A DNA stretch of 64,000 nt from Streptosporangium lutulentum (GTDB lineage Bacteria; Actinomycetota; Actinomycetes; Streptosporangiales; Streptosporangiaceae): positions 6,882,001-6,946,000 of the forward strand of contig NZ_JAUSQU010000001.1 of the NCBI RefSeq assembly GCF_030811455.1, in the 5' to 3' direction. Below the pieces are notes generated by a model. That model was not told the origin of the DNA. It was given only the letters and a program-made list of their open reading frames with translations, and made no database searches. Shown in pieces: positions 1-64,000 of this stretch (positions are counted from its first letter, which is position 1; every line of letters begins with the position of its first letter). Made by a program: the position numbers and the translations under genes.

Positions 1-930
1 GTCAGGGCCTTGGTAGCTGATCGAGGCGCCCACTCCGTGGCGGCCCGCCGGATCGGTGAGGTCTGGAACCATGGTCGTGGTGGGCATCTTCGACAGGGCG
101 CCGAAGACCACGGCGCGAGTCCGGGAAGAGCCGAAGGGATTCTCGACCAGGGAGACGAGCTTCATCGCGACGGCTCTTTCGATCCGGCGTTTGATCTGGT
201 CGCCGCTCGGAGGGGTCTCTCCCTGTGCGGGCTTTTCGGCGCGGACAACCGCTTCCGCGTCCTCGCGGATCCGCGTGAGAAGCCGGTCGGGGTCGGTGGG
301 AAGATCGCTGACATCCTGCGACGGCACGTGTAGAACGTCCATGGGGCACTGACCGGCACGCTGATACTCCACCGTTCCGGAAGCTACGCCCACCTGGCTC
401 TGGTCGCCGCTCGTATGTTTCTCTCCGTACGTGGAACGCGCCAGGGCCTTGCCGGGATCGGCGGCGGGGATCCACACCTCACGGCGAACATCCTGCGCCA
501 ATTCGTACCTCCCGGTACGCAAGGCGCCGACAAAATGCCACTCGACGTCCTTACGGTCGACGTAGACGAACTGATCCGGTCGCGGCCGCGGGTCCTCTTC
601 GACTGCCACCGCGGCCGCATACCGAAGCAGCTCCGCGGCGTTGGCCGGCCGGGTCCCCAACAGAGATGAGCCGTCGTCTCCGCGTACCACGATCACGCCC
701 GCGGTCATCGCCGCCGCAAGCCCCACGACGACGCCGGCCCTGAGCGCGATGCGGCCACGGCCAGGAACATGTGAGCGTCGAGGACGCGACGGAGCCGGCG
801 TGTGGGGACCGCCACCGGCCCGCTCGGCCTCGGCCTCAGCCGCCAGCCGGTCCCACGCTCGTGCGGCGACCTGAGGAGCGGGCCCCGGCAGACTGTCGTG
901 GTGAGCCTTGATTGTCTGGAGATCATTCAT
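1..930 (-). CDS. ECF-sigma-associated membrane protein, CU044_5270-like (partial, 3' end outside window)
   Basis: The reading frame starts at ATG 930 and stays open to base 1, so 310 codons are visible and the C-terminus is missing. The N-terminal 60 residues are hydrophilic and begin MNDLQTIKAHHDSLPGPAP; a single hydrophobic segment follows at about residues 62-82, then a long extracytoplasmic domain rich in charged residues. This layout, directly downstream of an ECF sigma gene, matches the CU044_5270 family of actinobacterial proteins. Its start overlaps the sigma stop (TGATG), so the two are translationally coupled. A role in controlling the sigma factor is inferred from position only; no zinc-binding anti-sigma motif is visible. 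Confidence 0.8.
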   Translation of the reverse strand, partial: MNDLQTIKAHHDSLPGPAPQVAARAWDRLAAEAEAERAGGGPHTPAPSRPRRSHVPGRGRIALRAGVVVGLAAAMTAGVIVVRGDDGSSLLGTRPANAAELLRYAAAVAVEEDPRPRPDQFVYVDRKDVEWHFVGALRTGRYELAQDVRREVWIPAADPGKALARSTYGEKHTSGDQSQVGVASGTVEYQRAGQCPMDVLHVPSQDVSDLPTDPDRLLTRIREDAEAVVRAEKPAQGETPPSGDQIKRRIERAVAMKLVSLVENPFGSSRTRAVVFGALSKMPTTTMVPDLTDPAGRHGVGASISYQGPD

Positions 931-1517
931 CACAGCGCCTCCTCATAGGGACCGATGACCTTGCGGAGCTTCTTACGGGCGCGGTTCAGACGTGAACCGA
1001 CTGTCCCCCGGGGTATGCCGAGGGCGTCGGCCACCTCCTCGTAGCTGAGCTGAGCGCACGCGACCAGCATCAGAACATCCCGGTCTCCGGCCGAGAGCCG
1101 GGCCAGACCGGAGGCCAGTTGCGGCTGCATGGTCGCCGCGGACACGCGTTGGACGACGCGGTCGTCATGACTCGCGACATCTGGGAGCTCGGCGCTTCTG
1201 GCCAGGGCTCGATACCTCCGGGCCTCATTGCGCCGATGGTCGGCGACCAGGTTGGAGGCGATGCCGTACAGCCAGGCGCGGGCACTGGGGCGACCGACGT
1301 CATAGCGCTGCCGACTGCGGAAGGCGCGTAGGAAGGTCTCCGCGGCGATGTCGTCCGCGGCCGACTCGCCCAGGCGCATGTGCACATAGCGATGGAGGAT
1401 GTCGAAATAACGATCGAAGAGGGCGCCGAACCGTTCGGGCTGACGCCATGATTGCTCTATCAGGTGGGCGTCGGTGACCTCGATCGGAGGCGCTGAGCCT
1501 TGAGGGGGAGCTGACAT
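930..1517 (-). CDS. RNA polymerase sigma factor, ECF subfamily (sigma-70 family)
   Basis: A 195-residue protein with sigma region 2 at about residues 30-95 (FDRYFDILHRYVHMRLGES, then DDIAAETFLRAF and the RAWLYGIASNLVADHRR block) and a region 4 helix-turn-helix at about 130-185 (LSYEEVADALGIPRGTVGSR). It should direct core RNA polymerase to a small regulon. The ATG at 1517 is preferred over the GTG two codons upstream because AAGGA lies 9 bases before it. It is co-translated with the membrane protein at 1-930 and divergent from the gene at 1841. Confidence 0.93.
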   Translation of the reverse strand: MSAPPQGSAPPIEVTDAHLIEQSWRQPERFGALFDRYFDILHRYVHMRLGESAADDIAAETFLRAFRSRQRYDVGRPSARAWLYGIASNLVADHRRNEARRYRALARSAELPDVASHDDRVVQRVSAATMQPQLASGLARLSAGDRDVLMLVACAQLSYEEVADALGIPRGTVGSRLNRARKKLRKVIGPYEEAL

Positions 1518-1840
1518 GCACACTGTTCCTTCGGAGGGGTACGTCGGACACGAGTAGTTCGGCGCAACCCCGATCCCTGTTCACGAAGGGTCGGTCTCCC
1601 AACGGTCCGGCAGGGGCCTGTCGTCACCGGGGGGAACGCCGCCCAGCGGATCAGCGGCGCGAGTGACCGCTCAATCTCAGTGGCGGCGGAGGAGACGCCT
1701 CTCCCGGAGATCGAATGAGTGAATTCTTCCCAACCCGACGGCGCCGGTCGCGATGAATACGGAGAGCCCGGTTGAGAAGAGGGCCGCTTCTTTGAAATGA
1801 CCGTTCTCATTGTGTCGGTGGGTGCTGCGAGCATGACGAG
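1518..1840. other. Divergent intergenic region
   Basis: This 323-base stretch separates the sigma operon (minus) from the DUF6461 gene (plus) and must hold both promoters. I see no convincing ORF, hairpin terminator or RNA gene. The minus strand carries GAAC-containing stretches upstream of 1517, as would suit an autoregulated ECF promoter, but I cannot fix a -35/-10 pair. Confidence 0.4.
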
Positions 1841-2503
1841 GTGATCGCGACTCCCGATGATTACTCCTGGTTCTCCAGCGAGCGTTTCCCCGGACTCGCG
1901 GGTGCCCACTGCTTCACCTACGTCCGCGGCCTGACGCCCGAGGAACTGGTGACCCGGCTCGGTGCCCGGGTCGAAGACCGCTCTCATATGACGCTTGACG
2001 AGCTGATCTGGGATTTCTCCTTCGACCCTTACGCGTGGCAAACCTTCGGTGCCGTCGCCGTCGGAGACTGGGTGCTCATGGTCGAGGCCAACGGCCTGCT
2101 CGGCATCACCGAAGAGGTCATCACGCCGCTGTCGGCGGGCACCCGCCTCGTCTCCCATCTCTACTTCGAGGGCGAAGGGGTTGAAGACTTCCGCTGGATC
2201 GACGACGGAGAGCTCCGGTTCGATTTCACGCATGACGACGGCTACTCCCACTGGATCGAAGACGGCAGGATCCAGCTCAAGTTCCCACTCCCGGAATGGG
2301 GCTTACAGGAACGCTACTCGGAGAAGACGCCGGACGAACTCGCGGAGACCATGGAGCGGATCGACTCCGTCTACCCTCCGTACACCGACCCCCACGAAGG
2401 GCCGGCGTTCCTCCTGGCCGAGCGCCTCACCGGGATCACGCTGACGCCGCAGCTGCTCAAGGAGCCCACTTACCTATGCGGAGCCGTTCCCAGATCGAGG
2501 TGA
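1841..2503 (+). CDS. DUF6461 family protein
   Basis: A 220-residue soluble protein starting at GTG 1841. It opens with TPDDYSWF and has the aromatic, acidic composition of the actinobacterial DUF6461 family (GDWVLMVEANGLLGI in the middle). No signal peptide, membrane segment or catalytic motif is visible, and no function is known. The next gene begins 24 bases downstream on the same strand. The family call is from recognition of the sequence pattern and is moderately sure; the coding status is sure. Confidence 0.75.
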   Translation: MIATPDDYSWFSSERFPGLAGAHCFTYVRGLTPEELVTRLGARVEDRSHMTLDELIWDFSFDPYAWQTFGAVAVGDWVLMVEANGLLGITEEVITPLSAGTRLVSHLYFEGEGVEDFRWIDDGELRFDFTHDDGYSHWIEDGRIQLKFPLPEWGLQERYSEKTPDELAETMERIDSVYPPYTDPHEGPAFLLAERLTGITLTPQLLKEPTYLCGAVPRSR

Positions 2504-2527
2504 GCAGGGGGCGATAACATCCCAATC

Positions 2528-3016
2528 ATGGCGGATTGGGAGCTTCGGCCGGCTTCGGTGGCGGACCTCGAGGGAGTGGCCGAGTTGCGGGCCGTGGTGC
2601 TGAGACCGGATCTCGAGCGGCTCGGACGGTACGACGAGCATCGTGTGCGGCAGCGGCTGCGGGACGGGTTCGCACCGGCGCACACCTGGATGATCGAGGT
2701 GGGCGGCGCCTTGACCGGCTGCGTGGCGCTACGGCCGGCGATGGACGCCTACTGGCTGGAACACTTCTACCTGGCCCCGGATCGGCAGGGAAGGGGTGTC
2801 GGTTCCGCCGTGCTGAGCCGGCTGCTGGAGCGGTGCGACCGCGAAGACGCCGTGGTCCGGCTGAACGTGCTGCGAGGCAGTTCGGCCCTCCGGCTGTACG
2901 AGCGGCACGGGTTCACGGTCGAGACCGAGGACGAGGTGGACGTGTTCATGGTGCGCGCCCCCTTCTCCACCAGAGAACCCGCGCCGGACTCGGTGAACCT
3001 CGCCCGATCCCGATGA
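2528..3016 (+). CDS. GNAT family N-acetyltransferase
   Basis: A 162-residue protein spanning a single GNAT fold. Motif A, which binds the acetyl-CoA pyrophosphate, is RQGRGVGSAVL at about residues 88-98. It is followed by the ALRLYERHGF element at about 119-128 that is typical of motif B. The acceptor substrate cannot be told. It starts at ATG 2528, 24 bases after the DUF6461 gene, so the two may share a transcript. Confidence 0.9.
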   Translation: MADWELRPASVADLEGVAELRAVVLRPDLERLGRYDEHRVRQRLRDGFAPAHTWMIEVGGALTGCVALRPAMDAYWLEHFYLAPDRQGRGVGSAVLSRLLERCDREDAVVRLNVLRGSSALRLYERHGFTVETEDEVDVFMVRAPFSTREPAPDSVNLARSR

Positions 3017-3072
3017 GTCGGACGAGTGACCGCCGGGCCGCCGGCCGGTGCGGCAAGGGGTTCGGTCCGTCG

Positions 3073-3957
3073 TCAACGGGCAGGGTCCGGTTCGAGGGCC
3101 TGCCAGTTCAGGCGTTCCCGGTAGAGACGTTCCACGGCCATCCAGCCGAGTGAGAACGGCAACGCGCCCAAGGCGACGATTCCCAGGACGTCGAACCCGG
3201 TCACGTCGAAAACGGCTCCCGCGCCGTCGAACAACTGGGCAACGGTCTGGAAGGCCAGATGGAAGCCGATGCCCGCCCAGATGTCGCCGGTGGCGACGCG
3301 TAAGCCTCCGAGGACGAGGGCGAAGAAGAAGAAGATAAGCAGCCTGTCGAGGGAGCCGGCGGCTCCGACGAGGAATCCGAACAGGGTGAACAACGCGGCC
3401 TGCGCGATGACCGTCTGCCAGGCCGGCAACGCGGTGACGAGGTTGCGTTGCAGGTAGCCGCGGAAGACGAGTTCCTCCGGCAGCGCCTCGTACAGGAAGA
3501 CGAGCACGACCAGGAGCGCCGCCACCTGGAGGGCGTCCGCGACGGAGGTGCGCAGGCTGATCTCGACCCAGCCGAAGCCGAGACAGAGCGCGAACCCGAT
3601 GGCGGCGGGGACGAACCAGCAGGCCATTCCGAGCAGCAGGCGCCGCCGGCCGGTGCGCAAGGAGGGCAGCCCGAGGCCGGTCCAGGGACGACGGTCGAGC
3701 AGCCGGCGAGCGGCCACGACCATGGGAACGACGAGAACCGTCGTGAGGACGGCCCTGACGGCATGGGTGAGGCGGTCGTAGTCGTGGCCGAGCGGGATGC
3801 CGCGGTAGACGAACAACCAGAGCAGGACGGTGGCGGCGAAGACGATGAGGATTCGCCAGAGCAGGGCGAGGCGGGGGGCGGGGGGTGTCGGGGGGTCAGG
3901 CACGTCAGGCTCGCTCTCCACGAATGGCCCGGCAGCGGATCTTACGTTTGATTCCAT
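3073..3957 (-). CDS. CPBP family intramembrane protease-like protein
   Basis: A 294-residue polytopic membrane protein with a proline-rich cytoplasmic N-terminus (residues 15-28) and about seven hydrophobic segments. Motif 1 of the CPBP/CAAX (Abi) glutamic protease family, EExxxR, is present as EELVFR at residues 161-166. A motif-3 histidine lies in GFHLAFQ (H233). Motif 2, normally FxxxH, reads FTLFG (190-194), so its histidine is absent, and motif 3 ends in Q rather than N. The protein could be an atypical or inactive protease. It is convergent with the GNAT gene. Confidence 0.87.
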   Translation of the reverse strand: MESNVRSAAGPFVESEPDVPDPPTPPAPRLALLWRILIVFAATVLLWLFVYRGIPLGHDYDRLTHAVRAVLTTVLVVPMVVAARRLLDRRPWTGLGLPSLRTGRRRLLLGMACWFVPAAIGFALCLGFGWVEISLRTSVADALQVAALLVVLVFLYEALPEELVFRGYLQRNLVTALPAWQTVIAQAALFTLFGFLVGAAGSLDRLLIFFFFALVLGGLRVATGDIWAGIGFHLAFQTVAQLFDGAGAVFDVTGFDVLGIVALGALPFSLGWMAVERLYRERLNWQALEPDPAR

Positions 3958-4144
3958 GGTGGCCGCTCGGCGCCCGCCCCGCGAGATGGGTTTTCGGGCA
4001 GGTGCCTCGCGGCCTTCACCACCCCGGGGTTTCCGCCCTGCCCCCTCCGGCGGCGCTCATCGTGATCGGCGTGCCAGGTTCACGCCGGGTCGGCCGGGCT
4101 TTTTTCGAGACCTGGGGCGCGGGGCCGGCGAGGGCCGGTCGTCA

Positions 4145-4576
4145 TCAAGCGGGCGGGGCGCCGACCGCGGTGTTCTGACCGGCCACGATCTTCCAGCCGT
4201 CCGCCTGCTTGGCGATCACGTAGAGCGCCGCTCCCCGGACACCTTCGACGGGGTCGCCCGAGCTGTCGGTGGGCGTCTGCGCCACGTTCACCGCGATCAC
4301 ATCGGGCGCGATCTCCAACAGCTTGACGACGTCGTACCGTGCGTAGGAGTCGCGCAGGAAACCCTTCATCGCCGGGGCGCTGAACTCGGCGATCGCCTCG
4401 CGATCGTCCAGGCGCGTGCCCATGGCGTTGCTCCAGGACGTCATGTGGGTGAACTGCTCGCTCAGCGCGAGGGGGTCTTTGACGTTGAACGCCTTCTCCA
4501 GCCCCTTCACCACCCCGGTCACCGCCTCCTGGGTCTCCGGCGAAATGACTCCCACCACAAGAATGTCGTTCGTCAT
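4145..4576 (-). CDS. SgcJ/EcaC-type NTF2-like protein
   Basis: A 143-residue protein starting at ATG 4576 with a good ribosome site (AAAAAGGAAC, then the start). It has the compact alpha+beta layout of the NTF2/SnoaL superfamily: the helix VVKGLEKAFNVKDPLALSEQF near residue 20 and the closing strand DGWKIVAGQNTAV near 130. The closest pattern is the SgcJ/EcaC group often annotated as oxidoreductase, though the reaction is unknown. It has its own MerR-type promoter (4636-4666) and lies downstream of, but is separated by a strong terminator from, the UvrA-like gene. Confidence 0.85.
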   Translation of the reverse strand: MTNDILVVGVISPETQEAVTGVVKGLEKAFNVKDPLALSEQFTHMTSWSNAMGTRLDDREAIAEFSAPAMKGFLRDSYARYDVVKLLEIAPDVIAVNVAQTPTDSSGDPVEGVRGAALYVIAKQADGWKIVAGQNTAVGAPPA

Positions 4577-4635
4577 GACCGTTCCTTTTTGATGCCGGAC
4601 GCCGTCCGGGGCGACGGTGTTCGCCGCCATCGCCG

Positions 4636-4666
4636 ATCCAACGCCCTCAACCTCGGTTGAGGTCAA
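4636..4666 (-). promoter_or_regulatory. MerR-type promoter of the 4145-4576 gene
   Basis: Read on the minus strand, a -35 TTGACC (4661-4666) and a weak -10 TTGGAT (4636-4641) are separated by 19 bases, two more than the usual optimum. An 18-base perfect palindrome, CCTCAACC-TC-GGTTGAGG on the plus strand (4645-4662), sits between the elements. Overlong spacing around a dyad is the hallmark of MerR-family activated promoters. The predicted leader is about 50 bases. No MerR gene lies in the window. Confidence 0.7.
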
Positions 4667-4669
4667 GCC

Positions 4670-4712
4670 GGGGCGCCGTCTCCCCCGGGGACCCCGGGGG
4701 AGACGACGCCCC
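4670..4712 (-). terminator. Strong hairpin terminator after the UvrA-like gene
   Basis: Two 21-base arms (4670-4690 and 4692-4712) are complementary at 20 of 21 positions around one central base; the inner 13 bases are perfect. The real loop will be slightly larger. It lies 74 bases beyond the UvrA-like stop and upstream of the MerR-type promoter, so it insulates the two genes. There is no T-tract, as is usual in this group of organisms. Confidence 0.75.
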
Positions 4713-4785
4713 GCGGCCACCGCGCCCGGTCCCAGGAGGGTGTGTTCCGGGTCCGCGAGTATCACGGCGTCCGCGAGCGCCTCGG

Positions 4786-7176
<2,391 letters not shown>

Positions 7177-7330
7177 GGTGTCTCCATCCGTTGCAGGGGG
7201 GTGGCCGCCTTCTCGGTCTTCCTCGGCGTCGCCTGGCTCGATCTAACCAGCTTCGAGCGGTACGTCTGGTTTCCTTCGTCAGCGCCGGGAGACGCGGATT
7301 CGCATCCCGGCCGGCCGGGCGATCGCGCTT

Positions 7331-7717
7331 CTACCCCTCGGCGTCCTGCGGGTACCAGCGCAGTTCGACGGTGTTGCCGTCGGGGTCCCGCACGTAGATC
7401 GAGGTCGCGCTGCCGCGCGCGCCGAACCGGCCCACGGGCCCCTCGATGACGGTGAAGACACCGGACTCGACGACCTCCTGCCAGTCCAGCGGTTCCACGA
7501 CCAGGCAGATATGGTCGACGTTCGACTCGTTCCGAGGGCGGCGGACCAGATCGACGATGGTTTCCGGAGTGACCCTCACCGAGGGGAATCCGACGTCACC
7601 GGCCCGCCACTCCGCGACCCGTACCGGCTCCAGCCCGAGAAGCCCGCAGTAGAACCCCAGCGCGCGCTCGACGTCCTCGACGTTGAGCACCAGGTGATCG
7701 AAGGCTTTCACCCGCAT
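7331..7717 (-). CDS. VOC family (glyoxalase-like) protein
   Basis: A 128-residue protein of paired beta-alpha-beta-beta-beta units. The first unit starts MRVKAFDHLVLNVEDVERAL, with a metal-ligand histidine in DHLVLNV. The second ends in IYVRDPDGNTVELRWYP, with the glutamate ligand of the family. The ATG at 7717 is chosen because GAGG lies 8 bases before it; the GTG three codons upstream would overlap that site. Substrate unknown. It is divergent from the LysR gene at 7984, a plausible regulator. Confidence 0.88.
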   Translation of the reverse strand: MRVKAFDHLVLNVEDVERALGFYCGLLGLEPVRVAEWRAGDVGFPSVRVTPETIVDLVRRPRNESNVDHICLVVEPLDWQEVVESGVFTVIEGPVGRFGARGSATSIYVRDPDGNTVELRWYPQDAEG

Positions 7718-7950
7718 GCCCGTCACCTCGTTTCCAGGTCGCAGGCCTGACGCGGCCGGTCGGCGAGAGGCCGTGGCGGGCCGTCGGGCCCCGTCGGACG
7801 GTCGACGGTGTCCGTGGTGGTGCCGAGCATGTGATCACTCCGTGTGTCGTCGAGGTCGGGGACCGGTCCCGGGATTCTTGCCGTGTGACCGGATGACGCT
7901 CTCCACGATGCTCCGTGCGACGGCGGCCACCAAGCCGTGAGGTGGCTACG

Positions 7951-7973
7951 ATTGTTGACGCAGATTCAACGAT
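7951..7973 (+). promoter_or_regulatory. LysR-type binding site upstream of the LysR gene
   Basis: The interrupted dyad ATTGTTGA (7951-7958) and TCAACGAT (7966-7973) matches at 7 of 8 positions over a 7-base spacer and contains a T-N11-A box inside TTGA-N7-TCAA. It lies 10 bases before the regulator start at 7984, in the divergent region with the VOC gene. This is the expected layout for autoregulation. Confidence 0.6.
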
Positions 7974-7983
7974 GGAGAGGCAC

Positions 7984-8889
7984 ATGCTCGAACGCCACGA
8001 GATCGAGACCTTCCTTACGCTGGCCGAGGAACTGCACTTCGGTCGTACGGCCGATCGTCTGAGGGTGACGACCGGGCGGATCAGTCACGTGATCAAAAAG
8101 CTTGAGCGTCGCATCGGGGCTCCGCTGTTCGAGCGCACCAGCCGCGTCGTGCGTCTCACCTCGATCGGTCGACGACTGGCCGACGACCTGGCGCCGCTGG
8201 CGTCCCAGATGGACGAGGCGATCCGCCGGGCCGTCGACGCCGGCCGCGGCGTCACCGGAAGCCTTCGGGTGGCCTTCCTCGGCGAGTGGACCGCGCCGAC
8301 GCTGCTCAAGGCAGTCGCCCTGTTCAACGAACGCCACCCCGACTGCGAGGTCAGCGTCCACGAGGTGCAGCTGTTCAACTCACGAACGAGCCTGCTCGAC
8401 GGCTCCATCGACGTCCTCTTCGCCGCGCGTCCCTTCGACCGCATGGCCTGCGGGCCGACCCTGCTGACGGAGAGCCGCTCACTGGCCGTGGCCGCCGGGC
8501 ATCCGCTGGCCCGTGAGAAGTCGGTGTCCCTCGAAGTTCTCGCCGACCACCCCGTGGTGCAGTACCCGGAGGTCACGTCGGTGGAGTTCAAACGCGACCG
8601 CACACCCGAGCACACCCCTTCGGGTCGACCCGTCCCGAAGGGGCCGACGGGCAATACGTTCTCCGAGATGTTGTCCTTTGTCGCGATGGGCAAGGGCGTT
8701 CTCCCGGTGGGCGAGCACAGCCGGCAGTACTACCCCCGCCCCGATGTCGCATATGTGCCGATCCATGACGCGCCACCGGTCGAACGGGGACTGGTCTGGC
8801 TGGAGACCAACACGACCGCTCGGATCCACGAATTCGTGCGGGCCGCGACAGACGCCTGCCTCCGGAGCGCGGCGCCGTCCGCGTCGTGA
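7984..8889 (+). CDS. LysR family transcriptional regulator
   Basis: A 301-residue protein. The N-terminal winged helix spans about residues 1-60 (MLERHEIETFLTLAEELHFG, then SHVIKKLERRIGAPLFERT). An effector-binding domain fills residues about 88-290. ATG 7984 is preferred because GGAG lies 6 bases upstream; an in-frame ATG four codons earlier has no such site. It likely represses itself and controls the divergent VOC gene through the dyad at 7951-7973. The inducer is unknown. Confidence 0.92.
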   Translation: MLERHEIETFLTLAEELHFGRTADRLRVTTGRISHVIKKLERRIGAPLFERTSRVVRLTSIGRRLADDLAPLASQMDEAIRRAVDAGRGVTGSLRVAFLGEWTAPTLLKAVALFNERHPDCEVSVHEVQLFNSRTSLLDGSIDVLFAARPFDRMACGPTLLTESRSLAVAAGHPLAREKSVSLEVLADHPVVQYPEVTSVEFKRDRTPEHTPSGRPVPKGPTGNTFSEMLSFVAMGKGVLPVGEHSRQYYPRPDVAYVPIHDAPPVERGLVWLETNTTARIHEFVRAATDACLRSAAPSAS

Positions 8890-9315
8890 TCGGTCGCCGC
8901 CCGCTCCACCACCGGAGACGAGTGGCCGCCTCAACCCGTCCAGGTGATCTGACGGACCTGCGGGCAGGCGGCTGTGACGTTGGTCACGGCGCGAGCCGTG
9001 GGCGGCGACCTTCGCGGCGGCGCCGGAGCCGACGAGTTCGTCCGGATCTCCGCCGCGGTCGGCGACGGTCCGCTCGGCGCTCCTCGCGGTCCGATGCGCG
9101 GTGTGGAAGGCGTCGAGGCCGCCCGGCCGGAGCCGGAAGGCGCGCCTGTCCGGTAATGCGGTGGATCACAGACGCGGTGATCATCTGTGTTCCACCGCCC
9201 TGGACACCCGGACCGCCACCCCGGTGACAGGCGTCGGGCGAAGGGCCGCCCCGGCATAATCCGCTGGTGGGAGGCGTATACACGTAGGTTTGTATCGCCT
9301 TTCGGAAGGTTGCCC
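8890..9315. promoter_or_regulatory. Intergenic region with a 13-base inverted repeat (9160-9196)
   Basis: This 426-base gap has no convincing gene. It carries a near-perfect inverted repeat: arms 9160-9172 (GGTGGATCACAGA) and 9184-9196, 12 of 13 matching, over an 11-base spacer. A smaller perfect dyad, GTGAC-GTTG-GTCAC, lies at 8971-8984. The large repeat is about 120 bases upstream of the oxidoreductase at 9316 and could be an operator; its distance from the LysR stop makes a terminator less likely. Confidence 0.5.
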
Positions 9316-10158
9316 ATGAACGATCGATCGTTCCGTTTCGGGGCCAGTCTCCTCAGTGCCGGACCTTCCCGATCGACCTGGCGCGCGCGGGTCCAGGAGG
9401 TCGAGGATCTGGGGTACGACGTCCTGCAGGTGCCCGACCACCTCGGCATGATGGCGCCGTTCCCGGCGCTGGTGGCCGCGGCCGATGTGACCGGCATCCG
9501 GCTGGGGACGTACGTGCTCAACGCCGGCGTATCGAGCCCGGCCTACCTCGCCCGGGAGGTGGCCGACACCTACCGGCTCACCGACGGCCGGCTTGAGCTC
9601 GGTCTGGGCGCCGGTTACGTGCCGGAGGAGTTCGCGGCGGCGGGCCTGTCGTTCGGCACGCCGGGGTCGCGTCTGCGCAGGCTCGAAGAGGTCCTCACCG
9701 GGGTTCGGGAGCTGCTGGCGGCCGAGGCCGACGCTCCGCGACCGCCGATCATGCTGGCCGGTTCGGGCGACCGCATCCTCTCGCTGGCGGCCCGCAACGC
9801 CGATATCGTCAGTTTCCCGATCACGGCCGGCTTCGGCGCGGGTACCCCGGAGCAGGCGTTGGCGGCCCGCGTCCAGCGGGTCCGGGAGGCAGCCGGCGAG
9901 CGAATCACCGACATCGAGCTGAACCTCTTCGTGGCCGGCGTCGGCCGCCAGGTGACCGACATCGATCTCTCGGTGATCAGTGCGGCCACGGGCATGTCAC
10001 CCGAGCAACTGGCCGACCTGCCCGGCGTCCTGGTCGGCTCGCCGCAGCGGATCGCCGACGATCTGCTGCGTTACCGCGAGGAGTTCGGCATCGGGTACAT
10101 CAGTGTCCTGGAGCCTCACATGAGGACGTTCGCCGAGGTCATTCCGCTGCTGCGGTGA
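9316..10158 (+). CDS. LLM class F420-dependent oxidoreductase (TIGR03621-like)
   Basis: A 280-residue protein with the luciferase-like TIM barrel. Visible elements are RFGASLLSAGPSRSTW at the start, YDVLQVPDHLGMMAPFPAL, TDGRLELGLGAGYVPEEFAAAG and the late SPQRIADDLLRYREEFGI. These match the TIGR03621 group of deazaflavin F420-dependent enzymes. Such enzymes use F420 rather than FMN in actinomycetes; the substrate is unknown. ATG 9316 has GGAAGG upstream at suitable distance. The next gene is convergent, 28 bases on. Confidence 0.88.
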   Translation: MNDRSFRFGASLLSAGPSRSTWRARVQEVEDLGYDVLQVPDHLGMMAPFPALVAAADVTGIRLGTYVLNAGVSSPAYLAREVADTYRLTDGRLELGLGAGYVPEEFAAAGLSFGTPGSRLRRLEEVLTGVRELLAAEADAPRPPIMLAGSGDRILSLAARNADIVSFPITAGFGAGTPEQALAARVQRVREAAGERITDIELNLFVAGVGRQVTDIDLSVISAATGMSPEQLADLPGVLVGSPQRIADDLLRYREEFGIGYISVLEPHMRTFAEVIPLLR

Positions 10159-10186
10159 TCGCGGGCATTCGTTCGGGCGCGCCACG

Positions 10187-11152
10187 CTACGGGCCGACGA
10201 TCCGGTCCGCGGCGGACGGGTGCCCCTGCTCCACGGATGAACGGCCGGCCCGTGAGGCGGTGTGTTCGAGGATCGGCTCGGCGATCCGGCGGGGCAGTCC
10301 CGGAGAGAAGAACCCGTGCCCCATTCCGGGGATCGTCCGCAGACGCGCGTTCGGGATCTGAGCCGCGACGGCCCGACCGTGCGGCAACGGGCGGAGAGGG
10401 TCTTCGGTGCCGTGGACGACCAGCGTCGGCGCCGTGATCGAGGAGAGCGGGACCAGCCGGTCTTCGGTCATCCGCCGGGAGGCCAGATCGTGGTTGGTGG
10501 CCGCGGCGGGGTCGGCGGCCTGGTCGTGGGCGGTCTCCACGAACCGCCGTGCGGCCTGCTCGTCGAAGGGGAGGACGTCGCCGTTCAGCACCCGCCAGGT
10601 CTCCACGTTCGCGGCGACGTGCTCGTCACGCGTCGTCGGCGGCGTGGTCGCTCGCCGGACGAGGTGGTGCAGGAACTCCGGCGTGGGTGGCGGCAGATCG
10701 CCGGGATCCGGTTCCTGTCCCGCCATGGCACGCGCCCACGCGGGCCCGGCGCTCTGGCCCATCGGGCCCGACATGATCGCAGTCAGGGTCAGCACGCGCT
10801 CCGGCCGGTGAGCCGCCAGCCACTGCCCGATCGCTCCGCCGAGGGACGCGCCCACGACATGCGCGGCGGCGATGCCGAGCCCGTCCAGCACCGCGACGGC
10901 ATCGGCCGCCATGTCCGCCAGCGTGTAGGGACGCGTGGCGAACGTCACGCACGTGGATCGCCCGGTGTCTCGATGGTCGAAGCGGATCACTTGCCGCCCG
11001 GCTCCGACGAGCGTCTCCACCATGTCGTCGGGCCATCCGGCACCCGGCGCGGAGGTGCCCATGATGAGCAGCACCGCGGGGTCGCCGGAATCACCGAATC
11101 GTTCCGTCCACAGCCGCAGATCGCCGGAGGCGACGTATTTTCCGTCGGTCAT
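10187..11152 (-). CDS. Alpha/beta hydrolase
   Basis: A 321-residue hydrolase. The oxyanion strand is AVLLIMGTSAPGAGWPD, the strand RFDHRDTGRST follows, the nucleophile elbow is GASLGG, an acid residue lies in VVHGTEDPLRPL and the histidine in GMGHGFF. The fold and spacing match the homoserine-acetyltransferase/lipase-like branch, but the substrate is unknown. ATG 11152 (MTDGKYVASG) is chosen; an open frame extends to 11206 but runs through the AT-rich promoter and operator. Expression is probably controlled by the palindrome at 11184-11205. Confidence 0.85.
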   Translation of the reverse strand: MTDGKYVASGDLRLWTERFGDSGDPAVLLIMGTSAPGAGWPDDMVETLVGAGRQVIRFDHRDTGRSTCVTFATRPYTLADMAADAVAVLDGLGIAAAHVVGASLGGAIGQWLAAHRPERVLTLTAIMSGPMGQSAGPAWARAMAGQEPDPGDLPPPTPEFLHHLVRRATTPPTTRDEHVAANVETWRVLNGDVLPFDEQAARRFVETAHDQAADPAAATNHDLASRRMTEDRLVPLSSITAPTLVVHGTEDPLRPLPHGRAVAAQIPNARLRTIPGMGHGFFSPGLPRRIAEPILEHTASRAGRSSVEQGHPSAADRIVGP

Positions 11153-11183
11153 GTCTTTAATGTAAAGACGATTAGGCCATTGA

Positions 11184-11220
11184 TGCAAATATGCGAATAT
11201 CTGCAATTCATGCTATAATA
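11184..11220 (-). promoter_or_regulatory. AT-rich operator and promoter of the 10187-11152 hydrolase
   Basis: The palindrome TGCAAATAT-GCGA-ATATCTGCA (11184-11205) matches at 8 of 9 positions per arm. Just upstream on the minus strand lies a -10-like TATTAT (11215-11220). This would place the transcription start next to or within the palindrome, as for a repressor site. The surrounding 90 bases are strikingly AT-rich compared with the rest of the window. No candidate regulator gene is adjacent. Confidence 0.6.
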
Positions 11221-11329
11221 CATTTATAAGAATGGCATTTTAATCGCGAGCGGCGAGCCGCTCTGATTTCACCTCGGAGTGCGGACGACCACCGCCGTGA
11301 TCACGCAGGCGTCACCCCGGCCCGCGCGA

Positions 11330-12460
11330 TCAGATGGGCAGGGTCGCGGTCAGCGGTGCGCCGATCTGGATGTCGAAGTACCCCGAAAGACCGTCTCGGC
11401 CGACAGCGCCCCGGTGCGCGTCGATGATCAGAATCGTCCCGGCCACGATGCCGGTGAAGCCGGTTCCGGACCGCCGCGACTGTTCGATGCGCTCGGTGAT
11501 CGGGCCGCGAACCGCCTCGGTGAGAAAGGTGAGGCCGTGCGGGAACTCCTCGCCGAGCGGATGACGTTGCCGCCCCGCCTCGATCTGGCTGCCGATGCCG
11601 AACCAGGCCGAAACGATCTGATCACCGCGGAGGGAGACCCGGAAGTCGCCGTTCGACTGAGGGCGGTCGCAGTTCTGCTGGGGCGGATAGAAGCAGTCGT
11701 AACCACCGGCCCGAAGATCGTCCACCGCCGAGCTCATCGTGGTCGCGTAGTGCTCGGCGCCGAACGGCCAGCGCCGCACGGAGCCGTCCCGGGCGGCGAC
11801 GACCAGCCCGTTGATCATGGAATAGTCGTAGTCCGCGTGCGCGTCCCGCCATGTGGCATGGGGGACCCCGTCGTCCTGTCGCACCGTCCGGTCCCGGAGG
11901 TCGTCCTCGAAGTCGTCGATCTCCTGTCGCGCGCGATCACCGGCGTCGGACCAGATCGCGGCCAGCGCCGGCGCCGCGGCGGCGACGGCCTGATCGTCCG
12001 TCTCGGGGTCCGCCGACCGTTCGGTGGGAGGGGGGAACCACGCCCAGGCGAGGCGGTTGTCGTGGTCGAGCAGGAACTGCGCCACCTGCGAATGGACGGT
12101 GTCCGCCTGGTCACGGTGACCGATCCGGCACCACAGGGCGCGGCCGTCCGCATTGGCCCGGACCTGCGCGCAGAACCAGCCGGCCTCCTCCAGGGGCCGG
12201 GTGACGGCCCCTGCCGCGCCGCCGGCCGGAACGGGTCCGGCTTGGGAGTCCTCACCCGCCGCGGCGTGGTCGTAGACGCCGGCGGGCGGCAGCGACGGCG
12301 GCTCGGCCGATCGGGTGCAGCCCGTCAGCGCGAGCGGGCCGAGGATCATGATCATTGAGGCGATCGCGATCGCGCGAACGGCCGGTCCGCATCGGCGTGC
12401 GGCCAGGGAGAACGGACGGGACACGGATTCATCGAAGCCGCTGGACCGGCGATTCTGCAA
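11330..12460 (-). CDS. Putative lipoprotein of unknown function
   Basis: A 376-residue protein with a basic N-terminus, a hydrophobic segment and a lipobox ALTGC ending near residue 48, so it is probably acylated and anchored outside the membrane. The mature part is acidic and aromatic, with several cysteines (FCAQVR, LWCRIG, YDCFYPP, QNCDRP) that could form disulfides. I do not recognise a family. The true start may be an internal codon closer to the hydrophobic segment, since the first 25 residues are long for a signal peptide. Confidence 0.75.
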   Translation of the reverse strand: MQNRRSSGFDESVSRPFSLAARRCGPAVRAIAIASMIMILGPLALTGCTRSAEPPSLPPAGVYDHAAAGEDSQAGPVPAGGAAGAVTRPLEEAGWFCAQVRANADGRALWCRIGHRDQADTVHSQVAQFLLDHDNRLAWAWFPPPTERSADPETDDQAVAAAAPALAAIWSDAGDRARQEIDDFEDDLRDRTVRQDDGVPHATWRDAHADYDYSMINGLVVAARDGSVRRWPFGAEHYATTMSSAVDDLRAGGYDCFYPPQQNCDRPQSNGDFRVSLRGDQIVSAWFGIGSQIEAGRQRHPLGEEFPHGLTFLTEAVRGPITERIEQSRRSGTGFTGIVAGTILIIDAHRGAVGRDGLSGYFDIQIGAPLTATLPI

Positions 12461-12556
12461 CTTCGATCACCAGTCGCGGGTTCGCGGTGACGTCGAGACG
12501 ATCGGCGGACGGTACCCGTCCAGGAGCCGAGGACACCCCGTGAGCCGCCTGCGCGC

Positions 12557-12925
12557 TCACCAGCCGGTGGCGAGGAGAAGACCACCGCCGGCCGCCTCGA
12601 CCCAGAAGTAGAGCCAGGAAGGGTAGAACGCCGAGGGCCGCTCGACGAGGTGCGCCGTCAGCCGCCCGAGGGCCATGCCCAGTAGCGCCACGGCGACGGC
12701 CACCACGGCGCCGCGCCGAATTCCGCCGACATCGGCGAGCGCCAGGGCCAGCAGTACGGCGATGCCCACCCCGAACCCCCCGTACACGGCACGTATCTCC
12801 GCCCGAGCTTCGGCGGAGCCCGCGATCATCCCGAACGGCCTGATCAGCGCGGCCGGCACGAGGAGTCCGTACAGGCCCATCGCCAGGAAGAAGACCATCA
12901 TGACGATGACGACCGCGGTGGCCAT
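12557..12925 (-). CDS. DUF4345 family membrane protein
   Basis: A 122-residue protein of four predicted transmembrane helices. It begins MATAVVIVMMVFFLAMGLYG and contains the EIRAVYGGFGVGIAVLL block typical of DUF4345. ATG 12925 is preferred over an upstream in-frame start because GAGGAG lies just before it. No function is established for the family. It reads away from the hydrolase at 12988 on the same strand, 62 bases downstream of it. Confidence 0.85.
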   Translation of the reverse strand: MATAVVIVMMVFFLAMGLYGLLVPAALIRPFGMIAGSAEARAEIRAVYGGFGVGIAVLLALALADVGGIRRGAVVAVAVALLGMALGRLTAHLVERPSAFYPSWLYFWVEAAGGGLLLATGW

Positions 12926-12987
12926 AAGCTCGCTCCTCGTGTCGTGAAAGAGTCGTTCGCCGGAGATGATGCCGCTGTGAGCCGGTC

Positions 12988-13734
12988 TCACCGATCCAGG
13001 TGTCCGGTCAGGAGACGGAGCAGGGCCTCAGGATCTTCGATATGCGGATCGTGCCCCGTCGGCAGGGACGCTTCCCGCACCAGGGACGACTCTCGCACAC
13101 TCGCGTCAAGCCGCCGCCGTGTCCAGACGCAATAGGCGCTCCAGGCGGGGACGAGATGCTCCGGGAACACGCCTGCGAAGGCCATCGCGTCGCCGCTGAC
13201 GACCAGGAGCGGACAACGCGCGGCACGATAGGCGGCGAACAGGTCGAGGGCGTCTATCTCACGCATGATGTGGAGGAACGACTCGGGGAGCCCCCGCCCC
13301 ATCTCGGCCAGGAACGAACCCATCTCCCGGCAGGCACGTTCCGCCGAGTCCTCGTCCAGGCCGAAGAACTGGTCAGGCCGCGTCGGGTTGCCGTGCCCGT
13401 CGAGGTTGACCGCGAGGGGGCACTCCGGGTGCTCCCCGGCCCACAGGGCGGCGACCATTCCCCCGAGGGAATGCCCGACGATCACAGGCCGGCGGAGTTC
13501 GTACTCCGTGACGACGGCGGCGACGTCCGCGAGCGCCTCTCGCCACGACCACGGCGCCTGGCCGGATTCGCCGTGGCCACGGAGATCCATGGACACCGGG
13601 CGGAACCCGTCGTCGACGAGAAGCCCCGCGAAGACCTCCCAGTCCTCGCGGGTCCGCCCGCCGCCGTGCAGGAGGAGAACGTCCCTGCCGTGTCCGCCGT
13701 GGTCTTCCGCCACGATCGGCACATCACCGGCCAT
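12988..13734 (-). CDS. Alpha/beta hydrolase
   Basis: A 248-residue protein with a complete hydrolase core. The oxyanion segment is VLLLHGGGRTREDW, then DLRGHGESG, the nucleophile elbow GHSLGG, an acid strand CPLLVVSGD and the histidine in TGHDPHIEDPEALL. ATG 13734 has AGGA 5 bases before it; an upstream in-frame ATG at 13788 with AAGG nearby would add 18 residues and cannot be excluded. Substrate unknown. Confidence 0.87.
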   Translation of the reverse strand: MAGDVPIVAEDHGGHGRDVLLLHGGGRTREDWEVFAGLLVDDGFRPVSMDLRGHGESGQAPWSWREALADVAAVVTEYELRRPVIVGHSLGGMVAALWAGEHPECPLAVNLDGHGNPTRPDQFFGLDEDSAERACREMGSFLAEMGRGLPESFLHIMREIDALDLFAAYRAARCPLLVVSGDAMAFAGVFPEHLVPAWSAYCVWTRRRLDASVRESSLVREASLPTGHDPHIEDPEALLRLLTGHLDR

Positions 13735-13851
13735 GAGCTTCCTGATCGCTCCCACGTCGTCCGCGCCTCTCGTCCTCGTCCCTCGCATGCCGCCCTTCGT
13801 AACACCCCGGCGCGGGCGGTCGCCACGGCTTTTCCGACGGCCGGCCCCCGC

Positions 13852-15186
13852 CTACGACCGCTGCTCGGTCAACTCCGTCCGCCCCGGGCCCTCGGCGTGC
13901 TCGGCGCCCTCCTGCCGGTCATCGGCACGGTCATCGTGACGTCGTTCCTTCTCCACGGGCCCGCCGTCGTGGCCGTCCTGCCGCCCATGCGCGGCGGAGG
14001 AGACGAAGTTCCGGCCGAAGGGGCGCCAGGCCACGACCGTGAGCACGGCCATCACCACCGCCGACACCCAGAACGGGCCCGTGATGCCCAGCCAGCGGGC
14101 GATGGATCCGCCGACCAGGGCGCCCAGCGCGGAGCCGCCGACGACGAGCATCATGTACACGCTCTGGACACGGCCGCGCAGCTCGTCGGGCACACTCCGC
14201 TGGCGCAGCGTGACGCTGACCGCGCCCAGGATCGAGCCGTGGACGCCGAAGGCGATCAGGACCGGTCCGGCGACCCACACCGTGGTGGCGAGCGCCAGCC
14301 CGACGTGCGTCAGCGTCTCGATGATCAGGCCGATCCGCAGCAGCAGCGAGTCGGAGAACCGTGCCTGGAGGCGAGGGGCGATCATCACCCCGATCAGCGA
14401 GCCGACCGCGGACACCGTGATGAGGATGCCGTAGCCGTACTCGTTGAGTCCGAGCCGCTCACGGCTGTAGAGCACGAGGATCGAGAAGCCGGCGAAGAGC
14501 GTGATGTTCATCAGGAACAGCGAGATGGCGAGCATCCGGATCGCGGAGTGGTGCCAGAGCCAGCGCATGCCCTCGCCGATGTCGGCGCGTACCGACCGCC
14601 GCCCGGCCGGAACGACCTGCCGTACCCCGCGCAGGGTGGAGATCAGCACGGCCGCCAGCACGAACGACACGGCGTTGATCCCGAACGGCAGCGCCGCCGC
14701 CACCACGAACAGGGCGGCGCCCACGGGCGGCGCGGCGAACTGGTTGACCACGAGGAAGACGGTCTGCATGCGCGCGTTGGCGCGCGGGAGATCCTCCGAC
14801 TTCACCACCATCGGCACCAGCGTCCCCGAGGCGTTGTCGCCCAGGGTCTCGCACGTGCCGAGCAGGAACCCGGCGGCGTAGATGATCGGGATCGTCGCCA
14901 TGTCCTGCCATACCGCCAGTGTCAGCGCGCCCACGATCAGGCCGCGGAGCACGTTGATCACCACGATCAGCCGCCGGCGGTCGAGGCGATCCACGAAGAC
15001 GCCGCTGACCAGCGAGAACAACAACCAGGGCACCTGCTGGACGAACACGGCCAAGCCGACCAGCACCGGATCGTCGGTGAGCGAGGCGACGAGCAACGGC
15101 GCGGCGGCCGCCGCTATGCCGTCGCCGATGTTGGAGACGGCGGTGGCCGCCCACAACGTGTTGAAGTTCCTGCCCAGCCCGGCCAT
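13852..15186 (-). CDS. MFS transporter (MDR/EntS-like exporter)
   Basis: A 444-residue protein with about 12 hydrophobic segments. The MFS loop 2-3 signature is visible as GVFVDRLDRRRLIVV. The conserved opening FNTLWAATAVSNIGDGIAAA is typical of the EntS/multidrug exporter branch. The C-terminal 45 residues are hydrophilic and charged. ATG 15186 lies 9 bases after AGGAG, so the GTG three codons earlier is less likely. Substrate unknown. Confidence 0.92.
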   Translation of the reverse strand: MAGLGRNFNTLWAATAVSNIGDGIAAAAAPLLVASLTDDPVLVGLAVFVQQVPWLLFSLVSGVFVDRLDRRRLIVVINVLRGLIVGALTLAVWQDMATIPIIYAAGFLLGTCETLGDNASGTLVPMVVKSEDLPRANARMQTVFLVVNQFAAPPVGAALFVVAAALPFGINAVSFVLAAVLISTLRGVRQVVPAGRRSVRADIGEGMRWLWHHSAIRMLAISLFLMNITLFAGFSILVLYSRERLGLNEYGYGILITVSAVGSLIGVMIAPRLQARFSDSLLLRIGLIIETLTHVGLALATTVWVAGPVLIAFGVHGSILGAVSVTLRQRSVPDELRGRVQSVYMMLVVGGSALGALVGGSIARWLGITGPFWVSAVVMAVLTVVAWRPFGRNFVSSAAHGRQDGHDGGPVEKERRHDDRADDRQEGAEHAEGPGRTELTEQRS

Positions 15187-15553
15187 CTTCCGCACTCCTG
15201 TCGCTGAGAACGCCCGGCAGAACGGCCGTCGCGCCGACGTCGAGGGTCTGTTCCCAGGGGAGGGGAGAGCCTCGACGCCAGGTGATGCTCAGGTCGGCGG
15301 CGTCGAACACCGGCCGAGAGCCGAGATCATCCTCGCAGAGTGCGCATACCGGGAAAACCGCGACGCCGCCGTACCCGGGCAGGTGGCCTGGGGACCGGCC
15401 CCGGGCGGCGGCGATCCGAGTCGTCGCCGCACCACACGCCCGCCGTACCCCGGGCGACGTCACGGCCGCTCACGGATCCGCCGGGCCGGCACGAAGCCGG
15501 CCCGGCGGAGAGCGCAGGTATGAGTGACCCGCGCGTGCGGGGAATGGGACGGG
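15187..15553. other. Intergenic region, 367 bases
   Basis: It lies between the phospholipase stop and the MFS start, both on the minus strand. Apart from the terminator at 15477-15509 I see no gene, repeat or RNA in it. It must carry the promoter of the MFS gene near 15190-15260, but I cannot fix the promoter elements. Confidence 0.4.
15477..15509 (-). terminator. Hairpin terminator of the phospholipase gene
   Basis: Perfect 14-base arms (15477-15490 and 15496-15509) enclose the 5-base loop ACGAA, 44 bases beyond the phospholipase stop. It has no T-tract. The stem is almost entirely G-C. Confidence 0.75.
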
Positions 15554-16075
15554 TCAGTTATCGGCGTTCTGGGCGGCCCGTTCGGCGGTCTGGCGGATCT
15601 GTTCGATCTGCGCCTCGGTGACGTTGAGGTTGCCGAATGTCTTGACCGCCTGGTAGTAGGTCCAGGCGAGGCTGTTGCAGCTGGCCTTGGGAATGGCGGA
15701 ATATCCCGCGCAGATCTGCTTCATATCGAAGTAGAACGCGTCGTCGATACGTGGCTTGTTCGCCGGGAACTGGCCCACCACCTTGTAGTTGCGGTAGCCG
15801 AAGTCGTGACGCCGGCACGGCATTCTGAAGTCGAATCCGAGTGGCTGGTCGGGGCTGGTCGAGCAGAGGTCGGTCGACCAGTCGAAGGCGTAGTCCGCCC
15901 AGCCGGCCTGGTTCTGCCAGGCGGAGCGCCAACTGTTGGCGCTGGCTGTCGTGGGCTGGCTGAAACCGGAAAGTGCGGCCAGCTTTTGCTCCGGCGTCAC
16001 CGCGTAGGCAGGAAGCGTTAATCCGAGTAATGTCGTGAGGGAGAGGGCGACGGTTATGAGGGCGCGTTTAACCAT
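15554..16075 (-). CDS. Secreted prokaryotic phospholipase A2
   Basis: A 173-residue preprotein. Residues 1-25 form a classical Sec signal peptide (basic start, hydrophobic core, cleavage after PAYA). The mature part carries the bacterial PLA2 catalytic motif CRRHDFGYRN, in which His-Asp is the catalytic pair, and four cysteines (CSTS, CRRH, CAGY, CNSL) that suit the two disulfides of the Streptomyces enzyme. It should release the sn-2 fatty acid from phospholipids outside the cell. Length and motif order match the family. Confidence 0.93.
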   Translation of the reverse strand: MVKRALITVALSLTTLLGLTLPAYAVTPEQKLAALSGFSQPTTASANSWRSAWQNQAGWADYAFDWSTDLCSTSPDQPLGFDFRMPCRRHDFGYRNYKVVGQFPANKPRIDDAFYFDMKQICAGYSAIPKASCNSLAWTYYQAVKTFGNLNVTEAQIEQIRQTAERAAQNADN

Positions 16076-16363
16076 GGGGGGATCCGCCTTTGACTGGGAT
16101 TACCTCACGGCAGGGTTCTGCCACCGCCTAACAATGAAACGAAACATCCTGGAAAGCCGGAACGGATCTTCGCAAAGATCGGCATGAGTGCTTGTCGACA
16201 ATCACCGTTTACAGGGATTACCGAATCCTGTAATATCGCCTTCCGAAAAGTCGAGCCATAAAGGCGCGCGCCCTGCTCACGGTGGCCCCGGAAAGCCGAT
16301 GGGTTCCTCCGCCCGCGAAAAGGCGCCCCCTCCCCCGCGCACCGCCCGCCTGCCCGCCGCCGG

Positions 16364-17017
16364 TCACGGCCGTTCGGGCTTGCGGGCCAGCAGGCAGACC
16401 TGCTGCCTCTTCTGTCCCTCGCGGGGCTCCTCCAGCAGTCGCGCGGTGACGACGAACCCGGCCTCGGTGAGCAGTTCGGCGATGCGGTCGGGCGGCAGCA
16501 GGTAGGACTCGTAGGACACCGGGTGGCCGTACCCCTGCTGCGGACGCAGGTGCTCATCTCCGACGTGAGTCCCCAGCAACAGGTAGCCGCCCGGCGCCAG
16601 CGTCCGGTGGAACTCGGCGTACACCACCGGCAGTTGCTCCCACGGGATGTGGTGGGTCGACCACCAGGCGAGGACTCCGCCCAGTTCGCCGTCCTTGAGA
16701 TCCAGCGCGGTCATCGAACCCTCGCCGAACCGCAGGCCCGGGTGCCTGCGCCGGGCCACCTCGACCATCCCGGGCGAAAGGTCGACGCCGAACGCCGGCA
16801 CTCCCAGCGCGTCCAGGTGCGCCGTCACATGGCCGGGCCCGCAGCCGATGTCGGCGACCGGCCCACCCCCGGCGGCCTGTACGAGTTCGGCGAACGCGGC
16901 CAGCATCGCGCGGCTCAGCGGCATGCTCGCAAGCGCGGTTCCGTAGCGTTCCGCGTAGTCGACGGCGACGGTGTCGTAGGACATCCGGATGGCGTTCAGG
17001 TAGGGGAGCTCGGTCAT
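16364..17017 (-). CDS. Class I SAM-dependent methyltransferase
   Basis: A 217-residue protein. SAM motif I is VADIGCGPGHVTAHL at about residues 53-67, motif II the acidic strand end FGVDLSPGMVE, and the post-motif strand LAPGGYLLLGTH. This is the methyltransf_11/25 type. ATG 17017 (MTELPYLN) is chosen since the conserved fold starts soon after. The substrate is unknown. It is divergent from the Nudix gene at 17145, about 130 bases apart. Confidence 0.9.
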   Translation of the reverse strand: MTELPYLNAIRMSYDTVAVDYAERYGTALASMPLSRAMLAAFAELVQAAGGGPVADIGCGPGHVTAHLDALGVPAFGVDLSPGMVEVARRRHPGLRFGEGSMTALDLKDGELGGVLAWWSTHHIPWEQLPVVYAEFHRTLAPGGYLLLGTHVGDEHLRPQQGYGHPVSYESYLLPPDRIAELLTEAGFVVTARLLEEPREGQKRQQVCLLARKPERP

Positions 17018-17144
17018 GCGGATCACCGTAGCCCGTCGCTCTCGTCGTCTCCTCCCCGTTCCGGGTACGGCCGACCTGCGGGCGGACCCGCCCTCGATAG
17101 GATGCGCCGAGGTCAGGCAGACGTGGGAGCGGGGAGGCGGCGCG

Positions 17145-17546
17145 ATGTCCAAGGTCATCGACAAGGTGGCGTGGGTGCGCCTGGAAGACGGCAGGATCCT
17201 CAGCACGCGCTCGCGGGGCAAGGACGTCTACTACATTCCCGGCGGCAAGCGGGAGACCGGAGAGAGCGACGCCGAGACGCTGGCACGGGAGGTCGAGGAG
17301 GAGCTCACCGTGGCGATCCTGCCGGAGACCGTCGCCCGTCTCGGCACCTACGAGGCTCAGGCCCACGGTCATCCGGAGGGCCTGCTGGTCCGCATGACCT
17401 GCTACACCGGCGACTATCGCGGCACGCTCACCCCGAGCAGCGAGATCGAAGAGGTCCGCTGGCTGTCCTACGCCGACCGCGACCGGGTGTCCCCGGTGGA
17501 TCAGCTGATCTTCGACGACCTCAGGGCATCGGACCTCCTGGCCTGA
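17145..17546 (+). CDS. Nudix hydrolase
   Basis: A 133-residue protein with an intact Nudix box: GKRETGE, seven residues, then REVEEEL (about residues 31-52), which fits GX5EX7REUXEE. It should hydrolyse a nucleoside-diphosphate-linked substrate with Mg2+. ATG 17145 follows GGGAGG at good distance. An open frame to 17016 exists but lacks conservation. Confidence 0.92.
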   Translation: MSKVIDKVAWVRLEDGRILSTRSRGKDVYYIPGGKRETGESDAETLAREVEEELTVAILPETVARLGTYEAQAHGHPEGLLVRMTCYTGDYRGTLTPSSEIEEVRWLSYADRDRVSPVDQLIFDDLRASDLLA

Positions 17547-17593
17547 CCCCTCGGCCGGACCTCGGCGTCCCCGGTGGAAGTGCCTGCGTGGCC

Positions 17594-18304
17594 CTACGCG
17601 GGCTTCGGCAGCCCCGCGATGATCATTTTTGCCAGCAGTTCGTAGCTGTCGTCCAGGTCGAAGGGGAGCCCGAAGCCACCCGCGGCCTCCAGGACGGCGA
17701 AGCCGTGGACGGCCGCGCGCAGGCACCTCGTCGCGTGGATGGCGTCCGCCCCTTCCAGCCCGTACGCGCGAAGCGTGGCGAGCACGATGTCGACCAGCCG
17801 CCCGCCCACCGCGGTCAGATCGGCCCAGTCGGGGTCGAGGGTGCCCACGAGGACCAGCGCGGGGACGCGGAGGTTCGGGAGCTGGGCGCCCGCGTCGGTC
17901 GGGGCGGACGTGCCCATCCTGCTGACCACGGCCATCCGGCCCGGCCGGCGCAGCGCCCTCTCCAGCGCGGCCATGGACTCGTCGTAGTCGGCGGGCTTGG
18001 CCCCGGGGTAGGCGTGGTCGAGGTAGCGCATCCACAGCCCCACGCTGCGCAGCATCCCGGTGACCATGAGCAGGGCGATGCCCTTGCGGTGCCGGCCGTT
18101 GCGCAGCAGGCCGCCCAGGTCCGGCTTCTGGGCCCGGGTGAACGGGGCGATCTCGACGATGGCGCTGACCAGCTCCGGATCCAGCGCCGCCGCGATGGTG
18201 GCCGCGCCTCCGGCGAAGGAGTGACCGACGACGACCGCCGGCCCGCCCAGGAGGCGGATCGCCCCGGCGGGGATCGTCGTGAGCGAGGATGGACTCATGG
18301 ACAC
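17594..18304 (-). pseudogene. Chimeric remnant: truncated alpha/beta hydrolase joined to a TetR C-terminal domain
   Basis: The frame encodes 236 residues. The first 165 or so are an alpha/beta hydrolase lacking about the first 80-90 residues: it begins just before the nucleophile elbow VVVGHSFAGG and runs to the acid strand LVLVGTLDPDW. It then passes without a break into DAIHATRCLRAAVHGFAVLE and AAGGFGLPFDLDDSYELL, the ligand-domain end of a TetR/AcrR regulator (WHG type). Neither parent is complete: no oxyanion strand, no catalytic histidine, no DNA-binding domain. The 5' end overlaps the divergent NTF2 gene by 8 bases. The simplest reading is an internal deletion that fused two neighbouring genes. 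Confidence 0.7.
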
Positions 18305-18701
18305 TCGGGAAGCGGCGGAACGGTTCGCCCAGACGTGGGAGCGCGGCTGGACGGCGCACGACGTGGATCTGCTCGGCGCCCTCTACGCCGGCGGCTGCAC
18401 ACATCGCTCGATGCCGTTCCGGCCCGTCCATCAGGGCCGGACGGGGCTGCTGGACTACATTCGATGGTCGTTCGTCAGCGAACGCGCCACCGACGTGCGC
18501 TTCGGAAGCCCGATCGTCGACGGCGACCGGGCGTTCGTGGAGTACCGCGCCTTCCTCGTCGAGAACGAAGGGGACAAGCCGGTCACCCTCGCCGGGTGCG
18601 CGGCCGTACGGTTCGACGAGGACGGGCTGGTCGTCGAGGCCCGCGACTACTGGCACATCGCCGACGGCCATCACGAGCCGGAGGGCGACCTCTTCCTGTG
18701 A
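18297..18701 (+). CDS. NTF2-like (SnoaL-type) protein
   Basis: A 134-residue single-domain protein: helix RFAQTWERGWTAHDVDLLG, then strands ending in VVEARDYWHIADGHHEP, as in polyketide-cyclase/ketosteroid-isomerase-like NTF2 proteins. The reaction is unknown. ATG 18297 follows GAGGA. It overlaps head to head with the chimeric remnant at 17594-18304. Confidence 0.87.
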   Translation: MDTREAAERFAQTWERGWTAHDVDLLGALYAGGCTHRSMPFRPVHQGRTGLLDYIRWSFVSERATDVRFGSPIVDGDRAFVEYRAFLVENEGDKPVTLAGCAAVRFDEDGLVVEARDYWHIADGHHEPEGDLFL

Positions 18702-18796
18702 GCCGCCGGTCTCCGCGGCGGCCGGGTCCGGTCGCTCGACGGGTGCCGGGGACGCCCCTCACGACCGGGCCGTCGGGTCGGCGAGGATTCACCGCG

Positions 18797-18845
18797 CCCG
18801 GATGAGAGCCCGGATGAGAGCTCGGATGAGAGAACGTTAACGTTC
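18797..18845. repeat. Triple 12-base direct repeat plus 14-base palindrome upstream of 18929
   Basis: Three tandem copies of CCCGGATGAGAG (18797-18808, 18809-18820, 18821-18832; the third has T at position 2) run straight into the perfect palindrome GAACGTTAACGTTC (18832-18845). It lies about 85 bases before the secreted-protein start at 18929 and looks like a regulatory array for that gene. Confidence 0.65.
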
Positions 18846-18928
18846 GTCTCACCGAGCCCTCACCGCCGGTCGAAATCCTTCGTATGGCCGGGCAGACAGC
18901 CCGAGCCGAAGCTGACGGAGGGTGCGAC

Positions 18929-19498
18929 ATGAACAAGATCAAGCTGACGCTGGCCGGAGCCGTCCTCGGTACCGTCTTCGGCGGGCTGACCGTGGCCACC
19001 CCGGCGTTCGCGGACGAGCGTTCCTGCCGGGGCACCATCCGCGCCGTGACCGTCGACGACATCCGCGTGCCGAAGGGCGCGAGTTGCACCCTCGTCGGCA
19101 CCAGAGTGAAGGGCAACGTCAAGGTGGAGCGGAATGCCACCCTGACGGCCCGCAAGGTGAACGTCGACGGCAACGTCCAGGCCGAGGGCGCCCGTGCCGT
19201 GTCGGTGACCGGCGGCTCGACGGTGCGCGGCAGCGTCCAGGTGAAGCAGGGCAACGCCGCCACGGTGACCTCGTCGCGGATCAACGGTGACATCCAGCTT
19301 GACGCCAACCGCCGCTACCTGCGGGTCAACGACAACCGGGTCGGCGGCAACATCCAGGTGGTCGGCAACCGCGGCGGCGCGCAGATCCACCGCAACGCGG
19401 TCAAGGGCGACCTGCAGTGCAAGGAGAACCGCTCGAAGCCGACCGGTGGAAAGAACTCCGTCGGCGGCGACAAGGAAGACCAGTGCCGCCGCTTCTAG
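18929..19498 (+). CDS. Secreted repetitive, beta-helix-like protein of unknown function
   Basis: A 189-residue preprotein starting at ATG 18929 after GGAGGG. A Sec signal peptide covers about residues 1-29 (cleavage after PAFA). The mature chain has short recurring strands about 20 residues apart: VKGNVKVERNATL, VDGNVQAEGARAV, VRGSVQVKQGNAA, INGDIQLDANRRY, VGGNIQVVGNRGG, VKGDLQCKENRSK. This G-N/D-hydrophobic-Q rhythm is what a parallel beta-helix or bactofilin-like solenoid shows. Three or four cysteines near the ends may staple it. Function unknown; a surface structural or adhesive role is inference. Confidence 0.85.
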   Translation: MNKIKLTLAGAVLGTVFGGLTVATPAFADERSCRGTIRAVTVDDIRVPKGASCTLVGTRVKGNVKVERNATLTARKVNVDGNVQAEGARAVSVTGGSTVRGSVQVKQGNAATVTSSRINGDIQLDANRRYLRVNDNRVGGNIQVVGNRGGAQIHRNAVKGDLQCKENRSKPTGGKNSVGGDKEDQCRRF

Positions 19499-19512
19499 AT
19501 CCGCGCGACCGG

Positions 19513-19890
19513 TCACGCCAGGGCGGCGGCGACCTGGCGGCGGAGCAGGGCCTCGTGACCGGGGTCGGTGCACAACGTCACGGTCAGCCCGGTGCCGGCG
19601 GCGTCCGCCAGAACGGACAGCAGGGCGGTGAACTGCTCGGGGGGCTCCGCGCCGAGCAGTTCCTCGGCGTGCTCCACGATCAGGGCGACGTTCCCGGCGC
19701 GGGTCACGTCGCGCAGGGAGTCGGCGAGTGCGTCCCAGTTGCGGCCGAAGTAGCCGGGCAGGCGCAGAACCCGCGCCACCTCCTCGAAGAAGGCGGCGCG
19801 GGTCTTGCACGCGCGTCCGTCGACGACCGCCGGCGCGGGACTGGTGGACACCGCCAGCCATTGCGGCAGCGGACGTGCGGCGGATGTCAT
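19513..19890 (-). CDS. Barstar family ribonuclease inhibitor
   Basis: A 125-residue cytoplasmic protein. The barstar signature is LPGYFGRNWDALADSL at about residues 44-59, with the acidic residues that plug the RNase active site. ATG 19890 is 8 bases after the RNase stop, with AAGGA overlapping that stop (TAAGGA), so the genes form an operon in the order RNase, inhibitor. Its evident job is to protect the cell from the nuclease at 19899-20312 before export. Confidence 0.92.
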   Translation of the reverse strand: MTSAARPLPQWLAVSTSPAPAVVDGRACKTRAAFFEEVARVLRLPGYFGRNWDALADSLRDVTRAGNVALIVEHAEELLGAEPPEQFTALLSVLADAAGTGLTVTLCTDPGHEALLRRQVAAALA

Positions 19891-19898
19891 GGGAGTCC

Positions 19899-20312
19899 TT
19901 AGAGCCTGTAGAAGTCGGTGTAGTGGTTCGGCGAGAACCAGGTCACGCCGGTGCTGCGGTTGACGACGATCCGGTACGCGTCACGCGCGGCACCCCGCGT
20001 CCGGGGGTACACGTCGTACTCGTAGTAGGTCCCGCCGCTGGGAAGCTGACCCTCGCGGTTCTGGAAGCGCCCTCCGGTGTAGTTGTACTTGCCTCCGGAC
20101 CAGGTGTACCAGCCGGCGCTGGTGGGGTAACCCTTGGAAGACCAGGTCGCCTTGGCCGAGCGCGCGTCGGCGCACCGTGAGATGGTGCAGGAGTTGATGA
20201 CCGACGCGTCGGCGGGGGTGATGCCGACGACGCCGGTCAGGGAGACGATGGCGGCGAGCATGACGATGAGCCGTGCCGGCCAGAAGGGGCGGGGGCGTTG
20301 CAGGGTGTGCAC
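19899..20312 (-). CDS. Secreted guanyl-specific ribonuclease (barnase/RNase Sa family)
   Basis: A 137-residue preprotein starting at GTG 20312 with GGAGG upstream. Residues 1-36 form a signal peptide (LIVMLAAIVSLTGVVGI core, cleavage after PADA). The mature domain carries the family catalytic set: Glu98 in YYEYDVY, Arg106/Arg110 in PRTRGAARD, and His130 in SPNHYTDF. Two cysteines (42 and 47) could form a disulfide. It cleaves single-stranded RNA 3' of G in family members. With its barstar it may be an antibiotic-like or scavenging exo-RNase. Confidence 0.93.
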   Translation of the reverse strand: MHTLQRPRPFWPARLIVMLAAIVSLTGVVGITPADASVINSCTISRCADARSAKATWSSKGYPTSAGWYTWSGGKYNYTGGRFQNREGQLPSGGTYYEYDVYPRTRGAARDAYRIVVNRSTGVTWFSPNHYTDFYRL

Positions 20313-20533
20313 GAAGCCTCCATGCGAGGGGTGTGAGTGACAGACACCCGTCAGGATCCTCGCCCGAACGCGGTCAGGTAAAGGCAAAGATCACCAAAGG
20401 TACGGTGAACTTTTCGCGACACCTGACCGGCGCCGCGACGGGGACACCGTGCCGGACCCCGCGTTGTCAGGGAGTCCGCCGCCCCTATCCCCGGCGCCGA
20501 ATCCATGAGATCTATGGAGGTGGAGGTTCTGTC

Positions 20534-22150
20534 ATGCGCGCGTACTCATCTGGCGTCTCCGGCATCGCTCTCCTGGGCGAGACGATCGGCGAGAACCTGG
20601 AGCGGACCGTGGCCCGCTTCGGAGACCGGGAGGCGCTCGTCGACGTGGCCACCGGCCGCCGCTGGACCTATGCCCGGCTCGACGCGGACGTCGACCGGCT
20701 CGCGCTCGGCCTGCTGGGCCGCGGCGTCGCGAAGGGCGACCGGGTCGGCATCTGGGCGCCCAACTGCGCCGAATGGGTGCTCGTGCAGTACGCCACCGCC
20801 AAGATCGGCGCGATTCTCGTCAATGTGAATCCGGCGTACCGCGGCCACGAACTGAAGTACGTCCTCGACCAGTCCGGCGTGCGGCTGCTCGTCAGCGCGG
20901 TGCGACACCGGACGAACGACTACCGCGCGACCCTTGAGGAGATCGGGTTCGGCGACGTCGTCTACATCGGCGAACCGAGCTGGGACGCCCTGTTCGCCGA
21001 AGGGGACACCGCTCCCGTCCGCGAGCGCATGGCGGACCTCGCGTTCGACGATCCCATCAACATCCAGTACACGTCGGGCACCACGGGATTTCCCAAGGGC
21101 GCGACGCTCTCGCACCACAACATCCTCAACAACGGCTACTTCGTCGGCGAGCTGATCCACTACGACGAGACCGACCGCGTCTGCGTCCCGGTGCCCTTCT
21201 ACCACTGCTTCGGCATGGTGATGGGCAATCTCGGCGCGACGTCACACGGGTCGTGCATCGTGATCCCGGCTCCCGGTTTCGACCCCGAGGCGACACTGCG
21301 GGCCGTGGAGCGGGAACGCTGCACCTCCCTGTACGGCGTCCCCACGATGTTCATCGCCGAACTCGGTCTCGGCGGGTTCGGCGAGTTCGACCTGTCGAGC
21401 CTGCGCACCGGCATCATGGCGGGCTCCCCCTGCCCCGTGGAGATCATGAAGCGGGTCGTCACGGAGATGAACATGACCGAGGTCGCCATCTGCTACGGCA
21501 TGACGGAGACCTCGCCGGTCTCCACGATGACCCGGTCCGACGACAGCCTGGCCCGCCGTACGGAGACGGTGGGCACGGCCATGCCGCACGTCGAGATCAA
21601 GATCGTCGATCCCGCGACGGGCCTGACGGTGAGACGCGGGGAGTCCGGGGAGCTGTGCACCAGGGGATACTCCGTGATGCTGGGCTACTGGAACGCGGCC
21701 GACCAGACGGCGGAGGCCGTCGACGCCGCCCGCTGGATGCACACCGGCGACCTCGCCACCATGGACGCCGACGGATACGTGAACGTCGTCGGAAGAATCA
21801 AAGACATGATCATCCGTGGCGGCGAGAACGTCTACCCGCGAGAGATCGAGGAGTTCCTCTACGGCCACCCGGACATCGCCGACGTCCAGGTGATCGGCGT
21901 GCCGGACGAGAGGTACGGCGAGGAGCTCATGGCATGGATCGTGATGCGGCCCGGAACCCGGCCCCTGACCGCCGAGGCCGTACGGGAGTTCTGCGACGGA
22001 AGGCTCGCGCACTACAAGATCCCGCGCTACGTCCATCTGGTCGAGGGATTCCCGATGACGGTGACCGGGAAGATCCGCAAGGTCGAGATGCGCGAGAGCG
22101 CCGTCGACGTCCTCGGTCTGCGCTCCGCCGCGGAGATCCGGAACGCCTGA
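20534..22150 (+). CDS. AMP-forming acyl-CoA synthetase
   Basis: A 538-residue adenylate-forming enzyme. The P-loop-like motif is YTSGTTGFPKG, then YGMTETSP, the hinge region HTGDLATMDADGYV, and RIKDMIIRGGENVYPREIEE, with the catalytic lysine in the C-terminal VTGKIRKVEM. It should activate a fatty or other carboxylic acid to acyl-AMP and then acyl-CoA. The length and the ENVYP form suit medium/long-chain FadD-type enzymes. ATG 20534 follows GGAGG by 7 bases; the longer open frame upstream reads into the RNase promoter region. Confidence 0.93.
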   Translation: MRAYSSGVSGIALLGETIGENLERTVARFGDREALVDVATGRRWTYARLDADVDRLALGLLGRGVAKGDRVGIWAPNCAEWVLVQYATAKIGAILVNVNPAYRGHELKYVLDQSGVRLLVSAVRHRTNDYRATLEEIGFGDVVYIGEPSWDALFAEGDTAPVRERMADLAFDDPINIQYTSGTTGFPKGATLSHHNILNNGYFVGELIHYDETDRVCVPVPFYHCFGMVMGNLGATSHGSCIVIPAPGFDPEATLRAVERERCTSLYGVPTMFIAELGLGGFGEFDLSSLRTGIMAGSPCPVEIMKRVVTEMNMTEVAICYGMTETSPVSTMTRSDDSLARRTETVGTAMPHVEIKIVDPATGLTVRRGESGELCTRGYSVMLGYWNAADQTAEAVDAARWMHTGDLATMDADGYVNVVGRIKDMIIRGGENVYPREIEEFLYGHPDIADVQVIGVPDERYGEELMAWIVMRPGTRPLTAEAVREFCDGRLAHYKIPRYVHLVEGFPMTVTGKIRKVEMRESAVDVLGLRSAAEIRNA

Positions 22151-22316
22151 TCGGGTCCGGACGGCGACCGGACGCCGGAAGCCCCTGCGCAGCGGCGATT
22201 CGAGGGTAAGTCCGTTTGTTTTCGATCAGCCCGACCGCCGTTCATGTTGCGTTCAGCGCGCTCTTCGAGACTGACCCGCCGGCACCCTCTTGAAGTGACG
22301 TACGGAAGGCTTCATC

Positions 22317-23816
22317 GTGAAAGACAAAAATATCGAGGATCCCGAGCGCTCGACGGTCTCGCGGCGCCAGTTGGTCAAGTACGCCGGTCTCGGAGCGACG
22401 CTGGTCGCCGCGAGCCCGATGGTGACCGGCACTCCGGCGTGGGCGGACGACGACGACCGTCAGCACGGGAAGCCCAGCGACTCCCGCGGCCGCGTGTGGC
22501 GCGCCGGCGACCACCACGTGCACTCGGAGTACAGCGGCTCGTTCGACACGAAGACGAACCCGCCGAAGTTCACCAAGGGCGGCGACGCCGTCTACCCGAT
22601 CGTCACCAACGCGATCATGGCCAAGTACTTCGGCCTCACCTGGGCGATGTGCACCGACCACGGCGGCCCGACGCACTCGAAGGTCAACCTTGAGCAGGCC
22701 TACCCCGACCTCCTGCGCTCGCGCGTGATGGTGCCCGAGGTACTGCAGTTCTGGGGAATGGAGTTCGACGCCCCGGCGCTGGACCACCACACGCTGATGA
22801 TCCCTCACCACGCGGACGAGGCGCAGCAGCTGTTCGAGCTGGAGAGCCGGTTCGCCAAGCTCGACCCCTTCCCCGCCGACCCCGGCCGCGACACCGAGGC
22901 CAAGATGGTCGAGTTCCTGAAGGCCGCGAGGGGCATGCCCCGGCAGCCGCTGGTGATCGCTCACCACGCCTCCCGCTCGGCGACCGGCCTCGGCGTCTAC
23001 GGGCAGGACACTCCCCGTGAGTTCCGTAACGGCAACAACGCCGCCCCGGAGATCTACGTCGGCTTCGAGGGCGCTCCCGGTCACCAGGCGGCCCCGCTCA
23101 ACGGCGGCGCGCGCGGGTCGTACGGCAGCCACCCGACCTACGGCGGCTTCGACCAGATGACGGCCCGCGTCGGCGGCCTGTGGGACTCGCTGCTCGGCGA
23201 GGGCCGCCGCTGGTGGATCACCGCCACCTCGGACTCGCACGTGCACTGGACGCGCGGTGGCTCCGACTTCTGGCCGGGCGAGTACAGCAAGACCCACGTG
23301 CTGGCCAGGCAGGACTACGCCGACATCATGGACGGCCTTCGCAACGGGCGCATCTGGGTCGGCACCGGTGACCTGATCACCAGCCTCGACCTCACGCTGA
23401 GCAACCAGGGCAGTGACGCGGCCATGGGCGAGACCCTCACCGTGAACCGCCGCAACCGCACCGACGTCGACATCGAGATCAAGTTCCGGCCGCTGGACGG
23501 CAAGAACGGCAACGACGAGCGTCCGGAGGTCAGGCGTGTCGACCTGATCGTCGGCAAGGTCACCGGCGTCAGCTCCAACCTCGACGCCGACACCAACCCC
23601 ACCACGAAGGTCGTGGCCCGCTTCGGCCCCCGCGACTGGCGCAAGCAGGGCAAGGACTACGTCATCCGCTACACCCTGCGCGACGTGGACGGCGACCTCT
23701 ACGCTCGCGTGCGCGGCACGAGCACCGATGAGGCCGAGCCCCTCGCCGACGGCAAGGAGAGCCCCTGGGACGACCTGTGGTTCTACTCCAACCCCGTTTT
23801 CGTCGAGCTTCGCTAG
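22317..23816 (+). CDS. Tat-exported PHP-type metal-dependent phosphoesterase-like protein
   Basis: A 499-residue preprotein starting at GTG 22317 after GGAAGG. A twin-arginine signal is clear: SRRQLVKYAG at residues 15-24, then a hydrophobic stretch to about 43 (TPAWA). The mature chain has PHP-like metal motifs: DHHVHSEYSG near residue 62, CTDHGG near 121, IAHHAS near 218 and TSDSHVHW near 305. A PHP-domain hydrolase folded in the cytoplasm with its metals, then exported, fits. The C-terminal 130 residues look like a beta-sandwich. Substrate unknown. Confidence 0.85.
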   Translation: MKDKNIEDPERSTVSRRQLVKYAGLGATLVAASPMVTGTPAWADDDDRQHGKPSDSRGRVWRAGDHHVHSEYSGSFDTKTNPPKFTKGGDAVYPIVTNAIMAKYFGLTWAMCTDHGGPTHSKVNLEQAYPDLLRSRVMVPEVLQFWGMEFDAPALDHHTLMIPHHADEAQQLFELESRFAKLDPFPADPGRDTEAKMVEFLKAARGMPRQPLVIAHHASRSATGLGVYGQDTPREFRNGNNAAPEIYVGFEGAPGHQAAPLNGGARGSYGSHPTYGGFDQMTARVGGLWDSLLGEGRRWWITATSDSHVHWTRGGSDFWPGEYSKTHVLARQDYADIMDGLRNGRIWVGTGDLITSLDLTLSNQGSDAAMGETLTVNRRNRTDVDIEIKFRPLDGKNGNDERPEVRRVDLIVGKVTGVSSNLDADTNPTTKVVARFGPRDWRKQGKDYVIRYTLRDVDGDLYARVRGTSTDEAEPLADGKESPWDDLWFYSNPVFVELR

Positions 23817-23822
23817 TCCTCC

Positions 23823-23863
23823 GACCGGTCGGCCTCCCTCCCCGCGAGGGGGGCCGCCCGGTC
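23823..23863 (+). terminator. Hairpin terminator after the PHP-like gene
   Basis: Arms 23823-23840 and 23846-23863 pair at 16 of 18 positions around the loop CCCGC, starting 7 bases after the stop codon. A tandem 12-base repeat, GTCCGGTTCGAT twice, follows at 23869-23892. Confidence 0.65.
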
Positions 23864-23967
23864 ATCGCGTCCGGTTCGATGTCCGGTTCGATCGGAGCCG
23901 CGCCCGCGGCGCGACCCGGCCGCCCCCGTTCCCTCCACGACGGCCGACCGGGAAGTACGATCGGGAG

Positions 23968-24504
23968 ATGATCGATAAGACCGAAACCGTACCTGGGTGG
24001 CTCGCTCCTGAAGAACTGGAGTCGGTACGGGGGCGGATGCCGATCCTCTACGTCGACGCCGTGCCGGTGCGCGTCGACGACACCGGCGTGGTGACCCACG
24101 TCGGCCTGCTGCTGCGCATCGCATCGGACGGGACGGTCAGCCGGGCCCTGGTCTCCGGGCGGGTCCTTCACCACGAGCGTGTCCGCGACGCGCTGCTGCG
24201 CCACCTGGAGAAAGACCTCGGTCCCGTGGCGCTGCCCCATATCCCGGCCTCCCCGCAGCCGTTCACCGTCGCCGAGTACTTCCCGACGCCGGGCGTCACG
24301 CCGTACCACGATCCGCGCCAGCACGCCGTGTCCCTGGCCTACGTCGTCCCGGTGGCCGGTGACTGCCGCCCCCGCCAGGACGCCCTCGACCTCGTCTGGT
24401 TCACGCCGGAGGAGGCCTCCTCTCCGCTGGTGCAGCAGGAGATGCCCGGCGGGCAGGGAGTCCTGCTGAAGCAGGCCCTCGCACACGTCGGCCGCCTTTC
24501 CTGA
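23968..24504 (+). CDS. DUF4916 (Nudix-like) protein with a degenerate Nudix box
   Basis: A 178-residue protein of the DUF4916 group, starting MIDKTETVPGWLAPEELESV. The Nudix box is present in outline but altered: GRVLHHE, seven residues, then RHLEKDLG (residues about 65-86), so the canonical REUXEE glutamates are mostly replaced. Metal-dependent hydrolysis may be lost, or the protein may bind rather than cleave nucleotides. It is followed at 24609 by the glycosyltransferase gene. Confidence 0.83.
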   Translation: MIDKTETVPGWLAPEELESVRGRMPILYVDAVPVRVDDTGVVTHVGLLLRIASDGTVSRALVSGRVLHHERVRDALLRHLEKDLGPVALPHIPASPQPFTVAEYFPTPGVTPYHDPRQHAVSLAYVVPVAGDCRPRQDALDLVWFTPEEASSPLVQQEMPGGQGVLLKQALAHVGRLS

Positions 24505-24608
24505 ACGGCCGGCGGCCCGGCGGACGGCCGAGCGCCTCGGCGGTCGTCCGGCCCCGTCGACGCGGGACGAGTACCGCAGCAGTCTCGTCAATGGTGTGAA
24601 ATAGCCCG

Positions 24609-26081
24609 ATGACGATGGACGTTGCGGAGACGACCAGGGTTCGGCGACGTGCCCGATCCCGTCTGCCGGAGGTGATTCCGGCGGTGGCGGCGACCCTGAT
24701 CGGCCTCTGGAGCATCACCACGCCCTCGTTCTGGCGGGACGAGTCGGTCAGCGTGATGGCCGCCTCGATGCCCCTCGGTGACCTGTGGAACCTGCTCGAC
24801 AGCATCGACCGGGTGCACGCGCTCTACTATCTCCTGCTCCGGCCGATCGCCGCGATCTCGACCGGCGAACTGGCCATGCGCCTGCCCTCGGTCGTCGCCA
24901 CAGCCGTCGCCGCGTACGGCATCGCGCTCCTGGGCGGGAAACTCGCCACCCCGAGGGTGGGCCTTCTCGCCGGGTTGTTCTACGCCACGCTGCCGATGGT
25001 GAGCCGGTACGCCCAGGAGGTCCGCAGCTACGCCATCGTGACGGCGGTGGCCGTACTGACCACATGCGTGCTGGTCGAGGCGGCGCGGCGATCGAGCCTC
25101 CGGTGGTACCTGGGCTACGCGGCCGGCCTGGTGCTGCTCGGCTGGTTCCACGTCTACGCCCTGCTCCTGGTCGTCGCGCACGTGGTGACGGTGCTCCTGT
25201 GGCGCCGCCGTGACGTCGCGCCGACGGCGCCGCCCCGCCCGGAGATCGCGAGGTTCGCCGGCGCGCTGGTCGTGGCCGGGGCCGGAATCGCCCCGCTCGC
25301 GCTCCTCACGGCCGGGCAGCGCGAGGCCCAGCTGTCGTGGTTGACGTCGCCGGGGCTCTCCGACGTCTCCACGTTCGGACAGGAGCTCGCGGGCAACGCG
25401 TGGGTGGCTTTGCCCATGGTCGCCCTCATGATCTTCGGGGCGTTCGCGGGCGGGCGGCTGACCAGGGTCGCGCTGCCCTGGGCGCTGCTGCCGTTCGTGT
25501 CCATGGTCGTCTCGCAGATCTATCCGGTCTACAGCCCGAGGTACGTGCTCTTCGCCGTCCCCGCCATGGCGCTGCTCGCGGGGGCGGGCCTGAACGCCCT
25601 GCGGCCCCGGGCGCTCCCCTGGGCCGGGCTGGTCCTCATCGCGGCGCTGACCGTCCCGGCGCACCTGACGATCCGCGAGCCGAACACCCGGCCCGACGAT
25701 CTGCGCGGCATGGCGGCCGCCCTGCTGGCCAAGGAGCACCCCGGAGACGCCGTGCTCTACGTGGGCGCGCACTGGCGCCTGTTCGCCGCCGTGTACGAGG
25801 ACGCGTACCGGAACCTGCGCGATCTCACCTACGCTCCCGGTCAGACCACGCCGAGAACCGGGGCGCAGCTCAGGGCCGCCCTGGACGGCGTCGAGCGCGT
25901 CTGGGTGGTCACCGGCGGCAGAAAACACCAGAACAGCGCCTTCGTGGAGGACGACGAGCGCTACCTGGCCCTCATGGGTGACCGCGATTTCACCCTGAGG
26001 TCCACCGACGACTTCGGGTATTCGTGGATCGGCCTCTACGTCCGCACGCCGGTCGGCGACGAGAGCGACGCGTCGAACTGA
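24609..26081 (+). CDS. Membrane glycosyltransferase, GT39-like
   Basis: A 490-residue protein with about 10 hydrophobic segments and a soluble C-terminal domain of about 120 residues. The first periplasmic loop has the acidic motif SFWRDESVS (residues about 41-49), the position of the catalytic Asp-Glu in PMT-type (GT39/GT-C) polyprenyl-phosphate-dependent transferases. Other family marks are the SRYAQEVRSY and SPRYVLFAVPA segments. It probably moves a mannose-type sugar from a polyprenyl carrier to an envelope acceptor. Confidence 0.85.
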   Translation: MTMDVAETTRVRRRARSRLPEVIPAVAATLIGLWSITTPSFWRDESVSVMAASMPLGDLWNLLDSIDRVHALYYLLLRPIAAISTGELAMRLPSVVATAVAAYGIALLGGKLATPRVGLLAGLFYATLPMVSRYAQEVRSYAIVTAVAVLTTCVLVEAARRSSLRWYLGYAAGLVLLGWFHVYALLLVVAHVVTVLLWRRRDVAPTAPPRPEIARFAGALVVAGAGIAPLALLTAGQREAQLSWLTSPGLSDVSTFGQELAGNAWVALPMVALMIFGAFAGGRLTRVALPWALLPFVSMVVSQIYPVYSPRYVLFAVPAMALLAGAGLNALRPRALPWAGLVLIAALTVPAHLTIREPNTRPDDLRGMAAALLAKEHPGDAVLYVGAHWRLFAAVYEDAYRNLRDLTYAPGQTTPRTGAQLRAALDGVERVWVVTGGRKHQNSAFVEDDERYLALMGDRDFTLRSTDDFGYSWIGLYVRTPVGDESDASN

Positions 26082-26175
26082 GACACCTTCAAGGGCGAGG
26101 ATCGCCCGGCCGCCGCCTGTTCCATGCCCGCCCCGGTAGGACCGGACCCGCCCCGATGGGAGTAACCTGCCCGCC

Positions 26176-26916
26176 ATGCGTATCGCGGTTATCTCCGATC
26201 TTCACGGCAACCTCCCGGCTCTGGAGGCTGTGCTCGCCGACATCGCGGAACGCGGTGCCGACGTGGTGGTCAACCTCGGCGACATGGTCTCCGGCGGCCT
26301 GGCCCCCGGGGCGACGGCCGACCGGCTGATGGAGCTCGGCCAGGTCAGCGTGCGCGGCAACCACGAACGCCAGGTCCTTCAGAACCCCTACGAGCGGATG
26401 TCCAGGTCGGACCGGCTCGCCCACGACCAGCTCACCGAAGCCCACCGTGCCTGGTTCGCCTCCCTGCCGCTGACCGCCGAGATCGTGCCCGGCGTGCTGG
26501 CCTTCCACGGCAGTCCGTACGACGACCTCGTCTACCTGCTCGACACCGTCGAGCAGGACGGCGCCAGGCCCGCCACCGAGGAGGAGGTCACGGCGAGGCT
26601 CGGCGAGTACGCGACGTGGCCGCTTCTCCTCTGCGGCCACACCCACCTGCAGCGGCGGGTACGGCTCAGCACGGGGGCGCTCGTCGTCAATCCCGGGAGC
26701 GCGGGCTGGCCCGCTTACGACGATGACCAGCCGTACCCGCACGTCATGGAGTCGGGCACCCCGCACGCCCGCTACGCGATCGTCGACGATGCGAGCGGAC
26801 GCTGGGAGGCCGAGCTCCTGGCCGTGAATTACGACTGGGAGGCCGCGGCGATGCTGGCCGAGAGCAACGGCCGTCCGGACGTCGCCGGGCAGCTGCGCAC
26901 CGGCCTGGCCCGTTAG
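26176..26916 (+). CDS. Metallophosphoesterase (YfcE/MJ0936-like)
   Basis: A 246-residue calcineurin-like phosphoesterase. Metal motifs run in the family order: ISDLHGN at residues 5-11, NLGDMVSGG, RGNHER, a histidine in LAFHGSPYDD and CGHTHLQRRV. The final part has the VVNPGSAGWP element typical of YfcE-type enzymes. It should hydrolyse a small phosphodiester; the natural substrate is unknown. Confidence 0.92.
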   Translation: MRIAVISDLHGNLPALEAVLADIAERGADVVVNLGDMVSGGLAPGATADRLMELGQVSVRGNHERQVLQNPYERMSRSDRLAHDQLTEAHRAWFASLPLTAEIVPGVLAFHGSPYDDLVYLLDTVEQDGARPATEEEVTARLGEYATWPLLLCGHTHLQRRVRLSTGALVVNPGSAGWPAYDDDQPYPHVMESGTPHARYAIVDDASGRWEAELLAVNYDWEAAAMLAESNGRPDVAGQLRTGLAR

Positions 26917-27176
26917 AGAGCTCCCGCCGCCGGTGAAAGGCCGGGCCGGCCGCGGCGATGAAGGGCCGCGAGCGCGAGGCGCCGGTGTCCAAGGGCCGGG
27001 CGGGGTGAGAGCCGGACGACAACCGGCTCGCGCGACCGGAGCGGGTGCCGGGCGAAGGGCCGACGGCCCGCGGGTCGCCGGACCCGTGGGCGGCCGACGA
27101 GCCGAGGTGATTCCGGGTCGTGCGTCGGAACGCACGGGGACCGCGTAATCCAAGAAATGTGGCTAGCATTATTGGC

Positions 27177-27368
27177 ATGCCTGAGCCAGTCACGCTTCCC
27201 AATGGCCAAAACCTGAGTTGTGACACGTGCGAAAATCAGCTCTTCGATTCATTCCAGTGGAAGCTTCAGACCACGGGGATGACATTCTTCAACCTTGACT
27301 GGGCCAATCGCAGTGCGACCTGCTTTGTATGCGCCTCGTGCCGTCGCATTCACTGGTTCCATTTGTAA
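27177..27368 (+). CDS. Small zinc-ribbon protein
   Basis: A 63-residue protein, MPEPVTLPNGQNLSCDTCEN at its start, with two CxxC knuckles (CDTC at about 15-18 and CASC at about 53-56) that would bind one zinc. The middle is aromatic (FDSFQWKLQTTGMTFFNLDW). No ribosome site precedes ATG 27177, but a -10-like TAGCAT lies 7 bases upstream, so the mRNA may be leaderless. Base composition is clearly less GC-rich than its neighbours. Function unknown. Confidence 0.75.
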   Translation: MPEPVTLPNGQNLSCDTCENQLFDSFQWKLQTTGMTFFNLDWANRSATCFVCASCRRIHWFHL

Positions 27369-27467
27369 ACCGGGGTCGTCGGCACGCCTGCCGGCACCGC
27401 CGTATCGGTCACCCGGCATTCGGCCGTTCTCCCACCGGGGGCGTTTCCCCGCCCGGTCCGGAGAACC

Positions 27468-28031
27468 TCAGGGACGCGCCTCCCAGTCGGCCTTGGTCAG
27501 CGCGTACTCGACCTCTCCGTGTTCGGAACCCTCGATGGCGTCCGGCCAGTCCTGATGGAAGGTGCGCACCAGCGTCAGGCCGCACTTCTCCATCACCCGC
27601 CGGGAACCGAGGTTGACGGCCATCGTCTCCGCGAACACCCGCTCCACGCCCAGTTCGGTGAAGCCCTTGCCGATCAGCGCACGCGACCCCTCGGTGGCGT
27701 AGCCCCTGCCCCAGGCGGACGCGCGCAACCGGTAGCCGAGCTCGATCTCGCCGTCCTTCGGCTCCTCCAGCCGTGGCCGGAAGTGGAACCAGCCCAGGAA
27801 CCGGCCGGTGGATTTCTCCACCGCCGCCCAGAAGCCGAACCCCTTGAACCGGCTGTAGTACCCGAGGAACGCCGGCAGGACCCTGTCTCGGATCTCTTCG
27901 CGGGGGGTGGCCCTGCCTCCGTTGAGGAAACGCATGACCGCGGGGTCAGCGTCGAGCTCGACCAGATCGTCCTCGTCGGCCTCGGTGAAGCGGCGCAGCG
28001 TCAGACGCCCGGTCTCAAGGAAGATCGTCAT
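27468..28031 (-). CDS. GNAT family N-acetyltransferase (RimJ/RimL type)
   Basis: A 187-residue protein. It opens with the RimJ/L-type strand TIFLETGRLTLRRFTEAD and has motif A ASAWGRGYATEGSRALIG at about residues 105-122, then AVNLGSRRVMEKCGL, the motif-B helix that contacts CoA. It probably acetylates a protein N-terminus or small amine. The start is ATG 28031; no clear ribosome site is seen there. Confidence 0.9.
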   Translation of the reverse strand: MTIFLETGRLTLRRFTEADEDDLVELDADPAVMRFLNGGRATPREEIRDRVLPAFLGYYSRFKGFGFWAAVEKSTGRFLGWFHFRPRLEEPKDGEIELGYRLRASAWGRGYATEGSRALIGKGFTELGVERVFAETMAVNLGSRRVMEKCGLTLVRTFHQDWPDAIEGSEHGEVEYALTKADWEARP

Positions 28032-28096
28032 GTGCCGCAACGTATCGAATCCGCCGATCGGCCGGCCACCGTATAAACCGCGCCACCGCACCGCGC

Positions 28097-28168
28097 CACC
28101 ACACCGGGCACCCTCGCACAGAGCACCCTCACACCGGGCACCCTCACACCGGGCACCCTCACACCGGG
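28097..28168. repeat. 15-base tandem repeat
   Basis: Three exact copies of CACCCTCACACCGGG (28124-28138, 28139-28153, 28154-28168) are preceded by one degenerate copy (28109-28123) and a partial copy (28097-28108). It lies between the GNAT start and the SepF-like stop. The units are contiguous with no spacers, so this is a minisatellite, not a CRISPR. Confidence 0.8.
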
Positions 28169-28191
28169 CCCGCCGCCACCCGGCCCTCCGT

Positions 28192-28548
28192 TCACCGCAC
28201 CTCGCCGACGTCCGATCCGCGGCCGGCCGTTCCCCGGGGCATCAGCAAGAACACCCTTGGAGCCAGACGGTCCATATCCCCGCCCCTGCCGAACACCAGG
28301 CCGGCGGCGAAGTCGACGAACTGCTTGGCCTCGCCGTTCGGCATCTTGGTGAGGTCCATCACCACGGGGACCCCCGTACGGAAGTAGTGCCCGACGTAGA
28401 GCGCCTCGTTGTAGGTCTGAGGACAGAGTGTCTTGAACACCGCACCAGTCTCCCCGCTCAGCGCCGGCAGTTCCATCTCATTGACGTGCCCAGCGCGTTG
28501 TCCCGGTTCCGGGCCTCTCCCCGGCGGTGGCCGACGTCGCCGGTTCAT
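28192..28548 (-). CDS. SepF-like protein
   Basis: A 118-residue protein whose residues about 38-104 match the SepF domain: LCPQTYNEALYVGHYFRTG, PVVMDLTKMP, then AKQFVDFAAGLVFG and a closing RVFLLMP. SepF links FtsZ to the membrane in actinobacteria. Here the N-terminal amphipathic membrane helix of true SepF is not evident; the first 22 residues are Arg/Pro/Gly-rich. It is therefore more likely a SepF-like paralogue than the division protein itself. The start is uncertain. Confidence 0.8.
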   Translation of the reverse strand: MNRRRRPPPGRGPEPGQRAGHVNEMELPALSGETGAVFKTLCPQTYNEALYVGHYFRTGVPVVMDLTKMPNGEAKQFVDFAAGLVFGRGGDMDRLAPRVFLLMPRGTAGRGSDVGEVR

Positions 28549-28679
28549 GTGCGGACGGTGGCAGCCACGTCAGATGTTCCCGGATCCGCTGGGGCACCCG
28601 CGGCTCTCCGCCGACGACCGTTTACCCTCTGCCGATGACCGTCACGATCGCGTGGCGGATCGCTCGTAAGGAGCATTCG

Positions 28680-29366
28680 ATGAGCATGCACGGCAGTGCG
28701 GTCGGCGACGGACCGATCCGGGTGGTGGTCGCCGACGACCAGGAACTGATCCGCGGCGGCTTCGCGATGATCCTCGACGCCCAGCCGGACATCCAGGTGG
28801 TCGCCGAGGCGGACGACGGGCACACCGCCGTCGCGGCCGTACGCGAACATCAGCCCGACGTCCTCCTCCTCGACATCCGCATGCCGCGTATGAACGGCAT
28901 CGAGGCGGCGACCGTGGTGTGCGCGGAGACCACGTGCCGGGTGCTCATGCTCACCACGTTCGACCAGGACGACTACGTCTACGACGCCCTGCACGCGGGG
29001 GCCAGCGGCTTCCTGCTCAAGGACGTGCGCCGCGCCGACCTCGTGCACGCCGTACAGGTGGTCGCCGCAGGGGAGTCGCTGCTCTCGCCCTCGATCACCC
29101 GGCGCCTGATCAGCGACATGGTGAGCAAAGGGCCACGGCGACAACCCGCGCCCACCGGACTGGACGTACTCACCGTCCGGGAGAAGGAGACGCTGGAGCT
29201 GCTCGGCCGCGGGCTCTCCAACGCGGAGATCGCCGCACACCTCGTCGTCAGCGAGCACACCGTGAAGACCCACGTGAGCAACGTGCTGTCCAAACTCGGC
29301 CTGCGCGACCGCGTCCAGGCCGTGATCCGCTCCTACGAGTCCGGTCTCATCCTTCCCGGAGAGTGA
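28680..29366 (+). CDS. Response regulator, NarL/LuxR family (orphan)
   Basis: A 228-residue two-domain regulator. The receiver (residues about 11-130) has the acidic pair VVADDQE, the phosphoacceptor aspartate in LLLDIRMPRMNG, the TTF switch residue region and KD in FLLKDVRRAD. The LuxR helix-turn-helix (about 160-220) is LTVREKETLELLGRGLSNAE, then HTVKTHVSNVLSKLGLRDR. The start has AAGGAG 6 bases before ATG 28680. No histidine kinase is adjacent; a kinase remnant lies convergently at 29470-29721. Confidence 0.92.
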   Translation: MSMHGSAVGDGPIRVVVADDQELIRGGFAMILDAQPDIQVVAEADDGHTAVAAVREHQPDVLLLDIRMPRMNGIEAATVVCAETTCRVLMLTTFDQDDYVYDALHAGASGFLLKDVRRADLVHAVQVVAAGESLLSPSITRRLISDMVSKGPRRQPAPTGLDVLTVREKETLELLGRGLSNAEIAAHLVVSEHTVKTHVSNVLSKLGLRDRVQAVIRSYESGLILPGE

Positions 29367-29469
29367 GTCCCTCCCGCATGGCTCTCGGCGACGCCCGTCC
29401 CCATGTCCTCCGGCGCGTGAGAGCCGGCCGGAGGATTCGGCCGTCGCGCCGACTCCGCGGCGGTCGCGA

Positions 29470-29721
29470 TCAGACGGACGGCGTGCGCGCGGCTGGGCCC
29501 CGGTCCGCGGTGCCCGGCATCCGGCGGAGCAGACTCCCCTGCGCGTGCGTGATGCCCCTGACGACCCAGGGAGTCGCGAAGACGATCGCCACCGGAAGCA
29601 CCAGCAGGGCATAAAGCGTTCTTCGCCATGTGTCGGCCGTGAACGGCATCCGCCACCAGGAAACCCTCGGCGATTTCGAGGGCAGGCGGGGATATAAGGA
29701 GTCCGGATCAATGGCGGACAC
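29470..29721 (-). pseudogene. Probable remnant of a sensor histidine kinase (N-terminus only)
   Basis: From GTG 29721, with AAGGAG 5 bases upstream, the frame codes 83 residues. The segment MPFTADTWRRTLYALLVLPVAIV is the typical start of the membrane sensor domain of actinobacterial kinases, but it passes after one helix into VVRGITHAQGSLLRRMPG and stops; no second hairpin, DHp or ATPase domain follows. Compare the intact kinase at 60176. It may instead be a genuine small membrane protein. The rest of the interval 29367-30006 holds no other gene I can support. Confidence 0.45.
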
Positions 29722-30006
29722 GTCATCTCCTTCGCCCCGATCACCGATTCGGCCCGGCACCGCCCACGACGCAAGGTCCGACAAGTCGCGCAGCGCCTTT
29801 GAACGACGTTCTTTTGAATCCATGTCCTTTCATCGGCGCGTGGCGGATTCGTTCGAATCGCTTCGCACCGGCGTCCGCCGCCCGGATTTCATGACGACGG
29901 TCATGCCCTTACGCCCCCCACACCGGCGGTGAGGTGGGCGGGGGCCACCGGTAACATTCCGCTCGCCTGGCCGATCCGGAACCGGTCCACAAGCAAGGAG
30001 CGCCTC

Positions 30007-30951
30007 GTGCGAGACATCACCGTGTTCAGCGGTAGTGCCCACCCCGAACTGGCCGCCGAAATCTGCTCTCACCTCGAAACGCCGCTCCATCCGGTCCGGG
30101 TCAAGCGTTTCGCGAACGACTGCCTGGAGGTGCAGCTACAGGCCAACTGCCGGGAACGGGACGTGTTTCTCATCCAGCCCCTTGTTCCGCCGGTTCAGGA
30201 GAACCTCGTCGAGCTGCTCCTCATGCTGGACGCCGCCAGGGGGGCCTCGGCGGCCAGGACGACCGTGGTGATGCCCCACTACGCCTACGCCCGATCGGAC
30301 AAGAAGGACGCCCCGCGCATCTCCATCGGGGGGCGCCTGGTCGCCGATCTCCTGGTGGCCGCCGGAGCCGGCCGGGTGCTGACCATGACCCTGCACTCGC
30401 CCCAGGTGCACGGTTTCTTCAGCGTCCCGGTCGACCATCTGCACGCCCTGCGCGAGCTGGCCTCGCACTTCCGTCAGTACGACCTCTCCAATACCGTCAT
30501 CGTCTCCCCCGACCTGGGAAACGCCAAGGAGGCCGCGGCCTTCGCCCGCCTCCTGGGAGTCGACGTCGCCATGGGCGCCAAGCAGCGGCTCAGCGACGAC
30601 CGCGTCACCATCAGCTCGATCATCGGTGACGTCGCGGGCAAGGACGTCATCGTCCTGGACGACGAGATCGCCAAGGGCACGACGGTCATCGAGCTTCTCG
30701 ACCGCCTCCGCGAACGCAAGGTCAACTCGGTACGCATCGCCTGCACCCATGGCCTCTTCACCGACGGAGCCATCGATCGCCTCGGTGACCAGCCCGATGT
30801 CGAGGAGATCGTCTGCACCAATACGGTGCCCCTGCCCGAGGCCAAGCCCGGCTCCAAGCTTCGCATCCTGTCGATCGCCCCCGCGCTGGCCGAGGCCATG
30901 CGCCGCATCCACGACGGCGAATCGGTCAGTGCTCTGTTTGACACCCCCTGA
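30007..30951 (+). CDS. Divergent ribose-phosphate diphosphokinase (PRPP synthetase paralogue)
   Basis: A 314-residue protein of PRPP-synthetase length, starting at GTG 30007 with AAGGAG upstream. Family marks are VVMPHYAYARSDKKD, RLVADLL, His130 in LHSPQVHGFFSVPVDHL, SPDLGNAKEAA, the catalytic-loop K192/R194 in AKQRLSDD and IIGDV. The ribose-5-phosphate loop, normally DDxxDTxGT, reads DDEIAKGTT (218-226). So it is a divergent branch that may use ATP and ribose-5-phosphate, or a related sugar phosphate. It is followed by a DUF574 methyltransferase 55 bases on. Confidence 0.85.
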   Translation: MRDITVFSGSAHPELAAEICSHLETPLHPVRVKRFANDCLEVQLQANCRERDVFLIQPLVPPVQENLVELLLMLDAARGASAARTTVVMPHYAYARSDKKDAPRISIGGRLVADLLVAAGAGRVLTMTLHSPQVHGFFSVPVDHLHALRELASHFRQYDLSNTVIVSPDLGNAKEAAAFARLLGVDVAMGAKQRLSDDRVTISSIIGDVAGKDVIVLDDEIAKGTTVIELLDRLRERKVNSVRIACTHGLFTDGAIDRLGDQPDVEEIVCTNTVPLPEAKPGSKLRILSIAPALAEAMRRIHDGESVSALFDTP

Positions 30952-31006
30952 CCCATGCGGACGGGTCATAATACAAGTCTGATTACTCCATTAAAGGACG
31001 GCATAA

Positions 31007-31816
31007 ATGGAAACGGAACAGGCACCGGCAGGGATCGATCCGACCGTTCCAAGCGTTGCCCGCATCTATGACTACCTTCTCGGCGGTAAGGACAATTTCG
31101 CCTCCGATCGGGCGGCGGCCGACAAGCTCATCGAGCTCACGCCGAATGTCAGGGAGGGCGTCCAGGCCAATCGGCGTTTCCTCAGCCGTGCCGTGAACCT
31201 GCTGGTGGAGGCGGGAGTCCGCCAGTTCCTCGACATCGGCGCCGGCCTGCCCACCCAGGAGAACGTGCATCAGGTGGCCCTGCGCGTGGCACCCGACGCC
31301 CGTGTCGTCTACGTCGACAACGACCCGATCGTGCTCACCCACGGACGCGCCCTTCTCGCGGACAACGGGCAGACCATCGTCGTGGACGGCGACCTGAGAG
31401 ATCCCAAGGCCATCCTCGATGACCCGCGGATCCGCGAGCACATCGACTTCGACCAGCCGGTGGGCCTGCTCATGCTCGCCGTGCTGCACTTCATCCCCTC
31501 CGACGACGTCGCCCAGAGCGTCGTCACGACCCTGCGGGACCATCTGGCTCCCGGCAGCGGCATGGTGATCAGCCACCTCTCCTTCGGAGACCTCGACGAG
31601 GACAAGCTGCGCGAGGGCCGCGAGCTCTACACCCGTACGTCCGCGGGTTCCGCGACGCCCCGTCCCCGGGCGGAGATCCTGCGCTTCTTCGACGGATTCG
31701 AGCTCGTGGAGCCCGGCCTGGTGCCCACCGAGGACTGGCGTCCGGAGACGGACCTGCCCGCCCTTCCCCGGCTCCCCGGCGTCAACGGATACAGCGGCGT
31801 GGGTCTGCTCCGTTAG
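31007..31816 (+). CDS. SAM-dependent methyltransferase, DUF574 family
   Basis: A 269-residue protein. The hallmark start PSVARIYDYLLGGKDNFASD is present, then the SAM-binding FLDIGAGLPTQENVHQVA at about residues 75-92, VVYVDNDPIVLTHG and the GLLMLAVLHF strand. DUF574 proteins are abundant in mycelial actinomycetes, often next to regulatory conservon-like genes; the methyl acceptor is unknown. AAAGGAC precedes ATG 31007. Its last 4 bases overlap the convergent hydrolase. Confidence 0.93.
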   Translation: METEQAPAGIDPTVPSVARIYDYLLGGKDNFASDRAAADKLIELTPNVREGVQANRRFLSRAVNLLVEAGVRQFLDIGAGLPTQENVHQVALRVAPDARVVYVDNDPIVLTHGRALLADNGQTIVVDGDLRDPKAILDDPRIREHIDFDQPVGLLMLAVLHFIPSDDVAQSVVTTLRDHLAPGSGMVISHLSFGDLDEDKLREGRELYTRTSAGSATPRPRAEILRFFDGFELVEPGLVPTEDWRPETDLPALPRLPGVNGYSGVGLLR

Positions 31817-32727
31817 ACGTCCGTGGTGGCGGGCCTTCCCCACAGGCGGCGCAGGAAGGCGGTGGTGGCCTCGGCCGCCTGGGTGACGTGGGGTTCCACG
31901 TCGTACAGATCGATGTGCCGGTCGCAGTCCAGCCAGACGATCTCCTTGTCCCCGCCGGTGTTCTCGTACAACTCCGCGGCGAGGTCCGGCGAGCAGTAGG
32001 CGTCGGCCTTCCCGTGGACGACGAGAAGGGGCGTGTCGGCGAGCAGCGGCGCGGCGCCGAGCGCGTCGAAGGTCATCAACGAGTGGAGCGATCCTCTCGT
32101 CACCCGGCTCTCCCAGTGTGACGAGGCGGATCGGGCCGTGCCGTAGTAGGCGTACGGCTCGTCACCCCCCATCGCGGCCTCGCCTCCGGACGGGGCCACC
32201 ACCGGCAGATACTCGTCGTAGCGGTCCAGGAACGATGCGAGTGCCGCCCGGTAGGGACCGTGTCCCATCTGCCGGGCGAACCACGCCGGGCTGTTGTAGG
32301 CGCCGGCGATGCCCGCCACGGCCTTCACCCTGGGGTCCTCCGCGGCCGCGCGCACCGCGTATCCACCCCCCAGGCACACCCCGACCAGGCCGATCCGGTC
32401 CGGGTCGACCTCATCCCGCGCCGCCAGCATGCCGACCGCCGCCCGCAGGTCGGCCAGCTTGCCCTGGCTGTCCTCGTGTCCCCGCCGGCCCCCGCTCTCC
32501 CCGAAGCCGCGGTGGTCGAGGGCGAGGGTGGCGAAGCCGTCCCGGGCGAGCCGGTCGGCGTACACCCCGGCGACCTGGTCCTTGACGCCGGTGAACGGCC
32601 CGGTGAGGGCGACGGCGGGCACGGGCCCGCCGGCCTCGGGAAGCCGGAGCGTGCCGACCAGCTCGACGCCCTCGCTGACGAATCTGACCTTCTCCTCGCG
32701 GATGCCTCCGCGCCCACGGTCGTCCAT
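31813..32727 (-). CDS. Alpha/beta hydrolase (dienelactone hydrolase-like)
   Basis: A 304-residue hydrolase. The N-terminal sandwich VRFVSEGVELVGTLRLPE is followed by VALTGPFTGVKDQ, LDHRGFGESGG, and the nucleophile elbow GVCLGGGYAV, in which the nucleophile position is Cys, as in dienelactone hydrolases. The acid lies in VVHGKADAYCSP and the histidine in DRHIDLYD. ATG 32727 follows GAGGAC. It is 31 bases downstream of the MBL gene on the same strand, so the two are probably one operon. Confidence 0.87.
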   Translation of the reverse strand: MDDRGRGGIREEKVRFVSEGVELVGTLRLPEAGGPVPAVALTGPFTGVKDQVAGVYADRLARDGFATLALDHRGFGESGGRRGHEDSQGKLADLRAAVGMLAARDEVDPDRIGLVGVCLGGGYAVRAAAEDPRVKAVAGIAGAYNSPAWFARQMGHGPYRAALASFLDRYDEYLPVVAPSGGEAAMGGDEPYAYYGTARSASSHWESRVTRGSLHSLMTFDALGAAPLLADTPLLVVHGKADAYCSPDLAAELYENTGGDKEIVWLDCDRHIDLYDVEPHVTQAAEATTAFLRRLWGRPATTDV

Positions 32728-32758
32728 GTCCTCATCCTTCACGTGTTCGGTCGGGTGT

Positions 32759-33595
32759 TCAGGCGGGCACGGCCCGCGCGGCCAGTTCCGTGGCCACGGC
32801 ATCGGCGCCCAGGCCGATCAGCCAGGCCAGTGGCGCGTCCGGCAGGAAGCGGGTCATCACGTCGGTCAGTTCCCGCTTCTGCGGGTCGGTGAGGGTGGCG
32901 GCGCCCCCGGCGATCCTCCGCACCGCCTCCCGGTACATCAGCAGATACCGTCGCTGCTCATCCAGCAGTGCGCGCCCCCGCGGCGCACCGTGGCCGGGAT
33001 ACAGCCGCACGCCGTTCAACTCTCCGGTCAACCGGTCCAGCGCGTCCAGCCACCGGCCGGTGTGCCCGTCGGCGGTGTAGGAATGCACGCCGTCGAAGGC
33101 GAGGTCACCGATGAAGGCCTCCCGCCGCGAACCCGCGTGGACGAGAAGGTAGGAGTCGGCGTGGCTCTCCGCCGCGCCGAGACCGTGCACCTCGACGCGC
33201 AGCCCGCCGACCTCCACGACCTCTCCGGACGCCAGGGGGTGGTCGGGAACCCGATACCGGTCGGGCCACTCGTCGCCGTAAAGCGGCTGCCACTGCTCCC
33301 GCTTCGGCAGCGCGATCTCACCGATCGTCTCCGCGACGGCGGCCGTGGCGTAGACCGGCACGTCATCGCCCGCCACGTAGGGCAGGCCGTTGAAATGATC
33401 GGGGTGGGCGTGGGTCACGAACGCCGCCAGCAGCGGCTTTCGCAGCGCGGCCAGCCGTGCGGCCAACGCCCGCGCGTCCGACACGAGCAGGTTGGCGTCC
33501 ACGAGGACGACCCCGTCCTCGCACTCCAGCAGATAGCTGTTGGCGAAGATGCCCGGCTCGGCGGCGGTGTAGGGGTGAACTCTGAGATCGGTCAT
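32759..33595 (-). CDS. MBL fold metallo-hydrolase
   Basis: A 278-residue protein. The metal motif HxHxDH is THAHPDHFNG at about residues 60-69; a second histidine is in GAAESHADSYLL, the bridging aspartate in FIGDLAFDG and the last histidine in LYPGHGAPRG. The class B pattern fits a glyoxalase-II or lactonase-like enzyme of unknown substrate. Divergent from the HxlR regulator at 33718, whose operator probably lies between. Confidence 0.9.
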   Translation of the reverse strand: MTDLRVHPYTAAEPGIFANSYLLECEDGVVLVDANLLVSDARALAARLAALRKPLLAAFVTHAHPDHFNGLPYVAGDDVPVYATAAVAETIGEIALPKREQWQPLYGDEWPDRYRVPDHPLASGEVVEVGGLRVEVHGLGAAESHADSYLLVHAGSRREAFIGDLAFDGVHSYTADGHTGRWLDALDRLTGELNGVRLYPGHGAPRGRALLDEQRRYLLMYREAVRRIAGGAATLTDPQKRELTDVMTRFLPDAPLAWLIGLGADAVATELAARAVPA

Positions 33596-33664
33596 GGTGG
33601 GGGGACCCCTTCGGCGCGTATCGTTGATCTCGACGCTAGGCGGGGCCGGATTCACTGACCAGAA

Positions 33665-33680
33665 GGCACCTTTCGGTGCC
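33665..33680. promoter_or_regulatory. Dyad in the MBL/HxlR divergent promoter region
   Basis: A perfect 6-base inverted repeat GGCACC-TTTC-GGTGCC, centred 45 bases before the HxlR start and 78 bases before the MBL start. Position and symmetry suit an HxlR-type operator. Confidence 0.5.
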
Positions 33681-33717
33681 CATGCCCGGCCGGCGGCCGG
33701 GGCGACGAGGAGGTCTG

Positions 33718-34053
33718 ATGGCGCTGGTGATCCCGGACGTGCTGGAGGAGAGCTGCTCGACCCGGCAGGCTCTCGAACGGCTGGCCGCGAAGTGGCGGGT
33801 GCTCGTGATCTACGCGCTTCTGGCCGGCCCGCAACGGCACGCCGAGCTGCGCCGCCGGTTGCCCGACATCACGCAGAAGGTGCTGACCGAGACGCTGCGC
33901 GGGATGGAGTCCGACGGGCTGGTCGAGCGGCGGGTCCTGAAGGAGACCGCACCGCAGCACGTCGAGTACTCCCTGACCGCCCTGGGAAAGACCCTGCAGG
34001 AACCGCTGGCCGCGATCTGCGACTGGGCTGCGGCACAGGCCGCCTCCCGCTGA
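33718..34053 (+). CDS. HxlR family transcriptional regulator
   Basis: A 111-residue winged-helix protein with the HxlR pattern: CSTRQALERLAAKWRVLVIY, HAELRRRLPDITQKVLTETL and the wing LVERRVLKETAPQHVEYSLT. A cysteine near the start (CSTR) is the usual redox- or electrophile-sensing position. ATG 33718 follows GAGGAGG. It likely controls the divergent MBL and hydrolase operon. Confidence 0.93.
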   Translation: MALVIPDVLEESCSTRQALERLAAKWRVLVIYALLAGPQRHAELRRRLPDITQKVLTETLRGMESDGLVERRVLKETAPQHVEYSLTALGKTLQEPLAAICDWAAAQAASR

Positions 34054-34462
34054 CCCCGGTGCTCTTCGCGCGAAACGTCCCGGCCCCGGGCTCTCCGCCT
34101 TTCCCGTTCCGGCCCGCGGCGGGTGCCGGAGGGGAGGGCGGACGCACGGCCGGACGACCTCCGCGCGTCGAGTCACGGCCGTACGGCCAAAAGACCGAAA
34201 GATCCGCGCCAATAATCCCGCAACGCCGCAAAAATCCCATTCACCCGGCCGGGAGCACCGCCTAGGCTTTGTACGGAACGACACTCCGCGAGCGCGTCAC
34301 GCGACGGCCGGTGACGGCCGCCGGGACGCTCCAGCCGGATGGCGCGGGGACGGGGAAGCCCGGCCTGGCAGGTCGATCGCATCGAACCTCACCGTTTGAT
34401 CCGTTGCCATGTGACGAAATACACCGACAAGCACCCCAAACGATTGATCTATGGAGTATTAA
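34054..34462. other. Intergenic region, 409 bases
   Basis: I find no supported gene here. The final 90 bases before the oxidoreductase are less GC-rich than the rest and presumably hold its promoter; the ribosome site GGAG lies at 34453-34456. No hairpin terminator or RNA gene is evident. Confidence 0.4.
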
Positions 34463-35329
34463 GTGCAAATAGGCGTGAACGTCCCCAACTTCGGTCCGGG
34501 CACCAATCCGGACACGCTAGAGCGGTGGGCGCTGGTCGCCGAGGGGCTCGGCTTCGACCTGCTCATGGTGTCCGACCACGTGACGGTGACTCCCGACGTC
34601 GCCACGCAGTATCCGGCGCCGTTCTACGAGCCGTTCACCACGCTCGCGTGGCTGGCGGGCATCACGAAGCGGATCCGGATCGGCACCACGGTCCTGATCA
34701 TGCCGTACCGGCATCCGCTGCTGACCGCCCGCATGGCGGCGAACCTCCACCTGCTCAGCGGGGGAAGGTTCGTCCTCGGCGTCGGCGTGGGATGGGCGCG
34801 GCAGGAGTTCGAGGCACTGGGACTGCCGTTCCAGCGACGCGGCGCGATGACCGACGACTACCTCGCGGCGGTGCGCGCCCACTGGAACCAGGACGTCGCC
34901 GAGCATCACGGGCCGTTCGCCGACTTCACCGACGTCCACACGACGCCCCGGCCGTCCGGGCTGCCGATCTGGATCGGCGGCAACAGCGGCGCGGCCATGC
35001 GCCGCGCGATCCGGTACGGCGACGCCTGGCATCCCATCAGCTTCACCATGCCCTGGTTCCGGGAGGCACTGACCCGCCTGCGGGCCGAAGGGCAGGTCGC
35101 CCTCGCCCCGCGGATAAAGCTGCGCATCACCGACACGCCTCTCACCGCCGAGGACCGGCCGGCGGGCGAGGGCACGCTCGATCAGGTCCGTGCCGACCTG
35201 CGGGAGCTGCGGGACCTCGGCGCCGAGAGCGTCGTCCTGGACCCGTTCGGCGGCGACCCCGAGGAGACCTTCCACCCCGAGCGTCACTGGAGCGATCTGG
35301 CCACCGTCGCCGCCGCCCTGAAGGAGTAG
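34463..35329 (+). CDS. LLM class F420-dependent oxidoreductase (TIGR03619-like)
   Basis: A 288-residue luciferase-like TIM-barrel protein starting at GTG 34463, 6 bases after GGAG. Typical elements: GVNVPNFGPGTNPDTLERWA, FDLLMVSDHVTVTPDV, the GRFVLGVGVGWARQEFEALG block and PIWIGGNSGAAMRRAIRYGD. These match the TIGR03619 group using deazaflavin F420. Substrate unknown. It is not similar enough to the gene at 9316 to be a recent duplicate. Confidence 0.9.
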   Translation: MQIGVNVPNFGPGTNPDTLERWALVAEGLGFDLLMVSDHVTVTPDVATQYPAPFYEPFTTLAWLAGITKRIRIGTTVLIMPYRHPLLTARMAANLHLLSGGRFVLGVGVGWARQEFEALGLPFQRRGAMTDDYLAAVRAHWNQDVAEHHGPFADFTDVHTTPRPSGLPIWIGGNSGAAMRRAIRYGDAWHPISFTMPWFREALTRLRAEGQVALAPRIKLRITDTPLTAEDRPAGEGTLDQVRADLRELRDLGAESVVLDPFGGDPEETFHPERHWSDLATVAAALKE

Positions 35330-35413
35330 GGCGTCACACGCCGGCGGCCTCGGCGAGGTCGCCGGAGATGTCCGGGCTCACGACGCGCCCGGTCCGGTCG
35401 ATACGCCGGAACG

Positions 35414-35818
35414 TCATCGATAACGGAAGCCGTCGAGGAAGCGCCGGAAAACCCCGCCGATCCGGGGCAGGGGCGGGGCCGGAGGCGGCGCCACCGAGCG
35501 TTGCCGGGCGATGGGCCGGTCGTAGTCGGTCCGCACGATGGCGTCGAGAGCCTGCTGCTCGTCGAAGTCCTCGGACCCTTCGATGACGGGCACGAAACCG
35601 ACCAGCATGCCGTTCCGCATCACCTGGGCTTCGAGGCCCGCCGTGCCGTCGGTGTCCCATTCCGCCTCACGCCCGTCGGGCAGTGACACGCGTATCCCGA
35701 ACTGATACACGCCGACCCTCGCCAGCTGGGCGTTCACACCACGCTCGCGCAACGCGTCAACGATCCGTCGTGCCCGGTTCTCTTCCACCTCTCCCAAGAT
35801 AGCTCCGCCGGAGCACAT
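35414..35818 (-). CDS. Conserved hypothetical protein
   Basis: A 134-residue protein. The N-terminal half has the sequence ENRARRIVDALRERGVNAQL followed by a beta pattern (VGVYQFGIRVSLPDGREAEW) like a small alpha/beta domain that binds or senses a ligand. The C-terminus is Pro- and Arg-rich (VAPPPAPPLPR). I do not recognise a named family. The start is uncertain: TTG or GTG codons up to about 10 residues inside ATG 35818 also have purine-rich upstream sequence. Confidence 0.65.
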   Translation of the reverse strand: MCSGGAILGEVEENRARRIVDALRERGVNAQLARVGVYQFGIRVSLPDGREAEWDTDGTAGLEAQVMRNGMLVGFVPVIEGSEDFDEQQALDAIVRTDYDRPIARQRSVAPPPAPPLPRIGGVFRRFLDGFRYR

Positions 35819-35903
35819 CCGCTTTCATGATCATGACCGAACGCGGCCGACGCCGATCACCAAGCCGCTGACACCTTCCACTTCGAACCTTCTGCGATGT
35901 AAC

Positions 35904-35969
35904 ACATTCGAAATGTAGGCATAACGCCCGTAATGCACCCTTCTGTGTGATCATCCCTGTGTGATCATC
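35904..35969 (+). promoter_or_regulatory. Dyad and tandem 13-base repeats upstream of the amidase gene
   Basis: A perfect dyad ACATT-CGA-AATGT (35904-35916) is followed by two direct copies of CTGTGTGATCATC (35943-35955 and 35957-35969) spaced 14 bases apart, 54 bases before the amidase start. The region is AT-richer than average. Duplicated sites on nearly one helical turn and a half suggest a regulator binding site. Confidence 0.5.
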
Positions 35970-36022
35970 GTTTTCTCGGGCTCCGCCTCCGAGATTGGGA
36001 CCCACCTAAGGACGTGCGCGTC

Positions 36023-37651
36023 ATGAATCGTTCTGGTTTCCGACCTGGATTACGCCGTCTAACCTCTCGCACCAGCGTGTACGCCACCTCGCTCGCCACC
36101 GCCATGGCTCTGGGCACGGTGGTGCTGACCTCTCCGACCGAAGCGGCGACCGGCAACAAGCCTCCGTTCTCCATCGACCTGGAGACGGCGACGGTCACGC
36201 AGCTGCAACAGGCCATGAGTTCGAGGAAGATCACCTCCGAGTGGCTCGTCAACGCCTACATCGAACGTATCCGGGCGCTCAATACCCACGGCCCCGGCCT
36301 GAACGCCGTCCGGGTGCTCAACGACGACGCTTTGAACGAGGCCAGACAGGCCGACAAGGACCGCAGCAGGGGCAGGGTCCGCGGCCCGATGCACGGCATT
36401 CCCGTGCTGGTGAAGGACAACACCGACATCAAGAAGTTGCCGACGACCGCGGGCGCGCAGGCATTGGCCGACTCCTATCCCGCGGACGACGCCTTCCTCG
36501 TCAAGCGACTGCGGGCCGCGGGAGCGGTCATCCTCGGCAAGACGAACCTGACCGAGTTCGCGAACTTCACCACGGCGGGGATGCCGTCCGGATACAGCGG
36601 GCTCGCCGGACAGGTCCTCAACCCCTATGACGTCAGCCAGACCCCGAGCGGATCGAGTTCGGGCTCCGGCGCGGCGGCGGCCGCCTCCCTCGCCGCGGTG
36701 ACCATCGGCACCGAGACCTCGGGCTCGATCCTCAGCCCGTCGGTGGCCAACTCGCTCGTCGGCGTGAAGCCGACCGTCGGGCTGGTCAGCCGGACCGGAA
36801 TCATCCCGATCGCCGCGAGCCAGGACACGGCCGGACCGATGACCCGTTCCGTGTACGACGCGGCGGCGCTGCTGACCGCGATCACCGGCATCGACCCCGA
36901 GGACCCGGCGACCGCGACCAGCAAGGACGTCGTCGGCACCGACTACACGGCGGCGCTGTCGAAGGACGCGCTCAAGAACGTGCGGATCGGCGTCGTCGGC
37001 ACGCCGACGGGGAACCAGGGCGCCGCCTTCACCAAGGCCGTCGATGTGCTGCGCGCCCAGGGCGCCACGGTCGCCCCGGCGACGGTGGACACGAGCGGGC
37101 TGCCCGCGAGCATCCTCAACTACGAGTTCAAGCGCGACCTGAACGCCTACTTCGCCCGGCTTCCCGCCCGCGCTCCCATGAAGACGCTGGACGACGTCGT
37201 GCGTTTCAACCTCGCCCACGCCGGCGAGGGATCGATGAAGTTCGGCCAGACCCTGCTGGAGACCTCGAACAACATCAATCTGGACGACCCCGCGACCAAG
37301 GCCGCCTACGAGGCCGACCGCGACAACGGCATCTCCGGTTCCCGCCAGCGCATCGACTCGGCCCTGCAGGCCGGCGACTTCGACGCGCTCGTGTTCGTCG
37401 GCCCCGGCTCGGCGGGCATCGGCGCGCGGGCGCAGTACCCCTCGGTCGCCGTGCCCATCGGGTACGACCCGGCCAACGGCCGGCCGTTCGGCATGACCTT
37501 CCTCGGCACGGCCTACACCGAGGCCAAGCTCCTCGCCTACGCCTACGCCTACGAGCAGGCCTCACACGAGTGGCGCCCGCCGTCGGTGATCAACCCGTCC
37601 CTGTTCCGCTGCGCCCAGCCCGGCAAGCAGCCGCGAGACTGCGCGCCCTGA
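36023..37651 (+). CDS. Secreted amidase (amidase signature family)
   Basis: A 542-residue preprotein. A long basic N-region and hydrophobic core (residues about 20-42, cleavage after TEA-A) suggest export. The amidase-signature triad is visible: Lys131 in PVLVKDNTD, cis-Ser in SGSSSGSG (about 211-212) and nucleophile Ser235 in TETSGSILSPS. It should hydrolyse an amide bond of an external substrate. ATG 36023 is preferred to the GTG at 36014, which touches the AAGGA site. Confidence 0.92.
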   Translation: MNRSGFRPGLRRLTSRTSVYATSLATAMALGTVVLTSPTEAATGNKPPFSIDLETATVTQLQQAMSSRKITSEWLVNAYIERIRALNTHGPGLNAVRVLNDDALNEARQADKDRSRGRVRGPMHGIPVLVKDNTDIKKLPTTAGAQALADSYPADDAFLVKRLRAAGAVILGKTNLTEFANFTTAGMPSGYSGLAGQVLNPYDVSQTPSGSSSGSGAAAAASLAAVTIGTETSGSILSPSVANSLVGVKPTVGLVSRTGIIPIAASQDTAGPMTRSVYDAAALLTAITGIDPEDPATATSKDVVGTDYTAALSKDALKNVRIGVVGTPTGNQGAAFTKAVDVLRAQGATVAPATVDTSGLPASILNYEFKRDLNAYFARLPARAPMKTLDDVVRFNLAHAGEGSMKFGQTLLETSNNINLDDPATKAAYEADRDNGISGSRQRIDSALQAGDFDALVFVGPGSAGIGARAQYPSVAVPIGYDPANGRPFGMTFLGTAYTEAKLLAYAYAYEQASHEWRPPSVINPSLFRCAQPGKQPRDCAP

Positions 37652-37664
37652 CCCTGTGATCCCT

Positions 37665-37711
37665 GATCCCGCCTCGCACCCACCTTTTCCGGGTGGGCGC
37701 GAGGCGGGATC
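37665..37711 (+). terminator. Strong hairpin terminator of the amidase gene
   Basis: Arms 37665-37684 and 37692-37711 pair at 19 of 20 positions around a loop containing TTTTCC, starting 14 bases after the stop. Confidence 0.85.
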
Positions 37712-37748
37712 CGCCGTTTCCATATCGGTACGGCGGGCCGGTACGAAA

Positions 37749-37762
37749 TTACTCACCAGTAA
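37749..37762 (+). promoter_or_regulatory. Palindrome upstream of the YiaA/YiaB gene
   Basis: TTACT-CACC-AGTAA is a perfect 5-base dyad about 55 bases before the YiaA/B start, in a locally AT-rich patch. TTAC/GTAA dyads of this size are typical TetR-family operators; no such regulator is adjacent. Confidence 0.45.
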
Positions 37763-37814
37763 CTAAGTAGCCGCGCTCATGACCCGAGGACAAATCGTCC
37801 CGACGATGGGGTAC

Positions 37815-38099
37815 ATGACACGACAGGTGAAATCCACTACGACGACTGCTTTCTACGTTCAAGCCGTCATCTCGTTCGGGCTGGCCGTGACGGCTCTCAC
37901 GATCGGCATCACCTATCTCCCGGTGAACGCCTGGGTCCGATCCTTCATGGGGCTCGGGCTGCTCTACGTGGTGACGTCGACGTTCACGCTCGCCAAATGC
38001 GTCCGCGACCGGAACGAGGAGGCCACCGTCGTCAGCCGGGTCGACCAGGCCAGGCTGGACAAGCTGCTGGCCGAGCACGACCCCTTCAAAACCGACTGA
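37815..38099 (+). CDS. YiaA/YiaB family membrane protein
   Basis: A 94-residue protein with two transmembrane helices: FYVQAVISFGLAVTALTIGI and WVRSFMGLGLLYVVTSTFTL. The TAFYVQA start and the following ALCKCVRD-like end (LAKCVRDRNE) match the YiaA/YiaB family. Function unknown. Possible starts are ATG 37779, 37806 and 37815; the last is chosen because the preceding residues are not conserved. Confidence 0.85.
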   Translation: MTRQVKSTTTTAFYVQAVISFGLAVTALTIGITYLPVNAWVRSFMGLGLLYVVTSTFTLAKCVRDRNEEATVVSRVDQARLDKLLAEHDPFKTD

Positions 38100-38350
38100 C
38101 CCCGGGCTCGCGGGAGGCCGCCCCTCCGTCAGGCGTCCGCGGGGAGTCCCCACGCGCCCGCTCGAACCGAGGCCGGACGGAGCCGACCTGCCGTCACGGC
38201 GGAGCACGATGCACGTTTAACCGTCCCCAGGATGGGATGAAATCTCCCAGGTACACTGTAATTCCTCACCGTCCCGGGCTGCCGAATCTGCATACCCGGC
38301 AGGACGGAGGGAACGCCCGCCCTGTGAATCGCGGGTCTAAGGAGACTTCC

Positions 38351-39100
38351 ATGCCACCCGAGGGTGTTAACACGCTCTCCATCTCGTCCGGCGTGCACGG
38401 GACCGCCCTCGTTATCCGGGCGATCGGAGAGCTCGACTACGACTTCGCACCGATCTTCCGGAGGAGGATCACCCAGATCTGGAGCATGAGCGCCGGCGAC
38501 CCGTCACCGCTCTCGTCCGAGCTTCTGACTCCGCCCTCCGGCGCGTCACCGCTCTCGCCCCCGCCCGAGACCCCCTCACCGCTCTCGTCCGGGATCTCGT
38601 CACCGCTCTCCCCCGCGACCCCCTCACCGCTCTCCCCGGAAAGCCCGTCACCGCTTTCCCCCGCGACGCCGTCACCGCTCTCCCCGGAGACCCCCTCACC
38701 GCTCTCCCCGGAAAGCCCGTCACCGTTTTCCCCCGCGACTCCCTCACCGCTCTCCCCGGAAAGCCCGTCACCGCTCTCCCCCGAACCCCCGGTGACACCG
38801 GCTCCCCTCTCAGCGGGGCCCGCGCCCCCGCTTGAGGCGCCGTCCGGCATGCCGATCCAGGCCGGGACCGTGCCGTGGCTGATCCTCGATCTGACGGAAC
38901 TCACCTTCTGCGACTCCACCGGAATCGCGGAACTGCTGTGGATCCTGCACAGGAGCCAGGAGACGGGGACTCGCCTGGTTCTGGCCGGGGCAAGCCGGAC
39001 GCTGCGCCACATGCTGACCACCACCGGGCTGCTGCCCTACTTCACCATGTCCGCCTCCGTGGAGGCCGCCCTGGAAGAGGGAGAGATCCAGGCCTCCTGA
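38351..39100 (+). CDS. STAS-domain protein with a proline/serine octapeptide insert
   Basis: A 249-residue protein starting at ATG 38351 after AAGGAG. Residues 1-45 match the first half of an anti-sigma-antagonist STAS domain (ALVIRAIGELDYDFAPIFRR); residues 175-245 match the second half (WLILDLTELTFCDSTGIAEL, then a C-terminal helix). Ser189 in CDSTG is the usual phosphorylation site. Between them lies about 125 residues of low complexity: eight exact-length octapeptides SPLSP(A/E)(T/S)P at residues 84-147 plus degenerate copies. A normal STAS domain is only 100-120 residues long. It probably works in a partner-switching pathway, but no partner kinase is nearby. Confidence 0.85.
   Translation: MPPEGVNTLSISSGVHGTALVIRAIGELDYDFAPIFRRRITQIWSMSAGDPSPLSSELLTPPSGASPLSPPPETPSPLSSGISSPLSPATPSPLSPESPSPLSPATPSPLSPETPSPLSPESPSPFSPATPSPLSPESPSPLSPEPPVTPAPLSAGPAPPLEAPSGMPIQAGTVPWLILDLTELTFCDSTGIAELLWILHRSQETGTRLVLAGASRTLRHMLTTTGLLPYFTMSASVEAALEEGEIQAS
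38600..38791 (+). repeat. Eight tandem 24-base coding repeats inside the STAS gene
   Basis: Eight consecutive 24-base units, each coding S-P-(L/F)-S-P-x-x-P, in register from 38600 to 38791. Units alternate between an ATP-ending and an ESP/ETP-ending type, suggesting duplication of a 48-base pair. Copy number is likely to vary between strains by slippage without shifting the frame. Confidence 0.9.
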
Positions 39101-39361
39101 GGGAGGAGCTCCGGGGCGGCTGAGAACTACCGGGGAGCGGGCGGACAGCGGTACCGCTCTCCGGCGTGGAACGAGCTCTCGATCAGGGATCAGTGCCGTC
39201 GGAGCCTCCACAAGGCTCGCATATCGGGTCACCGCCACCGCGGAAAATCTTCCTCGAAGAAGTCGTGAGACGTATGTCGCCAAAAAGCACTCGTTGGCAT
39301 GACAAGTGCGTCAATATCTTCTTACTGGGAAAATCCACTAGCCCTTGAAAGTGGGGTCCCG

Positions 39362-40066
39362 ATGCGAAAGATACCGCCTCGGATGACCGCGGAGTCCCTG
39401 CCCGAAAGGCTGGACGAGCTGCCCGTCGAACCCAGGGAATTCCTTGCCCTCGTCTCCGTGGACTTTACCGGGACATATCAGGTATACCTCGCGGCCAAGG
39501 ACGAACGCATCAAAATGACCCGGCTCTCCATGAGCCTGCTCGGCGCCCCCTTCGCCGCCGCGATCGCGCTGGTCAGCGCGAAGGTGGTCAGCCCGGTCGC
39601 GCTGACCACCTGGGACGCCGTACCCGCGTATCTGTTCGCGACGGTCGCCGGGTTCGGGGTGCTCAACGTGCTGCCCTTCCTGCGGCTGATCGAGGCGGTC
39701 AACGCGCACATGAGGACCGCACGGGCCCTCAACAACTTCCGCCTGCTCTACGTCGTCCAGCTCAAGGATCACCTCTCAGCCCTCGGCTGGACCCCCAACC
39801 TGCCGGTTGACCCCCGATACCCGGAAACCTACGCGCCACTGGCCTGGCCGGGGATCAACGTGATGATGCTGGCCCTGGTCAACAGTTCCTACATCGCGAT
39901 CGGCGTGCTCGGCCTGATCGGGGCCGAGCCCACCGCGGCCCTGATCCTGGTGGTCATCGGACTGCTCGCGCTGATCCACTATTTCGTCTACTACGTCCGC
40001 GCCAATGTCTCCCGGCAGCGCCGGCTCCCACACAATCCTTTCCATTTTCCCAACGTGGAGACCTGA
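39362..40066 (+). CDS. Four-helix membrane protein of unknown function
   Basis: A 234-residue protein starting at ATG 39362. About 50 cytoplasmic residues are followed by two transmembrane helices (about 57-75 and 85-107), a soluble loop of about 55 residues rich in charged and aromatic residues (HMRTARALNNFRLLYVVQLK), two more helices (about 163-185 and 188-210) and a basic tail. The stop is immediately followed by the ATG of the thymidylate-synthase-like gene (TGAATG), so the two are co-translated. I do not recognise a family. Confidence 0.85.
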   Translation: MRKIPPRMTAESLPERLDELPVEPREFLALVSVDFTGTYQVYLAAKDERIKMTRLSMSLLGAPFAAAIALVSAKVVSPVALTTWDAVPAYLFATVAGFGVLNVLPFLRLIEAVNAHMRTARALNNFRLLYVVQLKDHLSALGWTPNLPVDPRYPETYAPLAWPGINVMMLALVNSSYIAIGVLGLIGAEPTAALILVVIGLLALIHYFVYYVRANVSRQRRLPHNPFHFPNVET

Positions 40067-40768
40067 ATGCCCGACCTCCTCAGATTCGCGTCTTGTGGGG
40101 AGACGTGGATCTGGCTGATGCGACATGTGAAGGACAACGGCGGGCCCGCCGAGGACGACCGGGGCCCGATCATCGAAGCCTCGGCGGTGCTGTTCGAGAT
40201 CACCGGGCTGACCTGGGACGATCCGGTCCTGAAATCCTACGGCGACGCGAGGAAGATCCCGCTGTACGCCAGCAAGTTCACCGAACGGACGATCGTGCCG
40301 CCGTTCAAGTACAGCTACGGCGGGCGGCTCCGCCAGGCTCTCGACGTCGACCAGCTCCGCTGGATCACCGATGTGCTCCGCGCCAAGCCGTACACCAAGA
40401 GTGGCTGGATCTCGCTCACCGTCCCCGGCGAGGCTCCCAACGCGGTTCCCTGCCTGACCGGTCTGGCCTTCCGGCTCCGCTCCGGACGGCTGGTCATGAC
40501 CGCCGCCTTCCGCTCGCAGAACGCGTTCACCGCCTATCTGAACTACGTGCCACTGCGTAGTATCCAGAGCGAGGTCGCCGGTGACCTTGGAGTGAGCTGT
40601 GGGTCAATGAGGGTCTTCGTCGACGTTCCTCACATCTACGTCGCGGACGAGGCGATGGTCGAGAAGATCCTCCAGCTGTCGGAGCACGATGGGCTCGGCG
40701 AGGGAGAGTCGACACCAGGTCCTGCTCGTCGATCTCGACGGGACCGTGGTCGACTACGCCCAGACTGA
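40067..40768 (+). CDS. Thymidylate-synthase-like protein (pyrimidine C5-methyl/hydroxymethyl-transferase fold)
   Basis: A 233-residue protein; typical TS is about 264-300. Recognisable parts: DQLRWITDVLRAKP, catalytic-type Cys129 in VPCLTG (TS has PCH), FRSQN at 148-152 where TS has QRSCD, and DVPHIYV at 186-192 with His189 and Tyr191 at the DxHxY position. Departures: the arginines that hold the phosphate are K111/S112, the RSxD aspartate is Asn, and the region of the base-selecting asparagine reads LNY. So dUMP methylation is unlikely; dCMP/CMP hydroxymethylase-type chemistry is one option. It sits between the membrane protein and the nucleotidase in one operon; its last 80 bases overlap the next gene. 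Confidence 0.75.
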   Translation: MPDLLRFASCGETWIWLMRHVKDNGGPAEDDRGPIIEASAVLFEITGLTWDDPVLKSYGDARKIPLYASKFTERTIVPPFKYSYGGRLRQALDVDQLRWITDVLRAKPYTKSGWISLTVPGEAPNAVPCLTGLAFRLRSGRLVMTAAFRSQNAFTAYLNYVPLRSIQSEVAGDLGVSCGSMRVFVDVPHIYVADEAMVEKILQLSEHDGLGEGESTPGPARRSRRDRGRLRPD

Positions 40769-41351
40769 GCGTCTGGCCCTCCACGAGATCCACCGCCGGT
40801 TCTTCCGTACCGGCCGGGCCGAGTTCCTGAGACAGTTTCACGCCGCCAACGAACCGCTCTGGGCCGCCTACCGCGAGCACCGGATCACCCTCTCCGAGCT
40901 GCGACTGGAACGCTGGGCGCGGATGGGCGCCCAGCCCCGGGTGGCCTCCGCGTTCGAAGACGCGCTGGGGCGCAACGTGACCCTCTTCTCCGAGGCCCGC
41001 GCCGCCCTGCGCCGGCTGTCACGGAGGTTCCGGCTGGCCCTGGTGACCGACGGCATCGCCCACGTCCAGCGGGCCAAGCTCAGCCGTACCCGGATCGGCG
41101 GGTTCTTCGAGCACGTGGTGATCGCGCCCGAGGTGGGGCTGCGCAAGCCCGACGGCGAGCTGCTCCACCACGCTCTGAACCTGCTGGAGGCCAAAGCGGA
41201 CGACGCCCTGATGGTCGGCGACTCTCCGGTGAGCGACGGCGGCTGCGCTGAGGCCGCGGGCGTGGACTTCTGCTGGGTGAACCGCACCGGAGCGTCCCCC
41301 ACCCCCGGCATCCCCGTTCACCGCACCGTCGCCGACCTCGGCACCGTCTAG
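40689..41351 (+). CDS. HAD-family nucleotidase, YjjG-like
   Basis: A 220-residue HAD hydrolase. Motif I is LLVDLDGTVVD (residues about 12-22), motif II LVTDG, motif III lysine in VGLRKPDGE and motif IV VGDSPVSDGG. The cap segment ANEPLWAAYREHRITLSEL closely follows that of E. coli YjjG, a nucleotidase that removes phosphate from non-canonical pyrimidine nucleotides. Its start lies inside the end of the TS-like gene in another frame, so expression is tightly coupled. It would suit dephosphorylation of the TS-like enzyme's product or of damaged pyrimidine nucleotides. Confidence 0.88.
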   Translation: MGSARESRHQVLLVDLDGTVVDYAQTERLALHEIHRRFFRTGRAEFLRQFHAANEPLWAAYREHRITLSELRLERWARMGAQPRVASAFEDALGRNVTLFSEARAALRRLSRRFRLALVTDGIAHVQRAKLSRTRIGGFFEHVVIAPEVGLRKPDGELLHHALNLLEAKADDALMVGDSPVSDGGCAEAAGVDFCWVNRTGASPTPGIPVHRTVADLGTV

Positions 41352-41365
41352 AACCGTCGCCACGC

Positions 41366-41475
41366 GGTGAAGTCACCGCGCAGCGAAGCCACCGCGCTAT
41401 GGAGTCACCGCACAGCGGAGCCGCGCCGTGGAGTCACCGCACCGTGGAGACGCCGCACGGTGCCTTCATGCGGTG
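41366..41475. repeat. Degenerate short repeats between the YjjG-like gene and the ArsR-like operator
   Basis: The motif GTCACCGC(A/G)C, with small variations, recurs about every 20-25 bases five times (for example GAAGTCACCGCGCAGCG, GGAGTCACCGCACAGCG, GGAGTCACCGCACCGTG). It is noncoding on both strands as far as I can see. Confidence 0.5.
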
Positions 41476-41482
41476 ACGACAA

Positions 41483-41532
41483 CTTGCAGAGAGTTCTCTG
41501 CGGAGAACCCTATGCAGAGGACTCTCTGCAAG
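41483..41532 (+). promoter_or_regulatory. Twin-palindrome operator of the HTH/MFS operon
   Basis: Two 19-base arms (41483-41501 and 41514-41532) are inverted copies at 18 of 19 positions around a 12-base spacer. Each arm is itself palindromic: GCAGAGA-GT-TCTCTGC and GCAGAG-GACT-CTCTGC. It ends 14 bases before the regulator start, so the regulator at 41547 probably represses its own operon through two dimers. Confidence 0.8.
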
Positions 41533-41546
41533 GTATCGTCATCGTC

Positions 41547-42170
41547 ATGATCGATGACCCCCAAACCACTCCCGAAGATGCCAAACCAACCCGTCTCATC
41601 GATGCCCGCAGCCTGCGCGGGCTGGCGCACCCGCTGCGGGTGAGACTGCTCGAACTGCTGAAGCTCGACGGCCCCGCCACCTCCACAGGACTCTCCGAGC
41701 GGCTCGGCGAGAACACCGGAACCGTCAGCTGGCACCTGCGCCACCTCGCCGAACACGGCTTCATCGAGGAGGAGACCGGACGGGGCACCAAACGCGAGCG
41801 CTGGTGGCGGGTGGTGAATCAGCCGAGCGTGCTGAACACCGTCGATTTCCGCGACAACCCCGAGACCCAGGGCGCGCTCTCGGTCTACCTGCACGAGCTG
41901 GTGAACCAGCAGTTCAACCGGGTCATCAACTACATCGGCGAGGACTGGGCCGACGAATGGCGCAACGTCGGCACCCTCTCCGCCTGGAGCGACCTGCGGA
42001 TGACCCCGGCCCAGCTCAAAGCGCTGAACGAGGAACTGACCGCCGTCGTCGAGCGCCATCTCCCGGCACCGGGCGCGGAGTCCGACCCGGACGCGGAGCC
42101 CGACCCGGACGCGCTGCCCATCATCGTGCAGCTCCAGTCGTTCCCGCGGAAGGAACGCGACACCAGATGA
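41547..42170 (+). CDS. ArsR-like winged-helix transcriptional regulator
   Basis: A 207-residue protein. Residues about 18-95 form an ArsR/HTH_20 winged helix: SLRGLAHPLRVRLLELLKLD, then TSTGLSERLGENTGTVSWHL and the wing ETGRGTKRERWWRVV. The C-terminal 110 residues form a helical domain with an acidic tail (repeated DPDAEPDPDA). Its stop overlaps the MFS start (ATGA). The twin palindrome just upstream is its likely operator; no metal-binding cysteine motif is seen, so the ligand is probably organic. Confidence 0.9.
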   Translation: MIDDPQTTPEDAKPTRLIDARSLRGLAHPLRVRLLELLKLDGPATSTGLSERLGENTGTVSWHLRHLAEHGFIEEETGRGTKRERWWRVVNQPSVLNTVDFRDNPETQGALSVYLHELVNQQFNRVINYIGEDWADEWRNVGTLSAWSDLRMTPAQLKALNEELTAVVERHLPAPGAESDPDAEPDPDALPIIVQLQSFPRKERDTR

Positions 42171-43495
42171 GCAACAGCACACGCGGTGGCCTGCTCCGTC
42201 GCCACCGCGATTTCCGGCTGCTCTGGTGCGGCGAGACAGCCGGCAAGTTCGGCGCCTCCGTCACGGGTGTGGCGATGCCGCTCGTCGCGGTCTCCACCCT
42301 GAACGCCGGCACCTTCGAGGTCAGCCTGCTGAGCGCCGCCTCGTGGCTGCCCTGGCTGATCATCGGTCTTCCCGTCGGCGTCTGGGTGGACAGGTTCCGC
42401 CGCAGGCCGATCATGCTCGCCTCGGCGGCCGTCTCCTTCCTGCTGTTCATCGGGGTCCCGATCTCCTCGTGGTACGGCCGGCTGAGCATCGGCCTGCTGC
42501 TGGCCGTCACGCTGCTGGCCGGCACGGCCGCCGTGTTCTTCCAGACCGCCTACAGCGCCTATCTCCCCAGCATTCTGGAGCCCGCCGACCAGTCCGAGGG
42601 CAACGCCAAGTTGCACGGGAGCGCGTCCGCCGCGCAGATCGCCGGACTCGGGGCCGGAGGTCTGATCGCGCAGGTGGCGGGCGCGGTGAACGGACTGTTC
42701 GCCAACGCCGCGACGTTTCTCGTGTCCCTGCTCTGCCTGTCGGGCATCCGGCACCGCGAACCCCCCGTCGCCAAGGTCGAGCGTCCCCCCAGGGCGCTGG
42801 TCAGAGAGGTCGGCGAAGGTCTGCGGCTGGTCGCCCGCGATCCCTGGTTCCGTACGCTGACGCTCTTCGGGGCCGCCTCCAACCTCGCGCTGATCGGCTA
42901 TCAGTCGATCCTGGTGGTCTTCCTGGTCCGAGACGTCGGCCTCGATTCCGGCGCCGTCGGCGGACTGATCGCGGCCGCCAGCACCGGTGGCATCGCCGGG
43001 GCGTTCGCCGCCCGCCGGGTCGCCGCCCGGATCGGCACCGCCCGCGCGACGCTGTTCTTCGAACTGGGTCTCCCCGTGTTCGCCCTGCTCATCCCGCTCA
43101 CCGTCGGCGGCGCGGGACTGCTTCTGTACGTCGTCGGCAGCTTCTGTGTCTCCGCCGGGGTGGTGGCCGGAAACGTCATCAAGTCAAGCTTCCAGCAGGC
43201 GTACTGCCCGCCCGCCCTGCTCGGGCGGCTCACCGCGAGCGCCGCGTTCCTCAACTACGGAACGATCCCGCTCGGCGCGCTGCTGGGCGGCGCCCTCGGC
43301 ACCGCCCTCGGAGTCCGCCCGGCGATGTGGATCATGACGGCGGGGGTCCCGCTGGCCGCGCTGATCCTCTACTTCTCCCCGATCCGCCGGGTCCGGGACC
43401 TGCCGGCGTCCTCCATGGAGGAGACGCCCGAGCCCACGGTGGAGCCGGAGGATCAGTCCGGAATGCTCCTGACGCGCGTCGAGGCCGGGTCATAG
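42167..43495 (+). CDS. MFS transporter (EntS-like exporter)
   Basis: A 442-residue protein of about 12 transmembrane helices. It opens RRHRDFRLLWCGETAGKFGA and has the MFS loop signature GVWVDRFRRRPIML, as in the same exporter branch as the gene at 13852. It is co-translated with the upstream regulator (ATGA overlap), which suggests drug- or metabolite-induced efflux. Its last 43 bases overlap the convergent dehydrogenase gene. Confidence 0.92.
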   Translation: MSNSTRGGLLRRHRDFRLLWCGETAGKFGASVTGVAMPLVAVSTLNAGTFEVSLLSAASWLPWLIIGLPVGVWVDRFRRRPIMLASAAVSFLLFIGVPISSWYGRLSIGLLLAVTLLAGTAAVFFQTAYSAYLPSILEPADQSEGNAKLHGSASAAQIAGLGAGGLIAQVAGAVNGLFANAATFLVSLLCLSGIRHREPPVAKVERPPRALVREVGEGLRLVARDPWFRTLTLFGAASNLALIGYQSILVVFLVRDVGLDSGAVGGLIAAASTGGIAGAFAARRVAARIGTARATLFFELGLPVFALLIPLTVGGAGLLLYVVGSFCVSAGVVAGNVIKSSFQQAYCPPALLGRLTASAAFLNYGTIPLGALLGGALGTALGVRPAMWIMTAGVPLAALILYFSPIRRVRDLPASSMEETPEPTVEPEDQSGMLLTRVEAGS

Positions 43496-45954
43496 AGGGG
43501 TTCGGCGGTGACCGTGGCCTCGGTCCACGCACCGGTGATCCCGACCTCGACGCGGTCGCCGGGCGCGGTCCCCGCCGGCAGGTAGGCGTAGGCGATCGAG
43601 CGGTCCACGCGATGGCCGTACCCGCCGCTGGTCACCCGCGAGGCCGGTCGGCCTCCGACCCTGACCGGCTCGCCGCCGAGGCACACCTGGCGGGGGTCGT
43701 CCAGGACGAGGCAGACCAGGCGCGAGGCCGGGGTGCCCGCGGCGGACGGGCTCGGGGAGGAGTGCCGGGTGGCCGCCTCGAGCGCGGCCCGGCCGAGGAA
43801 GTCCTTGTCCCCGGCCACCGCGAAGCCCAGGCCGCCCTCGTACGGGGTGGTCTCCGGGGTGACGTCCAGCCCCCAGACCCGGTAGCCCTTCTCCAGGCGC
43901 ATCGAGTCGATCGCGCGATACCCGGCCGGTCGCATGCCGTACGGCGCGCCCGCCTCCATGAGCGTGTCCCACAGCGTCAGCCCGTACTCCGACGGGCAGT
44001 ACAGCTCCCAGCCGAACTCGCCCACGAACGTCACCCGCTGGGCCAGCACGGGGACGTTTCCGACGCTGATCTCCCTGGCCCTCATGTAGCCGAAGGTCAG
44101 GTCGTCGCCGGAGACGGAGCCGAGGATGTCGAGCGCCCTCGGGCCCCAGAGGCAGTAGCAGGCGTGGGCCGAGGTGACGTCCCGGACGTCGAGGCCGTGG
44201 CCGCGGAGCCAGGCGGCGTCGTGGACGCCGAAGGCGGTGCCGGTGACCAGGCGGAAGCGGTCCTCGGCCAGGCGGGTGACGGTCAGGTCGGCCTCGATGC
44301 CGCCGCGCTCGTTCAGGAGCTGGGTGTAGACGATCGAGCCGACGGGCCTGTCGAGCTGCCCGGCGCACACCCGCTGCAACCCCGCCAGGGCAGTGGGTCC
44401 CGACACCTCCAGCTTCGAGAACGACGTCTGGTCGAACAGTCCGGCCGCGTCCCGCGTGGCCAGGCACTCCTGCCGGACCGCCGAGGACCAGACCCTGCCC
44501 GCCCACCCCTCCGGACGCGCGTCCTGCGACGGGCCCGCCTCCTGTGACGGGCCTGACTCCTGCGGCGGACCCGCCTCCGGTGAGGGACTCGCGTTGGACT
44601 CGAACCAGTTGACCCGCTCCCAGCCCGACTTCTCGCCGAAGACCGCGCCCAGTTCCGCGTGCCGTACCCACGCCGGGGAGCGGCGCAGCGGCCGGGCCGC
44701 GGTGCGTTCCTCGCCGGGGTAGACGATGTCGTAGTACTTCGAGTAGGAGTCCAGCGCCTTGGCCCGCGCCCACGAGGCGGAGCGGGCGTGGCCGCCGAAC
44801 CGGCGCAGGTCCATGCCGAACACGTCGTACTCGGGCGAGCCGTCCACGATCCACTCGGCCATGACCTTGCCGACGCCGCCCGCCGCCGCCAGCCCGTGGA
44901 CGCAGAACCCCGCCGCCGCCCACAGGCCGCGGACCGTGGTCTCGCCCAGCAGGAACTCTCCGTCCGGGGTGAACGCCTCCGGCCCGTGGACGACCTTCGC
45001 GATCGGGGCCGCGCCCAGCGAGGGGACTCGCCGCGCCGCAGACTCCCACGATTCTTGAAATTTCGGCATATCAGCGGGGAACAGCGTCCGGGGCTCCTCC
45101 AGCGGGCGAGCCGTGTCCCAGATCTCCGGTGTCCTGATATATCCCCCGACCAGGATCCCGCCGCCTTCCTCCCGGAAATAGACGATGTTGTCCGGATCCC
45201 GGACCGTGGGCGTCGACGCGGGAACGCCGAACGACTCGGTGACGACATACTGGTGTTTGATCGGCACGACCGGGATGTCCACCCCGGCCAGCCTCCCGAC
45301 CCGCCCGCTGGCGGCCCCCGCCGCGATGACCACGGTCCCGGCCCGGACCGACCACTCCTCGGCCCCCGACGCGAGGCGCACCCCGGAGATCTCGCCGCCC
45401 GCGACGTCGAGCCCCACCACGCGGGTCCCGGTGAAGATCCGCACGCCCAGCGTCGACGCCCCGGCCGCCAGCGCCCTGGCCAGCAGCGCCGGATCGAGCC
45501 AGCCGTCACCGGGGAGCCAGAGCGCGGCGCGCACGTCGCCGACGTCGAGCAGCGGGAGCATCTCCCCCGCCTCCGCCCCGGAGAGCACCTCCAGTCCGAG
45601 GCCGTAGGTCTCCCCGGCCCCGGCCAGCCGCAGCGACTCCTCCACCCGTTCGGGCGTGGTCGCCAGGCGCAGCCCGCCGACCCCGTGCCAGCCGGGATCC
45701 AATCCGGTCAGCTCGGCGAGCTCGGGATAGAGCCCGGCCGAATACATAATCATCTTGGTCTGGGTGACGGTCGAGCGGAGTTGTCCCACGAACCCGGCCG
45801 AGTGCCAGGTGGTCCCCTCGGTGAGCTCGTGCTGCTCGACCATGATCACTTCGGTCCAGCCGAGCCTCGCCAGATGATAGGCCACGCTGCACCCGGCCAC
45901 CCCGCCGCCGATCACGACGGCGCGCGCGGAGTCGGGAAGTTTCAAGGTCTGCAA
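43453..45954 (-). CDS. FAD-dependent dimethylglycine/sarcosine dehydrogenase-like protein (DAO-GcvT fusion)
   Basis: An 833-residue two-module enzyme. Residues 1-380 are a DAO-type FAD oxidase: AVVIGGGVAGCSVAYHLA dinucleotide fold, TWHSAGFVGQLR and GLWAAAGFCVHGLAAAGG. Residues about 395-820 are the FAO linker and GcvT folate domain (RDAAGLFDQTSFSKLEVSGP, AYRAIDSMRLEKGYRVWG and a C-terminal barrel). It should oxidatively demethylate an N-methyl glycine-type substrate and pass the one-carbon unit to tetrahydrofolate. A low-complexity linker (residues about 455-480) carries repeated GPSQEA-type units. Divergent from the kinase/permease pair, 66 bases apart. Confidence 0.9.
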   Translation of the reverse strand: MQTLKLPDSARAVVIGGGVAGCSVAYHLARLGWTEVIMVEQHELTEGTTWHSAGFVGQLRSTVTQTKMIMYSAGLYPELAELTGLDPGWHGVGGLRLATTPERVEESLRLAGAGETYGLGLEVLSGAEAGEMLPLLDVGDVRAALWLPGDGWLDPALLARALAAGASTLGVRIFTGTRVVGLDVAGGEISGVRLASGAEEWSVRAGTVVIAAGAASGRVGRLAGVDIPVVPIKHQYVVTESFGVPASTPTVRDPDNIVYFREEGGGILVGGYIRTPEIWDTARPLEEPRTLFPADMPKFQESWESAARRVPSLGAAPIAKVVHGPEAFTPDGEFLLGETTVRGLWAAAGFCVHGLAAAGGVGKVMAEWIVDGSPEYDVFGMDLRRFGGHARSASWARAKALDSYSKYYDIVYPGEERTAARPLRRSPAWVRHAELGAVFGEKSGWERVNWFESNASPSPEAGPPQESGPSQEAGPSQDARPEGWAGRVWSSAVRQECLATRDAAGLFDQTSFSKLEVSGPTALAGLQRVCAGQLDRPVGSIVYTQLLNERGGIEADLTVTRLAEDRFRLVTGTAFGVHDAAWLRGHGLDVRDVTSAHACYCLWGPRALDILGSVSGDDLTFGYMRAREISVGNVPVLAQRVTFVGEFGWELYCPSEYGLTLWDTLMEAGAPYGMRPAGYRAIDSMRLEKGYRVWGLDVTPETTPYEGGLGFAVAGDKDFLGRAALEAATRHSSPSPSAAGTPASRLVCLVLDDPRQVCLGGEPVRVGGRPASRVTSGGYGHRVDRSIAYAYLPAGTAPGDRVEVGITGAWTEATVTAEPLYDPASTRVRSIPD

Positions 45955-46020
45955 CCCCTCTGTAACAACCTGTACTCAGAATCTGATCAATGGTACGAAG
46001 GTAGGCCAAAGGAGTGCTGT

Positions 46021-46968
46021 ATGCCAGATGCTCTCGCTGCCATCCGAAAATGGGCCGGACAGCCCATAACCGAGACACCGATCAAAGGTGGGCTCAGCCA
46101 CCGGATCGCCCGGCTGGACGCGGCCGACGGACAGCGATGGCTGCTGCGAGTGCTCGATCCGCGGGTCTCCGAAGCGGGCCTCGGCATCCCCCTCGACCAG
46201 GAGATCTCCAACACGTTGCGCGCGGCCGACGCGGGGGTCGGCCCGGGGGTGCTGCACCGGATGCCCGGCGCCCTGCTGCTGGAGTATCTCGACGGGACCA
46301 CGCTGAACGCGCACGCGGTGCGGACGCTCACCGGTCCCATCGCGGCCGCCTGCCGCCGCCTTCACGCCGGTCCCCGGTTCGTCAACGACTTCTCCATCTT
46401 CCGCAAGCTCGACCAGTTCCTCGACCTCTGCCATACCCACGGGCTCCCGACGCCCGAGGGTTACGAGGACCTGCTGCCGGTGGTGGCCGAGATCGAGCGC
46501 GCGCTGGCCGCCGATCCGCTCCCCTCGGTGCCGTGCCACAACGACCTGCTGCCGGAGAACTTCATCCGGTGCGGCACCGAGATCAGGATCGTCGACTACC
46601 AGCTCTCGGGGAACAACGACCCGTCCTTCGAGCTGGGTGACATCGCCGCCGAGGCGGACTACGACCCGGACCTGACCCTGCGCCTGGCCCGCGCCTACTT
46701 CGGCCGGGACGAGCGGCGGCTGACCTCCAGGGTCCGGCTCAACCTCATCATGTCCAACCTGACCTGGACCCTCTGGTTCGCCGTGCACCACGGGCTGCTG
46801 AGGGAGCAGGCGGCCGACGCCGACTTCGACTACGACGCCGAGGCGGCCGACAAGTTCGAGCAGGCCGTACGGGATCTGGACGACCCGGAGTTCGGGCTGC
46901 TCATCGATGACGTCCGAGGTTCGCGCCCCGGATCTTCACCCCCCGCACCACCAAGGAGGCTTGAGTGA
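46021..46968 (+). CDS. Choline/ethanolamine kinase-like phosphotransferase
   Basis: A 315-residue protein starting at ATG 46021 after AAAGGAG. The catalytic Brenner-type motif is PCHNDLLPENFI, followed by the metal motif IVDYQLSGNNDPSFELGDIA, the form seen in choline kinases rather than aminoglycoside kinases. It should phosphorylate an amino alcohol. The stop overlaps the permease start (GTGA), so uptake and phosphorylation look coupled. With the divergent dehydrogenase this suggests use of choline- or ethanolamine-related compounds. Confidence 0.85.
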   Translation: MPDALAAIRKWAGQPITETPIKGGLSHRIARLDAADGQRWLLRVLDPRVSEAGLGIPLDQEISNTLRAADAGVGPGVLHRMPGALLLEYLDGTTLNAHAVRTLTGPIAAACRRLHAGPRFVNDFSIFRKLDQFLDLCHTHGLPTPEGYEDLLPVVAEIERALAADPLPSVPCHNDLLPENFIRCGTEIRIVDYQLSGNNDPSFELGDIAAEADYDPDLTLRLARAYFGRDERRLTSRVRLNLIMSNLTWTLWFAVHHGLLREQAADADFDYDAEAADKFEQAVRDLDDPEFGLLIDDVRGSRPGSSPPAPPRRLE

Positions 46969-48533
46969 CCAAGCCAACACCGGTCGACGACGACACCAGA
47001 CGACTCGCCGAACTCGGTTACAAGCAGGAGCTCTCCAGAACCTGGAGCGGCTTCTCCAACTTCGCCATCTCCTTCTCGATCATCTCCATCCTGGCCGGGT
47101 GCTTCACCACCTTCGGCCAGGCCTGGAACAACGGCGGTCCCGTCGCCATCTCGTGGGGCTGGCCGCTGATCTCGATCTTCATTTTGATCATCGGTCTGTG
47201 CATGTCGGAGCTGGTGTCGGCCTATCCGACCGCCGGCGGCATCTACTGGTGGGCCGCCAAGATGGGCAGGCCGATCCACGGCTGGTTCACCGGGTGGTTC
47301 AACCTCATCGGCCTGATCGCGGTGACGGCCTCGGTCGACTACGGCTGCGCGACCTTCCTGAACATCACCCTCAACCGGTTCTTCCCCGGCTGGGACCCCA
47401 CCCTGACCAACGCGTTCATCCTGTTCGCGGTCATCCTCGTGCTGCACGGCCTGATCAACGTCTTTTCCCACCGGCTGATCGCGACGCTGCAGAACGTCTC
47501 GGTGTGGTGGCACGTGTTCGGCGCCGCGGTGGTCGTGCTGATCCTGGTCTTCGGCCCCGACTCGCACCAGTCGATGTCGTTCGTCTTCACCGAGACGATC
47601 AACAACTCCGGCTTCTCCGACTCGTCCTACTGGTTCTACGTGCTGCCGCTCGGCTTCCTGCTGACCCAGTACACGATCACCGGGTTCGACGCGTGCGCGC
47701 ACGTGTCGGAGGAGACCCAGGGCGCCTCCACCGCCGCCGCCCGGGGACTGTGGCAGTCGATCTTCTACTCGGCGATCGGCGGCTGGGTCCTGCTGCTGGC
47801 CTTCCTGTTCGCCGCCACCGACGTGAACGCGGTCAACGACGCGGGCGGCTTCGTCGGCGCCATCTTCGACAGCGCGCTCCCCGGCAACCTGGCCACGGCG
47901 ATCTTCGCGATCTCCACCATCGGCCAGTTCTTCTGCGGGATGAGCTGCGTGACCTCGATGTCCCGGATGACCTACGCGTTCTCCCGGGACGGCGCGATCC
48001 CCGGCTGGCGCCTGTGGTCGAGGGTGGACGCCAACCGGACCCCCGTCAACGCGATCGTCTTCGGCTGCACGGCCGCGCTGATCCTCACCCTGCCCGCGTT
48101 GTACGAGGCCCCCGGCGGCTTGCCGCTGGCCTTCTACGCGGTCGTGTCGGTGGCGGTCATCGGCCTCTACATCGCCTTCGCGATCCCGATCTGGCTCCGG
48201 CTGCGGATGGGCGACCGGTTCCAGCCGGGTCCCTGGACGCTGGGGGCGAAGTACAAGGTCATGTGCTGGATCGCCATCGTCGAGATCGCCGTCGTCTCCG
48301 TCTACTTCATCATGCCGCTGGTCCCGGCCGCCGTGCCGTTCAGCGCCGACTTCACCTGGACCGCGGTCAACTACGCGCCGATCGTGGTCGGCGTGATGGT
48401 GCTGGCCGTGGGCCTGTGGTGGGCGCTGTCGGCCAGGCACTGGTTCACCGGCCCGCGCCGTACGGTCGACGCGGCCGACGCGGCCGACTCGGCCGGCCCC
48501 GCGGACCAGGCCGGAATGGAGACGATCGGCTGA
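46965..48533 (+). CDS. APC family amino acid/choline permease
   Basis: A 522-residue protein of about 12 transmembrane helices, starting at GTG 46965. The APC opening SNFAISFSIISILAGCFTTF is present, then SELVSAYPTAGGIYWWAAKM and TGFDACAHVSEETQGA, as in GABA/choline/ethanolamine permeases of actinobacteria. The C-terminus has an Ala/Asp-rich tail. It is co-translated with the kinase at 46021. Confidence 0.92.
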   Translation: MTKPTPVDDDTRRLAELGYKQELSRTWSGFSNFAISFSIISILAGCFTTFGQAWNNGGPVAISWGWPLISIFILIIGLCMSELVSAYPTAGGIYWWAAKMGRPIHGWFTGWFNLIGLIAVTASVDYGCATFLNITLNRFFPGWDPTLTNAFILFAVILVLHGLINVFSHRLIATLQNVSVWWHVFGAAVVVLILVFGPDSHQSMSFVFTETINNSGFSDSSYWFYVLPLGFLLTQYTITGFDACAHVSEETQGASTAAARGLWQSIFYSAIGGWVLLLAFLFAATDVNAVNDAGGFVGAIFDSALPGNLATAIFAISTIGQFFCGMSCVTSMSRMTYAFSRDGAIPGWRLWSRVDANRTPVNAIVFGCTAALILTLPALYEAPGGLPLAFYAVVSVAVIGLYIAFAIPIWLRLRMGDRFQPGPWTLGAKYKVMCWIAIVEIAVVSVYFIMPLVPAAVPFSADFTWTAVNYAPIVVGVMVLAVGLWWALSARHWFTGPRRTVDAADAADSAGPADQAGMETIG

Positions 48534-48576
48534 GCGGCTCCGGCCACGACGTGACCGGCCCGCTCCCCGAGAGCGG

Positions 48577-49215
48577 TCAGCTCGCCTCGAAGGCTCCCGC
48601 CACCGCCGCCCGGACCCGGTCCATGGTGGCGGCGGCGGGGGCCTCCCTCCCCATGGAGGTCATGTCGACGTCGGGCATGCCGCAGGCCACCGCCCAGTCC
48701 CACGGGGTCAGGTCGCCGTCGACGTTGAGGGCGAACCCGTGGCTGGTCACGCTGCGGCTCTGCCGCATGCCGATCGAGGCGATCTTCCGGCCCGTCTCCT
48801 TCGTCCACACTCCGGTGAGCAGCTCGGAGCCGGGCGGGGTGTCGCGGCGCTCGGCCGGGACGCCCAGCCCGTCGAGCGCTTCGACGAGCCTGAGCTCGAC
48901 CTCGCGGACGTAGTCGACGATCCCCTCGTCCTCGCCGAGCTTGACGATCAGATACCCGACCAGCTGGCCGGGGCCGTGGTAGGTGAGCTGACCGCCGCGG
49001 CCCGTGCTCAGGACGGGGATGCCGTGGGAGGGGTCGGGCAGGTGCTGCTCCAGCGTGCGCCTGCCGACCGTGTAGACCTGTGGGTGGCTGAGCAGCCAGA
49101 GCGTGTCGGGTCGCTCGTCACGCTGCCGCAGGCCGACCAGGTCGGCCATCCGCTCCATGGCCTTCTCGTAGTCGACCAGGTCGTCCTGGATCAGGGACAG
49201 GGGTCGTTGCCTCAT
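48577..49215 (-). CDS. lipB: Octanoyltransferase LipB
   Basis: A 212-residue enzyme. Motifs in order: LSHPQVYTVGRRT (residues about 42-54), RGGQLTYHGPGQLVGY (about 72-87), the lysine/serine segment GRKIASIGMRQSR, SHGFALNVDGDL, and the thioester cysteine in ACGMPDVDMTSM. It transfers octanoyl from acyl carrier protein to lipoyl domains, the first step of lipoate synthesis. LipA is not in the window. ATG 49215 is chosen; a GTG two codons upstream is possible. Confidence 0.95.
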   Translation of the reverse strand: MRQRPLSLIQDDLVDYEKAMERMADLVGLRQRDERPDTLWLLSHPQVYTVGRRTLEQHLPDPSHGIPVLSTGRGGQLTYHGPGQLVGYLIVKLGEDEGIVDYVREVELRLVEALDGLGVPAERRDTPPGSELLTGVWTKETGRKIASIGMRQSRSVTSHGFALNVDGDLTPWDWAVACGMPDVDMTSMGREAPAAATMDRVRAAVAGAFEAS

Positions 49216-49231
49216 GCCCACCAGCTTATTT

Positions 49232-49417
49232 TCAGTACTGGGCTGCGGGCGCCTTGGGCATGAAGATCCACAACAGGACGTAGGCGACCCAGAGCGGACC
49301 CGGGATGAGCGAGAACAGCAGCCACAGCACCCGGACAATCGTGGGCGGAATGCCGATGCTGTCCGCGATCCCGCCGCAGACGCCGGCGATTATCTTGTGG
49401 TTTCTGGAACGGTGCAT
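49232..49417 (-). CDS. PspC domain small membrane protein
   Basis: A 61-residue protein: HKIIAGVCGGIADSIGIPPT is the PspC domain start, followed by two close hydrophobic stretches (VRVLWLLFSLIPG and VAYVLLWIFMP). PspC proteins belong to phage-shock-type envelope stress responses. It is 16 bases upstream of the LipB start on the same strand, so the two may be co-transcribed. Confidence 0.92.
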   Translation of the reverse strand: MHRSRNHKIIAGVCGGIADSIGIPPTIVRVLWLLFSLIPGPLWVAYVLLWIFMPKAPAAQY

Positions 49418-49631
49418 GTTTCCTCCCCGAATCGATGTTCTTCATCCCGTCCAACGTATGGCGGAGAGGCTCCCGTTCCCTCGGCATCCCTGAGAAAACC
49501 CTGACAGGGTCGGGGCCGTGGCCATTTCCTGACACTTGGTGCGAGGACATCTATACGGAGGCGGGTGCTACCTGTACGTTCCGCTTTGTACCTGTAGGGA
49601 TTTCTCCCTGCGTTCCACCCCAAGGAGCGTT

Positions 49632-52783
<3,152 letters not shown>

Positions 52784-52795
52784 CCGGGCACCAGG

Positions 52796-52827
52796 TGCGG
52801 CCCGCGTCCCCGAGAACGCGGGCCGCA
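52796..52827 (+). terminator. Hairpin terminator after the second M28 gene
   Basis: Perfect 12-base arms (52796-52807 and 52816-52827) around an 8-base loop, 13 bases after the stop. Confidence 0.8.
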
Positions 52828-52873
52828 AGCCCGGGCGGCCGGGCGCCGGCCGCACCCGATGACGACGTGCGAC

Positions 52874-52908
52874 ACGGCTCCCGCCTCCGTTCGCGAGGCG
52901 GGAGCCGT
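52874..52908 (-). terminator. Hairpin terminator of the SigE-type sigma operon
   Basis: Perfect 14-base arms (52874-52887 and 52895-52908) around the 7-base loop CGTTCGC, 11 bases past the stop at 52919 on the minus strand. Being symmetric, it may also back up the M28 terminator. Confidence 0.8.
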
Positions 52909-52918
52909 ATCCGGGAGA

Positions 52919-54058
52919 TCAGCGCGTGAAGTAGGAGGTGATCGTCCCGTCGGGGGCGACGGATCTCTTCACCTTCGACTCGGGCTCATCCCACCGCTGG
53001 ACGGAGACCTCCCAGTTTCCCGGCTCGGACTTCAGCGTCCGGAGGAGCTGCTTGGCCTTCGCCGCCCCCGTCTGAAGGTCCCGCATGAAGTCCACCTCGC
53101 TCGGGACCTGATCGCGCCGGACCACCGCGACCAGGACTCCGCCCCCGTTGGCCTGGAACTCCCACTTCGCCGGTTTGGCCCCGCAGGGCTGGGCGACGGC
53201 GAGCACGCCCTCGCTCGCCCAGATGAACGCGTACATGTCCTCGCCCTCGCACCTGACGTAGACCTGACCCGGTCCGTCCACCACGGTCTTGACCGAGAAT
53301 CTCTTTTTGGTCTCGGTGAAGTAACCGCCTCTGACCGAATGGCTGTTGGGCAGGCCGGCCAGGTTCCGCTCGCCCTTCGTCGCGAGCGTCGTGCCGCTGT
53401 ACAGGCAGATGTCCGGCGAGCAGGACCGGGTGGAGACGCCACCGTCGTGGATCGCGATCTCCCAGAGGCCTGATCCCGTCCTGGCCTGTGCCAGCACCCG
53501 GTCGAAGTCTTCACTGGAGAGCTCCTTCTCCGCCGTGATATCCGCCGGAACCTGTGAGTCCGGCACGGTGAACACCTCGACTTTGGCGGTGATTCCCTCC
53601 TTCGTTCCTTCGAGCCTGCCGATCGCGTGCCTCCCAAGCGCCTGCTCGTTTCCGCATCTGCTGTGATCGATCTGGTCACCGAAACGCACGAAGGCCTGGA
53701 CCGGACCGGCGCAGCTCACCCGGTAGGACGTCCTGTCGCTCCTCGGGGTGAAGGAGATCGTCTCTGCCTTTCCCACGTTCTCGAAGCGCGCGCCCGCCAG
53801 CCGTACCCCCTCTCCCTCCGGTTCCCGCACCTCGGCCGCGATCCGCGCGTCCGTCACCCCGCCGCCGGGCAGCGGCACCGGCGTCAGGACCGCCACGACC
53901 GCCAGCGCCGCGACCGCCGTCCCGGTGGCGGCCCACCTGCGCCGGCGCCGGATTCTCCGGCCCCTCGCGATGATCTCCTCCAGCCGGGCGGTGCCCCCGC
54001 CGCCGCCCTCGCTGTGCTCGGCGAGCGTTTCCTTGAGGTCGTGCTCGGTGTGGCTCAT
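52919..54058 (-). CDS. Sigma-associated single-pass membrane protein, unknown family
   Basis: A 379-residue protein starting at ATG 54058. Residues 1-40 are cytoplasmic and basic (IIARGRRIRRRRRW), a single membrane helix covers about 43-63 (AATGTAVAALAVVAVLTPVP), and the rest is extracytoplasmic, with cysteines in pairs (SCAGP, SRCGN, RSCSPDICLY, VRCEG, QPCGA) that may form disulfides. It overlaps the sigma gene (ATGA), which suggests an anti-sigma or signal-sensing role by analogy. Confidence 0.8.
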   Translation of the reverse strand: MSHTEHDLKETLAEHSEGGGGGTARLEEIIARGRRIRRRRRWAATGTAVAALAVVAVLTPVPLPGGGVTDARIAAEVREPEGEGVRLAGARFENVGKAETISFTPRSDRTSYRVSCAGPVQAFVRFGDQIDHSRCGNEQALGRHAIGRLEGTKEGITAKVEVFTVPDSQVPADITAEKELSSEDFDRVLAQARTGSGLWEIAIHDGGVSTRSCSPDICLYSGTTLATKGERNLAGLPNSHSVRGGYFTETKKRFSVKTVVDGPGQVYVRCEGEDMYAFIWASEGVLAVAQPCGAKPAKWEFQANGGGVLVAVVRRDQVPSEVDFMRDLQTGAAKAKQLLRTLKSEPGNWEVSVQRWDEPESKVKRSVAPDGTITSYFTR

Positions 54059-54546
54059 CGCTCCGCTCCCGTCATCGCCTGAATCCCCTGATCGACCCTG
54101 AGCCGGGTGAGAGCCCTGCCGAGCTGGCTCTTCACCGCCCCGACCGAGCACCCGAGCACGTCGGCCACCTGGACGAGGGGCATCTCCTCGAAGTAGTGCA
54201 GGACGACCACCGCGCGCTGACGACCCGACAGCGTGCCGATCGCCGTCCACAACGTGTCCCGGTCGCCGATGTCACTCGTGAAGTCCCTCGCGATCGCCTG
54301 GTCCGGCAGGACCTCGGTGGGGACCTCCCCCCGCCAGCGCCGCCGCCACCAGGAGGCGTGCGTGTTCGCGATGATTCGGTAGACGTACGGGTCGGGGTCG
54401 CCGTCGATCCGCCGCCAGACGGTCCAGGCCTTGGCCAGCGCCGTCTGCACCAGGTCCTCGGCGATCGCCCAGTCCCGGGTGAGGAGGTACGCCGTTCTTC
54501 GCAGGCGCTCGTGGCGCTGCGCGACGTACTCCGTGAAATCGGTCAT
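54055..54546 (-). CDS. SigE-family ECF RNA polymerase sigma factor
   Basis: A 163-residue sigma factor. Region 2 covers about residues 5-75 (YVAQRHERLRRTAYLLTRDW, AEDLVQTALAKAWTVW, then YRIIANTHASWWRRR), the distinctive pattern of the actinobacterial SigE-family. Region 4 is RQRAVVVLHYFEEMPLVQVA then GCSVGAVKSQLGRALTRL. ATG 54546 follows GGAGGTAAGG. Co-translated with the membrane protein at 52919. Confidence 0.95.
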   Translation of the reverse strand: MTDFTEYVAQRHERLRRTAYLLTRDWAIAEDLVQTALAKAWTVWRRIDGDPDPYVYRIIANTHASWWRRRWRGEVPTEVLPDQAIARDFTSDIGDRDTLWTAIGTLSGRQRAVVVLHYFEEMPLVQVADVLGCSVGAVKSQLGRALTRLRVDQGIQAMTGAER

Positions 54547-54945
54547 CCTTACCTCCGCCTCGGCACTCCGAGGATGACTACCGGTGAGGCGACCGGTTCG
54601 GTTCACAGCGGCGCCGAATCTTCTTCGTCCTGGAGCCGGGCCATATCGTCTCAGCGGAAATCCGACCCGTCCGATCGCGGGAATATCGCGGGACGGTGGT
54701 CATGCTCACCCGCCGTCCGGAGCCGGCGAAATCCCGGCCCCTTGATCACAGAAATATCCACAGAAGAAGACAAACATCCATTAGGGTCATTCCGCGCCCT
54801 CACCCGACGCGAACCGCGTTTCACACCCACCTCATGCGGACCGCGTCACGCTCGACAGCCTCAACCGAATGGCCGAGTCACAGGCGTCCTATCACTCCGC
54901 TAGCCTCGCCTAGTCACGTACGTGCTGGTATGGAAGGTGCATAAG
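54547..54945. other. Divergent intergenic region, 399 bases
   Basis: It separates the sigma operon (minus) from uppP (plus) and should contain both promoters. I see no supported gene or strong hairpin. A patch near 54740-54800 is relatively AT-rich. Confidence 0.4.
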
Positions 54946-55776
54946 TTGATCGGCTGGTTCGAAGCGGTGGTCCTCGGGCTCGTTCAGGGATTGACGGAAT
55001 TCCTGCCGATCTCCTCCAGTGCCCACATCAGGGTCGTATCGGCCCTGGCGGGCTGGCAGGACCCCGGAGCCGCGTTCACCGCGGTGATCCAGCTCGGCAC
55101 CGAGGCCGCGGTGGTGATCTACTTCCGCAAGGAGCTCTGGGAGATCATCTCCACCTGGGTCCGGGCACTGTGGACCCCCGCCCTTCGCAGCCACCACGCG
55201 GCCCGGATGGGCTGGTATCTGATCGTCGGCACCCTCCCGATCGCCATCCTCGGCCTGGCCTTCAAGGACTCCATCGAAACCGCCTTCCGTGACCTGCGCC
55301 TGATCGGCACCACGCTGATCGTCTTCGGCCTGATCCTCTGGTTCGCCGACCGCACCGCCCGCAACAAGCTCACGCTGCAGAAGAACCTCAGCTTCACCCA
55401 CGCGCTGGTCTACGGCTTCGCCCAGTCGCTCGCCCTGATCCCCGGCGTCTCCCGCTCCGGTGGCACCACCAGCGCCGGTCTGCTGCTGGACTACCGTCGC
55501 GAGGAGGCCGCGAAGTACTCCTTCCTGCTGGCCATCCCGGCCGTGCTCGCCTCCGGCCTCCTGGAACTGTTCGAGATCGGCGAGGGCAAGGCCCCCGACT
55601 GGGGTCCGACGATCCTGGCCACCGTGATCTCGTTCATCGTGGGCTACGCCGCGGTGGCGTGGTTCCTGAAGTACATCAGCACCCACCGCTTCACCGGCTT
55701 CGTGATCTACCGGATCGCCCTGGGCCTCCTCATCATCGGCCTGGTGGCCTTCGGCGTCCTGACCCCCAACGCCTAG
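54946..55776 (+). CDS. uppP: Undecaprenyl-diphosphate phosphatase UppP (BacA)
   Basis: A 276-residue protein of 8 or so hydrophobic segments. The two catalytic repeats are clear: GLVQGLTEFLPISSSAHIRV near the start and YGFAQSLALIPGVSRSGGTT in the second half, carrying the conserved E/SSS/H and SRSG residues. It recycles the undecaprenyl carrier for cell-wall synthesis; overexpression gives bacitracin resistance in other bacteria. TTG 54946 is chosen because GGAAGG lies 8 bases upstream; GTG 54922, with no ribosome site, would add 8 residues. Confidence 0.95.
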   Translation: MIGWFEAVVLGLVQGLTEFLPISSSAHIRVVSALAGWQDPGAAFTAVIQLGTEAAVVIYFRKELWEIISTWVRALWTPALRSHHAARMGWYLIVGTLPIAILGLAFKDSIETAFRDLRLIGTTLIVFGLILWFADRTARNKLTLQKNLSFTHALVYGFAQSLALIPGVSRSGGTTSAGLLLDYRREEAAKYSFLLAIPAVLASGLLELFEIGEGKAPDWGPTILATVISFIVGYAAVAWFLKYISTHRFTGFVIYRIALGLLIIGLVAFGVLTPNA

Positions 55777-55815
55777 ACCTCTCAGCGGTCCCCCGCTCTC
55801 GCCTCCGGGGAGCGG

Positions 55816-56475
55816 CTAGACCCCGTACTCGTCGCGCACTCTCAGCCAGCTCATGGTCGGGTCCTGCGGCCAGCCCTCCGGTGAGTCCTCCCATTCCTCC
55901 TGCCTGCCGTACGGGGTCAGGTCCAGGAGGTTGAAGTCCAGCCGGAGCCGGTCCACCCCGCGGCCGTTGGTGAAGTAGGTGCGGAAGAACTCCTCGCCGT
56001 CGCGCAGCAGCACGCTCAGCCCGAAGCCTCCGCCCAGGCCGAGGTCGTCGTTGAAGTCACTTCCGTAGGAGGAGTACCAGGGCACGGTCCAGTTCATCCG
56101 CTTCCGGACGAGGTCGATCTCCTCCTGCGGCGCGCGGGCCATGAGGATCAACGTGGTGTCCCGGGCGTTGAGGTGCGACTGGTCGGCGATGTTGTCGGTG
56201 AACGAGGCGCAGCCACCGCAGAGCCAGTCCTGGCCCGGTTCGAGCATGAAGTGGTAGACGACCAGCTGGCGGCGGCCCTGGAACAGGTCCGCGAGCCCGA
56301 CCTCCGTGCGGTCGGGCGCGGTGAATCGGTAGTCCTTGTCCAGCCGGACCATCGGCATCCTGCGCCGTACGGCGGCCAGCGCGTCCAGCGCGCGGGTGTG
56401 CTCCTTCTCCTTCACCAGCAGCGCGTCCCGCGCGACCTGCCATTCCTGCGCCGAGACGACCCGGGGACGGTTCAT
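55816..56475 (-). CDS. DUF899 thioredoxin-like protein
   Basis: A 219-residue protein with the DUF899 pattern: EKEHTRALDALAAVRRRMPM, VDKDYRFTAPDG-like start of a thioredoxin fold, RQLVVYHFMLEPGQDWLCGG and a CGGC redox pair. The late WYSSYGSDFNDDLGL block is characteristic. It probably acts as a thiol or peroxide-related protein; the reaction is unknown. Divergent from, and probably controlled by, the HxlR regulator at 56572. Confidence 0.92.
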   Translation of the reverse strand: MNRPRVVSAQEWQVARDALLVKEKEHTRALDALAAVRRRMPMVRLDKDYRFTAPDRTEVGLADLFQGRRQLVVYHFMLEPGQDWLCGGCASFTDNIADQSHLNARDTTLILMARAPQEEIDLVRKRMNWTVPWYSSYGSDFNDDLGLGGGFGLSVLLRDGEEFFRTYFTNGRGVDRLRLDFNLLDLTPYGRQEEWEDSPEGWPQDPTMSWLRVRDEYGV

Positions 56476-56494
56476 GATGTTCCCTTCCAGAGCA

Positions 56495-56550
56495 TTCCCT
56501 CAAGGAACTGACGACTCCGACGATAACAAGAGAGCGTTTCCTCAGGGAAC
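56495..56550. promoter_or_regulatory. Operator pair in the DUF899/HxlR divergent region
   Basis: Two inverted copies of a TTCC-N4/5-GGAA dyad: TTCCCTCAAGGAAC (56495-56508) and GTTTCCTCAGGGAAC (56536-56550). They face opposite ways in the 96-base gap, one near each start, as expected for a regulator serving both genes. Confidence 0.7.
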
Positions 56551-56571
56551 CCTTTCGCCTAAACTGGACTC

Positions 56572-57042
56572 ATGCAGCGAACCCGGTTCGGCGACATGGC
56601 CTGCTCGATCGCCCGCACCCTGGACGTCGTCGGCGAGCCGTGGTCGCCGCTGATCCTGCGGAACGTCTACGTCGGCATCACCCGCTTCGAGCAGATCCAG
56701 CAGAGTCTGGGCATCTCGCGCAAGGTGCTCGCCGAGCGGCTCAGGTGGCTGGTCGAGAACGGCGTGCTGGAGCGGCAGGAGTATTCGAGCCGCCCGCCGC
56801 GCCACGAGTACACGCTCACCGCCAAGGGCCTGGAGCTGTGCGACCTGCTGCTGGTGATGGTGCGCTGGGGCGACCGGTGGACGGCGGGCGAGACCGGCCC
56901 GCCGGTGCTCTACCGGCACCACGCCTGCGGCGAGATCAGCCACGTCGAGCTGCACTGCTCGGTGTGTGACCTGCCGATGCGCGCCACCGACGTCGACGTG
57001 CTGCCCGGCCCCGGGGCGGAGGCCGAGGCTGCCCCCGCCTGA
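56572..57042 (+). CDS. HxlR family transcriptional regulator
   Basis: A 156-residue protein. The HxlR winged helix fills residues about 10-100: MACSIARTLDVVGEPWSPLI, TRFEQIQQSLGISRKVLAER, LVENGVLERQEYSSRPPRHE. A C-terminal segment has four potential zinc ligands (HHACGE, HCSVCD). It likely represses itself and the divergent DUF899 gene through 56495-56550 in response to redox or electrophile stress. Confidence 0.93.
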   Translation: MQRTRFGDMACSIARTLDVVGEPWSPLILRNVYVGITRFEQIQQSLGISRKVLAERLRWLVENGVLERQEYSSRPPRHEYTLTAKGLELCDLLLVMVRWGDRWTAGETGPPVLYRHHACGEISHVELHCSVCDLPMRATDVDVLPGPGAEAEAAPA

Positions 57043-57066
57043 ACCTCGCCCGCGTCGGCGAGAGAC

Positions 57067-57897
57067 TCAGGGGGCGATCGGCAGCCGCCGCTTGTGGTCG
57101 GTGAGCCGGTAGCGGCGGACGATGGCCGCGAAGGCGGCCTCGTCGACCGGCTTGCCTTCCAGGAAGTCGTCGATGTCGTCGTAGGTGACGCCGAGCGCCT
57201 CCTCGTCGGACCTGCCCGGGTTCAGCGTCTCCAGGTCCGCGGTCGGGGTCTTGTGAATCAGCGCGGACGGCGCACCCAGAGCCTGCGACACGGCCCGTAC
57301 GCGCCGCTTGGTGAGGCCGGTGAGCGGAACCACGTCGGCCGCGCCGTCGCCGAACTTGGTGAAGAAGCCGGATACCGCCTCAGCGGCGTGGTCGGTGCCC
57401 ACGACCAGTCCTTCGTGCGCGTTCGCCACCGTGAACTGAGCGATCATGCGCTGCCGGGCCTTGATGTTGCCGTGCGAGAAGTCCTGGTGGTGCGCGTCGC
57501 GGAAGACCGTGCCGCCGGCCAGCACCGCCTCCAGGGCGGCGTCGCTGGCGGACTTCACATCGACGGTCAGGACCCGGTCGGGCCGGATGAACTCCAACGC
57601 CAGCTGTGCGTCCTTCTCGTCGGCCTGGGCACCGTACGGTAGCCGCATCGCGAAGAACGTCGATTCCCGCCCGGTGGCACGGACTCGCTCGACCGCGAGC
57701 TGGCACAGCCTGCCCGTGGTCGTGGAGTCCACACCGCCGCTGATGCCCAGCACCAACGAGCGCAGGCCCGTGGAGGTCAGCTGGTCGGCGAGGAAGGCCA
57801 CCCGGCGCTCGATCTCCTGCCGCACATCGAAGGACACGCTCACCTGAAGATCCCGAGCGATCTCCTGCTGCAGGGATATGGACGCCGTATCGGTCAC
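57067..57897 (-). CDS. nadE: Ammonia-dependent NAD+ synthetase
   Basis: A 276-residue enzyme, equal to the short NH3-dependent NadE. The PP-loop LVLGISGGVDSTTTGRL is at about residues 46-62, followed by RLPYGAQADEKDAQLAL, VVGTDHAAEAVSGFFTKFGD and the KTPTADLETLNPGRSDEEAL segment. It converts nicotinate adenine dinucleotide to NAD+ with ATP and ammonia. GTG 57897 follows GAGGAG; length and fold support it. The frame is open further upstream but not conserved. Confidence 0.95.
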   Translation of the reverse strand: MTDTASISLQQEIARDLQVSVSFDVRQEIERRVAFLADQLTSTGLRSLVLGISGGVDSTTTGRLCQLAVERVRATGRESTFFAMRLPYGAQADEKDAQLALEFIRPDRVLTVDVKSASDAALEAVLAGGTVFRDAHHQDFSHGNIKARQRMIAQFTVANAHEGLVVGTDHAAEAVSGFFTKFGDGAADVVPLTGLTKRRVRAVSQALGAPSALIHKTPTADLETLNPGRSDEEALGVTYDDIDDFLEGKPVDEAAFAAIVRRYRLTDHKRRLPIAP

Positions 57898-57982
57898 GGT
57901 TGCTCCTCGGTCGGCCCGGTGGGCCTGGTCGGCACGCGCCGTCGGCCGGGGCCACAGGCGCGACTGGATCGACAGCCGGTGA

Positions 57983-58168
57983 TCAAGTGGGGAGAGTTCG
58001 CTTCGCGCCCGCGAAGGTCCCTCGGATGGAGTAGAGATCCCCGGCCGGTTTGGTGATGAACAGGTTGTTTCGCCTGATTCCACCGAAGGTCAGGGTACTG
58101 GCTGATTCGAGCAGCGGCAGCTTGCCGATCAACGTGTCGTCGGGGTCGTAGCAGTGCGGTCCCGTCAA
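57983..58168 (-). pseudogene. 3' remnant of an SMP-30/gluconolactonase-like gene
   Basis: The last 61 codons of an open frame read LTGPHCYDPDDTLIGKLPLL, then ESASTLTFGGIRRNNLFITK and end in AGDLYSIRGTFAGAKR. This is the closing blade of an SMP-30/gluconolactonase-type beta-propeller (usual pattern: nTLTFGG...LFITag..LYSI). Everything upstream of it in this frame is antisense or out of frame with the peptidase gene that ends at 58165, so only the tail survives. Confidence 0.6.
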
Positions 58169-59709
58169 GAGCCGCGGCCCGGATCCGTCCCTGGCAGTCG
58201 AGCCGTCCAGCCCGGCAGGCCGACCTGCAGGCCGGATGCCTGGTCCGGCGGTACGGCGGCGCACCGCGCCCCCTTGGCGGGCACGGTGAGCGACACCAGG
58301 TAGCGGTCGAACGCGCTGGTGACGCATTCTCCCCGGCCGTAGATGTGGTGGCCCCAGCCTTCGTAGGTGAGGAGCCTGGCCTCCCGGCCGATCTGCCGCG
58401 CGGTACTCACCGCCCACGGGTATCCGGTGGCGGGGTCGTGGAGAGCGTTGACGAGCAGCAGCGTCAGGGGCGCGTCAACGTGCAGGCGACGCTGCGGGTT
58501 TGGGATCGTGGGCTGGCCCAGGCAGTTGACGGTCAGCAACATCGCCCTGGGGCCGTAGCGCATGTCCGGCGCGATCTTGGCCGCGGTGCGCAGGTGGCTG
58601 TGGTACTCGCGGTAGTCGTGGATCGGCAGATCGAAGTCCTGGCACATGATCTGGACGGTGTTGTTGTACGTCTCCTCCGCCCGTGCGGGAGCCGCTGACA
58701 TCAGTTGCGGGGTCGCGGTGCTGGTGTCGATCGCCACCAGCACCTCCGCCAGTTCTTTCCAGTAGGGCCCGTAGAAAGCGCCGATCACCTCGTTCTCAAG
58801 GGTCATCCGAGGAAGCGGCGTGCCGGGCCGGCCGGGCATGTGCAACTCGCCCCGGTCGGCGCGGGCCCGCAGGTTCCTCCAGAACGCGCGAACGTCCTGG
58901 CCGTGCAGTGCGCAGGCGGTGTCCTTGGCGCACCAGGTGACGAACTCGTCGAAGGAGTCCTGGGCGGTCCACGCCACGCCCCTCAGGAACGCGGCGGTGT
59001 CGAGGCTGTGGTCCACGTTGCTGTCGAGGGCCAGGGCGCGTACTCGGTGGGGGAAGCGTTCGGCGTACTGCTGGCCGAGCAGGGTGCCATGCGACAGGCC
59101 GTAGTAGGTGAGCTTGTCGTCACCGAGGGCGGCGCGCAGGGCGTCCAGGTCGCGGACGACGCTACCGGTGTCGACGTGGTCGAACAGCGGCCCCGTACGG
59201 GCTCGGCAGTCCCGCCTGACCTGCTCGTTGTAGGCCAGCCACCGGTCGAAGTCGGCCTGGCTGCGCATGATGACCTCAGGCGCTTGTCCGGCGAGGGCCA
59301 CCGAGCACAGGATCGGATGGCTGCGTCCGACGCCACGCGGGTCGAACCCGACGACGTCGAAGCGGCTGGTGATCTCCGAGGTGAAGCCGAACGTCTCCTC
59401 GAACACGGCGCTGACGCCGGAGCTGCCCGGCCCGCCGGGGTTGACGACGAGGGAGCCGATCCTGGCGGCCGGGTCGGTGGCCTTGCGGCGGGCGAGCGCC
59501 AGCTCGAACGTCTCGCCTCTCGGGATGTTCCAGTCCACGGGCAAGGTCAGTGTGCCGCACTCGACGGCGGAGTTCTCCGCGCATGGCGTCCACGTGATCG
59601 CGGCGGAAGCCGCTGGTGGGGCGATGGCCGAGGCCGCAGCCGTGGGTGGTGCGGCGAGCAGGGGGAGAAGGAGCGCGAGCAGGACCGTGATCAGAACGGG
59701 TTTTCGCAC
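58165..59709 (-). CDS. Secreted alpha/beta hydrolase, tripeptidyl aminopeptidase-like (S33 type)
   Basis: A 514-residue preprotein. Signal peptide residues 1-26. The core has NPGGPGSSG (90-98), DPRGVGRS, the nucleophile Ser206 in YGLSHGTLLGQQYAE, and a late acid/histidine pair in NALHDPATGYPWA and GWGHHIYGRGEC. The C-terminal TAP-like domain is present. Homologues are the SlpD/SlpE-type mycelium-associated proteinases of Streptomyces that remove N-terminal tripeptides. Gene remnants lie on both sides. Confidence 0.92.
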   Translation of the reverse strand: MRKPVLITVLLALLLPLLAAPPTAAASAIAPPAASAAITWTPCAENSAVECGTLTLPVDWNIPRGETFELALARRKATDPAARIGSLVVNPGGPGSSGVSAVFEETFGFTSEITSRFDVVGFDPRGVGRSHPILCSVALAGQAPEVIMRSQADFDRWLAYNEQVRRDCRARTGPLFDHVDTGSVVRDLDALRAALGDDKLTYYGLSHGTLLGQQYAERFPHRVRALALDSNVDHSLDTAAFLRGVAWTAQDSFDEFVTWCAKDTACALHGQDVRAFWRNLRARADRGELHMPGRPGTPLPRMTLENEVIGAFYGPYWKELAEVLVAIDTSTATPQLMSAAPARAEETYNNTVQIMCQDFDLPIHDYREYHSHLRTAAKIAPDMRYGPRAMLLTVNCLGQPTIPNPQRRLHVDAPLTLLLVNALHDPATGYPWAVSTARQIGREARLLTYEGWGHHIYGRGECVTSAFDRYLVSLTVPAKGARCAAVPPDQASGLQVGLPGWTARLPGTDPGRGS

Positions 59710-59844
59710 GAAGGGTCCTTACGGGTCTGGGAGTGGGCCATCTGGCAACTCCTGGTTGATGGCTGCCGCGGGTGAGCGCCGTCGGTGTGGGCCAGGTTCG
59801 ACGTCAGCGCTCAAGATCGGGTGTTCCTGGCCGGCGGGCGGGGT

Positions 59845-60012
59845 TCAGGTGGGGGCGAGGAGTTGCCGGGCGTCGCCTCGCAGGGCGGTGATGGCCGAGA
59901 CCGTGATGGCCGCCATCAGGCCGGCGAGCGCGACGGCGCACGGTGTCAGGGCTTGGCGCAGGTCGATCGCGGGGGTGAGGGGCAGGCCGGTGGCGGTGGC
60001 TTGGTCAGCCGC
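59845..60012 (-). pseudogene. Possible 3' remnant of an ABC transporter permease gene
   Basis: In one minus frame the segment reads GLPLTPAIDLRQALTPCAVA, then LAGLMAAITVSAITALRG and DARQLLAPT before a stop. A hydrophobic helix followed by a short basic tail ending in a LRGxAxxLL-type motif is how FtsX-like permeases end. Upstream the frame is not coding, so this is a fragment at best. The rest of 59710-60175 holds no other gene I can support. Confidence 0.4.
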
Positions 60013-60175
60013 TCGGCGGTGGCCTCGGGGGTGGATGCCATGCGTTCATCGCACCGCACGGCCCCGCCCGCGGTCACTACAGGTATGTCGAGGGCCGAGG
60101 TAGGCGAAAGCCCACTCGGAAGAGTCCGGGCACCCTCACTGCCCGAAGATCCCGCGATGCGTAGCGTCTCCAGGC

Positions 60176-61375
60176 ATGTACCACTCTGCGGCACTGACCG
60201 CGTTGCGAAGGTCCCCCGTCCGATTCTGGTTCACGCGCTGGCCCTGGACGTCGCTGGCGTATCTGGCGATCGGCGCCCTGCTCTGGATCTTCACCTTGCT
60301 GGCCTTCACCTTCATCGGCACCATCCCCTACTGGGCGCGCTGGATCGCCACCGCCGAGCGCCACCGGGTGCGGCTGGCCGGGTTCCGGCCGATCCCCGGC
60401 CGCCCGCCGGGAGCCGGGCTCCCCGGCCTGCAGGAGCCGCTGCTGTGGCGTGAGATCGCGTTCGCGCTGGCGCACATGCTGATCGGCTTGTTCTCCTTCG
60501 TCGCCCTGATCACAGGCACCACCTTGGTCTTCGCGGCGATCGTGGCGGTGTTCGTGCTGGCGGGCGTGGACACGCCGCTGATACAGGACCCCTCACAGGC
60601 GCCGCTCCTGGTGCCGGTGGGGCTGCTGATCGTGGTCGCCTCGCCGTACGCGGTGACGCTGTTGGCCTACGTCCAGGGGGCGCTGGCCACGGCGTTGCTG
60701 TCGCCCCGAGCTGAGGAACTGCAGACGCAGGTGGCGTCGCTGGCCAGGGCCAACATCGCCGAGCTCGACCGGTTCGAGGGCGAGCGGCAGCGGATCGAAC
60801 GCGACCTGCACGACGGCACCCAGCAGCACCTGGCCACCTCGGCGATGCGCCTGGGCATGCTCGAACTGGATGTACGCGAGACGTTCCCGCCGGGGCCGGA
60901 GCAGGACTCGGCACTGGAGTCGCTGGAGGCGGTCCGGCGGGAGACCGAGCTGGCGCTGGACACCTTGCGCGACGTCGTGCACGGGCTGCGGCCACGCACC
61001 CTGATCGACGACGGGCTCGGCGCCGCCCTTCGCGAGCTGGCACGGCGTGTGCCCATCAACGCCACGGTCGACGCCGAGGGCGTCGGGCGCTTCGCCCTGC
61101 CGGTGGAGTCGTCGCTGTACTACATCGCCAGCGAGGCCGTCACCAACGCGATCAAGCACGCGACGCCGGACCACATTCACATCGAGCTGGCAGCGACATT
61201 CGACCGGATCATGCTGACGGTGTCCGACGACGGCCTCGGCGGCGCGAACTCGGCGCACGGCACCGGGATGGTCGGCATGTACGAACGGACCTCCCTGCTG
61301 TCCGGCGAGCTCATCGTCGACAGCCCACCGGGCGGGCCGACCAGGATCATCGCCGACATCCCGCGCCCGTACTGA
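60176..61375 (+). CDS. Sensor histidine kinase (NarL-type partner)
   Basis: A 399-residue kinase. Residues about 20-165 hold four transmembrane helices of the actinobacterial sensor domain (WPWTSLAYLAIGALLWIFTL first). The HisKA_3 dimerisation helix has the phosphoacceptor in ERQRIERDLHDGTQQHL. The HATPase domain follows, with EAVTNAIKHATPDHI, DDGLGG and GTGMVGMYER. It pairs with the response regulator 22 bases downstream. The signal is unknown. Confidence 0.93.
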   Translation: MYHSAALTALRRSPVRFWFTRWPWTSLAYLAIGALLWIFTLLAFTFIGTIPYWARWIATAERHRVRLAGFRPIPGRPPGAGLPGLQEPLLWREIAFALAHMLIGLFSFVALITGTTLVFAAIVAVFVLAGVDTPLIQDPSQAPLLVPVGLLIVVASPYAVTLLAYVQGALATALLSPRAEELQTQVASLARANIAELDRFEGERQRIERDLHDGTQQHLATSAMRLGMLELDVRETFPPGPEQDSALESLEAVRRETELALDTLRDVVHGLRPRTLIDDGLGAALRELARRVPINATVDAEGVGRFALPVESSLYYIASEAVTNAIKHATPDHIHIELAATFDRIMLTVSDDGLGGANSAHGTGMVGMYERTSLLSGELIVDSPPGGPTRIIADIPRPY

Positions 61376-61397
61376 TCACATGTCGCACAATGGCACC

Positions 61398-62069
61398 ATG
61401 CGTGTAGTGATAGCCGAAGATGCGGCCCTGATGCGGGAAGGTCTGACCGCCCTGCTGCAACGCTTCGGCCACCAGGTCGTGCACGCGGCCGAAGACGCCG
61501 ACGAGTTGCTGCGGGCCGTCTCCGACCACCGTCCCGACGTCGTGATCACCGATGTGCGGATGCCCCCGCGTAACCTCGACGACGGTCTGCGGGCCGCGCT
61601 GACGATCCGCGCCGAGCATCCGGGGATCGGCATCCTGGTGTTGTCGCAGTATCTCGGTGACGCCTACGCGGCCAAACTGATCGCCGAGCCCGCGAACGGG
61701 CCTCGCGGCGGCGGCGCCGGCTATCTCCTCAAGGACCGTGTCGGCAGGGTCACCGACTTCATGCACTCCCTCGACGTCATCGCGGGCGGCGGTATCGTCA
61801 TCGACCCCAAGGTCGTCGGGCACCTGATGTCCTCCGGGCGCCCTCACGCGCTCGACACGCTCAGTGAGCGTGAACGCGAGGTCCTGGGCCGGATGGCGAC
61901 CGGGGAGAGCAACGCCCACATCGCCGCGGGCCTGCACGTTACCGAGGGCGCGGTGGTCAAGCACATCGGCAACATCTTCGCCAAGCTCGGTCTCCAAGCC
62001 CAAGACGGCAACCGGCGCGTCCTGGCGGTCCTCACCTATCTCCAGGCGGCCCGGCCGGAAGATCCCTAG
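61398..62069 (+). CDS. Response regulator, NarL/LuxR family
   Basis: A 223-residue regulator. The receiver starts MRVVIAEDAALMREGLTALL, has the phosphoacceptor aspartate in VVITDVRMPP and GYLLKDRVGRV; the LuxR domain is LSEREREVLGRMATGESNAH, EGAVVKHIGNIFAKLGL. It forms a two-component system with the kinase at 60176. ATG 61398 is preferred by homology; ATG 61380, also in frame, would add 6 residues. Confidence 0.93.
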   Translation: MRVVIAEDAALMREGLTALLQRFGHQVVHAAEDADELLRAVSDHRPDVVITDVRMPPRNLDDGLRAALTIRAEHPGIGILVLSQYLGDAYAAKLIAEPANGPRGGGAGYLLKDRVGRVTDFMHSLDVIAGGGIVIDPKVVGHLMSSGRPHALDTLSEREREVLGRMATGESNAHIAAGLHVTEGAVVKHIGNIFAKLGLQAQDGNRRVLAVLTYLQAARPEDP

Positions 62070-62519
62070 ATGATCGATTCCACGGGGTTCAGCGGTCCCC
62101 GCCGTTGAAGCATCCGATCCGACGCAAGGTTCGGATGCCCTGGCCAGGGGCGGTGCCCCCACCGCGCTGCCGGTGGCACACGGCTGCAACGTCGCCGATG
62201 ACCCCGGCCGTCGGCGGCGCGAAGGCGCTGACCCTCGGCCGGCTCTCCCCCGTCGATCAGACCTACCCTCCCGGGTGAGGTCGTGAAGACGACTCCCACG
62301 CGGGAGGCACCCAGGGCGCGCAGCCCCGCACCGAAGGCCGGACGGAGCCCGCCACGCAATCGCGAGGCGGCGGTCTCCGCGTTACGACGCAGGTGGCTCC
62401 CCGGAGCCGGGGTCGAGACGGCGGAGGCCGTATGAGCCCACCGCCCTGAGGATCTCCATGGCGCCGGGGTGGACACCGGCGCCGTCCTGCGGGTCACCGA
62501 ACTCGGGGAGACTGGTCGG
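62070..62519. other. Intergenic region, 450 bases
   Basis: I find no supported gene, hairpin or repeat in this stretch on either strand. An in-frame GTG at 62469 could extend the helicase N-terminus by 17 residues. Confidence 0.4.
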
Positions 62520-64000
62520 GTGCGTTCCGACTGGTACGACCTGCCCGTCCGTCATGTCCTGCCCGAGCTGACCGAGGCCCTGGAGCGGCGTGGCGTCGCC
62601 GTGCTCACCGCCCCTCCGGGCACCGGCAAGACCACGCTCGTCCCGATCGCGCTGGCCGGGCTCCTCGACGGGTCGCCGCCGAAACGGGTGATCGTGGCCG
62701 AGCCCCGGCGGATGGCGGTACGGGCCGCGGCCAAGCGGATGGCCTGGCTGCTGGAGTCGACGGTGGGCGCGGAGGTCGGATTCTCGATCCGCGGCGAGCG
62801 CAGGGTCGGCGCGGAGACCCTCGTCGAGGTCGTCACCACCGGCGTCCTCCTGCAGCGGCTCCAGCGCGATCCCGAACTCGACGGGGTGGACGTGGTCCTG
62901 CTGGACGAGTGCCACGAACGCCATCTGGACGCCGACACCGCACTGGCCTTCCTCCTCGACGTCCGCGCCACCCTCCGTCCCGACCTGCGGATCATCGCCA
63001 CCTCCGCCACCGCCGACGCCACCCCCTGGGCCCGGCTGCTCGGCTCCGGCGACGCCGTTCCCCCGGCCCGTCACCCGGATTCCGGCGACGCCGCCTCCCG
63101 GAGTCGTCCAGCCGACTCGACCGGCTCCGCCTCCCCGGGCCGCCCGGCGGACTCCGGCACCTCGGACGGTCCCGGCGGCCCGGCGCCGATCGTGCACGCC
63201 TCCGGCACCATGCACCCGGTCACGCCGATCTGGGCTCCGCCCACCAGGCCCGTGGCCCCTCCCCACGGTCTGCGGGTGGACCCTGCCTTCCTGGCTCACG
63301 TCGCCGACCTCGTACGGCGTGCGCTGGCCGAGCAGGAGGGGGACGTGCTGTGCTTCCTGCCGGGGGTCGGCGAGATCGGCCGGGTGGCCGCGATGCTCGC
63401 CGGCGTCGACGTCCTCCAGGTCCACGGCCAGGCCCCGGCCCATGTCCAGGACGCGGTCCTCTCCCCCTCCGCGGAACGGAGGGTGGTGCTCGCCACCTCG
63501 GTCGCCGAGTCGAGCCTGACCGTGCCGGGCGTCCGGGTCGTGGTCGACTCGGGGCTGGCCCGCGAGCCCCGCACCGACCACGCCCGCGGCCTCGGCTCGC
63601 TCACCACCGTCCGCGCGTCCAGGGCCTCGGCCACCCAGCGAGCCGGGCGAGCGGGTCGCGAGGCGCCGGGCGTGGTGTATCGATGCTGGTCACAGGCCGA
63701 GCACGACCGCCTCCCCGAGCACGCCCAGCCCGAGATCGCCCTCGCCGACCTGACCGGCTTCGCCCTGCAGGCCGCCTGCTGGGGCGACCCGGCCGCCACC
63801 GGCCTGGCCCTGCTCGACCCGCCCCCGCCCGCCGCGATGGACGCCGCCCGGCGGACCCTGCACGCCCTGGGCGCCCTCGCCTCCCCCGGCGGCCCGCACT
63901 CCCAGGGCGGCTCGGGCACCGCGCGCTCCTCGAACTCCCCGAACGCTTCGGACTCCCCGGGCGCCCCCGACGGCCGGATCACCGCCAGAGGACGCCGGAT
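62520..64000 (+). CDS. hrpB: ATP-dependent helicase HrpB (partial, runs off the window)
   Basis: From GTG 62520 (GGGAG upstream) 493 codons are visible and the frame is open at the window end. DExH helicase motifs appear in order: APPGTGKTTLVPIAL (motif I), VVLLDECHERHLD (motif II), TSATAD (III), VLATSVAESSLTVPGVR (V) and QRAGRAGR (VI). These and the spacing fit HrpB of the DEAH family. A Pro/Ser/Asp-rich insert (residues about 180-228) separates the two RecA-like domains. Full HrpB is about 800 residues, so roughly 300 are missing. Confidence 0.93.
   Translation, partial: MRSDWYDLPVRHVLPELTEALERRGVAVLTAPPGTGKTTLVPIALAGLLDGSPPKRVIVAEPRRMAVRAAAKRMAWLLESTVGAEVGFSIRGERRVGAETLVEVVTTGVLLQRLQRDPELDGVDVVLLDECHERHLDADTALAFLLDVRATLRPDLRIIATSATADATPWARLLGSGDAVPPARHPDSGDAASRSRPADSTGSASPGRPADSGTSDGPGGPAPIVHASGTMHPVTPIWAPPTRPVAPPHGLRVDPAFLAHVADLVRRALAEQEGDVLCFLPGVGEIGRVAAMLAGVDVLQVHGQAPAHVQDAVLSPSAERRVVLATSVAESSLTVPGVRVVVDSGLAREPRTDHARGLGSLTTVRASRASATQRAGRAGREAPGVVYRCWSQAEHDRLPEHAQPEIALADLTGFALQAACWGDPAATGLALLDPPPPAAMDAARRTLHALGALASPGGPHSQGGSGTARSSNSPNASDSPGAPDGRITARGRR

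Follow-up and report, generated by a model that had tools for sequence, protein, structure and literature searches.

Several described proteins resemble parts of the locus reported here. MilA, the CMP 5-hydroxymethylase of the mildiomycin pathway (5b6e/5jnh), has a thymidylate synthase (TS) fold, and PMC5175136 describes its Lys133' as an auxiliary ribose determinant. AfhB is the dCMP hydroxylase of phage HY126 (9iqu); a further AfhB entry (9iqc) is titled as a riboflavin-dependent monooxygenase with dCMP and FAD. The methanogen-type thymidylate synthases and the YjjG/YfnB pyrimidine nucleotidases are represented by the curated models TIGR03283 and TIGR02254, respectively. The original prediction pointed to no described system that combines a membrane protein (MP), a TS-like enzyme, and a haloacid dehalogenase-type phosphatase (HAD), and our search of the open-licence PMC literature likewise found no description of this trio.

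Our window, a 64,000-nucleotide stretch of Streptosporangium lutulentum DNA, carries these genes and landmarks:

39362..40066, + strand: MP, a 234-residue membrane protein with four predicted transmembrane segments and a conserved cytosolic loop at residues 109-162 (open reading frame reading)
40064..40069, + strand: TGAATG junction of the MP stop and the TS-like start (sequence)
40067..40768, + strand: TS-like protein of 233 residues with a thymidylate synthase fold (NCBIfam match, model, and fold match)
40451..40453, + strand: Cys129 codon; the residue aligns with Cys146, the nucleophile of E. coli TS (alignment)
40689..40768, + strand: 80-base overlap of the TS-like and HAD genes (sequence)
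40689..41351, + strand: YjjG/YfnB-like HAD phosphatase of 220 residues (Pfam, NCBIfam, and solved-structure matches)

The TGA of MP directly joins the ATG of the TS-like gene, and the HAD gene starts 80 bases upstream of the end of the TS-like gene, its stop codon counted, both as originally described. An alternative MP start at 39299 appears in the open reading frame list; in most relatives a start codon lines up with 39362. Pairwise dN/dS has medians of 0.25 (MP) and 0.31-0.36 (TS-like gene) over 20 sequences, our own included, and of 0.42 (HAD gene) over 17. All three therefore appear to be under purifying selection, with the qualification that the gene overlap may bias the TS-like and HAD values.

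The surroundings have features of their own. Just upstream of MP, an open reading frame that we take to be STAS-like contains a 24-base unit repeated about 9.5 times (38564-38791), encoding a Pro/Ser-rich stretch with SPLSP repeats. Degenerate repeats with a GGAGTCACCGC motif (41359-41462) separate the HAD gene from the gene that follows it, presumably an HTH regulator. By eye, partly palindromic AGAGAGTTCTCTGC-like elements occur at 41485-41535, ahead of the HTH-like and MFS-like genes, and look like a candidate operator. ARAGORN calls a 95-base tRNA-Phe at 47807-47901, antisense inside a permease-like open reading frame; Rfam, run at its gathering thresholds, has no family match anywhere in the window, which makes this call probably false.

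To follow the locus across genomes we used open reading frame and BLAST scripts, on which all counts rest; a simple gene caller left out several of the genes or made them too short. At a depth of the best ~8 candidates per genome, to which absences are limited, the MP profile matches 58 of the 345 genomes of the order. The DNA of each of these genomes places MP and the TS-like gene side by side on the same strand, which bears out the gene order expected from the window. When the TS start closest to the end of MP is taken, the two abut exactly in 38/58 genomes, overlap by one base in 13/58, and lie within -4 to +2 bases in 55/58. The TS-like protein has matches in 153 of the 345 genomes: 58 with MP, 64 without it (all from one other genus, g56), and 31 with weak matches alone (E no better than 4.5e-16). 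The HAD gene (E up to 1e-20) is found in 19 genomes, only beside MP-TS; its match is at most 109 bases from the TS match in 19/19 and overlaps it in 17/19. The predicted three-gene unit thus holds in part: the pair is conserved and, at this threshold, HAD is seen only beside it, but HAD is missing from 39 of the 58 operons. Within the window's genus, MP is present in 13/16 genomes and HAD in 10/16.

Among named relatives, Streptosporangium subroseum is the closest, with a TS-like protein that is 93% identical. Among 396 genomes drawn from the phylum and scored to the same depth, the MP profile found our own genome and one further match (E 9e-4), which has four internal stops and was taken as chance; the TS-like query, own genome excluded, gave six matches at 27-33% identity. 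MP-TS(-HAD) is a conserved operon of one actinobacterial family, and its three genes very probably form one pathway or complex.

The structural relationship to thymidylate synthase proposed for the central protein stands up well. By model and fold match it has the TS fold and belongs to the thymidylate synthase fold superfamily; it matches TIGR03283 over residues 5-195 at 60.3 bits (curated cut-off, 174.55) and has no PF00303 match at E up to 1. Aligned to TS, the nucleophilic cysteine and the main nucleotide-binding residues are kept in 58/58 MP-linked proteins, Cys129 without exception. The folate side is altered. The column of the folate-contacting E. coli Asp169 is Asn152 in 58/58, and the C-terminal tail that closes over folate in ThyA is missing: the last helix ends at residue 207, residues 218-231 have pLDDT < 50, and one relative terminates at residue 199. 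The two phosphate-binding arginines of the other TS subunit are replaced by Lys-Ser in the window protein, and alignments contain no clearly conserved acid equivalent to E. coli TS Glu58, around which they are gapped. Equating Arg32 with Arg21 is our own guess, as is the site role of Tyr82. Of the two selectivity residues of MilA, the ribose-selecting Ala176 aligns with Ser150, and the Asn159 column shifts by one residue relative to the cytosine-selecting Asp186. Two other proteins, L074 and L077, considered as methanogen-type thymidylate synthases, were set aside at 77-83 bits against the same cut-off.

The idea of a C5 one-carbon enzyme therefore keeps its fold and nucleotide site, while classical one-carbon transfer cannot be assumed with the folate side altered. 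The missing tail does not itself exclude folate, because T4 dCMP hydroxymethylase works with folate although it has no such tail. We also considered a divergent back-up dTMP synthase, which the fold, the nucleotide residues, and the TIGR03283 match would suit. This role appears highly improbable: the match is far under the cut-off, the folate Asp and C-terminal tail are gone, and the membrane partner is left unexplained. The 10.6-Mb host genome, moreover, encodes one ThyX and has no match to PF00303 thymidylate synthase or PF00186 DHFR.

The MP-less relatives provide a comparison for the active site. Eleven sites (32, 82, 84, 111, 129, 149, 150, 152, 159, 189, and 191) are invariant in 58/58 MP-linked proteins, against 60 of 198 core positions overall; the enrichment (hypergeometric 1e-6) treats sites as independent and concerns sites that we picked, including Asn152 (folate) and Arg32 and Tyr82 (role guessed). 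Among the 64 MP-less proteins, none has the window residue at Lys111, Tyr82, Asn159, or Tyr191; Arg32 is kept in 13, Cys129 in 30, Tyr84 in 35, Asn152 in 46 (Asp in the other 18), Ser150 in 55, His189 in 60, and Arg149 in 64, with the broken frame of L073 counted from its longer piece. That frame split reflects true decay or a sequencing error. As aligned, the predicted nucleotide site is kept in full wherever the membrane partner is found. Because the MP-less proteins form one clade in a tree of TS proteins, one event may account for both the absence of MP and the decay of the site. These genes (L062-L069, L071-L073, L078-L083, and L142-L188, all one genus) have partly lost the active site and, in the 17 loci read with wider flanks, lie near serA; they are possibly pseudoenzymes with another role. 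Together, the 58 MP-linked and 64 MP-less relatives are a ready sequence set with which to probe the function of the active site.

The third protein has a HAD domain (HAD_2 in Pfam) and is closest to YjjG/YfnB, in agreement with its original description as a YjjG-like nucleotidase. It scores 138.7 bits against TIGR02254, under the curated cut-off of 159.9, and its best solved relative is YfnB (3ed5, E 1.9e-18). These matches suggest nucleotidase activity. Whether it acts on the product or substrate of the TS-like protein we put at slightly less than even odds.

MP has four hydrophobic segments, and we assign its long loop and both ends to the cytosol. Its model, with a middling pLDDT of 73.9, shows long helices extending from TM1 and TM2. 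Across 22 sequences, 58 positions are invariant, 25 of them within loop 109-162. In one locus, L026, MP (2130-2623) is split between frames, by true decay or sequencing error. No relative of MP stands out in Pfam, NCBIfam, PHROG, or the PDB; some family members have weak Pfam matches, and no SLATT family came up in Pfam, at E up to 1, for MP or for 22 family members. The best Foldseek match to an ExbB/TolQ/MotA-type channel fold has E 0.33 and a TM score of about 0.2-0.3, and exporter families give no match above cut-off. The export or sensing role first suggested for MP thus finds no convincing transporter or channel relative in Pfam, Foldseek, or PDB comparisons.

Strict MP-TS pairing and MP conservation that faces the cytosol would also be expected of a sensor-effector unit, in which the TS-like protein is a pyrimidine-nucleotide receptor, perhaps a covalent one, that gates or regulates MP while HAD lowers the ligand. 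Retention of the nucleotide residues alongside a folate-contact Asp turned to Asn and a missing tail fits such a receptor as well. We regard it as somewhat unlikely: invariance of Cys129 in 58/58 proteins exceeds what reversible binding needs, and MP lacks a known channel or receptor family or a convincing fold match.

Nucleotide-signal defence systems pair an enzyme with a membrane protein, a layout that the operon resembles. Anti-phage defence, in which the operon makes or polices a modified nucleotide and MP is the effector, could be imagined on this basis, and PMC13092281 reports a TS domain newly validated in a defence system, its figure legend also naming dNMP kinase, 5-hmdU DNA kinase, and NMAD domains. 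PADLOC, however, returned 0 families for the three proteins at E up to 1, and in viral contigs the 114 pattern matches of the TS profile and the 29 of the MP profile included no confirmed relative. Phage records matching TS residues 1-208 number five, all < 60% identical (24.7-33.6%), three of them annotated as thymidylate synthase. The lone MP match in a plasmid collection is an 11.85-Mb Nonomuraea gerenzanensis record that is probably a chromosome. Close genera share flanks, and the trees look broadly vertical. We consequently set the defence reading aside as very unlikely, and the defence role first offered for MP is unsupported.

Flanking genes common to locus pairs were compared at 32 loci, the window included. 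Flanks are common within genera and between close genera (Planobispora/Planomonospora; the genera of L053-L056; Nonomuraea-like loci); some Streptosporangium loci have two flanking genes in common with Planobispora/Planomonospora, and other main groups fewer than two. Because the main groups share few or no flanking genes, the MP-TS pair persists as its surroundings change. Several units lie at one amino-acid biosynthesis locus: MP-TS-HAD is followed by serA in L050/L089 (one genome) and preceded in L070 by genes that we take to be ilvBNC, while L057 and L088 have presumed ilvBNC, then MP-TS, and serA further on. Their members branch outside the Streptosporangium and Nonomuraea groups. MP-less TS genes occupy the same locus, with serA (labelled, like DUF2079, from Pfam) downstream in 17/17 loci read of the 64 and directly adjoining in 15/17, and a DUF2079 gene nearby in 15/17. 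On our reading, the unit is old at the serA/ilv site; some copies later moved elsewhere, HAD was lost more than once, and one genus lost MP. A tree built from 24 MP-linked, 15 MP-less, and 4 outgroup TS proteins (43 in all) gives no resolution at the family base, so MP gain in other lines, or two HAD gains, may also apply.

The scarcity of flanking genes in common among the main genus groups also bears on the idea of a small operon that, like the mildiomycin pathway, would make a C5-modified nucleoside, with MilA-like modification, dephosphorylation by HAD, and export by MP. MilA is among the closest solved structures, Lys111 aligns with MilA Lys133' (described in PMC5175136), and HAD is nucleotidase-like. 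Such a pathway is nevertheless unlikely given those flanks, Ser150 where MilA has Ala176, HAD absence from 39/58 operons, and the lack of an exporter match for MP above cut-off.

We favor, at a probability of roughly 40%, an operon that encodes a membrane-partnered pyrimidine-nucleotide enzyme. The TS-like protein, which is probably catalytic on uracil nucleotides, would bind a uracil 5'-monophosphate (dUMP or UMP), and Cys129 would attack C6 so as to activate C5 for substitution. Because the usual folate contacts would not hold the C5 donor, this may be a cofactor other than folate, or folate in another binding mode. MP would use its conserved cytosolic loop to keep the enzyme at the membrane and would take up or respond to the product, and HAD, where present, would remove the 5' phosphate from the product or from excess substrate. 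This explanation is based on site residues that are invariant with MP and partly lost in the MP-less clade, and on HAD occurring, at the threshold used, only beside the pair. Against it stand the absence of HAD from 39/58 operons and the retention of Arg149 (64/64), Ser150 (55/64), and His189 (60/64) in the MP-less clade; the Asn159 assignment, shifted one residue relative to MilA, and the middling MP model may also weigh against it. Of the original interpretation as a whole, the conserved unit, the TS fold, and the YjjG-like HAD survive; HAD is often absent, the folate side is altered, and transporter or defence support is lacking.

A more specific proposal, which we consider decidedly unlikely, is that a modified uridine nucleotide made by the TS-fold enzyme is a dedicated signal for its own MP, with HAD as the off-switch; if true, nucleotide signalling would here be based on a metabolic enzyme in place of a nucleotide cyclase. 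More broadly, the operon may be an undescribed pyrimidine-nucleotide pathway or membrane signalling unit. A TS-fold subfamily kept with MP, in which the folate Asp has become Asn while Cys and the sugar and base contacts are retained, points to chemistry or signalling of which we found no description in open-licence PMC.

Compared with known systems, the TS-like protein shares with MilA the TS fold, the nucleophilic Cys, the His/Tyr sugar contacts, and a Lys at the 133' position. It differs in being about 20% identical, in having Ser instead of Ala176 and Asn where MilA has Asp in the folate-Asp column, and in having a membrane partner and no C-terminal helical domain. Identity to AfhB is 16%. 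The methanogen-type synthases are similarly short, and the TIGR03283 match spans residues 5-195; at 60.3 bits, the window protein falls below their cut-off of 174.55 and has a membrane partner in addition, whereas L035 passes it (200 bits) with Asp at the folate position where the window protein has Asn. The HAD protein matches the YjjG/YfnB nucleotidases (TIGR02254; 3ed5) over nearly its full length, and differs in scoring below their cut-off and in occurring, among the 345 genomes at E up to 1e-20, only beside MP-TS.
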